Source: Planifilum fulgidum
GTDB lineage: Bacteria > Bacillota > Bacilli > Thermoactinomycetales > DSM-44946
Reading direction: 5' to 3'
Assembly: GCF_900113175.1 (NCBI RefSeq)
Contig: NZ_FOOK01000029.1
Span: 1-45,030 of the forward strand
Length of the DNA: 45,030 nt
In this document: positions 1-45,030 of the stretch, piece by piece
Layout of the letters: each line of letters starts with the position of its first letter
Position numbering within the stretch: position 1 is the first letter of the stretch
Notes under the pieces: model-generated
What the model saw: only the letters and a program-made list of their open reading frames with translations
Database searches by the model: none
Told to the model about the DNA's origin: nothing
Position numbers and translations under genes: made by a program

Positions 1-272
1 TCCAGCCACTTTTTTAGGACATCATTCTCCAGTCGCAGCCTTTTGACTTCCCGTTCCAGGTCCTTGTACTCTTTCCGCCTCCCTCTGTGCTCCATTAGCC
101 CAAAATTGCCCTGTTCCCGGTATTTCCGCATCCAGATCTTTAATCGCCCCACATCTTGAATCCCCAGCTCTTCAGCAATCTTTGCCTTGGGAATGCCCTG
201 AAGCCTCATTTCCACTGCCTTCTTTTTCAGTTCAAAGCTATATGTCTTGAATTTCTGTCCTTTTCTTGCCAC
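1..272 (-). CDS. IS3-family transposase OrfA, helix-turn-helix part (partial)
   Basis: Reading leftward from a GTG at 272, the frame is open to the window edge (about 90 codons). It begins MARKGQKFKTYSFELKKKAV and continues with a helix-turn-helix (IPKAKIAEELGIQDVGRLKIWMRK written in two overlapping stretches around residues 25-50). A basic stretch follows, then a leucine-zipper-like tail (LEREVKRLRLENDVLKKWL) typical of IS3 OrfA, which pairs with OrfB through a frameshift. OrfA binds the element's ends. The GTG at 272 is chosen because AAGGGG lies at 284-289 at good spacing; the GTG at 281 would be too close to it. The 3' part, and OrfB, are outside the window. Confidence 0.8.
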   Translation of the reverse strand, partial: MARKGQKFKTYSFELKKKAVEMRLQGIPKAKIAEELGIQDVGRLKIWMRKYREQGNFGLMEHRGRRKEYKDLEREVKRLRLENDVLKKWL

Positions 273-278
273 GAAAAT

Positions 279-333
279 CACCCCTTAAAGTAATTTTCAC
301 AGGGGTGTTTTCCTGTGTCTACTTTAAGGGGTG
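279..333 (-). promoter_or_regulatory. Subterminal stem-loop covering the transposase ribosome binding site
   Basis: CACCCCTTAAAGTA (279-292) and TACTTTAAGGGGTG (320-333) are perfect 14-base complements. A second pair, CACAGG (298-303) and CCTGTG (312-317), lies inside the loop. On the minus strand the inner arm contains the AAGGGGTG that serves as the OrfA ribosome binding site. Transcripts reading in from outside the element would fold this site shut. That this protects against read-through expression is inference by analogy with IS10. Confidence 0.65.
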
Positions 334-340
334 CACTTCA

Positions 341-2050
341 AATACCAAGGGGTGGATTTTTTGCTGCCGCGGGGCCCTCCCTTTTCGGGCTACGAAACCG
401 CGCAGGATTTTCGGAGATCCCTGAAGCGGAGAAATGAAACAGAAAGAGGTTCAAAAGCGCTCTCCCCGGATAGCCGCCGGAGTGCCCGCCCGTTCCGCGT
501 CGATTTTCGTCCGGGCACACGGCAGTCCGATCAGGCGGCGTACCCGCAAGCCCGTCCGAGGGGCGCATCCGGCACCGGTCTTTGCCGGATGCCCCGGGCG
601 GCCCCCGCAGGGGCGATTCCCCCCTCGCACGTGGTTGTCAGTGCCGGCACGGCCGGCATGGCCATCGTCCCCGGGATATCCCCTGCAGCGGGAGAACCCC
701 CGCCGTCCGAAGGAAAGAGGGCCCCCACGCATCCAGCGGCAACCCGCGACCGGATTTCACTCATCGCTGTAGGTCCGGTGCGTCGGCCTACAGGACCCAC
801 ACCGAAAAAACCACGCACCGGCCGCCGGCCGAGACGGCAACCATTCCGCCGTCAACCGGGCAGACGGCGAGGCGCGGGAAGGGGATGTCCTCCGTTTGTC
901 GCTTCGGATCGATGCCCTGCAATGCGGCTTTTCAGCCCTCCTTGCAACAAGCCGGGAAGTTCCTCCTTGCATTCTTACTCGATCACCTCAAGCTCCCCGT
1001 CCGTCCCCACCGACGCTTGTCCCCGTCCGGAGGCGGGCCGGTGGCATAGATTCTTTCCCGTCCACCGGTTGTTCCCCAAAGCTGCGTCCCCGTCCCCGAA
1101 ACAAAGTAAAGCACACGGCCGTCGATGGTCAAACAGGCAAACTCTTTCCCGGATGCCGCGAAGTCCCCATGTTGTCCCCTGTGGTGCGCTTGACCCGGGA
1201 TACCGTCACATTCCGTGGATCCGGTGTTCGGAGAAGGAGCCGGCGAGGAGGTCTTCATCACATTCATGGTCCAACGAATCGGGACGGAAACGGAGGCAAA
1301 AAAGGAGGTCACGCTCTCCAGTTCAAAAACGATGTTTCGGGCATGAGATTTGTTAGCGCCAGACGGCATGGGAACCACAAAAAGTTTTTTGAAGCTCCTC
1401 TTCAAACACGGGTGCTGCATGGGCAACCCCCTTCCGGTCCGGGATCCCCCGCCATTTAGAATCTCGGCGGCATGCATTTCCTCTTTCTCATCCCAATCCC
1501 ATCCCGGTTCCCCGTCGGTTCGGAAACAGCAATCCCCCGTCCTCACACATTGAACCGGGCGATTTTCTTGTACAGCCGAGCCTCGCAATATTCATCGGGT
1601 AAAAACGGATCATCGCATTTGCGCGGGCAGGATGGAGCCGGAATGGCCGGCGACGATCCTTGCGGGGAACAATCGGGCATAGGATAGAGTGGGGCCCCCG
1701 GAAAGTTGGCGGGCGGGGAGGTGGCGAACGGAGCCGGCGGTGGGCCCGCAATCGCGGATATGGAAGGGAGGCGGGATAAAGCCTGCGATTCCGTTTGATC
1801 ACATCAAAGGAACGGGATTGTCGGCAGGGGAGGATTGTTCCTTCTCACCCCTTTATCCGGGCGCATACTGTTCGCAAAGACGGCCGATGGTCCGTTTCGT
1901 TGCGGTCCCGCCGCGGTGATCCCTCCGGCGGATACCATCGCCGGATGACGGGAAGTGCCGGCGTTGGTCGGACCGGGACCGGATCGCCGCCGGGATGATG
2001 GGCAAGTCGCCGTTTCATGGCCGAAGATCGCCTCGTCTCATCGCCTTGCC
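341..2050. other. Gene-less, apparently decayed stretch of 1.7 kb
   Basis: No frame here combines a plausible start, ribosome binding site and protein-like composition. The many open frames are arginine- and proline-rich, as expected for GC-rich non-coding DNA. Two short minus-strand segments look like beta-propeller blades (see the pseudogene entry). I see no tRNA, rRNA or repeat array. Confidence 0.5.
800..1170 (-). pseudogene. Possible remnant of a beta-propeller (WD40/PQQ-like) gene
   Basis: On the minus strand, around 1160-1075, a frame reads GKEFACLTIDGRVLYF, followed by SGTGTQLW. Near 1000-980 another frame ends ASVGTDGELEVIE and a stop. Further along, at about 880-805, a third segment reads LAVCPVDGGMVAVSAGGRC. 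These have the 'DG-x-hydrophobic' rhythm of propeller blades, but they lie in different frames and are broken by stops. I infer a long-decayed gene. The match is weak and short, and chance is a real alternative. Confidence 0.25.
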
Positions 2051-2082
2051 AAAAAAAGGGGGATGATCAAAGGATCATCCCC
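2051..2082 (-). terminator. Rho-independent terminator of the aldo/keto reductase
   Basis: On the minus strand GGGGATGATC, a four-base loop and GATCATCCCC are followed by seven T residues (2051-2057 read as A on the plus strand). It starts 18 bases after the reductase stop codon. Confidence 0.9.
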
Positions 2083-2099
2083 GCGGCGGCGCCGAATCG

Positions 2100-3056
2100 T
2101 TACGATTTCAGGATTTCCTCGATTTTCTCCAGAACCGACTCGTCCAGCTTTACATCGATTGCCTTGACGTTTTCCACGATCTGCTCCGGACGGCTGGCGC
2201 CGATCAGAGCGCTGCTGATCGACGGGAGACGGAGCACCCAGGCGAGGGCCAGCTGGGGAAGGGTGATTCCCAGTTCCTTGGCCACGCCCTCCAGTTGTTC
2301 CACCCGGGCCAGATTTTCGTCGGTCAAATAGCGCTCCACAAACTTTTTGACCTGGTCCGTCGCTGCCCGGGATCCGGCGGGCGGCTGCTGCCCCCTTTTG
2401 TACTTCCCGGTCAGCACCCCCTGGGCCAACGGCGAGAAGACGACTTGTCCGATGCCCGCCTCATCGCAGAGGGGAATCACTTCCCGTTCGATGTAGCGGT
2501 TGAACATGTTGTAGACGGGCTGGCTGGCGACGAATTTGTGAAGTCCCAGCTCCTTCTGCAGCCGGACGCCTTCGGCGATTTTGTGGGCGGGCCACTCGCT
2601 GAACCCGGCGTACAAAATCTTGCCCTGGGTGATCAGATCATCGATGGCGCGCAGTGTCTCCTCCAGATCCGTTTCCGGGTCGTACCGGTGGCAGTAGAAG
2701 ATGTCCACATAGTCGACGCCCAGGGCGCGCAGGCTTTTTTCCACTTCGGAAATGATGTGTTTGCGGCTCAGTCCGCGGTCGTTTACCCCGTCGCCCACGG
2801 GCCAGAAGGCCTTGGTCGTCAGGATGTAGCTCTCCCGGGGATACGGGGCGAGGGCTTCCCCCAGCACTTCCTCCGCGGCGTGGGGAACGCTTCCGTACAC
2901 ATTGGCGCAGTCAAAATGGTTGATGCCCAGATCATACGCCTGTTTGACGCAGGCGATCGCCTGCTCCTTCTCGGTCACCGTCCCGTAGGTCAGCCAGCTG
3001 CCGAGCGCGATCTCCGAAACCTTCACACCGCTTTTTCCCAGACGGCGGTATTTCAT
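2100..3056 (-). CDS. Aldo/keto reductase (Shaker beta-subunit-like group)
   Basis: This is a 318-residue NAD(P)H-dependent carbonyl reductase with a TIM-barrel fold. It opens MKYRRLGKSGVKVSEIALGS, the standard start of this group. The catalytic set can be read: Asp and Tyr in NHFDCANVYG, Lys in LTTKAF, and His in DIFYCHRYDP. The C-terminal half carries the cofactor-binding LIGASRPEQIVENVKA segment. Length is normal for the family. I chose the ATG at 3056 because AAGGTGGGG lies at suitable distance upstream; the ATG at 3065 sits almost on that site. The gene is monocistronic, with its own promoter (3103-3131) and terminator. The substrate cannot be told from sequence. Confidence 0.9.
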   Translation of the reverse strand: MKYRRLGKSGVKVSEIALGSWLTYGTVTEKEQAIACVKQAYDLGINHFDCANVYGSVPHAAEEVLGEALAPYPRESYILTTKAFWPVGDGVNDRGLSRKHIISEVEKSLRALGVDYVDIFYCHRYDPETDLEETLRAIDDLITQGKILYAGFSEWPAHKIAEGVRLQKELGLHKFVASQPVYNMFNRYIEREVIPLCDEAGIGQVVFSPLAQGVLTGKYKRGQQPPAGSRAATDQVKKFVERYLTDENLARVEQLEGVAKELGITLPQLALAWVLRLPSISSALIGASRPEQIVENVKAIDVKLDESVLEKIEEILKS

Positions 3057-3102
3057 GCGAATCATCCCCCACCTTTCTTTCAATTTCGGTTCCCGCAATT
3101 TT

Positions 3103-3131
3103 AGTATACATAATAATAAGGTTGCTTTAAA
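3103..3131 (-). promoter_or_regulatory. SigA-type promoter of the aldo/keto reductase
   Basis: On the minus strand TTTAAA (3126-3131) and TATACT (3103-3108) are separated by exactly 17 bases, about 50 bases upstream of the chosen ATG. Confidence 0.65.
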
Positions 3132-3194
3132 TTCGGGACGTCTCCAAAGGGGGAATCTTTAAAGCGCCGCGGGCTTTTGGCGAGGAAATCATCA

Positions 3195-3352
3195 GTCGCA
3201 GGCTGAACGACGGTGAACATGATGGTGGAGCCAAGACTCATCACCGAGCAAACCTGCGCCTTTGACAAACCCGGGAAGTATCTGGTTCTTTGCCACGAGT
3301 ATTGCGGTTCCGCCATCTCATGCAGGGAATGATTTATGTAAAAGGAGAGTGA
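3195..3352 (+). pseudogene. 3' remnant of ba3-type cytochrome c oxidase subunit II, with stop and frameshift
   Basis: The frame from 3195 reads VAG, stop (TGA 3204-3206), TTVNMMVEPRLITEQTCAFD, then KPGKYLVLCHEYCG. This is the copper-A domain end of a ba3-type subunit II, where the CxExCG-like motif (here CHEYCG at 3291-3307) binds the CuA centre. After CG one base is missing. In the next frame the sequence continues xRHLMQGMIYVKGE and stops at 3350-3352, as expected for the His-Met part of the CuA site and the C-terminus. The upstream two thirds of the gene are gone. I recognise the family from motif order; the in-frame stop and frameshift are seen directly. Confidence 0.75.
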
Positions 3353-3357
3353 CTTTT

Positions 3358-3540
3358 ATGTCGACGGCCGCAACGGAGACGGGGGAAACCCCGGCCAAGC
3401 ACCGCTACGATGAGCGGGATCGGCGCCTGGTGCTGGCCCGCGTCGGGGTGTCTGTGGGAGCGCTTTTGATCGGCGCCATCGCCGGATTGCCCCAGGTGAT
3501 GGAACGGGCGGGCAGGATCCGGCTTCCCGCGGGGATCGAT
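3358..3540 (+). pseudogene. 5' remnant of ba3-type cytochrome c oxidase subunit I
   Basis: An intact ribosome binding site (AAAGGAGAG, 3341-3349) precedes the ATG at 3358. The first 61 codons resemble the N-terminus and first membrane segment of ba3-type subunit I: DERDRRLVLARVGVSVGALL, then GAIAGLPQVMERAG and RLPAGID. In the family this point is followed by a tyrosine-rich segment leading to 'LTAHG'. Here the frame instead runs on to a stop at 3729 with arginine- and glycine-rich, non-membrane sequence. The gene has therefore lost nearly all of its roughly 550 codons. Order and spacing with the subunit II remnant match an intact operon that collapsed. Confidence 0.7.
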
Positions 3541-4072
3541 TCAAGGAAGATGGGAAAAGCGGTGCGTCGTGTTCGGGCGATTCCGTTCATTTCCGGCGGG
3601 AAGGCGGGGCCTGGCCGAACAATCCCCGGTGCCGCTTCATTCGGTCCGCCGCTTGCCGAAGAAGCAGGGAATCCACCAGGCAGGGGCGGAAAGCAGATGA
3701 TCAGAGACAGGCGCATTCAGGGCGGATAGGCCTTTCCGGCCGGGTGCAGCGAGTTGAAGGGAGGCTGTCCGCGCGGTTTGGGGGCCCGGCTGGCGCTGCA
3801 TCCGCGCCCGTTCATGTTTCCCGGCGGAATACGGCCGTGAAGCGGCAGATGGCGTGAAATTTCCGCCTGAGGAAACCGACGCATCCATTCAAATCCCCGA
3901 TTTTTCGTCATGGCCTTACAGGGGGATTGCGGCCTTTCCGCGCGCCCGCAAAGGAAATCCGTGCATCTCTTACGATGCGTTTCGTTGCCGAAAAGGGCGT
4001 CGGCCGGCGCGGAGGGGCCTGAAAATGGCGCTTTTTTCCGTTTGTTTCTGCTTGAATCGCGCGAAAAAAGGG
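3541..4072. other. Gene-less stretch between the oxidase remnant and argG
   Basis: About 530 bases without a convincing gene on either strand. It probably includes scrambled debris of the oxidase locus, but I could not recognise further oxidase motifs. No riboswitch or T-box fold was recognised upstream of argG. Confidence 0.5.
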
Positions 4073-4127
4073 TGGACTTTTTCGCGGCGGGTACGTATAA
4101 TGATGCGTATAAATGAATTTTTATAAA
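4073..4127 (+). promoter_or_regulatory. argGH promoter with ArgR/AhrC-like operator
   Basis: TGGACT (4073-4078) and a perfect TATAAT (4096-4101) are 17 bases apart. Just downstream, TGAATTTTTATAAA (4114-4127) read in reverse gives TTTATAAAAATTCA, close to the core ATAAAAATTCA of Bacillus ARG boxes. It covers the presumed transcription start, so arginine-dependent repression is likely. The operator call is from motif similarity only. Confidence 0.65.
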
Positions 4128-4141
4128 GGGGAGAGCCGGTT

Positions 4142-5389
4142 GTGAGCAAAGGGAAAGTGGTGCTCGCCTATTCGGGCGGATTGGATACATCGGTGGCCAT
4201 CAAGTGGTTGCAGGAACATTACGACATGGATGTGATCGCCGTTTCCATGGACGTGGGGGAAGGCAAGGATTTGGAGTTCATCCGGCAGAAGGCGCTGAAG
4301 GTGGGGGCCGTCAAGTCGGTGGTTCTGGACGTGCGGGAGCGGTTTGCCCGGGAATACCTGCTCCCCGCCCTTCGGGCGAACGCCCTGTATGAGGGGAAAT
4401 ATCCGCTGGTGTCGGCCCTGTCGCGCCCCCTCATCGCCCGCGTGCTGGTGGAAGTGGCCCGGGAAGAGGGGGCCGTGGCCGTGGCCCACGGCTGCACCGG
4501 GAAAGGGAACGACCAGGTACGTTTCGATGTTTCCGTCAGCGCCCTCCATCCGGGCCTGAAGGTGCTGGCTCCCGTTCGCGAGTGGGCCATGTCCCGGGAA
4601 GAGGAGATCGCCTACGCCAAGCGGCACGGCATTCCCATCCCCGTCGATCTGGACAATCCTTTCAGCATCGACCAAAACCTGTGGGGGAGAAGCATCGAGT
4701 GCGGAGTGCTGGAAGATCCCTGGAACGCGCCTCCGGAGGAGGCCTACGAGTGGACGAAGTCCCTGCAGGAGACGCCGGATGAGCCGGCGGAAGTGACGAT
4801 CGATTTCGAGCAGGGGGTGCCGGTCGCCCTGGACGGGGAAAGGCTGCCCCTGCACGAGCTGATTTCCCGTCTCAACCGGATTGCCGGGGAACACGGCGTC
4901 GGCCGGATCGATCACGTGGAGGACCGGCTGGTGGGCATCAAGTCCCGGGAAGTGTACGAATGTCCCGCGGCGATGACCCTGCTCGCCGCCCACCGCGAAC
5001 TGGAATTCCTCACGCAGCCCCGGGAGATGGCCCATTTCAAGCCGGTGGTGGAACAGCAATGGGCGCGGCTGGTGTACGAGGGGCTTTGGTATTCCCCCCT
5101 GAAGAAGGCCCTGGATGCCTTTGTCGAGGAATCCCAGAAAACGGTGACCGGAACCGTGCGGGTCCGCCTGTTCAAGGGGCATGCCACGGTGACCGGGCGC
5201 AAATCAAGCCATTCCCTGTACAATGAAAAGCTGGCCACTTATACGCCGGAGGACACCTTTGATCACCAGGCGGCCGTGGGCTTCATCAAGCTCTGGGGGC
5301 TGCCGACGCAGGTGTACGCCCAGGTCAACCGGGGAAAGGAGGAGGCCGGTGAAGAAACTGTGGGGCGGAAGGTTTACCAAGAAAACTGA
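4142..5389 (+). CDS. argG: Argininosuccinate synthase
   Basis: This 415-residue cytosolic enzyme joins citrulline and aspartate with ATP to give argininosuccinate, the next-to-last step of arginine synthesis. The N-terminus [19 protein letters not shown] contains the ATP pyrophosphatase loop SGGLDTS (residues 11-17). The citrulline/aspartate-binding segments follow ([14 protein letters not shown], then [12 protein letters not shown]). The start is a GTG at 4142 with AAGGGGAG 8-10 bases upstream. Length is slightly above the usual 400. The 3' end overlaps argH by 41 bases in another frame, so the two are co-transcribed and probably translationally coupled. Confidence 0.97.
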
Positions 5390-6755
5390 CCGGCTGGTGG
5401 AGGAGTTTACGGCCTCCATCGGCTTTGATCACCTTCTTTTTGAGGAGGACATCCGCGGCAGCATGGCCCACGCCCGCATGCTGGGCGCCTGCGGCATTCT
5501 CACTCCGGAGGAGTCGGAGAAAATCATCGGGGGACTCGCCAGAATCCGCGACCGGGTGCGGGCCGGCGAGATTGTTTTTTCCGTCGAGCACGAAGACATC
5601 CACATGAACATTGAAAAGCTGCTGATCGAGGAAATCGGCCCCCTCGGCGGCAAGCTGCACACGGGGCGAAGCCGCAACGACCAGGTGGCCCTCGACATGC
5701 ACCTGTACGTCCGGGCGCGCACCGTGGAGATCGTGGAGCTCCTGGCCCGGCTGCAACAGGTCCTGGTGGACCAGGCGGAACGGCACGTGGACACCCTTCT
5801 TCCGGGATACACCCACCTGCAGCGGGCGCAGCCGGTGCGGCTCGCCCACCACCTGCTGGCCTATGTGTCCATGTTTCAGCGGGATGCCGAGCGGCTGATG
5901 GACAGCTACAAGCGGGTCAACACTTCTCCCTTGGGCGCCGGAGCCATTGCCGGCACCACCTTTCCCATCGACCGACGGATGGTCGCCGAGGAGCTGGGTT
6001 TCGACCGCATCTACGACAACAGCATGGATGCCGTGAGCGACCGGGATTTTCTCGTGGAATTCCTCGCCGCCGCTTCCCTGATCATGGTTCACCTCTCCCG
6101 GCTGTCGGAGGAACTGATTCTCTGGTCCAGCGAAGAGTTCGGTTACATTGAACTGGATGATGCCTTCTGCACGGGAAGCAGCATGATGCCCCAGAAGAAA
6201 AACCCGGACGTTCCCGAACTGATCCGGGGCAAGGCCGGCCGGGTGTTCGGCCACCTGATGGCCCTTCTCACCACCCTCAAGGCCCTGCCTCTCGCCTACA
6301 ACAAGGACATGCAGGAGGACAAGGAGGGCCTCTTCGACACCGTCAACACCCTCACGGGCTCCCTCCGGCTGATGGCTCCGATGCTGGAGTCGATGAAGGT
6401 GAACGGGGAGAAGATGAGGAAAAGCGCGGAGGCCGGCTTTGCCAATGCCACCGATTTCGCGGACTATCTGGTAAAAAAGGGACTTCCCTTCCGCGAGGCC
6501 CACGAAGTGGTGGGGAGGATGGTTCTGTACTGCCTCCAAAACGGAAAGACCCTCGGCCAATGCTCCCTCGAAGAGTTCCGCCGCTTTACCCCCCTCGTTG
6601 AGGCGGACATCCACCGGGTGCTGTCTCCGGAGCACGTGGTGGAGTCCCGCAACATCCCCGGAGGAACGGCCCGGGAGGCCGTCCTCGAAACCCTCGCTGA
6701 AAAAAAGCGGATGGTCGCTGAAACTTTCCGTTGGGCTTCCACCGTTAATAGATAA
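5349..6755 (+). CDS. argH: Argininosuccinate lyase
   Basis: This 468-residue enzyme splits argininosuccinate into arginine and fumarate. It belongs to the fumarase/aspartase superfamily and works as a tetramer. The N-terminus [19 protein letters not shown] and the signature [12 protein letters not shown] (from residue 276, with the conserved serine at about 278) are both present. The [12 protein letters not shown] segment, which helps bind substrate, is also visible. The GTG at 5349 is preferred over longer frames because AAAGGAGGAG lies just upstream and translation then starts at the family's usual first residues. It overlaps the end of argG by 41 bases. A hairpin terminator follows the gene. 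Confidence 0.97.
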
Positions 6756-6779
6756 TGATGAAATCGGCCAGGAAGAAAT

Positions 6780-6814
6780 CCCTGTCATTCCGATGATGGG
6801 GTTTCTTTCTGTTT
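6780..6814 (+). terminator. Terminator of argGH
   Basis: CCCTGTCAT (6780-6788) pairs with ATGATGGGG (6793-6801), with two G-T wobbles and a four-base loop. A T-rich tail (TTTCTTTCTGTTT) follows. Confidence 0.7.
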
Positions 6815-6865
6815 CGTTTCAATTCAATCTTTTTCAAATGAAACTCTGGGAAAATGAAGATCAGA

Positions 6866-6874
6866 TGCTATAAT
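6866..6874 (+). promoter_or_regulatory. Extended -10 promoter of the ftsEX cluster
   Basis: TGCTATAAT (6866-6874) is a perfect extended -10 element. No good -35 is seen, as is common for this class. It leaves a leader of about 150 bases before ftsE. Confidence 0.6.
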
Positions 6875-7029
6875 AGAATGTGAACTTCGGGGCTCGGGGA
6901 AACGGGCGGGAATCCTCGGAAGCCCCGACGGCCCGACGATCGTGGGGGGCCAGACCCGATCTTCGATATTCGCCTGTCCATGGATCGATCACTATAAATG
7001 CTTGAAGACTCTGTGCGGAAGGTGATAGC

Positions 7030-7716
7030 GTGATCGAAATGCACGATGTCTGGAAGGTATATCCCAACGGTGTGGAGGCGCTTCGGGGAATCGACGTGCG
7101 GATTGAACAGGGAGAGTTCTGTTATGTGGTCGGTCCCAGCGGCGCCGGAAAAAGCACCTTCATCAAGCTGATGTACCGCGAAGAAAAACCTTCCAGCGGC
7201 GTCATCCTGATCAACGGGGTGAATGTCAAACGGGTGCGGGATTGGAAGATTCCCTATCTGCGCCGGAAGATCGGGGTGGTTTTCCAGGACTTCAAACTGC
7301 TTCCCCACTTGACAGCCTACGAAAACGTCGCCTTCGCCATGGAAGCCATCGAAGCTCCGCGCCGCAAGATCCGCAGCCGGGTCGAAGAGGTCTTGGAGCT
7401 GGTGGGATTGGCGGATCGGATGGATGCACTTCCCTCCCAGCTGTCGGGGGGAGAACAGCAGCGGGTCTCCATCGCCAGGGCGATCGTCAACAATCCGGGC
7501 TTTTTGATCGCGGACGAGCCCACCGGAAACCTCGATCCGGAAAACTCCTGGGACATCATGTACCTGCTGGAGGAGATCAACGCCCGGGGAACCACTGTCG
7601 TGATGGCGACCCACAACAAGGAGATCGTCAACACGATCCGCAAGCGGGTCATCGCCATCGAGAACGGCGTGATCGTCCGCGACGAGGAGCAGGGGGAATA
7701 CGGTTATGAAGATTGA
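7030..7716 (+). CDS. ftsE: Cell division ABC transporter ATPase FtsE
   Basis: This 228-residue ATPase is the cytoplasmic half of the FtsEX complex, which drives extracellular peptidoglycan hydrolases rather than moving a solute. It shows Walker A GPSGAGKS (residues 35-42), a Q-loop (VFQDFK), the ABC signature LSGGEQQR, Walker B FLIADEP and the H-loop ATHN. The start is a GTG at 7030 with GGAAGGTGA upstream. It overlaps ftsX by 11 bases. The presence of M23 peptidases directly downstream supports the FtsEX assignment over a generic ABC ATPase. Confidence 0.95.
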   Translation: MIEMHDVWKVYPNGVEALRGIDVRIEQGEFCYVVGPSGAGKSTFIKLMYREEKPSSGVILINGVNVKRVRDWKIPYLRRKIGVVFQDFKLLPHLTAYENVAFAMEAIEAPRRKIRSRVEEVLELVGLADRMDALPSQLSGGEQQRVSIARAIVNNPGFLIADEPTGNLDPENSWDIMYLLEEINARGTTVVMATHNKEIVNTIRKRVIAIENGVIVRDEEQGEYGYED

Positions 7717-8602
7717 CACGATGTTTCGGCATGCGCGGGAGGCCTTCAAAAGTCTCCGGCGCAACACGTGGATGACCTTTGCGGCGGTCAGCGCCGTCGC
7801 CGTCACCCTGCTCATCTTCGGCTTTTTCCTCGTTTTCGCCTTCAACATCAACTATCTCGCCAAGGAATTGGACCAGCAGGTGGCCATCCGCGCGTCGATC
7901 GTGCCGGGGGCTTCCGCCGACGACATCGAGCAGCTGCAAAAGCAGATCGAACAGGACCCGGCGGTAAAATCGGTGACCTTCGTCTCCAAACAGCAAGGGC
8001 TGCAGCAATTGAAGGCCCAGTTGGGAGAGGACAGCAAGATCCTGGAGGGGTTGGAAGGGGAGGAAAACCCCCTGCCGGACACTCTGGTGATTGTTCCGCA
8101 GAATCCCCAGGGGATCGAGGAGCTGGCCAAGAAGATCAAGGCCCACAACATGATTGAGGATGAGGATCACGGCGACGGCGTGACGGACAAGTTGCTGGAT
8201 TTCTCCAGCCTGGTCCGCAACGTGGTGTTGGTCTTCGGTCTCGGGCTGGCGGTGCTGGCGGCGTTCCTCATCTCCAACACGATTAAGCTGACCATTTTCG
8301 CCCGCCGCCGCGAAATCGAGATCATGCGCCTGGTCGGAGCGAGCAACTGGTTCATTCGCTGGCCCTTCTTCATCGAGGGGGCGCTCATCGGAATGCTGGG
8401 AGCCGTCTTTCCGGTGATCATTGTGCTCGCTTTCTACAAAGCCGCCTTGAATGTTCTGACGGACGGCAGTCAGTACAGCTTTATCAAAATGTTGCCCATG
8501 ATGCCCCTTTCCCTGTATGTTGCGCTGTTGACCACCTTCCTCGGCGTGTTGATCGGGGTTTGGGGAAGCGTGATCTCGATCCGTCGTTTCCTGAAGGTTT
8601 GA
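7706..8602 (+). CDS. ftsX: Permease-like cell division protein FtsX
   Basis: This 298-residue membrane partner of FtsE has one transmembrane helix near residues 22-45. A large extracellular domain follows (about 50-170), which in the family touches the hydrolase or its activator. Three more helices in the C-terminal half carry the FtsX permease fold (VVLVFGLGLAVLAAFLISNT, then EIMRLVGASNWFIRWPFFIEG). The ATG at 7706 overlaps the end of ftsE. The next gene begins 94 bases later, so the hydrolases are probably in the same transcript. Confidence 0.95.
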   Translation: MKIDTMFRHAREAFKSLRRNTWMTFAAVSAVAVTLLIFGFFLVFAFNINYLAKELDQQVAIRASIVPGASADDIEQLQKQIEQDPAVKSVTFVSKQQGLQQLKAQLGEDSKILEGLEGEENPLPDTLVIVPQNPQGIEELAKKIKAHNMIEDEDHGDGVTDKLLDFSSLVRNVVLVFGLGLAVLAAFLISNTIKLTIFARRREIEIMRLVGASNWFIRWPFFIEGALIGMLGAVFPVIIVLAFYKAALNVLTDGSQYSFIKMLPMMPLSLYVALLTTFLGVLIGVWGSVISIRRFLKV

Positions 8603-8696
8603 TCCACCTCCCTTCAAAGGATGGAAAATTCAGACAAGAAGGGGGCGGGAGCATTCCCATTCCTGGAAATGCCGTTGCCTGCAAGGAGGGGTTGGC

Positions 8697-9830
8697 GTGA
8701 GGCGGGCTCTTCATGTTGTCCTGTGCTCCCTGCTCTTCCTCTCTGCGGCGCTGCCCGCGGCGTTCGCCGAAACGAAGGAGGCGGACATCGAGGAGAAAAA
8801 AGAGGCCATCAAGGAGCGGGACAGACAAATCCTCCAGATTGAAAGGGAAAAAAAGCTGACCCTTGAGGAAAAGCAGGAATTGATGAAGCAGTTGAATGAC
8901 ATGAAGAGCCGCCTGACGACGCTGAATGAACAGGTGTACCGGACCGAACAGAAATTGAAGAAGAGCGAGCGGCGCCTGCGGGAGTTGGAGAAGCGGATCG
9001 AGGAACGGGAGGTCCTGTTGAAAAACCGGCTCCGCTTCCTGTACCAGCGGGGGGAGATGTTTTATCTGGAAACCCTTTTGGACTCCGATTCCTTCGGGGA
9101 TTTTTTGACCCGGCTCGATCTGGTCCGGAAGCTGATCCGGGCGGATCAAAAGCTTCTGGATGCCCACAGAGAGGATCAAAAGCGGGTGGAAGCGGAAAAG
9201 GCTTCGATCGAACGGGATCTGGAGGAACGGAAGCGGCTGGCGGAGGAAGCCGGGCGGCTGCATAAGCGTTTGGTCAAAGAGTACAAGCAGTATGAAAAGC
9301 AGCTGGCCGACCTGGAAAGGCGGCAGGAGCACCTGGAGGAGATCAACGAGCGGGAACGGCAGGAACTCCATCGGTTGATCGCCCGGAAAACGAAGGAATC
9401 CGCCGAAAGGGAAAAGGGCGGGCACTCCGAAGCAAAGGACGGCAAATTTCTCTGGCCGGTAAAGGGGGGAATCCTCACCTCCGAATACGGCTATCGGCGG
9501 AATCCCGTGACGGGCGCGTACAAGCTGCACGAAGGGATCGACATCGGCGCGCCGCTCGGAACGCCGATCCGGGCCGTGGCGGAGGGGAAGGTGATTGAAT
9601 CGCGCCCCGCCAGCGGTTACGGCTACATTGTGGTCATCGATCACGGAGGGCTGTCCACCCTCTACGCCCATGTTTACCCGCAGGACGTGACCGTCCGTGT
9701 CGGCCAGTCCGTAAAACGGGGGCAGATCATCGCGGCGGTGGGGAACAACGGGCAGTCGACCGGTCCCCATCTTCACCTGGAGGTCATCAAGGATGGCCGC
9801 ACCGTGGACCCGAAACCCTATTTCCGTTGA
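8697..9830 (+). CDS. FtsEX-linked coiled-coil/M23 peptidoglycan hydrolase, copy 1
   Basis: This is a 377-residue secreted EnvC-like protein. A signal peptide (residues 1-23, ending AAFAET) is followed by a long charged coiled coil (about 25-240) and a C-terminal M23/LytM domain (about 250-377). The zinc and catalytic residues are kept: His278 and Asp282 in LHEGIDIG, His325 in LYAHV, and His358-x-His360 in GPHLHLEV. It is therefore probably an active endopeptidase, unlike E. coli EnvC, whose site is degenerate. The GTG at 8697 follows AAGGAGGGG. By family knowledge the coiled coil would meet FtsX and hold the peptidase inactive until ATP hydrolysis by FtsE. Confidence 0.9.
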   Translation: MRRALHVVLCSLLFLSAALPAAFAETKEADIEEKKEAIKERDRQILQIEREKKLTLEEKQELMKQLNDMKSRLTTLNEQVYRTEQKLKKSERRLRELEKRIEEREVLLKNRLRFLYQRGEMFYLETLLDSDSFGDFLTRLDLVRKLIRADQKLLDAHREDQKRVEAEKASIERDLEERKRLAEEAGRLHKRLVKEYKQYEKQLADLERRQEHLEEINERERQELHRLIARKTKESAEREKGGHSEAKDGKFLWPVKGGILTSEYGYRRNPVTGAYKLHEGIDIGAPLGTPIRAVAEGKVIESRPASGYGYIVVIDHGGLSTLYAHVYPQDVTVRVGQSVKRGQIIAAVGNNGQSTGPHLHLEVIKDGRTVDPKPYFR

Positions 9831-9878
9831 GCGAATCTTCGTCTGGCGAACAGAATGTGAAACCGGGGAGAGGATGGA

Positions 9879-10934
9879 ATGAAGCGGACGTGGTTGACCA
9901 TCCTGCTTGTTTTCAGCCTGGCACTGATCACCACCCCTCTGCCCGACGGCTGGGTATGGGCTGACAACAAGGTGGAAAAGGCGAAAGAGGAATTGAAGAA
10001 TATCCGGAAGGATAAAAAGGATGTTCAAGAAAAACTGGAAAAAGTGAAAAAGGACATCGAAAAGCAGAAAAAGACATTGAACGAGCTGGAGAAGGACCTG
10101 TACGACACCGAGAAAAAGATCGACAAGATCGAAAAGGAATTGGACCTTCTGAAGGATCAGCTCGGGAAGCGGGAGGAGCTCTTCAAAAACCGGATTCGCC
10201 GGATGTACCAGAGGGGTGAAATGGGGTACATGACGGCGCTTCTGGAGGCCGATTCCTTCCGGGAGTTCCTCGACAAGTTCGAGGCCCTGCGCCTCTTGGT
10301 GAAACAGGATCACTCGGTGCTGGAGGGCTACTTCAAAACCAAGGAAAAATTCGAGAGCGAGAAGCGGAAGCTGACGGCGCTGCAGGAGGAACAGAAAGAG
10401 AAGCGCGATAAAGTGAAGAAGAAATACGACAAACTGGCCAGCACGATGAAGAAACACGAGAAGGAGCTGGCCAAGCTGGAGCACGAGGAAGAGCTGAAGG
10501 AAGCGGAGATCCAACGCATCACCTACCTCACCTCCAATACGGGCAACTTCGCCTATGGCGGGGGGCCCTTGGCATGGCCCGCCAACAGCCGGAGGATCAA
10601 CTCCCCCTACGGACCTCGGGGTGGCAGATATCACTACGGGATTGACATCGACGGAAACCTGGGCGACCCGATCTACGCCGCCGCATCCGGAATCGTCAAG
10701 GAAAGCCGCCCCGCCAGCGGCTATGGCTGGGTGATCGTCATCGACCACGGCAGCGGATTGACCACCGTCTACGGCCACATGTACAGCAGCACCGTCCTGG
10801 TGTCGACCGGCCAACGCGTCAGCAAGGGACAGCGCATCGCCTCCATCGGAAACAACGGACGATCCACCGGTCCCCACCTGCATTTCGAAGTGCGCAAAAA
10901 CGGCAGCCCGCAAAATCCGATGAACTACTACTGA
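9879..10934 (+). CDS. FtsEX-linked coiled-coil/M23 peptidoglycan hydrolase, copy 2
   Basis: This 351-residue paralogue of its neighbours has a signal peptide (about 1-28), a lysine/glutamate-rich coiled coil (29-215) and an M23 domain (about 225-351). Active-site residues are His252 and Asp256 (YHYGIDID), a His in VYGHM, and His333-x-His335 (GPHLHFEV). The shared segment FKNRIRRMYQRGEMGYMTAL in the coiled coil is also found in copies 1 and 3 with small changes. It marks a common regulatory region. The gene starts 48 bases after copy 1 with a GGGGAGAGG ribosome binding site. All three are in one direction with no terminator between them. Confidence 0.9.
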   Translation: MKRTWLTILLVFSLALITTPLPDGWVWADNKVEKAKEELKNIRKDKKDVQEKLEKVKKDIEKQKKTLNELEKDLYDTEKKIDKIEKELDLLKDQLGKREELFKNRIRRMYQRGEMGYMTALLEADSFREFLDKFEALRLLVKQDHSVLEGYFKTKEKFESEKRKLTALQEEQKEKRDKVKKKYDKLASTMKKHEKELAKLEHEEELKEAEIQRITYLTSNTGNFAYGGGPLAWPANSRRINSPYGPRGGRYHYGIDIDGNLGDPIYAAASGIVKESRPASGYGWVIVIDHGSGLTTVYGHMYSSTVLVSTGQRVSKGQRIASIGNNGRSTGPHLHFEVRKNGSPQNPMNYY

Positions 10935-11016
10935 GTCCAAGCGTTCGGGGCGTCCCGGTGTTCCGCGCAGGGGTGAAGGCTCGATGAAACGGCAAACCGA
11001 CAGTGGGGAGAGTATC

Positions 11017-12102
11017 ATGAAGCAGGTATTCACGGTGATCCTCGCCGTTTGTCTCACGATCACGACGGCGGGTCTGGTGCACGCCAACGAGAAGGATCGG
11101 GTGAAACAAGAGCTGGAAAAAATCCAGGAGGACAAAAGCTCCATCAAGAAGGATCTGGACAAGCTGGACGAAGACATCAAAAATAACCGGGATGCGATTC
11201 GAAAAGCGGAAAAGGAAATGATCCGGATCGACAAGGAAATCGCCGTGATCGAAGAAAACATGGAAGAGATAAAGAAGGAAGAGGAAAAGTACAAGAAAAT
11301 TTTCAAAAACCGGATCCGCAAGCTGTACCAGCAGGGCGAAGTCGGTTACATGGTTTCCTTGCTGGAATCCAAATCCTTCGGGGAGTTTCTCGCCCGTTTC
11401 GAATCGATCCGGCTGATCGCCAAACGGGACCACAGCCTGTTTGACAGTTACGCGCGTCTGCGCGAGAAAAAGGAAAAACAGGTGAAACAGCTGCAGGCCC
11501 TTCGCAAGGAACAGGAAAAAGTCGCGGCCGATGCGGAAAAGGCCTATAAAGAGATGCTCCAAGCCGTGAAGGAGAAAAAGGGAGAGCTCGCCGAACTGGA
11601 AAGCCTGGAGTCCATCAAGGAGGCGGAGATTCGGCGCATCAACTTGAGGCTGATCCAAAATAACCAGCTGTCTTTCCCCTATGAGGGCGGTCCGCTGTCA
11701 TGGCCGTCTGCCAGCAAACGGGTGACTTCCACTTTCGGGATGAGATCCCATCCGGTGAGAGGCGGATACCGAATGCACTCCGGCATCGATATCGGGGGGA
11801 GCTACAACACCCCGATTTACGCCGCCGCCTCCGGCGTGGTGGTGGAAAGCCGTTCGAGCGTGGGTTACGGCTGGATCATCGTCATCTATCACGGAAACAA
11901 GGACGGAACGCCCCTGTATACTTGGTATGCCCACAGCTATCCGCACCAGGTGCGCGTCCAGCCTGGGGACGAGGTGAAGCGGGGACAACATATTTCGGGA
12001 ATCGGAAGCTACGGCATGTCCACGGGAAATCACCTGCATTTTGAAGTGCGGATCGGCAAAAACGGTCAAGCGGTCAATCCGATGTCGTATCTCAAAAAGT
12101 AA
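11017..12102 (+). CDS. FtsEX-linked coiled-coil/M23 peptidoglycan hydrolase, copy 3
   Basis: This third tandem paralogue has 361 residues: signal peptide 1-25 (ending VHANE), coiled coil 27-215 and an M23 domain from about 225. Active-site residues are His254 and Asp258 (MHSGIDIG), a His in WYAHSY, and His339-x-His341 (NHLHFEV). The domain has a short extra loop (HGNKDGTPLY) before the third histidine that the other copies lack. I prefer the ATG at 11017 over 10984 because it has GGGGAGAG at the right distance and puts the signal peptide at the N-terminus. A terminator follows directly. Confidence 0.9.
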   Translation: MKQVFTVILAVCLTITTAGLVHANEKDRVKQELEKIQEDKSSIKKDLDKLDEDIKNNRDAIRKAEKEMIRIDKEIAVIEENMEEIKKEEEKYKKIFKNRIRKLYQQGEVGYMVSLLESKSFGEFLARFESIRLIAKRDHSLFDSYARLREKKEKQVKQLQALRKEQEKVAADAEKAYKEMLQAVKEKKGELAELESLESIKEAEIRRINLRLIQNNQLSFPYEGGPLSWPSASKRVTSTFGMRSHPVRGGYRMHSGIDIGGSYNTPIYAAASGVVVESRSSVGYGWIIVIYHGNKDGTPLYTWYAHSYPHQVRVQPGDEVKRGQHISGIGSYGMSTGNHLHFEVRIGKNGQAVNPMSYLKK

Positions 12103-12113
12103 AAGGGGATTTT

Positions 12114-12142
12114 AAGGGCCGATTCCGGCCTTTTCCTTTTTT
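12114..12142 (+). terminator. Terminator after the M23 triplet
   Basis: GGCCG, ATTC, CGGCC, extended by AAG/TTT pairing, is followed by TTTTCCTTTTTT. It separates the ftsEX-M23 transcript from ctp. Confidence 0.8.
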
Positions 12143-12434
12143 GGTTCCCTTGTGTTCCAAAGGCTGTTTTGCTAGAGTGTTGCTATAAGGACGAAACAAA
12201 TCGGGTGGACGGGACCTTTTACCTTGCCGGTTCTTGTCTGCCCGGGGGGAACGTATACTGGAATTACATCGGGATCGGCGGCGTTTTCGAAGAAGTGTTT
12301 CAAAAATCGGAGGGCCTTTCGTTCCGAGGAAATAAAGCCGGAGTGATGCCCGCACCCTGTTTCCATTGAAACGCTCCGTTTTGGATGTTCCCTCATCTCC
12401 AACCGTAACAGGCGGTTTAAAGGGTGGTGTTTTC
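12143..12434 (+). other. Leader region upstream of ctp
   Basis: About 290 bases without a convincing gene. Possible -10 elements are TATAAG (12184-12189, preceded by TG) and TATACT (12254-12259), neither with a clear -35. A 66-codon frame at 12169-12369 has no ribosome binding site and no recognisable features, and I left it out. Confidence 0.4.
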
Positions 12435-13892
12435 ATGTATATCCGCGGTCGCACGGTGGCGCTTCTCATCGTCTTCTCCGTTTTGTGCAGCAGCTTGCTG
12501 ACGGCTGCGGCGTTCGGCGCGAGCGATTCGATCGCATCGATCCTTCCCGTAAGCATTCCGGCCTCCAAACAGGGGGACGGTCTGGAGGATGGCCTGCAAA
12601 AGTTGCAGCGGGCGTACAGGATGATCAAGCAGGAATACATCCGGGACGTAGATGACCAAAAATTGATCGACGGGGCGATCAGCGGGATGGTGGAAGCCCT
12701 GGATGATCCCTATTCCGTCTACATGGATCCCGAGACGGCAAAGCAGTTTCACTCCACCCTCGAATCTTCCTTTGAGGGGATCGGGGCGGAGGTGACGATG
12801 AAGAACGGGCGGGTCACCATCGTGGCCCCCTTCAAGGGATCTCCGGCCGAAAAGGCGGGCCTTCGTCCGGAAGACCAGGTGATCAAGGTGAACGGCGTCA
12901 GCCTGGAGGGGATGAGCCTCAATGAAGCGGTGATGAAAATCCGCGGCCCCAAGGGAACGAAGGCGAAGCTGGAAGTGGTCCGGCCGGGCCATTCGGAGAT
13001 ACTGCACATCACGGTGATCCGCGATGAGATCCCGATTGAAACTGTCGATGCGCAGATGCTGAAGGACGGCATCGGAAAAATTGAGATCAGCCAGTTTGCG
13101 GAGGATACGGCCAAAGACTTCGCCGAAGCCCTGGAGGAGTTGGAAGGCCGGGGGATGAAGGGTCTGATCATCGATCTGCGGGGCAATCCGGGCGGTTTGT
13201 TGCCGGCGGTGTTGGAAATCGCCGAAGATCTGATTCCCGGCGAGAAGCCGATCATGTTCACCGAGGACAAACGGGGCCATCGGGTGGAGTACAAGTCGAA
13301 GCGGAAGGAGCCGAAGCCCTATCCCATCGTTGTGCTGATCGACAAGGGAAGCGCCAGCGCCTCGGAAATTCTGGCCGCCGCGCTGAAGGAGTCGGGGGGA
13401 TACACCCTCGTCGGCCAAACCACCTTCGGGAAAGGGACGGTGCAGACCGCGAAAGATTTCAACGACGGCAGCAACCTGAAGCTGACCATGGCCAAATGGC
13501 TCACGCCCAAGGGGAACTGGATCGACCAGAAGGGGGGAACCAAGGGACTCAAACCCGATGTGACCGCCAAACCCCCGGCTTATGCCCGCGCCACCCCGCC
13601 GATGCCGGAAAAACCCCTGAAGCGGGACATGGCCTCCGCCGAGGTGCGGAATCTGCAACTGATCCTGGAGGGCATGGGCTATCCCCCGGGCCGAACCGAC
13701 GGATATTTCAGCGAACAGACGGAACTGGCCGTCAAGGCATTCCAGAAAACCAACAAACTTCCGGTGACCGGGCAATTGGATCAAAAAACCGCGCTGAAGC
13801 TGCAGGAAGAGTTTCTGGAGTTGCTGCGCGACCCCGAGAGCGACATTCAGCTCCAGGTGGCCATCGATGTGTTGAAGAAACAAATGAAGTGA
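12435..13892 (+). CDS. ctpB: Carboxyl-terminal processing protease (S41, PDZ, peptidoglycan-binding domain)
   Basis: This 485-residue protein is exported by a signal peptide or membrane anchor (residues 1-32, ending TAAAFGA). It has a PDZ domain (about 110-190), an S41 protease core and a C-terminal PG_binding_1 domain (about 400-465). The core motif GSASASEILAAALKE places the nucleophile at Ser308 and the general-base Lys at 333 (FGKGTVQ). The 25-residue spacing is that of Bacillus CtpB. The ATG at 12435 follows AAAGGGTGGTG. CtpB-type proteases cut regulators in the cell envelope. Next to FtsEX and M23 enzymes it may trim hydrolases or their partners, which is inference. The ctpA/ctpB naming is uncertain. 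Confidence 0.9.
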   Translation: MYIRGRTVALLIVFSVLCSSLLTAAAFGASDSIASILPVSIPASKQGDGLEDGLQKLQRAYRMIKQEYIRDVDDQKLIDGAISGMVEALDDPYSVYMDPETAKQFHSTLESSFEGIGAEVTMKNGRVTIVAPFKGSPAEKAGLRPEDQVIKVNGVSLEGMSLNEAVMKIRGPKGTKAKLEVVRPGHSEILHITVIRDEIPIETVDAQMLKDGIGKIEISQFAEDTAKDFAEALEELEGRGMKGLIIDLRGNPGGLLPAVLEIAEDLIPGEKPIMFTEDKRGHRVEYKSKRKEPKPYPIVVLIDKGSASASEILAAALKESGGYTLVGQTTFGKGTVQTAKDFNDGSNLKLTMAKWLTPKGNWIDQKGGTKGLKPDVTAKPPAYARATPPMPEKPLKRDMASAEVRNLQLILEGMGYPPGRTDGYFSEQTELAVKAFQKTNKLPVTGQLDQKTALKLQEEFLELLRDPESDIQLQVAIDVLKKQMK

Positions 13893-13906
13893 TTCCGCGA
13901 ACCGAA

Positions 13907-13943
13907 AACCCCCACACCCGGCAGGGTGTGGGGGTTCGTTTGT
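13907..13943. terminator. Strong hairpin between convergent genes
   Basis: AACCCCCACACCC (13907-13919), loop GGCA, GGGTGTGGGGGTT (13924-13936) form a perfect 13-base-pair stem between ctp (plus) and the minus-strand cysteine-rich gene. It probably serves both. Confidence 0.9.
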
Positions 13944-13949
13944 GGACTT

Positions 13950-14204
13950 TCACCGCTCCACTCCGATTCGTCGCAATTGCTCCTTCAGGGACCAGTTTTC
14001 GGGCTTGCGCGCCGGGTCGAACCAGTTGGCCCCTTCAGCCAGCCACTTTTTCCGGTAGTCCGAAAAGCTGTCCCCCTGGCTTTGGTCGTCAAATCCGAAT
14101 TCAAAGCCGCAACAGCTGCAGATCTCATGGGATGGATTGCCCATCGCGTCGTAGGGAGGTTCCTCCAATCCGTCAAAGCCGCATACGGGACAGAGGTGAG
14201 CCAT
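13950..14204 (-). CDS. Small cysteine-rich protein (CPCC-like zinc ribbon)
   Basis: This 84-residue cytosolic protein has two cysteine pairs: CPVCGFDGLEEPP near the N-terminus and EICSCCGFEFGFDD about 20 residues later. The spacing suggests one bound zinc. It resembles the Cys-rich CPCC family, whose function is unknown. The C-terminal half is acidic and aromatic (SFSDYRKKWLAEGANWFDP). The ATG at 14204 follows GAGGAGGCG. It starts 12 bases after the upstream lipoprotein gene ends, so the two form an operon. Whether it acts with that protein, for example as an immunity partner, cannot be told from sequence. Confidence 0.75.
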   Translation of the reverse strand: MAHLCPVCGFDGLEEPPYDAMGNPSHEICSCCGFEFGFDDQSQGDSFSDYRKKWLAEGANWFDPARKPENWSLKEQLRRIGVER

Positions 14205-14216
14205 GGCGTCGCCTCC

Positions 14217-14585
14217 TCATTGCCTGCGGAAATAATCGATGCCATCCCTCGGTTTGAAAAAGGTGCGGATGATGCCGTCTTCGGTCAACACGGCGAACTC
14301 ATTGGTTCTTTGATTGTAGAAGAGCCGGTCGCCGTTGGAACGCCGTTTCACCAGGATGTCGCCCCCCGGTTCGGAGGTGACCAGTTCCTGGGCCCGGCGC
14401 AAATACTCTTCCTTGGATATATTTCCAAATTCCTTCTGACGGATCACGTGTTTGACGTAATGATCGTCCAGATGTTTTTCGCTGGCGAATTGGGGTTTCT
14501 CGTCGACGGCCGGAGCGGTGCAGGCGGCAAGCAGCAGGATCAGGGCGAGAAAGGGTGCAAACCACCGAAGGTGACGGACGTTCAT
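14217..14585 (-). CDS. Lipoprotein with a BECR/barnase-EndoU-like (toxin-type) domain
   Basis: This is a 122-residue protein. A lipobox LLAAC (lipid-modified Cys22) ends the signal peptide. The mature part (about 34-122) reads HLDDHYVKHVIRQKEFG, then EEYLRRAQELV, GDRLFYNQRTNEFAVLTEDG and IRTFFKPRDGIDYF. I recognise this pattern from small nuclease-like domains at the tips of polymorphic toxins (barnase-EndoU-colicin D/E5-RelE fold); the assignment is by eye. The ATG at 14585 is chosen for the AAGGGGGAGAG site and the signal peptide it yields. Exported and anchored, it may not be a nuclease at all. It is followed by the cysteine-rich gene. Confidence 0.65.
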   Translation of the reverse strand: MNVRHLRWFAPFLALILLLAACTAPAVDEKPQFASEKHLDDHYVKHVIRQKEFGNISKEEYLRRAQELVTSEPGGDILVKRRSNGDRLFYNQRTNEFAVLTEDGIIRTFFKPRDGIDYFRRQ

Positions 14586-14628
14586 GAACCGACTCTCTCC
14601 CCCTTCATGATGATGACGTGTCCGGGCG

Positions 14629-14670
14629 AAAAAAGGCGGGGCGCCGCAGGGCGCCGGATCCCGCCCTTTC
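14629..14670 (-). terminator. Terminator of uppP
   Basis: On the minus strand a GC-rich stem built from GGCGCC/GGCGCC around CTGC, extended by GGCGGG/CCCGCC, is followed by six T residues. It begins 11 bases after the uppP stop codon. Confidence 0.8.
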
Positions 14671-14680
14671 CCATCCGCGT

Positions 14681-15502
14681 TCAACCGAAGAGAACGACGA
14701 GGGAACCCACGATGAAGCAGTAAATATAGAATACCTTGAGATTGCCGTGCCTCATCACATTCATGAACCACTTCAGCGCAAAATAACTGGTGGCAAAGGT
14801 GGCGATGAAGGCGACGATGTAGAGCAGAAGCGTTTTTCCGTCGGTGACCGCGTGGAGGATGTCATCCCCCTCCAACACGATACCTCCCAGACTGACGGGG
14901 ATGTAAAGCATGAACGAGTAGCGGAGGGCGGTTTCCTGGTTCATTCCCCGCAGCATGCCGGCCACGATCGTGGCTCCGGAACGGCTGATTCCCGGGATCA
15001 GGGCGAGAGCCTGCGCAAAGCCGACGATCAGGGCGTCGCCCAATCGCAGATCGCCGTCCATCTTCTTTCCCTTCAGGTTGCGGATCACCCACAGGGCGCA
15101 TCCCGTGATAATCAGGGTGATCCCGACGACGGTCACGCCGGTCAGCCAGGATTCGATCAGATCGTTGAACAGAAGGCCGAGCACCGCCGCGGGAATCGTA
15201 CCCACCACGATGTACAGGACAAACCGGGCCTCCCCTTCATCGCCGGGGTTCCGCTCCTTGAGGTAGCGGAGGGTTCGGGTGGCGAGGCGGTGCAAATCCT
15301 GCCGGTAGATCAACAGCACGGCCAAAAGGGAAGCAAAATTGACCAGCACGGCGAAGGCCAACTGCTTGTGCCCCTCGACGGAAACGCCCAGAAAGTGCTG
15401 GGCGAGCATCAGGTGTCCGCTCGAAGAGACGGGGATGGGTTCGGTGAAACCTTGCAACAATCCGAGAAACAAAAACTTGAGGATCTCCGTCCAAAACTCC
15501 AC
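14681..15502 (-). CDS. uppP: Undecaprenyl-diphosphatase (bacitracin resistance protein family)
   Basis: This 273-residue polytopic membrane enzyme removes phosphate from undecaprenyl diphosphate, recycling the lipid carrier of cell-wall synthesis. The two signature stretches are present: [18 protein letters not shown] (residues 14-31) and [10 protein letters not shown] in the middle, followed by hydrophobic helices to the C-terminus. The start is a GTG at 15502 with GGAGGGG six bases upstream; the longer frame to 15682 adds 60 residues without membrane or family features. It stands alone on the minus strand, with a terminator behind it. Confidence 0.95.
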
Positions 15503-15805
15503 GATATCCCCTCCAACGTTTGATGGCTGTGCATGCTGTGTCCGCTGCGCATCGCAGACCGGGATCGCCAAGATATCGGAGCATAATCTCTTCCGCATCA
15601 ATCCTGCGCGGCACCGGATGCCGCCGTCGGCCCCCGCCTTCATGAGATAACGGATGTCAGGGGTGGAGAGATTCGACGGCACGGTGAAAAAATGTTGTCG
15701 CGGGCCGAAAGAAACACGTTTCGATTCTCCGCGGCAAGGAAAACCTTGCGCCCCCTCATTCCCCGCCGGCCGGATTTGGATGTTACAAGCATAACACCGT
15801 TGTGG
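15503..15805. other. Intergenic region between divergent uppP and the ArsR-type regulator
   Basis: About 300 bases with no recognisable gene or RNA structure. Its right edge carries the promoter and operator of the ArsR gene. No clear promoter for uppP was identified. Confidence 0.4.
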
Positions 15806-15843
15806 TAGAATGTTAATAACTTATATGCGCATGTGTTCATATA
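15806..15843 (+). promoter_or_regulatory. Promoter and ArsR-type operator
   Basis: A -10 element TAGAAT (15806-15811) is followed by the dyad TATATGCGCA, TG, TGTTCATATA (15822-15843), matching in 8 of 10 positions per half. Dyads ending in CATATA are typical operators of ArsR/CzrA metal-sensing repressors, so autoregulation is likely. Confidence 0.65.
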
Positions 15844-15864
15844 TAAAAGAAAGGGGCGAGGAAA

Positions 15865-16173
15865 GTGGCGGCCCAAGAGCAGAGCGTCCTGTCCCCGGAA
15901 ACGGTGGAGGAAGTCTCAAGGCTGTTCAAAGCCTTGGCCGATCCGACGCGGATCCGGATTCTTTATCTGCTGTCCCGGGGGGAATGCTCGGTGACCCGGG
16001 TGGCGGAGATGCTGGATTTGTCCCAGTCCGCCGTTTCCCACCAATTGTCCCTGCTGCGCACCCTGCGGCTCGTGAAATACCGCCGGGAGGGGCACACCTT
16101 TTATTACTCCTGCGATGATGATCATGTCATCCATATGCTGCTCCAGACCATCCGGCACGTCCAGCACGACTAG
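15865..16173 (+). CDS. ArsR-family metal-responsive repressor
   Basis: This 102-residue dimeric winged-helix repressor has its helix-turn-helix in the middle (VTRVAEMLDLSQSAVSHQLS, about residues 43-62). A wing and a C-terminal helix follow. The end of the protein (CDDDHVIHMLLQTIRHVQHD) is rich in Asp and His, like the alpha-5 metal site of CzrA-type zinc sensors; the cysteine pair of CadC/ArsR-type sites is absent. The GTG at 15865 follows GAGGAA. The CDF exporter lies 94 bases downstream, so the pair looks like a zinc or cobalt efflux switch. The exact metal is not determined. Confidence 0.88.
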   Translation: MAAQEQSVLSPETVEEVSRLFKALADPTRIRILYLLSRGECSVTRVAEMLDLSQSAVSHQLSLLRTLRLVKYRREGHTFYYSCDDDHVIHMLLQTIRHVQHD

Positions 16174-16267
16174 GCGTGCCGGCGGTCAGTGGCGACGGCC
16201 CTTCGCCGATGCCGTCGGTCCCTTCTCGACCGGCATCCGACACACCTTCACTTAAAGGAGGTCCATC

Positions 16268-17191
16268 ATGCATCATCACCACCATCATCACGGACACGGC
16301 CACCTTGAGGCCCGCCACCGGCGGGAGGAGAACAAAAAGGGACTGGTCATCGCCCTGAGCATCACCGTCGGAATCATGCTTTTGGAGTTTTTCGGGGGAT
16401 TGATCACCAACAGCCTGGCGCTGCTGTCGGATGCCGGACACATGCTGAGCGACGCCGGGTCCCTCGCCCTGAGCCTGGCGGCCATGTGGTTCGCCCTCAA
16501 ACCCCCTTCACCCCGAAAAACATACGGCTTTTACCGTTTTGAGATACTCGCCGCCCTCTTCAACGGCGCGACGCTGTTCATCATTGCGGGATTCATCGTG
16601 TGGGAGGCCGTCGAGCGGTTTCTGGAACCGCCCCGGGTGGCCGGCGAAGCGATGGTGGCCATCGCCGCCGTCGGCCTTCTGGCCAATCTGGCCAGCGCCT
16701 GGTTCCTCGTGCACAAGGGGGACGTAGAGGGGAATGTGAATCTGCGGAGCGCATACCTCCATGTGATCGGAGATGCCCTGGGGTCGGCGGGGGCGATCAT
16801 CGGAGGAATTGCGATGCTCCTGTTTTCCTGGTATTGGGCGGATCCCCTCGTCAGCGTACTGGTGGCGCTGCTGATCCTGAAAAGCGCATGGGGCATCCTC
16901 AACCAGGCCACGCACATCCTGATGGAAGGAACTCCGGCGACGATCGATCATGAAGAAGTGGGAAGGACGCTTCGATCGATTCCGGGGGTGCGGGATGTGC
17001 ACGATTTGCACATTTGGACAATCACCTCCGGGCTGGATTCGCTGAGCTGCCACCTGCTGATCGAAGACGATTGCGACTGCCAGACGATCCTACAGGAGGC
17101 GATCCGCCGCATCGAGGAGAAGTTCCAGATCCGGCACACGACGATCCAGGTGGAGAAGTCCCAGCTCCAGCATCCGGAGATGGAGGTGTGA
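16268..17191 (+). CDS. Cation diffusion facilitator (CzcD-like metal exporter)
   Basis: This 307-residue transporter exchanges cytosolic divalent metal (zinc, cobalt or cadmium) for protons. After the histidine-rich start MHHHHHHHGHGH come six transmembrane helices (about 25-215). The family metal site appears in LLSDAGHMLSDAGSLAL (two Asp and a His in helix 2) and LHVIGDALGSAGAI (His and Asp in helix 5). A cytosolic domain of about 85 residues ends the protein (VRDVHDLHIWTITSG). The ATG at 16268 has AAAGGAGG upstream. It is co-oriented with the ArsR gene, and a strong terminator follows. Confidence 0.93.
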   Translation: MHHHHHHHGHGHLEARHRREENKKGLVIALSITVGIMLLEFFGGLITNSLALLSDAGHMLSDAGSLALSLAAMWFALKPPSPRKTYGFYRFEILAALFNGATLFIIAGFIVWEAVERFLEPPRVAGEAMVAIAAVGLLANLASAWFLVHKGDVEGNVNLRSAYLHVIGDALGSAGAIIGGIAMLLFSWYWADPLVSVLVALLILKSAWGILNQATHILMEGTPATIDHEEVGRTLRSIPGVRDVHDLHIWTITSGLDSLSCHLLIEDDCDCQTILQEAIRRIEEKFQIRHTTIQVEKSQLQHPEMEV

Positions 17192-17267
17192 AGGAAGCCC
17201 CTGAAAAAATGGAGCCGCCTCGGGATTTCTCTCGTGCGGGGCCTTAATCAAAGAGGTTTCCGCCGAT

Positions 17268-17292
17268 CCACCCCTCCGGGGTGGCTTTTTTC
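17268..17292 (+). terminator. Terminator of the ArsR-CDF operon
   Basis: CCACCCC, TCC, GGGGTGG form a seven-base-pair stem followed by CTTTTTTC. Confidence 0.9.
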
Positions 17293-17481
17293 TCGTTCCG
17301 GCGGACGTCGAGGGAGAAATAAGGGGAGTGGAAGCCGGTTTCCGGCAGCGGGCTTTCTCCGCCGGGGGCAGCCGTGGATTTTTCAACTCCTTCCCGGGCG
17401 ATCATCCGAAATCCGGGAAGCTTCACCAGGTCATTTCAGCGGGTCCCGGGGACGGAACGGAGTTTTTTGTTCCCGGGGAAG

Positions 17482-17510
17482 GGAACATGCGTTCGACTGT
17501 CGAATATATG
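17482..17510 (+). promoter_or_regulatory. LexA/DinR (SOS) box and putative promoter of the VOC gene
   Basis: GGAACATGCGTTCG (17482-17495) matches the Bacillus DinR consensus CGAAC-RNRY-GTTCG at 13 of 14 positions. TATATG (17505-17510) could be the -10, placing the box over the -35 region. The core GAACATGCGTTC is identical to that in front of uvrB. Confidence 0.75.
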
Positions 17511-17556
17511 TGCGGATCGATGTTCTTCTTCATTCAACAAAGAAGGAGTGGTTTGT

Positions 17557-17964
17557 CTGAAATTTACGCATGTCCGCCTGCTGGTGAAAAATTATGAGGA
17601 GTGTTTTCGGTTTTATCGCGATGTACTCGGTTTTGAAGTGGGTTGGGGAGACGAGAAGTCGATGTACGCCGATTTCAAAACGGGCGAAGGGGCCGTCATC
17701 GCCCTGTTTGCCCGCACCCACATGGCGAAAGCGATCGGCACCGACAATTTGCCCCTCGATTCCGATTCGATGGACAAGCTGTGCCTGATTTTTCGCGTCG
17801 AAAGCGTGGACGAACAATATCAATCCCTTAAGGAAAAGGGAGTGCAGTTCATTGACGAACCGCACGACCGGAAAGACTGGGGGATTCGGGTCGCCCATTT
17901 CAGAGATCCGGACGGCCATCTCATCGAAATCAACGAACCCATTCAATTTGAACCGTCATCATAG
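17557..17964 (+). CDS. VOC (glyoxalase/bleomycin-resistance fold) protein, SOS-controlled
   Basis: This is a 135-residue single-domain VOC protein. The first half reads KFTHVRLLVKNYEECFRFYRD, VLGFEVGWGD. The second half has the matching beta-alpha module ending VAHFRDPDGHLIEINEP. His at residue 5 and Glu in HLIEINE are the usual metal-ligand positions. The likely start is a CTG at 17557, eight bases after GAAGGAG and at the residue where relatives begin; the alternative GTG at 17548 lies on the ribosome binding site. Between an SOS box and a strong terminator it is a single-gene unit. The substrate is unknown; a role in detoxifying a DNA-damaging compound is inference from its control. Confidence 0.85.
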   Translation: MKFTHVRLLVKNYEECFRFYRDVLGFEVGWGDEKSMYADFKTGEGAVIALFARTHMAKAIGTDNLPLDSDSMDKLCLIFRVESVDEQYQSLKEKGVQFIDEPHDRKDWGIRVAHFRDPDGHLIEINEPIQFEPSS

Positions 17965-18010
17965 GCGGTCATCAAATCCTTTGTTCATCCACGGACAAAT
18001 GTGGGTCCGG

Positions 18011-18036
18011 GACCCGCCCGATGGCGGGTCTTTTTG
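18011..18036 (+). terminator. Terminator of the VOC gene
   Basis: GACCCGCC, CGAT, GGCGGGTC form a perfect eight-base-pair stem followed by TTTTTG. Confidence 0.93.
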
Positions 18037-18124
18037 TCGGTTCCCCGGCGGTTTCCCGGCGAGCGCCGGTTCCGCTGCGCGGATCCGGTCCTTCCCCTTG
18101 GGGGGGCCTCGTCTTCAGAAATCA

Positions 18125-18138
18125 CGAACATGCGTTCT
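18125..18138 (+). promoter_or_regulatory. LexA/DinR (SOS) box upstream of uvrBA
   Basis: CGAACATGCGTTCT matches the DinR consensus at 13 of 14 positions. It lies 226 bases upstream of uvrB. A TAAGAT at 18157-18162 could be the -10 it controls. Confidence 0.85.
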
Positions 18139-18242
18139 TTTCCGATGGAAAATCTGTTAAGATGAATGCAGGGATTTTGCAAAGCGAAACGGCGGCCGAA
18201 CGTCCCGACGGTCTTTCCTTGTGCGGGAATCGGCCTCCCCTG

Positions 18243-18332
18243 TTGAAAGGCGTTTTTTCAAGGGGATAATGAAGAGAAGAATATCCGTCAAATTATGGAA
18301 CCGAAAAGCCCGTCCCGCAACTGTGATATAAT
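18243..18332 (+). promoter_or_regulatory. Additional putative uvrB promoters
   Basis: TTGAAA (18243-18248) and GATAAT (18265-18270) are 16 bases apart. Further on, TGATATAAT (18324-18332) is an extended -10, about 30 bases before uvrB. Neither overlaps the SOS box, so a basal unregulated level is possible. Confidence 0.45.
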
Positions 18333-18363
18333 GAATAAGATGATGAGTTCGAGGTGATCGGGG

Positions 18364-20346
18364 ATGGAGCAGCGCTTTCGCCTGGTGTCCGAATTCGAAC
18401 CCCGGGGAGACCAGCCCAAAGCGATTGAGGAGCTCACCCGAGGGGTGCTCAGCGGGAAGCGGTACCAGACGCTCCTGGGTGCGACCGGAACCGGGAAGAC
18501 TTTCACGATCGCGCACACGATCGCCCGGGTCAACAAGCCGACCCTGGTGATCGCCCACAACAAGACGCTGGCGGCCCAACTGTGCGGAGAGCTGAAGGAG
18601 TTTTTCCCCCACAACGCGGTGGAGTATTTCGTCAGCTACTACGACTATTATCAACCGGAAGCCTATGTCCCGCAGACGGATACTTACATCGAGAAGGACG
18701 CGTCGATCAACGACGAGATCGACAAGCTGCGCCACTCGGCGACCAGTGCCCTGTTCGAGCGGCGGGATGTGATCATCGTCGCCAGCGTGTCCTGCATTTA
18801 CGGCCTGGGTTCGCCGGAGGAGTACCGGGATCAGGTGCTTTCCCTCCGGGTCGGAATGGAGCGGGAGCGGAACGAGATCCTGCGCAAGCTGGTGGATATC
18901 CAGTACACCCGCAACGACATCAATTTTACTCGGGGGACCTTCCGGGTCCGCGGGGACGTTTTGGAGATCTTTCCGGTGGCCCGGAGCGAGCAGGCGGTCC
19001 GGGTGGAGTTTTTCGGCGATGAAATCGAGCGGATTCGGGAAATCGACGTGCTGACGGGGGAAATTATCGGGGATCGGGAGCATGTCGCCATCTTTCCCGC
19101 CTCCCACTATGTCACCGCCCCCGACGTGATGGCCCGCGCCCTCCGGGACATTGAAGCGGAGCTGGAGGAGCGGCTGAAGGAACTGCGCGATCAGGGCAAG
19201 CTGCTGGAGGCGCAGCGGCTGGAGCAGCGGACCCGCTACGACATGGAGATGATGCGGGAGATGGGGTTCTGTTCCGGGATCGAGAACTACTCCCGCCACC
19301 TGGTGGGCAAAAAGCCGGGGGAACCCCCCTACACCCTGCTGGATTATTTCCCCGATGACTACCTGATGATCATCGACGAGTCCCACGTGACCATCCCGCA
19401 GCTGCACGCCATGTACAACGGGGACCGCTCCCGGAAGGAAGTGCTGGTGGAGCACGGTTTCCGCCTGCCCTCGGCCCTGGACAACCGTCCCCTGCGCTTC
19501 GAGGAGTTTGAGGAACGGATCAACCAGGTTATCTTTGTTTCCGCCACTCCCGGGCCCTATGAGCTGGAGAAGGCGCCGGATGTGGTGGAGCAGATCATTC
19601 GTCCGACGGGGCTTCTGGATCCCAAGGTGCACGTCCGCCCGACCCGGGGTCAGATCGACGACCTGATCGGCGAAATCCGCAAGCGCGTCGAGCGGGACGA
19701 GCGGGTGTTGATCACCACCCTGACCAAGAAGATGGCGGAAGACCTGACCGATTACCTCAAGGAAATGGGCATCCGCGTCCGCTACCTCCATTCGGACATC
19801 AAGACCATCGAGCGGATGCAGATTCTGCGGGATCTCCGGCTGGGCGAATTTGACGTGCTCGTCGGGATCAACCTCCTCCGGGAAGGGTTGGACTTGCCGG
19901 AAGTTTCCCTGGTGGCCATCCTGGATGCGGACAAGGAAGGCTTTCTCCGGGCCGAGCGCTCCCTCATCCAGACCATCGGGCGGGCCGCCCGCAACGCCAA
20001 TGGCGAGGTGATCATGTACGCGGACACGATCACCGATTCGATGCGCAAGGCCATCGACGAGACGGAGCGGCGGCGCCGGATCCAGCAGGCCTACAATGAG
20101 AAGCACGGCATCACGCCGCAGACCGTCCGCAAGGCGGTGCGCGAGGTGATCGAAGCCACCAAGGTGGCGGAGGAGAAGGCCCCCTACGGAAAAGTCCTGG
20201 ATGTGCGCAGCATGGGCAAAAAGGAGCGCCGCCAGCTGATCAGCCAACTCGAAAAGGAAATGAAGGAAGCGGCGCGGAAACTGGAGTTCGAGCGGGCCGC
20301 CGAGCTCCGGGACATGATCATCGAGCTGAAGGCGGAAGGAGCTTGA
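18364..20346 (+). CDS. uvrB: Excinuclease ABC subunit B
   Basis: This 660-residue protein is the damage-verifying helicase-like subunit of nucleotide excision repair. Walker A is GATGTGKT (residues 39-46). The beta-hairpin that probes the strand starts at [12 protein letters not shown]. Helicase motifs follow (IDESH for motif [19 protein letters not shown] for motif VI). The C-terminal UVR domain ([16 protein letters not shown]) binds UvrC. The start is an ATG at 18364 with GAGGTGAT upstream. uvrA follows after four bases, so both share the SOS-controlled transcript. Confidence 0.98.
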
Positions 20347-20350
20347 ACCG

Positions 20351-23222
<2,872 letters not shown>

Positions 23223-23230
<8 letters not shown>

Positions 23231-23250
23231 CGGACGGCGGGGTTTTCTTT
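23223..23250 (+). terminator. Weak terminator of uvrBA
   Basis: CGTCC, TGAC, GGACG, spanning the uvrA stop codon, is followed by GCGGGG and TTTTCTTTT. The stem is short, so confidence is moderate. Confidence 0.45.
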
Positions 23251-23252
23251 TG

Positions 23253-23882
23253 CTGTCGGCTGTCGCACCTGCCGTGAGGGCGGGCTTGTGGCATCCGCGG
23301 ACCTCGGCGATTTTTCCGATTTTTCCTCCGGTCGCCCGCCGGATCTTTTTCGACGGAGCCTGCGGGGGCCTAGAGCCGCCCGTAGGCGCCTCGTTTCGCG
23401 GAATCCCCGGTTGGGTCCCATCAAGAAGGATTCATCCGCCGCCCTGTGGCCCGGCGGTTTTCCTTCAAAGGGGGCAACCGATCAGACAGTGGAAAAATGG
23501 GGCATCTCATGCCGGAGCATGGATCGCTCGAGCGTTTGGTTCCGCGTATGTGGCGATGTTTCCTGTTTCGATACGATCCCGAGCGGGAGCCTTGCCGGGC
23601 CTGACCGATGAAGCCTTGGAGAAAGCGGTGGATGGCCGGATTCCTTTGAACGTGCCGAAGGCGATGAACTCCTGCAGGGTGACGCCTTTCGATCGGGCTT
23701 GACGGTCGGACGGCAGGCGGAAATTCGCCGGTTATGGTCAAATTCGCGTTGGGCACGCGTTCGGGATGACCGGCCGCGTTGCAGCTAACAAGCCATGGTT
23801 GAGCGGTGGGGCCCACTTCCCTCCTTTTCCGCGTCAACGGGTGCGAAATTCCGCCTTTTTGCGCCTGCAGAAGTGCTTGGCA
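23253..23882. other. Gene-less stretch with a pyrD fragment
   Basis: About 630 bases between uvrA and the DUF302 gene with no intact gene. The only recognisable content is the pyrD remnant at 23548-23633. A terminator at its right end has no intact gene in front of it, consistent with a lost gene. Confidence 0.6.
23548..23633 (+). pseudogene. Collapsed copy of pyrD (two short blocks)
   Basis: Block 1 (from 23548) reads MWRCFLFRYDPERE. Over 37 bases it matches the start of the intact pyrD of this window (minus strand near 43205-43165) at 35 positions. Block 2 (23600-23634) reads LTDEALEKAVD. It matches codons 227-237 of that gene at 31 of 35 positions. The roughly 210 codons between are missing and the two blocks lie in different frames. 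It is a decayed duplicate or the remains of an older pyrD, not a chance match to a common motif. Confidence 0.8.
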
Positions 23883-23909
23883 CCGCGGGAAGGACTCCCG
23901 CGGCTTTTT
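23883..23909 (+). terminator. Terminator upstream of the DUF302 gene
   Basis: CCGCGGGA, five-base loop, TCCCGCGG, then CTTTTTG. No intact gene precedes it. A TACAAT (23914-23919) just after could be the -10 for the next gene. Confidence 0.8.
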
Positions 23910-23953
23910 GATATACAATAAAGATGTCAACAGCGATCGAGGAGGGTCACTGG

Positions 23954-24349
23954 ATGTTTGACTACACCGTAGAAACCGGACTGACGGTGGATGAGGCCGT
24001 GCGTTCGCTGGAAGAGGCATTGGCTCAGCGCAAATTCGGCGTGCTGTGGAAGTTGGACATTCCCGTCAAGCTGCTGGAGAAGGGGATTCACTTGGACCAG
24101 GAGTATCGCGTCCTCGAGGTGTGCAACCCAGAGATTCCCAAGAAGGTGTTGACCCGGAACCAGAAGGGGGGCTATTTCCTTCCCTGCAGGGTGGTCGTGT
24201 ACAAGGACCGCGAAACCGGGAAAACCCGGATCGGCATGGCGCGCCTGACCGTTCTCTTCGGCCTTACCGGCGATGAACAACTGAAGGGGATCGCCGAAGA
24301 GGTGGAGGCTGCCCTCGTGGAAGTGCTGGATGGGTTGAAGGGAGCCTGA
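23954..24349 (+). CDS. DUF302 family protein
   Basis: This is a 131-residue soluble protein with no signal peptide. The start FDYTVETGLTVDEAVRSLEE and the segment FGVLWKLDIPVKLLEKG are typical of DUF302 (alpha-beta sandwich, function unknown). So is YRVLEVCNPEIPKKVL, in which a cysteine follows the 'LEVCNP' motif. The ATG at 23954 follows GGAGGG; the ORF upstream lacks a ribosome binding site. It is 20 bases before the yvlD-like gene, which also begins behind a good site, so both and the downstream gene form an operon. Confidence 0.85.
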   Translation: MFDYTVETGLTVDEAVRSLEEALAQRKFGVLWKLDIPVKLLEKGIHLDQEYRVLEVCNPEIPKKVLTRNQKGGYFLPCRVVVYKDRETGKTRIGMARLTVLFGLTGDEQLKGIAEEVEAALVEVLDGLKGA

Positions 24350-24369
24350 GGGCTGAAGGGGGCGATAGG

Positions 24370-24713
24370 ATGGGCCTGATTGTCAAGTTGCTCTTGAACG
24401 GGCTGGCGGTCTTCCTGGCCGCCCAGCTGGTCCCCGGGATCGAGGTGAAGGGATTCGGAACCGCCCTGTTGGCCGCGCTGATCCTGGGGATTGTCAACAC
24501 CTTTATCCGTCCGGTGCTGGTTTTCTTCACTCTGCCCATCTCCTTTCTGACGCTGGGGCTGTTCATTTTGGTCATCAACGCCCTGCTGTTCTGGCTGGTG
24601 GGCGCCCTCGTCTCCGGATTTGAAATAAGCGGATTTCTCAGCGCCTTCTTTGGAGCGATCATCGTCAGCATCATCTCCTGGGTGCTGAACGGAATCTGGG
24701 AGGGAGTGCGGAA

Positions 24714-24717
<4 letters not shown>
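24370..24717 (+). CDS. Small four-helix membrane protein (phage holin 4 superfamily, YvlD-like)
   Basis: This 115-residue protein consists almost wholly of four hydrophobic helices (about 3-22, 29-50, 56-80 and 85-110). It contains LLAALILGIVNTFIRPVL and LPISFLTLGLFILVINALLF, typical of the YvlD branch. Despite the family name it is chromosomal, and in Bacillus it is linked to envelope stress rather than lysis. The ATG at 24370 has AAGGGGGCGA upstream. The last codon overlaps the start of the next gene (GTGA). Confidence 0.88.
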
Positions 24718-26342
<1,625 letters not shown>

Positions 26343-26430
26343 CGGCGGGAAGGGGCGCCCTCCTTCATCCAAGGGCGGAGAAACGTTGAAGCGTTTTTTG
26401 GCGGCAAAGCGAGAAGTGGAGTGACCAAGG

Positions 26431-26458
26431 CCGCCGCATTCCCGGCGGAGTTTTTTTC
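26431..26458 (+). terminator. Terminator of the DUF302-yvlD-GGT operon
   Basis: CCGCCG (26431-26436) and CGGCGG (26443-26448) flank a six-base loop and are followed by AG and seven T residues. Confidence 0.8.
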
Positions 26459-26539
26459 TCCGGCGATCCGCCGGGGACTTCCACGCGGTTTTTTCGCGTC
26501 AGGGTTTCCATCATATCGGCCGCAAAGGACGGGACAGCG

Positions 26540-27538
26540 ATGGATCCGGATTTGCAACGCCTTGTCCGCAAACTCAGCCGCGCCCTCGGCCTTCCCGCCC
26601 GCCTCCGGGAGGGGCGGAACGGGCGGGGAAAGGGCGCGCGTTTTCCCCTTCGCCGCGGTGAGGGGGAGAAAGAGACGGTCTGGTTGGAAGTGGAGGGCAA
26701 CCTTTCCTCCCGGGAGGTTTCCCTCGTCCGGCTTCTGCTCGCCGAATGGGAGCGGCGAAAAGGGGAAGCCGCAGGAGAGATGACCCCTCTCATCCGCTGG
26801 TTGAAGGATTCCGCCGGGGGGGACTGTCCATCGGATCCGCCTCCCGATGTCGAGCGGCTTCCCTGGGACCGGCGCGTTCCCTTTTTCGTGGTTCACCGCG
26901 GGGCGGTCCAGGGGCAGGGCTCGGGGGAGATCCGGCGCATCCTCGTCCGGTATTTTGAAGGGAAAACATGGATTCTTCCGATGGATCCGGAGGCATTGCT
27001 GCTCCTCGTTCCCTGGACGATGGTGGAGGCCGACGGGGGAGAACCGTGGCAGGAGGTGCTGCTCGGGGCCGCCGAGGGACTGGCCGATGTCGTCACCAGC
27101 GAAGCGGGGGAACGGGTCCGGGTGGTGGTCCATCCTCCGGTGGATTCCCCCCGCCAATTGCCCGGCGCACTCTCCTCCCTTCGCGAAGCGGTCCGGTTGG
27201 GCAGGACCTTTTATCCGGAGCGATCGGTTCACGGAACCTGGCAGTTCCGGCTGGAGCGCCTTCTCGATCAGATCGGCCGGGAAGAGGCGGAGAACTTTTT
27301 GAGGGATCTTTCGCCGGCGCCCTTCTGGGAGGAGGGCGAATGGCGGCGGACACTGGAGATCTTTTTCCGCCTGGACGGCAATGTGAGCGAGGCCGCCCGC
27401 CGCCTGCACGTCCATCGCAACACCCTCGTCTACCGGCTGGACCGGCTCAAGCAGGAAACCGGGCTGGATGCCCGGCGGTTTGAAGACGCGGTGGCGATGT
27501 ATCTGGCCCTGCTGTTGAGCGCCAGGGGAGAACGGTAA
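26540..27538 (+). CDS. CdaR/PucR-like transcriptional regulator
   Basis: This 332-residue protein ends in the helix-turn-helix characteristic of CdaR/PucR proteins: FFRLDGNVSEAARRLHVHRN followed by TLVYRLDRLKQETGLDARR (about 280-318). The middle (about 195-265) resembles the GGDEF-like sensor domain of this family (PRQLPGALSSLREAVRLGRTF). The first 170 residues match nothing I recognise. The ATG at 26540 has a modest AAAGGACGG. It is isolated between two terminators. Such proteins usually activate catabolic genes; its target is not obvious. Confidence 0.82.
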   Translation: MDPDLQRLVRKLSRALGLPARLREGRNGRGKGARFPLRRGEGEKETVWLEVEGNLSSREVSLVRLLLAEWERRKGEAAGEMTPLIRWLKDSAGGDCPSDPPPDVERLPWDRRVPFFVVHRGAVQGQGSGEIRRILVRYFEGKTWILPMDPEALLLLVPWTMVEADGGEPWQEVLLGAAEGLADVVTSEAGERVRVVVHPPVDSPRQLPGALSSLREAVRLGRTFYPERSVHGTWQFRLERLLDQIGREEAENFLRDLSPAPFWEEGEWRRTLEIFFRLDGNVSEAARRLHVHRNTLVYRLDRLKQETGLDARRFEDAVAMYLALLLSARGER

Positions 27539-27577
27539 AGGGGATTTGTGCAGATTGCCCAAACCGTCCCCCTCTTT
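27539..27577 (+). terminator. Probable terminator of the CdaR-like gene
   Basis: GGGGA with TTTG pairs with CAAA and TCCCC across a bulge, followed by CCTCTTTTTTT. Confidence 0.55.
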
Positions 27578-27659
27578 TTTTGTGCATCCCCACATGGTTT
27601 TTTTCAGGAGATTTCCGCTAGAATGAAACTGAACACGCTGACCAAAGGGGGAAGAACGC

Positions 27660-28769
27660 TTGGCAAGGGTTCGGTTGAATCATGTGTACAAACGGTTCGG
27701 GGATGTGACTGCGGTAAAGGATTTTCACCTGGATATTGAAGACAAGGAATTTCTCGTCCTGGTCGGCCCCTCCGGCTGCGGGAAATCCACCACGCTCCGG
27801 ATGATCGCCGGGCTGGAGGAGATCAGCGAGGGAGAGATCTACATCGGGGATCGCTTGGTGAACGACGTGCCGCCCAAGGATCGGGACATCGCCATGGTGT
27901 TTCAGAGCTACGCCCTGTATCCGCACATGAATGTGTACGACAACATGGCCTTCGGGCTTAAATTGCGCAAATTCAAAAAAGACGAAATCGAAAAACGGGT
28001 GCGGGAGGCGGCGCGGATCCTGGACATTGAACACCTCCTGGACCGCAAGCCGAAGGCCCTGTCCGGAGGACAGCGGCAGCGGGTGGCCCTGGGCCGGGCG
28101 ATCGTTCGGGAGCCCCAGGTGTTCCTGATGGACGAGCCCCTGTCCAACCTGGATGCCAAGCTGCGCGTCCAGATGCGGACGGAGATCAGCAAGCTGCATC
28201 AGCGGTTGGAGACGACGGTCATCTACGTGACCCACGACCAGACGGAAGCGATGACCATGGGGGACCGGATCGTGGTGATGAAGGACGGGGTGATCCAGCA
28301 GGCGGCCACGCCGACGGAAATCTACGAACATCCCGCCAACATGTTTGTCGCCGGTTTCATCGGTTCCCCGGCCATGAACTTCATCGAGGGTTCCCTGTCG
28401 GAAGAAGAGGGGAACGTCTACTTCCAGACGAAGGGACTTAAAGTGAAAATTCCCGACGGCAAGGCGAAAACCCTTCGGGACAAGGGCTATGTGGGCAAAG
28501 AGGTGGTCTTCGGGATCCGTCCGGAAAACATTCACGACGAGCCGGTCTTCCTGGAAGCGTCGCCGGACAGCGCGGTGGAGGCCAAAGTGGAGGTTGCGGA
28601 GCACATGGGTTCGGAGATGTATCTCTACCTCAGCGGCATCGGTGAAAAATGGCTGACCGCCCGGGTGAACACCCGCACCCAATACGGTCCCGGCGCCCAG
28701 GTCAAATTGGCCCTGGACATGAATAAATGCCATGTTTTTGACAAAGAAACGGAAGTAGCGGTGTTGTAA
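27660..28769 (+). CDS. msmX: Multiple-sugar ABC transporter ATPase (MsmX/UgpC type)
   Basis: This 369-residue ATPase powers sugar importers and is often shared by several permeases. Walker A is in [11 protein letters not shown] (about residues 36-44). The signature is [20 protein letters not shown], Walker B is VFLMDEP, and the H-loop is YVTHDQTEA. The C-terminal TOBE/OB region (about 240-369, starting [14 protein letters not shown]) is the regulatory part of this branch. The start is a TTG at 27660 behind AAAGGGGGAAG. No permease or binding protein is nearby, which fits an orphan shared ATPase. It is followed by a terminator and hprK, the carbon-catabolite kinase. Confidence 0.92.
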
Positions 28770-28773
28770 AATG

Positions 28774-28808
28774 GGGGGCGGCCGGCGCAGCCGGCGGCCC
28801 TTTTGCCT
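28774..28808 (+). terminator. Terminator between msmX and hprK
   Basis: A very GC-rich stem, GGCCGGC, GCA, GCCGGC(G)GCC, is followed by CTTTTGCC. The hairpin is strong, the T tract short. Confidence 0.75.
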
Positions 28809-28834
28809 TTATGAACGGAAGAGGGGGTGAAAGC

Positions 28835-29770
28835 GTGGGAAATGAGGTGACCGTACAGGAGCTGGTGCAGCAATTTGATTTGGAAATATTGACCGGGTGG
28901 GAAGGGCTCGGGCGAACCGTCCAGACGAGCGATCTGTATCGGCCGGGGCTGGAGCTGGCCGGTTTTTTCACCTATTATCCCGCCGAGCGGCTTCAATTGC
29001 TGGGGAGGACGGAGCTCACCTTCATCGACGGGTTGCCGGAGCCGATCCGCAGGGAACGGGCCCGCCGCCTTTGCGACGACCGCACCCCCTGTTTCTGCAT
29101 CACCCGGAATCAGCAGGTTCCGAAGGAGCTCAGCGATGCGGCGAAGGAAAAGGGGATTCCCGTCTTGCGCACTTCCCTGTCGACGACCAAGTTCGGCAGC
29201 AAGGTGACCAATTATTTGGAGAAGCGCTTGGCGCCCAAGACCACCTTGCACGGCGTGCTCGTCGATGTGTACGGAGTCGGCGTGCTCCTCATGGGGGCCA
29301 GCGGGATCGGAAAGAGCGAAACCGCCCTGGAGCTGATCAAGCGGGGCCATCGGCTCGTCGCCGATGACGCCGTGGAAATCATCCAGACGGAAGAAGAGAC
29401 CCTGGTCGGCCACGCGCCGGAGCTGATTCGGCATCTCCTGGAGATCCGGGGGTTGGGCATCATCGACGTGATGACCCTGTTCGGGGCCGGCGCGGTCCGG
29501 GACTACAAGAAGATTTCCCTGGCCATCCGCCTGGAAGCCTGGCAGGAAGACCGCCAGTATGACCGCCTCGGTCTGGACGAAGAGCGCATCCGCATCATCG
29601 GGACCGAGCTGCCCCAGCTCACCATTCCGGTCCGGCCGGGCCGCAACCTGGCGGTAATCATCGAAGTGGCGGCGATGAACTTTCGGCTGAAAAAAATGGG
29701 TTACAACGCCGCCCGGCGCTTCGCCCAGAGGCTGAACGAGGCGATCGACGAAGCCGAGGAACTGGATTGA
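28835..29770 (+). CDS. hprK: HPr kinase/phosphorylase
   Basis: This 311-residue bifunctional enzyme phosphorylates and dephosphorylates HPr on Ser46 and so controls carbon catabolite repression with CcpA. The C-terminal catalytic half has His140 ([10 protein letters not shown]), a P-loop GASGIGKS (residues 154-161) and the family signature [19 protein letters not shown]. The N-terminal half (1-130) is the hprK-specific domain. The GTG at 28835 follows GAGGGGGTGA; the ATG at 28811 has no such site. In Bacillus the gene heads the lgt-ppaX operon; here 490 bases separate it from lgt. Confidence 0.97.
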
Positions 29771-30190
29771 GGAGCCCGGCGCCCCCGCCCGGAACCGGCT
29801 TTTCCGGCCCCTTCCCCTCTAGTGGATCCCTTTTTTTCGGATCGCGCTCCCCGGTGCGGCGCGGGCTTTCTTCCGATCAATCGGATCCCCCGCCCGGATG
29901 TCCGCCGGATCAACTGCAATGAACGGGGGGCATCCTGCGGGAGCTTTGCCTCATTGCCGTGTCTGCGCGCGGCCGTTTTCACGCTCCGGCAGGGAGCGAT
30001 GCGGGACAGCGGCTTTTGTTGTCAATGCCGCCGGGAAAGTCGGTGATGTTTTCGGAAGATTCCTTCTCCCCTTTCTCCGGTGCGAATTGGGCCGGCACGT
30101 GGAAACCGCGTCGGAAGGATTCTTTTTCATTTGGAGAGTGCAAGCGGGAGGGCCTTGAAGGGGTTTATGGGGGACGTCCGCATTCTTTTT
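29771..30190. other. Gene-less stretch between hprK and lgt
   Basis: About 420 bases without a convincing coding frame. A CCGGAA/TTCCGG hairpin near the left end and a run of seven T residues near 29830 may terminate hprK transcription. I found no riboswitch-like fold. Confidence 0.4.
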
Positions 30191-30211
30191 TGGTATGATC
30201 TAGGTTACAAT
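30191..30211 (+). promoter_or_regulatory. Putative lgt promoter
   Basis: TGGTATGAT (30191-30199) is an extended -10. TACAAT (30206-30211) is an alternative -10. Both lie about 50-70 bases before lgt. Confidence 0.5.
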
Positions 30212-30261
30212 GGGAAAAGAACAGGGGTCGTTGAACCTATCTTTGAAGGGAGCGCCATCGG

Positions 30262-31167
30262 ATGTTTGCACAGGTGATCGATCCGGTTGCCCTGTCCCTG
30301 GGACCGATAAAGATTCACTGGTACGGAATCATTCTCGGGTCGGCGGCGTTGATCGGGCTGTACCTGGCCGTTCGGGAGGGAAAAAGGCACGGGCTGGACA
30401 GCGATTTGTTCCTCGACATGGTGGTTTGGGTGATCCCCGCGGCGATTCTCGGGGCGCGGCTGTACTACGTCCTTTTCGAGTGGGATTACTATTCCCAAAA
30501 CCCGGAGGACATCATCGCCGTATGGAAGGGCGGTTTGGCCATCCACGGCGGATTGACCGGCGCCTTTCTCGCGGGCTACTTTTTCCTCCGGAAGCGGGGG
30601 ATGCCTTTTCTCCTCACGGCGGACATCGTGGCGCCCAGCATCATTTTGGGGCAGGCGATCGGCCGCTGGGGCAATTTCATCAACCAGGAGGCCCACGGGG
30701 GACCGGTCAGCCTGGAATTTTTGAAAAGCCTTCACTTGCCGGATTGGATCATTGAACAAATGTACATAAACGGTGTGTATTATCATCCCACTTTCCTGTA
30801 CGAATCCCTTTGGAATCTGACGGGGTTCCTGCTGCTTCTGCTCCTGCGGCGGGTCAACCCGAAGCGGGGAGAGATCCTGTTTACTTATCTCATCTGGTAT
30901 TCCCTGGGGCGCTTTTTCATCGAGGGGCTGCGCACGGACAGCCTTACCTTCCAGGGACCGGAATGGCTGGCGGGGCTGCTGGAGGCCCTTTGGGCACCGA
31001 TGGGTCTCCTCTTCGAACCGGGGGCGCTTTCCGGCGGTAACGTTCGGATCGCCCAGCTGGTCAGCCTCTGTCTGGCCTTGGCGGGAATCTTCCTGATCCT
31101 GTTGCGCAGGGGCCTGGGATACGCCCGCCAGTCCTATCTGGAGTCCGAAGAAAGGGTGTCGGGATGA
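30262..31167 (+). CDS. lgt: Prolipoprotein diacylglyceryl transferase
   Basis: This 301-residue membrane enzyme transfers diacylglycerol from phosphatidylglycerol to the lipobox cysteine of prolipoproteins, the first step of lipoprotein maturation. It opens with [20 protein letters not shown], has seven predicted helices, and carries the Lgt signature [14 protein letters not shown]. The HGG motif in [12 protein letters not shown] holds the essential histidine region. The ATG at 30262 follows GAAGGGAGCG. It overlaps the next gene by four bases (ATGA). It should act on the lipoprotein encoded at 14217-14585, among others. Confidence 0.97.
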
Positions 31168-32111
31168 GGAAGATCGATTGGCGCGCCGGTTGGCGATCCG
31201 GTCTGGAGACAACCTGGGAGCTGACCAAGGTGATCCTGCCCGTCACCCTGGTGGTCAGCGTGTTGAAGTACACCCCCGTGATCGAATGGATGGTGAAGGG
31301 GCTTGCCCCCTTGATGGGGTGGATCGGATTGCCGGGGGAGGCGGCGGTTCCCCTCGCCCTGGGCAATCTGCTCAACCTGTACGCCGCCATCGGGGCCATT
31401 TTGACGATGGATCTGACGGTGAAACAGGTTCTGATCCTGGCGGTGATGCTCAGCTTCTCCCACAACCTGCTGGTGGAAACCGCCCTCTGCCGCCGGGTGG
31501 GGCTCAATCCCTTCCTGGTGGCCTCGGTCCGTATCGGACTGGCGGTGATCTCGGCCCTGTTGATTCACACCCTGTGGAGCGGCGGCGGGGAACGGGCGTC
31601 CTTCGGATGGGTGGGCGCCGCTGAGGAAGAGCCGGCGGGATGGGTGGAAACTGTTCTGATCGCCCTCAAGACGGCCCTGACGGGCGCCCTTCAGCTGGCG
31701 CTGGTGGTGATCCCCCTCATGATCGGTATCCAGGTGCTCAAGGACATTCAGGTGTTGGACCGCTTCGCCGGCTGGATGCGGCCCCTGATGCGTCCCCTGG
31801 GAATGGATCCCCGGGGAGCCGTCACCATGGCCGGCGGTCTTCTGTTCGGCCTGGCGATGGGGGCGGGCGTCATCATCCAGCAGGCGAGGGAGCAGCGGTT
31901 TACCCGCCGGGAGATGACGCTGATCATTCTCTTCCTCGCGGCCTGCCACGCGGTGGTGGAGGACACCCTCCTGTTCGTTCCCCTCGGCGTCAACGTCTTC
32001 GCCCTCCTGCTGATCCGGCTGGGGGCGGCGGTTCTTCTCACCGTCACGGTGGCCTGGCTGTGGCCGAAGGACCGCGGGGCCGCCGTTTCCGTCCGGGGGG
32101 ATCACGTGTGA
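31164..32111 (+). CDS. yvoD: Nucleoside-recognition (Gate) domain membrane protein, YvoD-like
   Basis: This 315-residue protein has about eight hydrophobic helices. Two repeated Gate modules can be seen: the first around [20 protein letters not shown] with [13 protein letters not shown], the second around [20 protein letters not shown] with [14 protein letters not shown]. Related Gate proteins include SpmA/SpmB and nucleoside permeases; the substrate is unknown. The position between lgt and ppaX matches Bacillus yvoD, which supports the name. The start overlaps the lgt stop by four bases, and the end overlaps the ppaX start. Whether it transports nucleosides here is not established. Confidence 0.85.
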
Positions 32112-32767
32112 GATACGAAACCGTTCTTTTCGACCTGGACGGGACCCTGATCGACACCAACGACCTGATTCTTGCCTCCTACGAGTACACCCTGAGCAGG
32201 CACTGTCCGGGGAAATTCAGCCGGGAAGAGATCCTCTCCTGCCTGGGGGAGCCTTTGCATGACACGATGCGCAGGTTGGATCCCGAAAAGTGGGAGGAGA
32301 TGGTGCAAACCTACCGGGAACACAACCTGGCCTGTCATGACGACTGGGTCAAGCTGTTTCCGGGGGTTCCCGAGGTGCTGGAGAAACTGCACCGGGCGGG
32401 GGTTGCCCTGGGGGTGGTTTCCAACAAGCAGCGGATCACGGTGGAAAAGGGACTTTCCCTGTTCGGGCTGGACAAATGGATGAAGACCGTCGTCTGCTAC
32501 GGGGAGGCCGGGCGGCCCAAGCCCCATCCGGACCCGATCCTCCGGGCGATGGAAGCGGTGGGGGCCGATCCCGACCGGACCCTGATGGTGGGAGACAGCC
32601 GTTTCGATCTGCTGGCGGCCCGCCGGGCCGGCGTGGATGCGGCGGCGGTGGCCTGGAGCTGGCACGGCAGGGATGAGCTCCTCTCCCTTTCCCCCGAGTA
32701 TGTGTTGGAGAAGATGGAGGATCTTGTAAACATCGTGGAAATCGGTGCGGAATCCGGAGGCGGATGA
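32108..32767 (+). CDS. ppaX: Pyrophosphatase PpaX (HAD superfamily)
   Basis: This 219-residue cytosolic hydrolase is expected to remove pyrophosphate released by HprK when it dephosphorylates HPr-Ser-P. HAD motif 1 is FDLDGTLID (nucleophile Asp9, Asp11), motif 2 is VVSNKQ, motif 3 is the lysine in KPHPDPIL, and motif 4 is MVGDSRFDLLAARRAG. The cap domain between motifs 1 and 2 is the alpha-helical phosphoglycolate-phosphatase type. The GTG at 32108 overlaps the yvoD stop codon. The assignment over a plain Gph phosphatase rests mainly on the hprK-lgt-yvoD neighbourhood. Confidence 0.9.
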   Translation: MRYETVLFDLDGTLIDTNDLILASYEYTLSRHCPGKFSREEILSCLGEPLHDTMRRLDPEKWEEMVQTYREHNLACHDDWVKLFPGVPEVLEKLHRAGVALGVVSNKQRITVEKGLSLFGLDKWMKTVVCYGEAGRPKPHPDPILRAMEAVGADPDRTLMVGDSRFDLLAARRAGVDAAAVAWSWHGRDELLSLSPEYVLEKMEDLVNIVEIGAESGGG

Positions 32768-33297
32768 CCATGCGGCGAACGGAACGTTTTCCCGTCGAGG
32801 GGAGCAATTCCCTCTGGCAGGTGTACCGGACCGTCTCTTTTTGGAAGGTGCTGAAAAACGCCCTCGTGATTCACATCGCCCGCTACACGCCCTTCCTCGG
32901 CCTGAAGAACTGGATGTACCGCACCTTCTTGGGGATGAAGGTCGGGGAGAAGACCGCCTTCGGGATGATGGCCATGATCGATGTGATGTTTCCCGAGCGG
33001 ATCCGCATCGGCCGCGATTGCATCATCGGCTACAACACCACCCTGCTGGCCCACGAGTATCTGATTGATGAATACCGGCTGGGGGATGTGGTGATCGGCG
33101 ACCAGGTGATGATCGGGGCCAACACCACGGTCCTTCCCGGGGTGGTGATCGGCGACCGGGCGGTGATCGGGGCCGGGTCCGTCGTCAACCGCGACGTCCC
33201 TCCCGGCGCCTTTGTGGCCGGAAACCCGATCCGGGTGATCCGGCGGGGGGAGGAGAAGCGGGGGAAAGGCGGCGGGGAAAAGGAGCGAAACGCCTAG
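32764..33297 (+). CDS. yvoF: Left-handed beta-helix acyltransferase (YvoF-like)
   Basis: This 177-residue O-acetyltransferase-like protein has a hydrophobic-aromatic N-terminal segment (about 20-65). Hexapeptide repeats follow: IRIGRDCIIGYNTTLLAHEY and VVIGDQVMIGANTTVLPGVV, then IGDRAVIGAGSVV. They end with the family's GAFVAGNPIRVI. The acceptor is unknown; relatives modify sugars or cell-wall polymers. Its start overlaps the ppaX stop by four bases, which closes the five-gene order hprK-lgt-yvoD-ppaX-yvoF. The tail is lysine- and glycine-rich. Confidence 0.88.
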   Translation: MTMRRTERFPVEGSNSLWQVYRTVSFWKVLKNALVIHIARYTPFLGLKNWMYRTFLGMKVGEKTAFGMMAMIDVMFPERIRIGRDCIIGYNTTLLAHEYLIDEYRLGDVVIGDQVMIGANTTVLPGVVIGDRAVIGAGSVVNRDVPPGAFVAGNPIRVIRRGEEKRGKGGGEKERNA

Positions 33298-33336
33298 GGC
33301 CTGTCGGTAGTCGCTATGGGGATCAGGCCTCTTTTC
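33298..33336 (+). terminator. Possible terminator of the lgt operon
   Basis: GGCCTG (33298-33303) pairs with CAGGCC (33324-33329) across a 20-base loop, followed by TCTTTTCC. The loop is long, so this is a modest call. Confidence 0.4.
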
Positions 33337-33844
33337 CGTCAGGGGGCCGGGCCCGGTACTCGGCAGGGGCCCGTCGGGCGGCCCGCTGCGCGATATCGGC
33401 GGAAGTCCGTTTAATGCTTCTTCCCTTCAGTGCTCCGCCCCAGGGCGATTTGCGGAGGGGACTTTCTATGATGGGAAAGCTCCGTGGTTTTCCCACGGGC
33501 TTTTTTGGGAAGCGACGGACTGCGGGGAATCAGGCGGTCAATGGGGGTACCGGCTCTGCCTTCTTCCTCTCGGGCATGCCTGCGCGGGCCGGCGGATATC
33601 GGCTTAAAACCCGGCACGACCCGGCTGTCGCCGAAAGCGCCCATCGCGCGCCTGCGGCAGGGTGGAAGGACATCCCTCCCTTTTTTCTTTTTCGGCCACT
33701 TGCTGATGGCAGGGGGGATCGGGTTCTGGAAAGCGGGGTTGCAGAGGGAAGGGCGCCAGGCGGACCGGCAGTTTGTCTCCTCCGCCGGTTGGCGGGATAA
33801 GAGGGGCTGCGGGGAGGGCTTCCGCAACGGGGGGGGACGGGCCG
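33337..33844. other. Gene-less stretch with stable hairpins between the lgt operon and dinB
   Basis: About 500 bases between convergent genes with no intact frame of its own. It contains a CTCCGC/GCGGAG pairing (about 33427-33466) and, right behind it, a terminator. Together they could be the end of a small transcript. The rest shows nothing recognisable. Confidence 0.4.
33476..33506 (+). terminator. Hairpin with T tract not attached to a gene
   Basis: CCGTGG (33482-33487) and CCACGG (33493-33498), extended by AAGC/GCTT, are followed by TTTTTT. No gene ends just before it, so it may end read-through from yvoF or a small RNA. Confidence 0.7.
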
Positions 33845-34897
33845 TCAAACCCATTCATCCCCCAGGGGGAGCGAGAGCTGTTCATACGCCGGTTCCGACC
33901 GCTTTGCAAAATTGGAAAAACCCACCCCGACCAGGCGGATGCCGGGGGAGTAGTCGAAGGCGTCCAGCAATTCCTCCAGGATCTTCGACCAGTCGGGGAA
34001 AGGTTCGCGGACCGTCCGCTGTTTGGAATGGACGGTGAAATCGGCGTATTTGATTTTCAGCGTCAGGGTGCGCGGGGACTCTTCATCCGACAGCTGATTC
34101 CGCACTTTCTCCAGCAAACGCCTCGCGACCCGGGCCACCGATTCCCGGTCATACAGGTTTTCGGGCAGGGTGGTCTCGCGGGAGTGGGATTTGCGCGGGC
34201 GGTTGGGAACGATTTCCCGATCGTCTTTTCCCCGGGCCCGGTAGTACAGATCGTAGCCGGACTTGCCGAACATCCGGACCACTTTTTCCAGGGGCAATCG
34301 CCAGAAATCGCGGACCGTGTGGATGCCCATTTGTTTCAGTCGTTCCTGGGATTTTTTTCCGATTCCGTGCAGCGCCCCGATTGGCAGATCCTTCAAAATG
34401 TGCAAAGCCTGCTCCGGCCGAATGATCACGAAGGCATTCGGCTTTTTCAAATCGCTGGCAATCTTGGCCATCGATTTGTTGTAGGAAAGGCCGATGCTGC
34501 AGGTGAGTCCCGTTTCGGCCCGGACCCTTTCTTTCAGTTCCCGGGCGACCGGCACGGCGTCGGGATAATGGGAGACGTCCAGATAGGCTTCATCCAACCC
34601 CACGGTTTCCACGATGTCGCTGTACCGGGTGAAGATGCGGCGGACTTCCCGGGATTTTTCCCGGTACCGTTCATGCCGCACCGGCAAAAAAATCCCGTGG
34701 GGGCACAACTTGCGGGCCATCGCCATGGGCATGGCCGACCGCACGCCAAAGGCGCGGGCTTCGTAACTGCAGGTGGACACCACGCCGCGCTTTCCCGTGC
34801 CGCCGACGATCACCGGTTTTCCCCGCAACGCTGGATTATCCAGCTGTTCCACGCTGGCGAAAAAGGCGTCGAGATCCAGATGAATGATCTTCTTCAC
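33845..34897 (-). CDS. dinB: DNA polymerase IV (Y family)
   Basis: This 350-residue translesion polymerase opens KKIIHLDLDAFFASVEQ (catalytic Asp8) and carries the second metal-binding pair in VGLDEAYLD (about 102-104). The helix-hairpin-helix stretch GIGKKSQERLKQMGI lies mid-protein. The C-terminus ends QLSLPLGDEWV, a clear beta-clamp-binding motif. Length is normal. The start is a GTG at 34897, which overlaps the stop of the TetR gene (GTGA), so dinB is the last gene of the MBL-tetR-dinB operon. No SOS box was found near it; control probably comes from the shared TetR-regulated promoter. Confidence 0.95.
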   Translation of the reverse strand: MKKIIHLDLDAFFASVEQLDNPALRGKPVIVGGTGKRGVVSTCSYEARAFGVRSAMPMAMARKLCPHGIFLPVRHERYREKSREVRRIFTRYSDIVETVGLDEAYLDVSHYPDAVPVARELKERVRAETGLTCSIGLSYNKSMAKIASDLKKPNAFVIIRPEQALHILKDLPIGALHGIGKKSQERLKQMGIHTVRDFWRLPLEKVVRMFGKSGYDLYYRARGKDDREIVPNRPRKSHSRETTLPENLYDRESVARVARRLLEKVRNQLSDEESPRTLTLKIKYADFTVHSKQRTVREPFPDWSKILEELLDAFDYSPGIRLVGVGFSNFAKRSEPAYEQLSLPLGDEWV

Positions 34898-35556
34898 CGC
34901 GATTCACCTTCGCCCAAACCTTCCTTCCCACCCTGATTATGGGATGAAAACGGGGGAGATGCAACCGACGGTTCCGCCGGATGACCGTGCCGTTTCATCC
35001 CGCGGATTCCCGCAAGGAACGTGTCGATCATCAGGCGAAGACTTTGGTCGGGGTTCAGGGGAAGGCCAAACCCCCCCTTTTGTTCCAGGGAAGCGAAGCC
35101 GTGCAGCAGGCTGCGCAGACCGCGCACGGTGTGAAGGGCCGCTTCCTTTTCCAGACCGTAGGCGCTCAACACCCGCACGACCAGGTCGGTGATCTCCTTT
35201 CCGGCCCGTTGGACCTCCGGGTCCTTCGGATCGGGGGCGCGAAGGGTCGCTTCGTACAAACCGGGACGGCGTCGGGCGAAGGTTATGTAAGCCTCCCCCA
35301 GCGCCCGCACCGCGTCGTCACCGGACCAGCCCAAGGCCGCGCGGGACAGGGCGTCGTGAAGCTGACGGAGTCCGTAAACGGCCAGTTTTTTCCGAAGATC
35401 CCCGAGCCCGTCCACGTGATTGTACAGGGAGGGGGGACGTATGCTCAGCTTTCTGGAAAGGGAAGCCAGTGTGACCGAATCAAAGCCTCGTTGGTCGGCC
35501 AATTCGGCGGCCGCTCGCAGGACGGCGGGCAAGTCGAGGCCGATGCGAGGGGACAT
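34894..35556 (-). CDS. TetR-family transcriptional regulator
   Basis: This 220-residue dimeric repressor has an N-terminal helix-turn-helix: ADQRGFDSVTLASLSRKLSI followed by RPPSLYNHVDGLGDL (about 17-52). The all-helical ligand domain includes VRGLRSLLHGFASLEQKGGF, a pattern of the TetR C-terminal 33/WHG type. The ATG at 35556 has an excellent AAGGAGG; the longer frame lacks one. It starts 13 bases after the MBL gene and overlaps dinB by four bases. The two identical dyads in front of the operon are its likely operators. The ligand is unknown. Confidence 0.9.
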   Translation of the reverse strand: MSPRIGLDLPAVLRAAAELADQRGFDSVTLASLSRKLSIRPPSLYNHVDGLGDLRKKLAVYGLRQLHDALSRAALGWSGDDAVRALGEAYITFARRRPGLYEATLRAPDPKDPEVQRAGKEITDLVVRVLSAYGLEKEAALHTVRGLRSLLHGFASLEQKGGFGLPLNPDQSLRLMIDTFLAGIRGMKRHGHPAEPSVASPPFSSHNQGGKEGLGEGESR

Positions 35557-35569
35557 TTCCGAACCTCCT

Positions 35570-36250
35570 TCATTGCCGCTCAAGCTTGCGTTCAGCCTCG
35601 GCAAGGGCGCGCTCGATGCTGTCTCCCGGTTGTTTCAGCATGGGTCCGTGACCTGGGGCGAGCAAAGAAGGGCGGTGTTTCCCAAGTTTCTTCGCGCTTT
35701 CCAGCGCGGTCCGCTGATGCCAGGTGGCCAAGGCGGGAAAGGGAAACCCCGGACGCAGCTGTCCGGCCACCGCGATCCCGCCCTTCGTCTGAAAGGCATC
35801 CCCGGCGATCAGGGCGCCGCTTCCCGTGTCGAGAAAGGCCATCGAACCCGGCGTATGGCCCGGTGCGGACAAGGCGAGGAGCGTTCCGATCCGGTCTTCC
35901 TCCCGGAGGAGAATGTCCGCCCGCGTCTTCAGCTTTTTGGGGACGCTGCCGCGGATCGGGGAAGCCGGTTCCCCCGGATCCGGGGAGAGATCTCCGGCTA
36001 AAAGACGCGAATCCCGTTTCGAGATGAAGACGGGAACATCGGGGAGCGCCTGTTTGAGGGCGTCAAGGGCGCCTGTGTGATCGGAATGGGCATGGGTCAG
36101 AACGATCCGGACGATCGGTTTCCCGATCGCGCCGGCCGCCCGCAAAATCCCCTTGGCGCTGCGGGAAAGCGCCGCGTCAACCAGTGTCAAACCGTCCTCT
36201 TCCTCCACCAGGTAACAGTTGACGGGAAAGACGCGGGGCAGGAACTTCAC
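35570..36250 (-). CDS. MBL-fold metallo-hydrolase
   Basis: This 226-residue protein has the metallo-beta-lactamase fold. The zinc motif HAHSDH (His53, His55, Asp57, His58) is followed by APGHTPGSM (third metal His), GALIAGDAFQ (bridging Asp) and APGHGPM (last His). All five ligand groups of the glyoxalase II-like family are present. No signal peptide is seen. The GTG at 36250 is the only good start in frame, but its ribosome binding site is distant (AAAGGGG at about 36272-36278), so expression may be weak or start differently. It heads the operon with tetR and dinB. The substrate is unknown. Confidence 0.88.
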   Translation of the reverse strand: MKFLPRVFPVNCYLVEEEDGLTLVDAALSRSAKGILRAAGAIGKPIVRIVLTHAHSDHTGALDALKQALPDVPVFISKRDSRLLAGDLSPDPGEPASPIRGSVPKKLKTRADILLREEDRIGTLLALSAPGHTPGSMAFLDTGSGALIAGDAFQTKGGIAVAGQLRPGFPFPALATWHQRTALESAKKLGKHRPSLLAPGHGPMLKQPGDSIERALAEAERKLERQ

Positions 36251-36280
36251 GGATGATTCGCACGGGCATATCCCCTTTAA

Positions 36281-36326
36281 CTAATGATATTAGCTTTATA
36301 TTAACTAATATCATTAGTTTTTGCAA
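36281..36326 (-). promoter_or_regulatory. Promoter with two TetR-type operators
   Basis: On the minus strand TTGCAA (36321-36326) and TAATAT (36298-36303) are 17 bases apart. Two dyads flank the -10: CTAAT-GAT-ATTAG (36281-36293) and its exact reverse complement (36305-36317). The perfect inverted pair spans 14 bases per arm. Binding of the TetR protein here would block the operon. Confidence 0.85.
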
Positions 36327-36360
36327 ACACCATTTTCCCCCCATCCCCTCGTTTGGTGAA

Positions 36361-36386
36361 ATCAAAGGGCCGCCGCCTGCGGCGAC
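36361..36386 (-). terminator. Probable terminator of namA
   Basis: On the minus strand GTCGCCG, CAGG, CGGCGGC (with one wobble) is followed by CCCTTTGATTT. The T tract is poor. Confidence 0.5.
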
Positions 36387-36424
36387 GACCCGTCGAAAGA
36401 AAGCGATTTGGCCATCGGGTGTCT

Positions 36425-37447
36425 TTATCGATACGCCCGCTCGTATTGCCGGGCCCCGTCAAAGGAAAGGCCGCGCCGGCGGGCGGCGTCGATCACCCAG
36501 TAGGGATTGCGGAGGAGTTCCCTTCCCAGGAAGACGAGGTCGGCGCGCCCGTTTCCGAGGATTTCCTCCGCCTGCTCCGGGGTGGTGATGATTCCGACGC
36601 AGCCGGTGGGAATCTCCACCTCTTTCCGGATGGTTTCCGAATAGCGAACCTGATAGCCGGGGTACACCCGGGCCGGGGGCTTCGGAACCATGCCGCCGGA
36701 GGAGACGTCGATCAGGTCGACGCCCTCTTCCTTCAGCAGGCGGGCGATTTCCACACTGTCTTCCAGGGTGAGCCCTCTCTCGTCATGATCGACGGCGGAG
36801 ATGCGCACGTACAGGGGGCGATCCGCCGTCCACACTTCCCGAACCGCCCGGACCACCTCCTTCAGCAACCGGAAGCGGTTGGCGAGGGAGCCGCCGTACT
36901 CGTCCTCCCTCCGGTTGGCGATGGGGGAGAGAAACTCGTGGAGGAGGTATCCGTGGGCCGCGTGAATTTCCACCACGTCGAAGCCGGCCGCGTCCGCCCG
37001 GCGCGCCCCTTCCCGGAAAGCCCGGATCACTTCCTCGATCTGGGCTTTGCTCATCTCCTGCGGCATCTTGCTCCGCTCGTCGAAGGGGATGGCGCTGGGG
37101 GCGATGATCGGCTCGTCCAGCTCCGCCTTTCGCCCTGCGTGGGCCAGCTGGATCCCGATTTTCACCCCTTGACCGTGGGCGAAATCGACGATTTTTTTCA
37201 GGCCGTCCACATGGCGGTCATTCCAGATTCCGAGATCGCGGTCGCTGATCCGCCCGCGGCTTTCCACGGCGGTGGCTTCCAGCATAATCAGTCCGACCCT
37301 GCCGACGGCCCTCGTTCCGTAGTGGACGATGTGCCAGTCGGTCACCTCTCCTTCCCGGGTCGCCGAATACATGCACATCGGGGACATGACGATTCGGTTC
37401 GAAAGGGTTACGTTTTTGTGGGTGTAGGGTTCGAAGATGAGGGACAT
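36425..37447 (-). CDS. namA: NADPH dehydrogenase, old-yellow-enzyme family (YqjM-type)
   Basis: This 340-residue FMN enzyme reduces the C=C bond of unsaturated carbonyls, nitro compounds and some explosives. The N-terminus [20 protein letters not shown], then SPMCMYSA with the redox-tuning Cys25, is typical of the YqjM branch. Active-site histidines are in [17 protein letters not shown]. The FMN phosphate-binding end is [18 protein letters not shown]. The ATG at 37447 has CGGAGGT upstream. Its promoter is divergent from the GbsR/MarR-like gene. The role is probably defence against electrophiles. Confidence 0.95.
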
Positions 37448-37523
37448 GGTTCTACCTCCGTTTGCGGTGTCGTGTTGACGGCGCGCAAATCCTGCTGCCG
37501 GGAATTTTTCCCTCTGTAAAAGC

Positions 37524-37552
37524 ATTGTACTCCAATCGGATCGCTCCATCAA
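37524..37552 (-). promoter_or_regulatory. SigA-type promoter of namA
   Basis: On the minus strand TTGATG (37547-37552) and TACAAT (37524-37529) are 17 bases apart. Confidence 0.75.
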
Positions 37553-37583
37553 TCGCAAGGGCATCCTTTCGCCCGGAAGCCTG

Positions 37584-37660
37584 TTGACACGGAAAAGGGC
37601 GGTTTTTTATAATCAACATCGTTAATGATATTTTTAACCTTGTTAACGTTAATAACTCTG
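37584..37660 (+). promoter_or_regulatory. Consensus promoter and putative operators of the efflux operon
   Basis: A perfect TTGACA (37584-37589) and a perfect TATAAT (37608-37613) are 18 bases apart. Downstream lie GTTAATGATATTTTTAAC (37621-37638) and GTTAACGTTAATAAC (37644-37658), with repeated GTTAA/TTAAC halves where a MarR/GbsR-type dimer could sit and repress. Confidence 0.75.
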
Positions 37661-37687
37661 AAAGGGTGAAGGACAATCTCCCGCGAT

Positions 37688-38170
37688 TTGGAGGATATCA
37701 AGAACCGGCTCGGCGAAGAGATCGCCCGCTCCTTCAAGTGGAGCGGGAACAGTCCGCTGAACGGGCATTTGTTTTCTCTGCTCCTGTTCTCCGAAAAGCC
37801 GCTCGGCTTGCAGGAAATGGCCGACGAGCTGGGAGTGACCAAGGCGGCGGTCAGCGTGCGCATCCGCGCCTTGGAGAGGCTCGGCCTGTGCGAAAAGGTC
37901 TCCCGCCTGGGAGATCGGAGGGACTTCTATCAGTTGGCGGAGGATGCCGGCCTGGTCTCGATCCGGATCAGTCTGGCGGCGCTGCGCCATATCTCATCGT
38001 TTTTGGAAGACCTTCTCGCGGATTTTCCTACCGACTATCCCGAGGAAGAGAGGGCGGCTTTTGAGACGGCCAAACGGCGCCTGGTGGAAATGAAGGCGCT
38101 GCATGATCTTTGCCTTGAGCGGCTGGACGGACTTGATGAAGAATGGGAGAAAAGGAAAAAATCCCTTTGA
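37688..38170 (+). CDS. GbsR/MarR-like transcriptional regulator
   Basis: This is a 160-residue winged-helix protein. The DNA-binding part (about 22-85) contains LGLQEMADELGVTKAAVSVR and IRALERLGLCEKVSRLGDRR, with the conserved wing arginine pair. The C-terminal helices (85-160) are the dimerisation region of the GbsR type. The start is a TTG at 37688. The nearest ribosome binding site (GAAGGA) is about 17 bases away, so the start is the least certain part. It lies upstream of the RND exporter in the same direction, and probably represses it. Confidence 0.85.
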   Translation: MEDIKNRLGEEIARSFKWSGNSPLNGHLFSLLLFSEKPLGLQEMADELGVTKAAVSVRIRALERLGLCEKVSRLGDRRDFYQLAEDAGLVSIRISLAALRHISSFLEDLLADFPTDYPEEERAAFETAKRRLVEMKALHDLCLERLDGLDEEWEKRKKSL

Positions 38171-38173
38171 GGG

Positions 38174-38495
38174 CAAGGCGGATTTCCGGAATGCGACGGA
38201 AAGTTCGGCGAAGGACCCGCGGCGGCCGGCCGGAATGGACGCCCCGGGAGTGTCCGCCGCTTTCGGGCGATACGGACATGCCGGACGTCCGGAGCCGATC
38301 TTTCCTTTTCCGGTGCGCCTCCCCGTGACGTTTTCCGAATCGGCCCCGTAAAAGTTCCGGGTGCATCGGACGCCGGAGGATTCGGGCGCCTTCAGAAAAC
38401 CTCGAGCCCGGGCTTATGCCTTCGGATTGCAAGGACGCACCTTTCATCGGATCCGTGCACGGATACATGATCTTCGGACAAGGAGGAATTCCGTT
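38174..38495. other. Gene-less stretch between the regulator and the RND exporter
   Basis: About 320 bases with no convincing gene, promoter or terminator. A longer frame reaching into it from the exporter (to 38361) has no ribosome binding site and is not family-like. Confidence 0.4.
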
Positions 38496-41400
38496 TTGAG
38501 CTGGTTGACCCGCTTTTCCCTGAAAAATGTGGCCGCCGTACTCATCCTGATCCTCCTCGTCACCCTCGGCGGGGTGTATTCGGCGGGACAGATGAAGATG
38601 GAGGCGATGCCGGACATCTCTTTTCCGGTGATCGTCGCGATCACTCCCTATCCCGGAGCGTCGCCGGAGGACGTGGACGAAAAGGTGACCCAGCCCATCG
38701 AGCAGGCGCTCATGGGCACAAAGGGGGCGAAAAAGGTCCAGTCCATCTCGGCGGACAGCACCTCGGTCGTGGTGGTGGAATTTGATTTCGATGCCGATTT
38801 GGACAAGATTCAGCGAGAGATGGAAGAGGCGGTGAGCCGGCTCCAGCTTCCCGACGAAGCGATGGACACCACCTTCAACCGCTTCGGCTTTGACACCTTC
38901 CCCATGATGATCGTCAGCCTGTACAGCAAAGATAAGAAGCCGGAGGAACTGGAAAAATGGGTGAAGGAAGAAGTGGAGCCGGCCTTGAAATCGGTCGCCG
39001 GCGTCGGACGGGTCGACGTCAAGGGGCAGGGTCCCAAGGCCGTGGTGGTTCGGCTCAAGCCGGACAAACTGAAAAAGTACAATCTGACCTCCCAGCAGGT
39101 GCAGCAGGCGCTCCAGGGGAACAACGTTTCCATCCCGGTGGGGGATTTGCGCGTGGACCGGCTGGATATGCCGGTGCGCGTCGACCGGAAAATCACCTCC
39201 GTCGAGGACCTGCGGAACATGCGCCTGACGGTCTACCCCGACGCCCAGGCGGGGATGAAGCAAGCCTTTGAGCAGATCGGACAGGGAATGGAAGGATTGG
39301 GGCAGGCCGTCGGCGGTTTGGGGCAGGCCGTGGGCGGACTCGGTGAAGCGGTGGGTCAGCTCGGCCAGGGATTGGGCCAGGTGGGCCAGGGAGTGGGACT
39401 GGTGCAGGCCCAGGTGCAGCTGCTGCAGTCGGCACAGCAGTTGCAGGCCCAGCTTCTCGGGGATCGCATCGCCCTGAACGATGCGGAACAGCGGCTCCGG
39501 GAAAATCCCGCCGACGGGGAAGCGGCCCGCGAAGTGGCGATGTTGAAGGCCAAGATTCAAGCGGAGGAAAAGGGGCTCAAGGAAATCGACAACCGGATCA
39601 GACAGATTCAAAAGCAGATGCCCCAACCGAAGGGAACGGGCGGGAAGAACGCCCAACTCCCCTCCGGCCTTCAGCCGCCCAAGGCGACCGGCCAGAAGAT
39701 GACGAAACCGTCCTCCGCCGGGGAGCAGAAGATCCGGACGATCAAACTGTCCGATATTGCCGAGGTCAAGGAGACGTCGGAAGGGAACACCCTGATCACC
39801 CGGACCAACGGCAAGCCCTCGGTCAACATTGAGGTAGTCCAGGCGCCGGACGGGAATGTGGTCGAAGCGGTCGACGGGGTTAAAGCCAAACTGGACGAAC
39901 TGAAGAGGAAGCATCCGGAGATCGAGACCACCCTCCTGCACGATCAGTCCCGGGCCGTGAAGGATTCCATCATGACGATGGTGCGGGAAGGGTTGCTGGG
40001 CGCCCTGTTCGCCTCCCTGGTGATTCTGGTGTTCCTGCGCAATCTGCGCACCACCCTGATCGCCATCGTGTCCATTCCGCTTTCGGTGCTCACCACGTTG
40101 ATGCTGCTAAATCAAGCGGACATCACCCTCAACATCATGACCCTGGGCGGCCTTGCCGTGGCCATCGGCCGGGTGGTGGATGACAGCATCGTCGTGATCG
40201 AGAACATTTACCGCCACTTCTCCAAGACCCGGGAGCGGGGGGTCTCCCTGATCCAGTACGCCACCAAGGAAGTGGGTTCGGCGATCGCCTCTTCGACGAT
40301 GACGACGGTGGCCGTGTTCGTTCCTCTGGGAATGGTGAGCGGGATCGTCGGAAAAGTTTTCGTTCCCTTCGCCGTCACCGTCGTGATCGCCCTGCTCAGC
40401 TCGCTGGTGGTGGCGGTGACGGTGGTGCCGCTGCTCGCCAAATTGACCCTTTTGAACGGAAAAAAGCTGAAGACGGAACACCGGGAGAGCCGATTGGCCC
40501 GGGTTTACCGGCAGGCCTTGTCCTGGGCGCTGGATCACCGGAAAACGGTCCTGTTGCTCTCCACGGTGATACTGTTGGCCAGCCTGCTCCTCATTCCGGT
40601 GGTGGGAACCAGCTTTTTGCCGGCGGATAAGGACAAGGCGATCCGGATCGAGGTGAAGATGCCCTCCGGCACGGCGCTGGAGGTGACCAACGAGAAGGCG
40701 AAGGAGATTGAAGACCAGTTGAAGACCTATCCCGAGGTCCGCGTCGTGTCCACCACCGTGGGGAACCTGCGCGGGCAGCTGGCGGGGGACGGTTCGATCG
40801 GCAGCACCAACCGCGTCAACACGTTTGTCAGCCTGGACCCCGATACGAAGATGGACGCCTTCGTGAAGCGCGTCCGCGACGACATGGAGCGGATCAGGGG
40901 AGACGCGGAATTGAACGTGCATGAGGTGAACAGCATGATCCCCACCAGCGGCGAAATTGTCGCCGTGGTGAAGGGGGACCGGATAAAGGACATCCGCAAG
41001 GTGGCCGAGGAGCTTACGGAACGGATGGAGAAGATGGACAGCCTGGCCAACGTGACCAACAACCTGAGCGAGCAGAAGGAACTGGTGAATATCGAAGTCG
41101 ACCAGAAGAAGGCGGCCAAGGAAGGATTGTCCGCCGCCCAGGTGGCCATGTCGATCCGGGGCCTGTTTGAGGCGGACACCGTGACGGAGCTGGAAAACGG
41201 TTCCCAGGTGCAGGAGATCAAGCTGGGGCTGGAGCGGAAGGATCTCGATTCCGTGAAGAAGCTGAAGGATATCCGGATCATGGGCCCCACCGGGGATCTG
41301 GTCCGGCTCGGGGACGTGGCCGAGGTGAAAAAGGTGAAGGGGCCGGTGACGATCCAGAAGGAAAACGGCCAGCCCTACGCCACCGTCACCGGGGACATCA

Positions 41401-42044
41401 CCATCTCCGATTCCGGCGCCGTCTCCCGGGAGGTGCGGCAGATCATCGGCGAGATGGACCTGCCCTCCGGCATCTCGGTAAACCTCAGCGGAGAGACCGA
41501 GGAGATGGACAAGAGCTTCGCCCAGCTGGGCGTGGCCATGGTGGTGGCCGTGCTGGCGGTCTATCTGGTGATGATCATCGCCTTCGGCGAAGCCACCGCT
41601 CCCTTCACCATCATGTTCTCCCTGCCGTACGCGGTGATCGGGGGACTGGTGGGATTGTGGATCTCCGGTCAGCCCATCAGTGTCTCCGCCCTGATCGGAG
41701 CGCTGATGTTGATCGGGATCGTGGTCACCAATGCCATCGTGTTGATTGACCGGGTGCAGCAGCAGCGGGCGCGGGGGCTGGACGTTCGTTCCGCGCTGCT
41801 GGAGGCGGGAGGAACCCGACTGCGCCCGATCCTGATGACCGCTTTCGCCACCATTTTCGCCCTGCTTCCCCTGGGGCTGGGCTACGGTGAAGGAAGCCTG
41901 ATCTCCCAGGGGTTGGCGGTGGTGGTGATCGGCGGGCTGACGTCCTCCACGTTCCTCACCCTGTTCATCGTTCCGATCATGTACAGCATCCTTACGGGAG
42001 TGAAGGAGCGGGTGATCGGAAAGCGCGCCGGTTCGTCGGCATGA
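38496..42044 (+). CDS. RND-superfamily exporter (AcrB/SwrC-like) with a long porter-domain insertion
   Basis: This 1182-residue proton-driven exporter has twelve helices and two large extracellular loops. The N-terminus LTRFSLKNVAAVLILILLVT leads into GQMKMEAMPDISFPVIVAIT and PGASPEDVDEKVTQPIEQAL. The proton-relay acids lie in GRVVDDSIVVIENIYRH (helix 4). Between about residues 255 and 410 an extra stretch interrupts the porter domain: eight glycine/glutamine-rich heptads (about 261-316), then a coiled coil and a Pro/Gly linker. Usual lengths are about 1030-1065. The TTG at 38496 follows AGGAGG. No membrane-fusion partner is nearby, as expected for Gram-positive SwrC/YerP types. Confidence 0.9.
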   Translation: MSWLTRFSLKNVAAVLILILLVTLGGVYSAGQMKMEAMPDISFPVIVAITPYPGASPEDVDEKVTQPIEQALMGTKGAKKVQSISADSTSVVVVEFDFDADLDKIQREMEEAVSRLQLPDEAMDTTFNRFGFDTFPMMIVSLYSKDKKPEELEKWVKEEVEPALKSVAGVGRVDVKGQGPKAVVVRLKPDKLKKYNLTSQQVQQALQGNNVSIPVGDLRVDRLDMPVRVDRKITSVEDLRNMRLTVYPDAQAGMKQAFEQIGQGMEGLGQAVGGLGQAVGGLGEAVGQLGQGLGQVGQGVGLVQAQVQLLQSAQQLQAQLLGDRIALNDAEQRLRENPADGEAAREVAMLKAKIQAEEKGLKEIDNRIRQIQKQMPQPKGTGGKNAQLPSGLQPPKATGQKMTKPSSAGEQKIRTIKLSDIAEVKETSEGNTLITRTNGKPSVNIEVVQAPDGNVVEAVDGVKAKLDELKRKHPEIETTLLHDQSRAVKDSIMTMVREGLLGALFASLVILVFLRNLRTTLIAIVSIPLSVLTTLMLLNQADITLNIMTLGGLAVAIGRVVDDSIVVIENIYRHFSKTRERGVSLIQYATKEVGSAIASSTMTTVAVFVPLGMVSGIVGKVFVPFAVTVVIALLSSLVVAVTVVPLLAKLTLLNGKKLKTEHRESRLARVYRQALSWALDHRKTVLLLSTVILLASLLLIPVVGTSFLPADKDKAIRIEVKMPSGTALEVTNEKAKEIEDQLKTYPEVRVVSTTVGNLRGQLAGDGSIGSTNRVNTFVSLDPDTKMDAFVKRVRDDMERIRGDAELNVHEVNSMIPTSGEIVAVVKGDRIKDIRKVAEELTERMEKMDSLANVTNNLSEQKELVNIEVDQKKAAKEGLSAAQVAMSIRGLFEADTVTELENGSQVQEIKLGLERKDLDSVKKLKDIRIMGPTGDLVRLGDVAEVKKVKGPVTIQKENGQPYATVTGDITISDSGAVSREVRQIIGEMDLPSGISVNLSGETEEMDKSFAQLGVAMVVAVLAVYLVMIIAFGEATAPFTIMFSLPYAVIGGLVGLWISGQPISVSALIGALMLIGIVVTNAIVLIDRVQQQRARGLDVRSALLEAGGTRLRPILMTAFATIFALLPLGLGYGEGSLISQGLAVVVIGGLTSSTFLTLFIVPIMYSILTGVKERVIGKRAGSSA
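39276..39443 (+). repeat. In-frame heptad repeats inside the RND exporter
   Basis: Eight consecutive 21-base units encode seven-residue repeats: IGQGMEG, LGQAVGG, LGQAVGG, LGEAVGQ, LGQGLGQ, VGQGVGL, VQAQVQL, LQSAQQL. Units 2-4 are nearly alike at DNA level. The pattern puts a hydrophobic residue at every first position, suggesting a glycine-rich helix bundle. Confidence 0.85.
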
Positions 42045-42049
42045 CGTAC

Positions 42050-42086
42050 AAACGGCCGTTGACGCGAAGTCAACGGCCGTTTCCTG
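42050..42086. terminator. Bidirectional hairpin between the RND exporter and pyrD
   Basis: AAACGGCCGTTGAC (42050-42063), loop GCGAA, GTCAACGGCCGTTT (42069-42082) is a perfect 14-base-pair stem between convergent genes. Confidence 0.85.
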
Positions 42087-42132
42087 TGTGTGAAGGATGT
42101 ATCCGGCGGCGGCATGCCCGGCCCGAAAGGTT

Positions 42133-43215
42133 TCAAGCGTCCTTTCCCACCGCCTGCCGGATGTGACTGAATCCGTCCCGCTTCAGGAGCTGGAGCAGTT
42201 CCCGGTTGATTTTCCGGGCGATGGAAGGTCCCCGGTAGATCATCCCGGTGTACACCTGGACGAGGCTGGCTCCCGCGCGGATTTTTTCGTAGGCGTCCTC
42301 TCCGGTGAAGATGCCTCCCGTTCCGATGATGGGGACGCGTCCGTCGGTGTGCCGAAAGATGCGGCGAATCACTTCGGTGGATCGCTTCGCCAGGGGGCGG
42401 CCGCTGAGTCCCCCCGCTTCTTCGCGGAGGGGGGAGGAGATCCCCTCCCGGGAAAGGGTGGTGTTGGTGGCGATAAACCCGTCGATCCCCGCCTCCAGGG
42501 AGACATCCACCGCCGTCTCCAGGGCCTCATCGGTCAGGTCCGGCGAGATCTTGAGGAGGAGGGGGCGGATTTCCCCGGTTTCCTCCCGCAGCACTTCCCG
42601 CTCGCCGAGGATGTCTTCCAGAAGCGGCTTCAGCGCCTCCGGCCGATGCAGGTCCCGGAGCCCCTCCGTGTTGGGAGAACTGATGTTGATGACGAAATAA
42701 TCGCCGTGGCGGTACAGGGCGCGGAGACTGCACCGATAGTCCTGAAAAGCTTGTTCGTTGGGAGTGTTGCGGTTTTTTCCGATGTTGATGCCGATGGGCA
42801 GGCGGGGCCGGGGGAGACGGGTGAAATGCTCCATCGCCTGACGGGCTCCGCGGTTGTTGAAACCCATCCGGTTGATGAGGGCTTCTTCCCGGGGCAGCCG
42901 GAACAGGCGGGGCTTGCGGTTGCCCGGCTGCGGCAGCGGGGTGATCGTCCCCACCTCGATGTGTCCGAAGCCGAAGGCGGAAAGGGCCGGATAAACCGTG
43001 GCGTTTTTGTCGAAGCCGGCGGCCAGTCCCACCGGATTGGGAAAGGACAGCCCCCAAAGAGAAACTTCCAGGGCCGGGTTTTCCACCGCGTAGAATTTGC
43101 GGGACAGAGACAGAAGCGCGGGGAAGGATTGAAGGGACTCCAGCCCCCGGACCGCCCATTCGTGCGCCCGCTCGGGATCGTATCGAAACAGGAGACGTCG
43201 CCATAAGGAATACAA
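42133..43215 (-). CDS. pyrD: Dihydroorotate dehydrogenase, class 2 (quinone-linked)
   Basis: This 360-residue FMN enzyme oxidises dihydroorotate to orotate in pyrimidine synthesis and passes electrons to quinone. The amphipathic N-terminus (LWRRLLFRYDPERAHEWAVR) is the membrane-association helix that marks class 2. The core has NPVGLAAGFDKNA, FNNRGA, INISSPNTEGL (with the catalytic-loop serine) and the FMN-binding IIGTGGIFTGEDAYEKI. The TTG at 43215 follows AAGGGAAGAG. It stands outside any pyr operon, usual for class 2 enzymes. A broken second copy lies at 23548-23633. Confidence 0.96.
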   Translation of the reverse strand: MYSLWRRLLFRYDPERAHEWAVRGLESLQSFPALLSLSRKFYAVENPALEVSLWGLSFPNPVGLAAGFDKNATVYPALSAFGFGHIEVGTITPLPQPGNRKPRLFRLPREEALINRMGFNNRGARQAMEHFTRLPRPRLPIGINIGKNRNTPNEQAFQDYRCSLRALYRHGDYFVINISSPNTEGLRDLHRPEALKPLLEDILGEREVLREETGEIRPLLLKISPDLTDEALETAVDVSLEAGIDGFIATNTTLSREGISSPLREEAGGLSGRPLAKRSTEVIRRIFRHTDGRVPIIGTGGIFTGEDAYEKIRAGASLVQVYTGMIYRGPSIARKINRELLQLLKRDGFSHIRQAVGKDA

Positions 43216-43470
43216 GATGTCTCTTCCCTTCTGTTCATTCGTTCTATTTATGATGAGAATCCTCCCGTTTTATTCCGGTGCAAATGCGGGATCACTTCAA
43301 GAAGAGATTTGGCAACCTTCTACCATAATAACATGTTTCCCGTCTCCGCCGTGGGATGCGTTCGCCCGGGAAGGTTGACGCTCTCACGAGGATCCGGGAA
43401 ACCCGTCAAAAAAGGCATCGATGGTGATTGGGAAATGGATCGGCGGCCGGTGGACCGCCATCCGGCCGGT

Positions 43471-43614
43471 TTATGCGAGAAATCCCACCAGAAAGCAAAG
43501 GAAACCCAGGATGATCGGTTCAAAAAACGCATCTTTTTTTCTCAGAAACAACCAGATTCCCAGACATTCCAAAAAAAGTCCCGCCAGAAAAAAGAATGTG
43601 CTCCAGTTTTCCAT
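43471..43614 (-). CDS. Small hydrophobic membrane protein, 47 residues
   Basis: Read leftward from the ATG at 43614: MENWSTFFFLAGLFLECLGI followed by WLFLRKKDAFFEPIILGFLC and FLVGFLA, stop. A strong ribosome binding site (GGAGGAG) sits eight bases upstream. The layout is two membrane helices (about 6-24 and 30-47) joined by a positively charged turn (LRKKD), a likely hairpin in the membrane. I do not recognise a family. A TATACT on the minus strand (43656-43661) is a possible -10. It is divergent from the RdgB-type gene. Confidence 0.7.
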   Translation of the reverse strand: MENWSTFFFLAGLFLECLGIWLFLRKKDAFFEPIILGFLCFLVGFLA

Positions 43615-43655
43615 GATCCATTCTCCTCCGGAAGCGGTCCATACTTCAGTTTTAA

Positions 43656-43662
43656 GTATAAT
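43656..43662. promoter_or_regulatory. Overlapping divergent -10 elements
   Basis: TATAAT (43657-43662) on the plus strand and TATACT (43656-43661) on the minus strand share the same bases. They point at the RdgB-type gene and the small membrane protein. The -35 regions are poor. Confidence 0.45.
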
Positions 43663-43685
43663 GGATGAAGAATGGAGGGAAAACG

Positions 43686-44276
43686 GTGAAACTTCGTTTT
43701 GTCACGGAAAATGTCGGAAAGTTGGAGGAAGCGAGGACCGTCCTCTCTCCCCTGGGCATCGAAGTGGTCCATCATTCCCTCGCACTGGTGGAACCGGTGG
43801 AGGGCGGGATTGAGGACGTTTGTCTCGAAAAGTTGCGCCAGGTGAGGCGAACGGGATTGAACCGGGTGATGGTGGACGATGCCGGGCTTTTTCTGAAGGC
43901 ATACCCGGGCTTTCCCGGCGTGTTGACCAAAAGGATTTTCGATCAGATCGGATACCGGGGTTTTATGAAACTGCTGTCGGGCGAGTCGCGCCAGGCCTGG
44001 CTGGAGGGAACGGTCGCCGTCCTGTGGGACGGGAAGGTTCGCTGTTTCACCGGCAGGACCCACGGCAGCATCATCGAGGCGGACCCGGAACGCCTCCGGC
44101 CGGAACCGGGCTTCCCCTTCAACCCGGTCTTTGTTCCCGAGGGGGAGGAGCGGGTCTTGTCGGAGCTGTCGCCGGAAAAGCGTCTTGAGCACTCTTACCG
44201 GAGAAAGGCGCTGGAGCAGCTGGCGGCCTGGCTGAAGGAACGGACGGGTCGGAATGACGGGGAGCCTGCGGACTAG
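43686..44276 (+). CDS. Non-canonical purine NTP pyrophosphatase (RdgB/HAM1-like)
   Basis: This 196-residue enzyme is expected to cut ITP, XTP and dITP to monophosphates, cleaning the nucleotide pool. The start KLRFVTENVGKLEEARTVL has the T-x-N-x-x-K motif (Thr7, Asn9, Lys12). DDAGLFLKAYPGFPGVLTKR matches the family's catalytic-acid stretch, and EKRLEHSYRRKALEQLAAWL closes the protein. The central part is more divergent than in classical RdgB, so the substrate may differ. The GTG at 43686 has TGGAGGGA seven bases upstream and gives the family's usual N-terminus; the ATG at 43665 lacks a site. Confidence 0.85.
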   Translation: MKLRFVTENVGKLEEARTVLSPLGIEVVHHSLALVEPVEGGIEDVCLEKLRQVRRTGLNRVMVDDAGLFLKAYPGFPGVLTKRIFDQIGYRGFMKLLSGESRQAWLEGTVAVLWDGKVRCFTGRTHGSIIEADPERLRPEPGFPFNPVFVPEGEERVLSELSPEKRLEHSYRRKALEQLAAWLKERTGRNDGEPAD

Positions 44277-44341
44277 AACGGCGGAGCCGCTTCGGATTTC
44301 CGTCGATTTTCTGACAGGTTTCTCCTCGCCGGGAAAAGGGA

Positions 44342-45030
44342 TGTCAAGCGTCAGTGAAAATGTCACCATAAAACGTCCGTGATTCTGTCACCTTAACCCT
44401 TCCCATCCCGAGCGGGAGTGAAAGTGACCGACAAGGATGGGAAGGAGGTGGTATGAATCCGGGATCAAAGATTCCTGCCTTCAGCCTGCTAACCCGATGA
44501 CGACTGGCCATGACCTTGATTTTGAGGTATCATGGAGTTGGATTTTGGTGTTACCCAGGCTTTGCGCCATGGGTGATTGGGAGCAGGCTTACGAGGTTTC
44601 GTAACGCCTGCCTTTTCTTTTTCCGGCTTCGAAGCAGGCTTTCGAACCGGTTTTTCCACCCGCTTGACGAACAGGATCTCCCCGCTATGCTCGATGCACA
44701 CCGAACCGTCCAGGGTCTGGCGAACCTCCACCTCCGTTTTGAGCGGAAGGATGCGGTCGGATACGATCTTGTACGTGTGTCCTTGGTACGAGATCGTTTG
44801 ACCCGAACCCACTTTCCGGTATACCCCCCGGTAGCAAAGGATGTGCTTCAGGGCGCGGGGGTGGGTGTAAGGGACGAAGGCAGATTCTTTTTCAGCCGGT
44901 TCCACGGCGAACAGCCGATTGTGTTTTTCGATCAACTCGGGCAGAACCTCGTTTCCTTCGTCGACGGAGCCGACCTTTCGTAAACGGAGCTCAATGATCC
45001 AGCGGTCCTGTGTCGTCTGGAAGCATCGCT
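44342..45030 (-). mobile_element. ISNCY/IS1202-like insertion sequence, transposase 3' end (partial)
   Basis: The left boundary is placed near 44342, where TGTCAAGCGTCAGTG begins. The next 60 bases carry repeated GTGACA motifs (as TGTCACC at 44361 and 44386), as seen at the ends of this IS group. The transposase C-terminus fills 44489 to the window edge. The exact boundary and target duplication cannot be confirmed. Confidence 0.65.
44489..45030 (-). CDS. ISNCY-family transposase, C-terminal part (partial)
   Basis: Reading leftward from the window edge, the frame gives RCFQTTQDRWIIELRLRKVG, then LPELIEKHNRLFAVEPAEKE. This is the end of the DDE integrase core of IS1202/ISNCY-type transposases. 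A small beta-rich domain (VYRKVGSGQTISYQGHTYKI) and a basic, lysine-rich tail follow. About 180 codons are in the window and the stop is at 44489-44491. The catalytic residues lie outside, so activity cannot be judged. Confidence 0.75.
   Translation of the reverse strand, partial: RCFQTTQDRWIIELRLRKVGSVDEGNEVLPELIEKHNRLFAVEPAEKESAFVPYTHPRALKHILCYRGVYRKVGSGQTISYQGHTYKIVSDRILPLKTEVEVRQTLDGSVCIEHSGEILFVKRVEKPVRKPASKPEKEKAGVTKPRKPAPNHPWRKAWVTPKSNSMIPQNQGHGQSSSG

What the first reader, a model, noticed from the sequence alone, without database searches (positions are those of the whole stretch)
17482..17964. SOS box in front of a VOC (glyoxalase-fold) gene
The box matches the DinR consensus at 13 of 14 bases and shares its core with the uvrBA box 640 bases away. 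A VOC enzyme in the SOS regulon suggests detoxification or sequestration of a DNA-damaging compound (bleomycin-like drugs, epoxides, aldehydes).
Basis: partly seen in the sequence, partly recalled or inferred. Interest (0 to 1): 0.6.

Follow-up and report, generated by a model that had tools for sequence, protein, structure and literature searches.

The report
DNA-damage-switched drug-binding-type protein gene
A small gene of a drug-binding-like protein family has been inserted beside the DNA-repair genes uvrBA and carries the DNA-damage (SOS) control site, and distant relatives of the gene in other phyla carry their own versions of that site, which suggests cells make this protein when their DNA is under chemical attack.

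Summary
GGAACATGCGTTCG (17482-17495) is a strong LexA/DinR operator: 17.4 bits on a matrix from relatives' uvrB operators, 0.025 such sites expected per 45 kb, in a genome with lexA, recA and boxes at classic SOS genes. The gene (17557-17964, apparent CTG start) is a VOC protein. The uvrBA part needs correction: in 29 of 29 relatives read, the uvrBA operator lies 62-113 bases before uvrB. Here that site has decayed (18297), and the box at 18125 is displaced to -239. Sister genomes lack the VOC gene at this spot, so it was inserted between a cation-efflux gene and uvrBA. Most orthologues lack the box (3 of 51 Firmicutes rows have an exact one, this window included). But boxes recur: Salipaludibacillus, where a DinB-family gene follows, and 7 of 20 Chloroflexota orthologues against 0.67 expected. 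The predicted fold is closest to mitomycin/bleomycin-binding MRD, tied with unassigned VOC proteins. Best reading: a mobile, probably non-enzymatic genotoxin-binding protein repeatedly wired into local SOS regulons. LexA binding, induction and ligand are untested.

The parts
17482..17495 (.). LexA/DinR operator of the VOC gene, GGAACATGCGTTCG
   Evidence: 17.4 bits; expected 0.025 per 45 kb
17501..17514 (.). weak second LexA-like site CGAATATATGTGCG, 19 bases on; may be chance or sit on the -10 region
   Evidence: 2 mismatches; 5.96 bits
17505..17510 (+). possible -10 hexamer TATATG; no convincing sigma-70 promoter was found
17557..17964 (+). VOC-superfamily protein, 135 aa; apparent CTG start behind AAGGAG (GTG 17548 is the alternative)
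18011..18034 (+). probable intrinsic terminator of the VOC gene
18125..18138 (.). second LexA operator CGAACATGCGTTCT, 239 bases before uvrB; followed by TGTTAAGAT (extended -10-like, 18155-18163)
18297..18310 (.). decayed ancestral uvrBA operator (GGAACCGAAAAGCC); sister genomes have GGAACGAGTGTTCC / GGAACGGGTGTTCC here
   Evidence: -6.6 bits
18327..18332 (+). -10 (TATAAT) of the conserved uvrB promoter, shared with sister genomes
18364..20346 (+). uvrB
16268..17191 (+). cation-efflux (CDF) transporter; the left neighbour, also left of uvrB in the sister genomes

Best explanation
A VOC-fold gene was inserted between the CDF transporter gene and uvrBA in this Thermoactinomycetales lineage and is repressed by LexA through the operator at 17482. 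When DNA damage activates RecA and LexA cleaves itself, the protein is made as part of the SOS response. The protein most likely protects by binding, or less likely modifying, a DNA-damaging small molecule, in the manner of MRD, TnmS or TioX. Shown by sequence: the operator, the genome's LexA/RecA system, the insertion, the loss of the old uvrBA operator, and the recurrence of clade-matched LexA boxes on some orthologues. Inferred: LexA binding, induction, and the drug-binding role.
For: Operator strength and rarity. lexA with boxes upstream, recA with a box. The same box type before a DinB-family gene, a YolD gene and a Y-family polymerase. 50 exact palindromes in the genome against 30 for the reversed control. 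Insertion seen against G002 and G001. Boxes on orthologues elsewhere: Salipaludibacillus and a sister, with DinB_2 following in L152. Chloroflexota 7 of 20 within one mismatch against 0.67 expected, 2 exact against 0.07; GAAC ranks first of 256 half-sites. lexA genes of three of those genomes carry the same motif. Fold nearest MRD, Z 15.5. One relative lies beside streptogramin-resistance genes on a Priestia plasmid.
Against: Most orthologues have no box: in the Firmicutes rows 3 of 51 have an exact one, counting this window and two near-identical Salipaludibacillus-type genes; with the window left out, 2 of 50. Allowing one mismatch, Firmicutes outside the window rank GAAC only 40th of 256 half-sites (2 seen, 0.8 expected). 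No clear sigma-70 promoter before the gene. A CTG start may mean weak translation. Fold matches are tied with unassigned VOC proteins, and enzymes are not far behind. No induction, binding or ligand data.
Confidence: 0.6

Rival explanations
1. The gene is LexA-controlled, but the protein is an enzyme (a thiol transferase or glyoxalase-like isomerase) that detoxifies aldehydes or electrophiles, comparable to FosB or the DinB-type bacillithiol transferases.
For: The VOC fold includes FosB and glyoxalase I, Z 12-13. H5 in 33 of 44 and E124 in 43 of 44 rows. In L152 the gene is followed by a DinB_2 gene, a superfamily that includes thiol transferases (PMC10693628, passages).
Against: All NCBIfam enzyme models score far below their cut-offs. 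No conserved histidine or glutamate in columns 75-77, where the third VOC ligand would be expected (mapping recalled).
Confidence: 0.25
2. The box at 17482 is non-functional: the inserted segment happened to carry or gain LexA-like palindromes, and the VOC gene is transcribed independently of DNA damage.
For: No clear promoter. The nearest orthologues lack boxes. 28 of 49 classified exact palindromes in the genome fall inside genes by a crude gene finder.
Against: Score at the level of true SOS boxes, 0.025 expected per 45 kb. Position 61 bases before the gene. Boxes on distant orthologues.
Confidence: 0.12
3. The pair of boxes mainly serves uvrBA: after the -66 operator decayed, LexA control moved upstream, and the VOC gene is a passenger.
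For: The old operator is decayed here and only here among the 30 loci read. The 18125 box is followed by an extended -10-like TGTTAAGAT.
Against: A terminator-like hairpin lies between the VOC gene and the 18125 box. The old uvrB -10 is intact. The 17482 box lies at the VOC gene, not at uvrB.
Confidence: 0.1

Closest known systems
LexA (DinR) SOS regulon of Bacillus-type Firmicutes
   Same: Operator of the GAACN4GTTC type in front of the gene; lexA, recA, a Y-family polymerase, yolD and DinB-family genes of this genome carry such boxes.
   Different: A VOC gene is not among the members known to me (recalled); the searches listed no paper whose title or abstract start reports a LexA-controlled VOC gene.
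Mycobacterium tuberculosis SigG regulon (Rv0887c, Rv0911)
   Same: Glyoxalase/bleomycin-resistance-fold genes induced by SigG; Rv0887c is induced by mitomycin C in a SigG-dependent way (PMC3776920, passages).
   Different: Controlled by a sigma factor and stated not to belong to the SOS pathway.
SiwR locus of actinobacteria
   Same: A genotoxic-stress regulator with DinB-superfamily genes and, in some genomes, a glyoxalase-like (pfam18029) gene (PMC10693628, passages); compare the VOC-DinB pair in L152.
   Different: WYL activator instead of LexA; a different VOC family model.
Drug-sequestering VOC proteins (MRD for mitomycin, TnmS1-3 for tiancimycin, TioX for thiocoraline)
   Same: Best fold matches include MRD (Z 15.5) and its bleomycin complexes, TnmS2 and TioX; the sequestration role is described in PMC6804068 (passages).
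   Different: About 20% identity; those genes are described from antibiotic clusters of producers, this one lies beside uvrBA with a LexA operator.

Membership tests
LexA/SOS regulon | LexA and RecA encoded in the genome | tested here: met
LexA/SOS regulon | LexA operator at the gene, of the type seen at known SOS genes of the same genome and its relatives | tested here: met
LexA/SOS regulon | Operator conserved before orthologues | tested here: inconclusive
   absent in nearest orthologues, exact in 3 of 51 Firmicutes rows with the window counted, 7 of 20 Chloroflexota within one mismatch
LexA/SOS regulon | LexA binding and damage induction | not testable with these tools
   needs gel-shift and expression data
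VOC superfamily | Profile match over curated cut-off | tested here: met
   PF00903 71.3 bits against 20.6
VOC superfamily | Paired beta-alpha-beta-beta-beta fold | tested here: met
   model pLDDT 93.7, matches across VOC structures
Metal-dependent VOC enzymes (glyoxalase I, FosA/FosB) | Equivalog score over cut-off | tested here: not met
   FosB 28.2 against 171, glyoxalase I 29.2 against 120
Metal-dependent VOC enzymes (glyoxalase I, FosA/FosB) | Complete conserved metal-ligand set | tested here: inconclusive
   H5 in 33 of 44, E124 in 43 of 44, no conserved ligand in columns 75-77; column mapping recalled
MRD/TnmS-type drug-binding VOC proteins | Closest fold | tested here: inconclusive
   MRD ranks first, Z 15.5, but is tied with 4mym at 15.3
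MRD/TnmS-type drug-binding VOC proteins | Binds a DNA-damaging drug | not testable with these tools
   needs protein and ligand

The most novel reading that the evidence does not exclude
One mobile VOC family is a genotoxin-binding shield that has been connected independently to the local SOS repressor in several phyla (Bacillota twice, Chloroflexota several times, and possibly Tolypothrichaceae-type cyanobacteria with the cyanobacterial box type), sometimes with a DinB-family partner. In this genome its arrival beside uvrBA went with loss and relocation of the repair operon's own LexA operator.
Probability: 0.4. Interest if true: 0.62.

Novelty: new member of a known kind. Interest (0 to 1): 0.45.

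Why it matters
SOS regulons are mostly described as repair, mutagenesis and division-control sets. A drug-binding-type protein placed repeatedly under LexA would add chemical protection, removing the damaging agent and not only the damage. It also gives a tractable way to find natural genotoxins, by asking what this family binds.

Tried and rejected
Cross-phylum conservation as a simple rule was rejected: most orthologues have no box; among the cyanobacterial rows only Hassallia has a cyanobacterial-type site (1 of 45; the Spirirestis copy L141 has the same site but an in-frame stop and was dropped); and the one-mismatch scan over all 125 rows ranks GAAC only 19th of 256. Promoter duplication as the source of the twin boxes was not supported: apart from the 12-base core, the repeat scan found no further match between the two box regions. 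An RNA element was sought and none reached its gathering score. No tRNA in the window. No PADLOC match. The four plasmid-borne relatives read (of 13 listed) have no box in 200 bases upstream. The first scan of genome contigs with the single protein found no relative; alignment A2 was used for the second.

Rows dropped before counts: of 142 rows, L141, L178, L218 and L219 (stops or frame in the first 110 residues) and 11 duplicates, leaving 127; L190 and L234 (truncated matches), L204 (same gene as L177) and L017-L020 (same genes as L106, L143, L161, L168) were not entered. The Firmicutes count includes the window row; one search left out the window and L208 (same gene as L129); one search also left out L206 (same gene as L111). 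In one search only the 30 loci returned (window plus 29 relatives) of 41 genomes with uvrB were read. In one search, 49 of 50 exact palindromes were classified; one lay too near a locus end. One search gave wrong upstream positions for the minus-strand loci and L075 and was replaced.

Full report
OBSERVATION. The box GGAACATGCGTTCG lies at 17482-17495, one mismatch from CGAACNNNNGTTYG, and shares the 12-base core GAACATGCGTTC with 18126-18137, 643 bases on. With a matrix built from 29 relatives' uvrB operators and 6 SOS boxes of this genome, the two sites score 17.4 and 17.7 bits; the third best in the window scores 9.4; a first-order Markov null gives 0.025 sites per 45 kb at the VOC score. 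The matrix does not contain either of the two sites. The loose two-mismatch scan of the window is not enriched (79 against 97.7).

GENOME. The genome holds lexA (C17, 263 bits) and recA (C43, 572 bits). Boxes lie before lexA (two), recA, a Y-family polymerase, a YolD gene and a DinB-family gene. Exact GAACN4GTTC occurs 50 times against 30 for the reversed pattern; of 49 classified by a crude gene finder, 21 are intergenic. The SOS operator of this organism is therefore of Bacillus type. Four 'same order' genomes (G009, G024, G028, G029) have matches on contigs of the same length as Marinithermofilum and Shimazuella records, so the window belongs to the Thermoactinomycetales (inference; the genus is not named).

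THE GENE. 17557-17964 encodes 135 residues of the VOC superfamily (PF00903). The reading frame has CTG at 17557 behind AAGGAG, where the near relatives have TTG or ATG, so a CTG start is likely. No convincing promoter was found. A terminator-like hairpin follows at about 18011-18034.

THE INSERTION AND THE uvrBA OPERATOR. In the two genomes of the same genus the CDF gene and uvrB are neighbours with a short spacer and no VOC gene; neither genome has a VOC match at E 1e-15, one of them being only 67% complete. In 29 of 29 relatives read, the uvrBA box lies 62-113 bases before the uvrB start. In the window this site reads GGAACCGAAAAGCC at 18297 and scores -6.6 bits, while the uvrB -10 is conserved. 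So the 18125 box is not the ancestral operator, and the two strong boxes flank the inserted gene. What 18125 drives is open; an extended -10-like TGTTAAGAT follows it.

ORTHOLOGUES. The family is scattered over Bacillota, Chloroflexota, Cyanobacteriota, Desulfobacterota and others, and on plasmids of Cytobacillus, Priestia, Bacteroides, Citrobacter and an archaeon. In the class of the window 16 of 398 genomes have a match at E 1e-30. The nearest orthologues have no box. Exact boxes occur in 3 of 51 Firmicutes rows: the window, Salipaludibacillus L152 and its near-copy L212; in L152 the box is followed after one base by TTATAAT, and a DinB_2 gene follows the VOC gene. Without the window, Firmicutes have 2 of 50 exact, and GAAC ranks 40th of 256 half-sites at one mismatch.

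CHLOROFLEXOTA. 7 of 20 orthologues have a box within one mismatch in the last 100 bases (L112, L129, L150, L177, L205, L207, L210; named), against 0.67 expected from the same loci; 2 are exact against 0.07 (Poisson 6e-6 and 0.002). GAAC ranks first of 256 half-sites in this group (21 rows). Several boxes overlap a -10 element. Of the four genes newly found, after the pattern had been noticed, three have a box (L205, L207, L210) and one has not (L209). lexA genes in three of these genomes carry GAACN4GTTC-type sites, one of them with the GTGCT half-site seen at the VOC genes. In the class of G484, 2 of 47 genomes have the gene, both with a box. On the tree the box label needs 7 changes among Firmicutes and Chloroflexota rows, on few columns and with many open forks, so the number of origins is uncertain.

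CYANOBACTERIA. Hassallia L114 and Spirirestis L141 have AGTACATATGTACA 37 bases before the gene, and their lexA genes have AGTACTAATGTTCT. This is 1 of 45 kept rows plus one dropped row and is only a lead.

PROTEIN. The model is confident (pLDDT 93.7). Best fold rows are MRD (1kll, Z 15.5), 4mym (15.3), MRD-bleomycin complexes (15.2, 14.9), 2qnt, 2rbb, TnmS2, UcmS2, 3vcx, TioX. Rows within 1 are tied. R7, E33, M56, W108 and R116 are invariant in 44 rows; H5 in 33 and E124 in 43; no conserved histidine or glutamate in columns 75-77. That argues against a classic metal site, with the column mapping recalled. NCBIfam enzyme models are far below cut-off. A relative on a Priestia plasmid lies beside virginiamycin B lyase and a Vat acetyltransferase gene.

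LITERATURE. SigG of M. tuberculosis controls two VOC-fold genes, one shown to be mitomycin-induced through SigG (PMC3776920, passages). SiwR controls DinB-family genes under genotoxic stress and in some genomes lies near a glyoxalase-like gene (PMC10693628, passages). The gut SOS meta-regulon paper does not contain the words glyoxalase or bleomycin in its main text (PMC3998124, passages). Drug-sequestering VOC proteins are listed in PMC6804068 (passages). The searches listed no paper on a LexA-controlled VOC gene as judged by titles and abstract starts; the library holds open-licence papers only.

VERDICT. The operator is real and very probably a LexA site. The gene is an inserted, horizontally moving VOC gene. 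Its SOS control is a local arrangement that recurs elsewhere, most clearly in Chloroflexota. The protective drug-binding role is the most likely function but is inferred.

Noticed in passing
18297-18310: The ancestral uvrBA LexA operator has decayed in this genome although it is present in all 29 relatives read; uvrBA may be constitutive or re-wired.
   Followed up: partly
L049 2040-2271 (G000:C12): A LexA-type box 18 bases before a gene for a 67-residue WYL-like protein (just under Pfam's cut-off), a possible further SOS member.
   Followed up: partly
L069 1954-1967 (G000:C53) and L001 1500-1513 (G000:C1): Strong boxes 288 bases before a TPR-like protein gene and between two convergent genes; the latter has the same core GAACATGCGTTC.
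   Followed up: no
9879-12102: Two neighbouring genes with similar coiled-coil plus M23-peptidase-like proteins in tandem (by reading the translations; families not searched).
   Followed up: no
L259 (Priestia megaterium plasmid pBMG1): A VOC relative lies directly after virginiamycin B lyase and Vat streptogramin acetyltransferase genes.
   Followed up: partly
L150 2905-3838: Two tandem VOC-like genes behind one LexA-like box in a Chloroflexota MAG (second one judged by its translation only).
   Followed up: no

Follow-up and report, generated by a model that had tools for sequence, protein, structure and literature searches.

Our analysis of a 45,030-nucleotide stretch of the Planifilum fulgidum genome (the window) indicates that a two-gene module, consisting of an MBL-fold hydrolase gene (MBL) and tetR, was very probably placed in front of a dinB that is autonomous, an event confined to this lineage, and that the resulting three-gene "operon" looks like a chance, lineage-specific neighbourhood. 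The original prediction had placed dinB in a TetR-controlled operon, in which a sensor of small molecules would switch DNA polymerase IV together with the hydrolase and independent of SOS. ORF calls and a pattern search confirm its description of the locus: MBL, tetR and dinB follow each other in that order on the minus strand, the GTG of dinB (34897-34895) and the TGA of tetR (34896-34894) share a 4-nt overlap, and two identical CTAAT-N3-ATTAG dyads are present (Table 1). Concerning the regulation, a predicted TetR repressor with a conserved double operator at MBL stands, whereas the membership of dinB in the operon is unsupported.

Table 1. Position of genes and predicted regulatory features at the MBL-tetR-dinB locus (numbering of the window).
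Feature	Position	Strand	Basis
dinB, DNA polymerase IV, 350 aa	33845..34897	-	ORF call, Pfam/NCBIfam, orthologues
tetR, TetR-family repressor, 220 aa, TetR_N + TetR_C_33	34894..35556	-	ORF call, Pfam
MBL-fold hydrolase ORF body, 226 aa from GTG 36250	35570..36250	-	ORF call, Pfam/NCBIfam, comparison with 67 relatives
Predicted MBL-tetR promoter: -35 TTGCAA (36326-36321), 17-bp spacer, -10 TAATAT (36303-36298)	36298..36326	-	read from sequence
Putative operator 1, CTAATGATATTAG, inside the -35/-10 spacer (17 bp) of the MBL promoter	36305..36317	-	pattern search; same arrangement in relatives
Putative operator 2, CTAATATCATTAG, directly downstream of the MBL -10	36281..36293	-	pattern search; relatives
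TetR residues 196-220, translated dinB promoter/leader DNA, outside the TetR family	34897..34971	-	congener match, family C-termini
Predicted dinB promoter inside the tetR ORF: -35 TTGCAT (34964-34959), 17-bp spacer, -10 CATAAT (34941-34936)	34936..34964	-	conservation
Relict LexA-like box GGAAGGAAGGTTTG, where order-mates have RGAATRTATGTTTG	34915..34928	-	alignment, matrix score
Segment absent from the congener (22 bp there vs 1,391 bp): MBL, most of tetR, promoter, operators	34968..36358		locus alignment
Terminator-like hairpin 3' of the upstream NamA-type NADPH dehydrogenase gene	36367..36391	-	scan; similar hairpin in congener

Pfam and NCBIfam scans name the dinB product as IMS/DNA polymerase IV, with the IMS palm/fingers and C-terminal domains and with equivalog scores above the cut-offs (NF010731, 385.7 bits, cut-off 362; NF002677, 378.6 bits, cut-off 256). 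TetR combines a helix-turn-helix (PF00440, 24.4 bits, cut-off 24) with a ligand-binding C-terminal domain (PF13305, 105 bits), and the MBL product belongs to the Lactamase_B family. Only 13 nt separate MBL from tetR, and the terminator scan detected no terminator-like site at the tetR-dinB junction. Further along the window, the plus strand carries a perfect TTGACA-18-TATAAT promoter (37584-37613) upstream of a MarR-family gene (37688-38170), which is weakly CudC-like.

For the comparison of gene neighbourhoods we used 72 usable tetR relatives, drawn from 42 genomes of the order and a large genome collection, and examined flanks of 1.5 kb for loci from the order and of up to 5 kb elsewhere, which suffices for adjacency. 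MBL lies directly upstream of tetR in 63 of these relatives and nearby in another arrangement in four, all from Paenibacillus, and was not found within these flanks in five. In the four Paenibacillus loci (L066, L068, L070, L072) MBL is located downstream of tetR and retains CTAAT-N3-ATTAG-like sites of its own; in three of them, another long ORF lies between both genes. At least one exact CTAAT-N3-ATTAG occurs no more than 250 nt upstream of 58 of the 67 MBL genes, and two sites with up to two mismatches are found at 64 of the 67, in most cases at a distance of 21-25 bp and on either side of the -10. The window locus shares these features, as MBL adjoins tetR on the same strand and two sites are located at the MBL promoter. 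Judged by sequence conservation, TetR, operator and MBL form a conserved and widespread two-gene module, and no paper on it was among the ten best matches of our literature search.

In contrast to this stable pair, the position of dinB is not conserved: it adjoins tetR in none of the 72 relatives, and the dinB of the congener has neither MBL nor tetR beside it, so that the three-gene order was not recovered outside the window. At one locus (L050), a dinB starts 4.9 kb away. The gene third in line differs among relatives and encodes a DUF2568 protein in a handful; with its position directly 3' of tetR (L035, L039, L049, L057, L065), this gene (PF10823) might be counted as a third component of the module. 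The module tree is poorly resolved around the window and does not name a donor, and it places order-mates in several separate positions, a scatter consistent with horizontal spread. As part of the best explanation, we regard the module as mobile or at least frequently relocated.

The two dyads in the window are reverse complements of each other, hence identical as double-stranded sites, and far exceed the chance expectation for the window (0.01). A pattern search of the whole 3.38-Mb genome found CTAAT-N3-ATTAG only twice, both at the MBL promoter, and the sites consequently point to no obvious target besides the module. According to the original prediction, the dyads frame a promoter shared with dinB. 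The dyads are real, but the promoter is that of MBL and dinB has its own; besides, they flank the -10 rather than the promoter, with one site inside the -35/-10 spacer and the other downstream of the -10. This layout recurs in relatives such as L041, L037 and L021. Since no further operator-like sites were detected near dinB when the window was searched with up to two mismatches, direct TetR control of the dinB promoter itself is unlikely. Control of the MBL gene by TetR via the double operator is well supported by these sequence comparisons, and we infer that TetR binds both sites, thereby covering the MBL promoter and auto-repressing the module, and that a small ligand presumably releases the protein and induces hydrolase and TetR together. 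Such an arrangement resembles the second group of TetR-family regulators, which are co-transcribed with a neighbour at a separation of at most 35 bp (PMC3511530): MBL and tetR, on one strand and 13 nt apart, fall within this rule, and repression of their own operon would follow the same pattern. The distance rule also holds for dinB, but here the linkage is unconserved and the gene has its own promoter.

Within the window, the module is altered at both ends. Relative to more than 60 relatives, the 5' end of MBL has lost 20 nt in a frameshifting deletion just past the ancestral start (region 36240-36270). The N-terminus in the 67 relatives compared reads MRxxRExxxYQLTFLPR or close to it, and the window protein does not have the intact form MRxxxxxxxYQLTFLPR: the ancestral GTG 36263 with its AGGGG ribosome site begins MRIIRE, after which 20 nt are missing before FLPR. 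The body of MBL is out of frame with this start and open only from GTG 36250, where no Shine-Dalgarno sequence is present. On this sequence evidence, the window MBL is a damaged or re-started member of the module, and little or no hydrolase may be made. At the other end, TetR orthologues stop mostly at ~187-200 aa, whereas the 220-aa window protein continues for 25-30 codons beyond the usual end near residue 190. The deletion, the second start without a Shine-Dalgarno sequence and the extended C-terminus would all fit a module in decay, with the original MBL start unused and the TetR stop lost, so that switch and coupling alike would be non-functional. We consider this a real possibility but not the favoured one, as no other break interrupts the MBL body or tetR, the hydrolase retains its zinc-site motif THAHSDH and both operators match the dyad exactly. 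Module damage was also seen outside the window, namely a frameshift near the N-terminus of MBL in Fictibacillus gelatini and a tetR split in two frames in genome G005 (L038, L025/L030).

The extended TetR tail is also visible in comparison with the closest solved relative, the TetR-family regulator PDB 1zk8: residues 1-185 match the whole 183-residue chain (E 7.6e-60), and the window protein has ~30 more residues, most of which are read from the dinB promoter region. Our literature search found no paper on the function of 1zk8. Polyubiquitin matches of TetR in the PDB search were sums of weak repeats and were put aside as chance.

The origin of this tail becomes apparent from the congener locus, with the within-genus comparison resting on one good congener genome (G001). 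The locus is syntenic, with 4.8 kb and 1.8 kb at 90-92% nucleotide identity on the two sides, and the amino-acid identity amounts to 93% for dinB and 96% for the NamA-type gene. TetR residues 196-220 are matched at 80% identity in G001, which has the same frame and TGA even though it contains no tetR. The tetR/dinB stop-start overlap thus exists because the tetR frame, devoid of its usual stop, runs through the dinB promoter to a TGA that lies there by chance, which leaves the predicted promoter within the last tetR codons; on this reading of the alignments, the overlap is accidental, despite its look of translational coupling. The simplest history would be that the module inserted in front of a dinB that was already autonomous. 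Alternatively, the state of G001 could be the deletion of an older insertion rather than the pre-insertion state, so that the genus ancestor already had the module and the arrangement dates back further than it appears. The shared TGA/GTG frame at dinB and the 25 codons matching the TetR tail would fit such a loss; however, these codons are dinB promoter DNA, which also exists in diverged form in order-mates without tetR, the removal would have to match the module exactly, and tetR adjoins dinB nowhere else in the order, which together make an ancestral module unlikely.

We also aligned the DNA upstream of dinB for the window, the congener and ten order-mates. The predicted dinB promoter is kept in the congener (L012) and most order-mates (L096-L105), the latter without tetR upstream. 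Its order-wide form is TTGAAT/TTGCAT-17-CATAAT in most cases, and the box GAATRTATGTTTG and a shared leader come after it; most order-mates combine a CATAAT, GATAAT or TATAAT -10 with a TTG -35 and have the box at a constant distance from the start. Measured against the consensus, the window -35 (TTGCAT) is weak, and a simple promoter scan missed it. Based on this conservation, dinB appears to be an independent gene with its own predicted promoter, from which, as we infer, it is mainly transcribed.

The box downstream of this promoter relates dinB to the SOS response. The LexA consensus of B. subtilis is CGAAC-N4-GTTCG (PMC9578287), and the recA boxes of the group read CGAATAAATGTTCG. With a LexA matrix built from recA, paralogue and canonical sites, nine of the ten order-mates score between 4.5 and 14.1 at dinB, values reached by only the best 0.3-1.2% of background stretches. 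The box in the window scores 0.1, a value equalled by 8% of random 85-nt stretches and thus too low for a recognisable LexA box, and the congener, where the box has disappeared, scores -9.3; a canonical LexA box was not found at the window dinB. Across nine genomes, the exact 13-mer GAATGTATGTTTG was found at five positions, of which four are at dinB and one is in a prophage-like switch region. This last site (L127, G038:C14:212365-212377) is located at a promoter that separates repressor-like from phage-like genes; an integrase is also present, and the site is probably an SOS-linked prophage switch. The dinB genes of the order-mates hence resemble LexA/SOS-controlled Y-family polymerases of the DinB type, while the alignments suggest that the genus probably lost SOS control of dinB, with or without tetR. 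The original prediction named two findings that would contradict it. One, a lack of operon conservation, is what we observe; the other, an SOS box at a promoter belonging to dinB itself, applies by half, as we find a conserved promoter next to a box that is LexA-like in relatives but eroded in the window. Independence from SOS may therefore hold, but for a different reason, as the erosion is common to the congener without tetR.

A second Y-family polymerase gene of the genome (L014, G000:C2:28182-29201) has a strong LexA box, GAACACTTGTTCG, at -36. In B. subtilis, the chromosomal Y-family polymerases YqjH and YqjW are constitutive and SOS-inducible, respectively (PMC3901139). The window genome likewise has two such polymerases, one probably under SOS control and one probably not, a likeness that concerns the regulatory pairing only and equates neither of them with YqjH or YqjW.

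Even if dinB is an autonomous gene behind a newly joined module, no terminator separates tetR from dinB, and transcription begun at the MBL promoter can therefore continue into dinB. Such read-through under TetR control is thus possible as a derived arrangement, and it is the one route by which the predicted operon might yet be realised in this species. That it amounts to species-specific rewiring, adding a ligand-inducible input to a dinB with lost SOS control, seems rather improbable to us, and our literature search found no paper describing control of dinB by a TetR protein. A working operon of all three genes, with dinB and the hydrolase both switched by TetR and its ligand and independent of SOS, is very unlikely, for although the genes share a strand, a 4-nt overlap and a junction without terminator, and the LexA box is too poor to rely on, the gene order recurs in none of the 72 relatives and is absent in the congener, dinB retains a conserved promoter, the overlap stems from tetR reading on through this promoter, and MBL is frameshifted past its ancestral start.

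Taken together, the locus cautions that neighbouring genes need not form an operon just because they lie on one strand and the stop of one tightly overlaps the start of the next. It also reveals a dinB SOS box that is conserved across an order and lost in one genus, and an MBL-TetR module that is widespread, seemingly uncharacterised and equipped with a clean operator. If the read-through should indeed rewire dinB, a recent evolutionary accident would couple a chemical signal to mutagenesis in this species.
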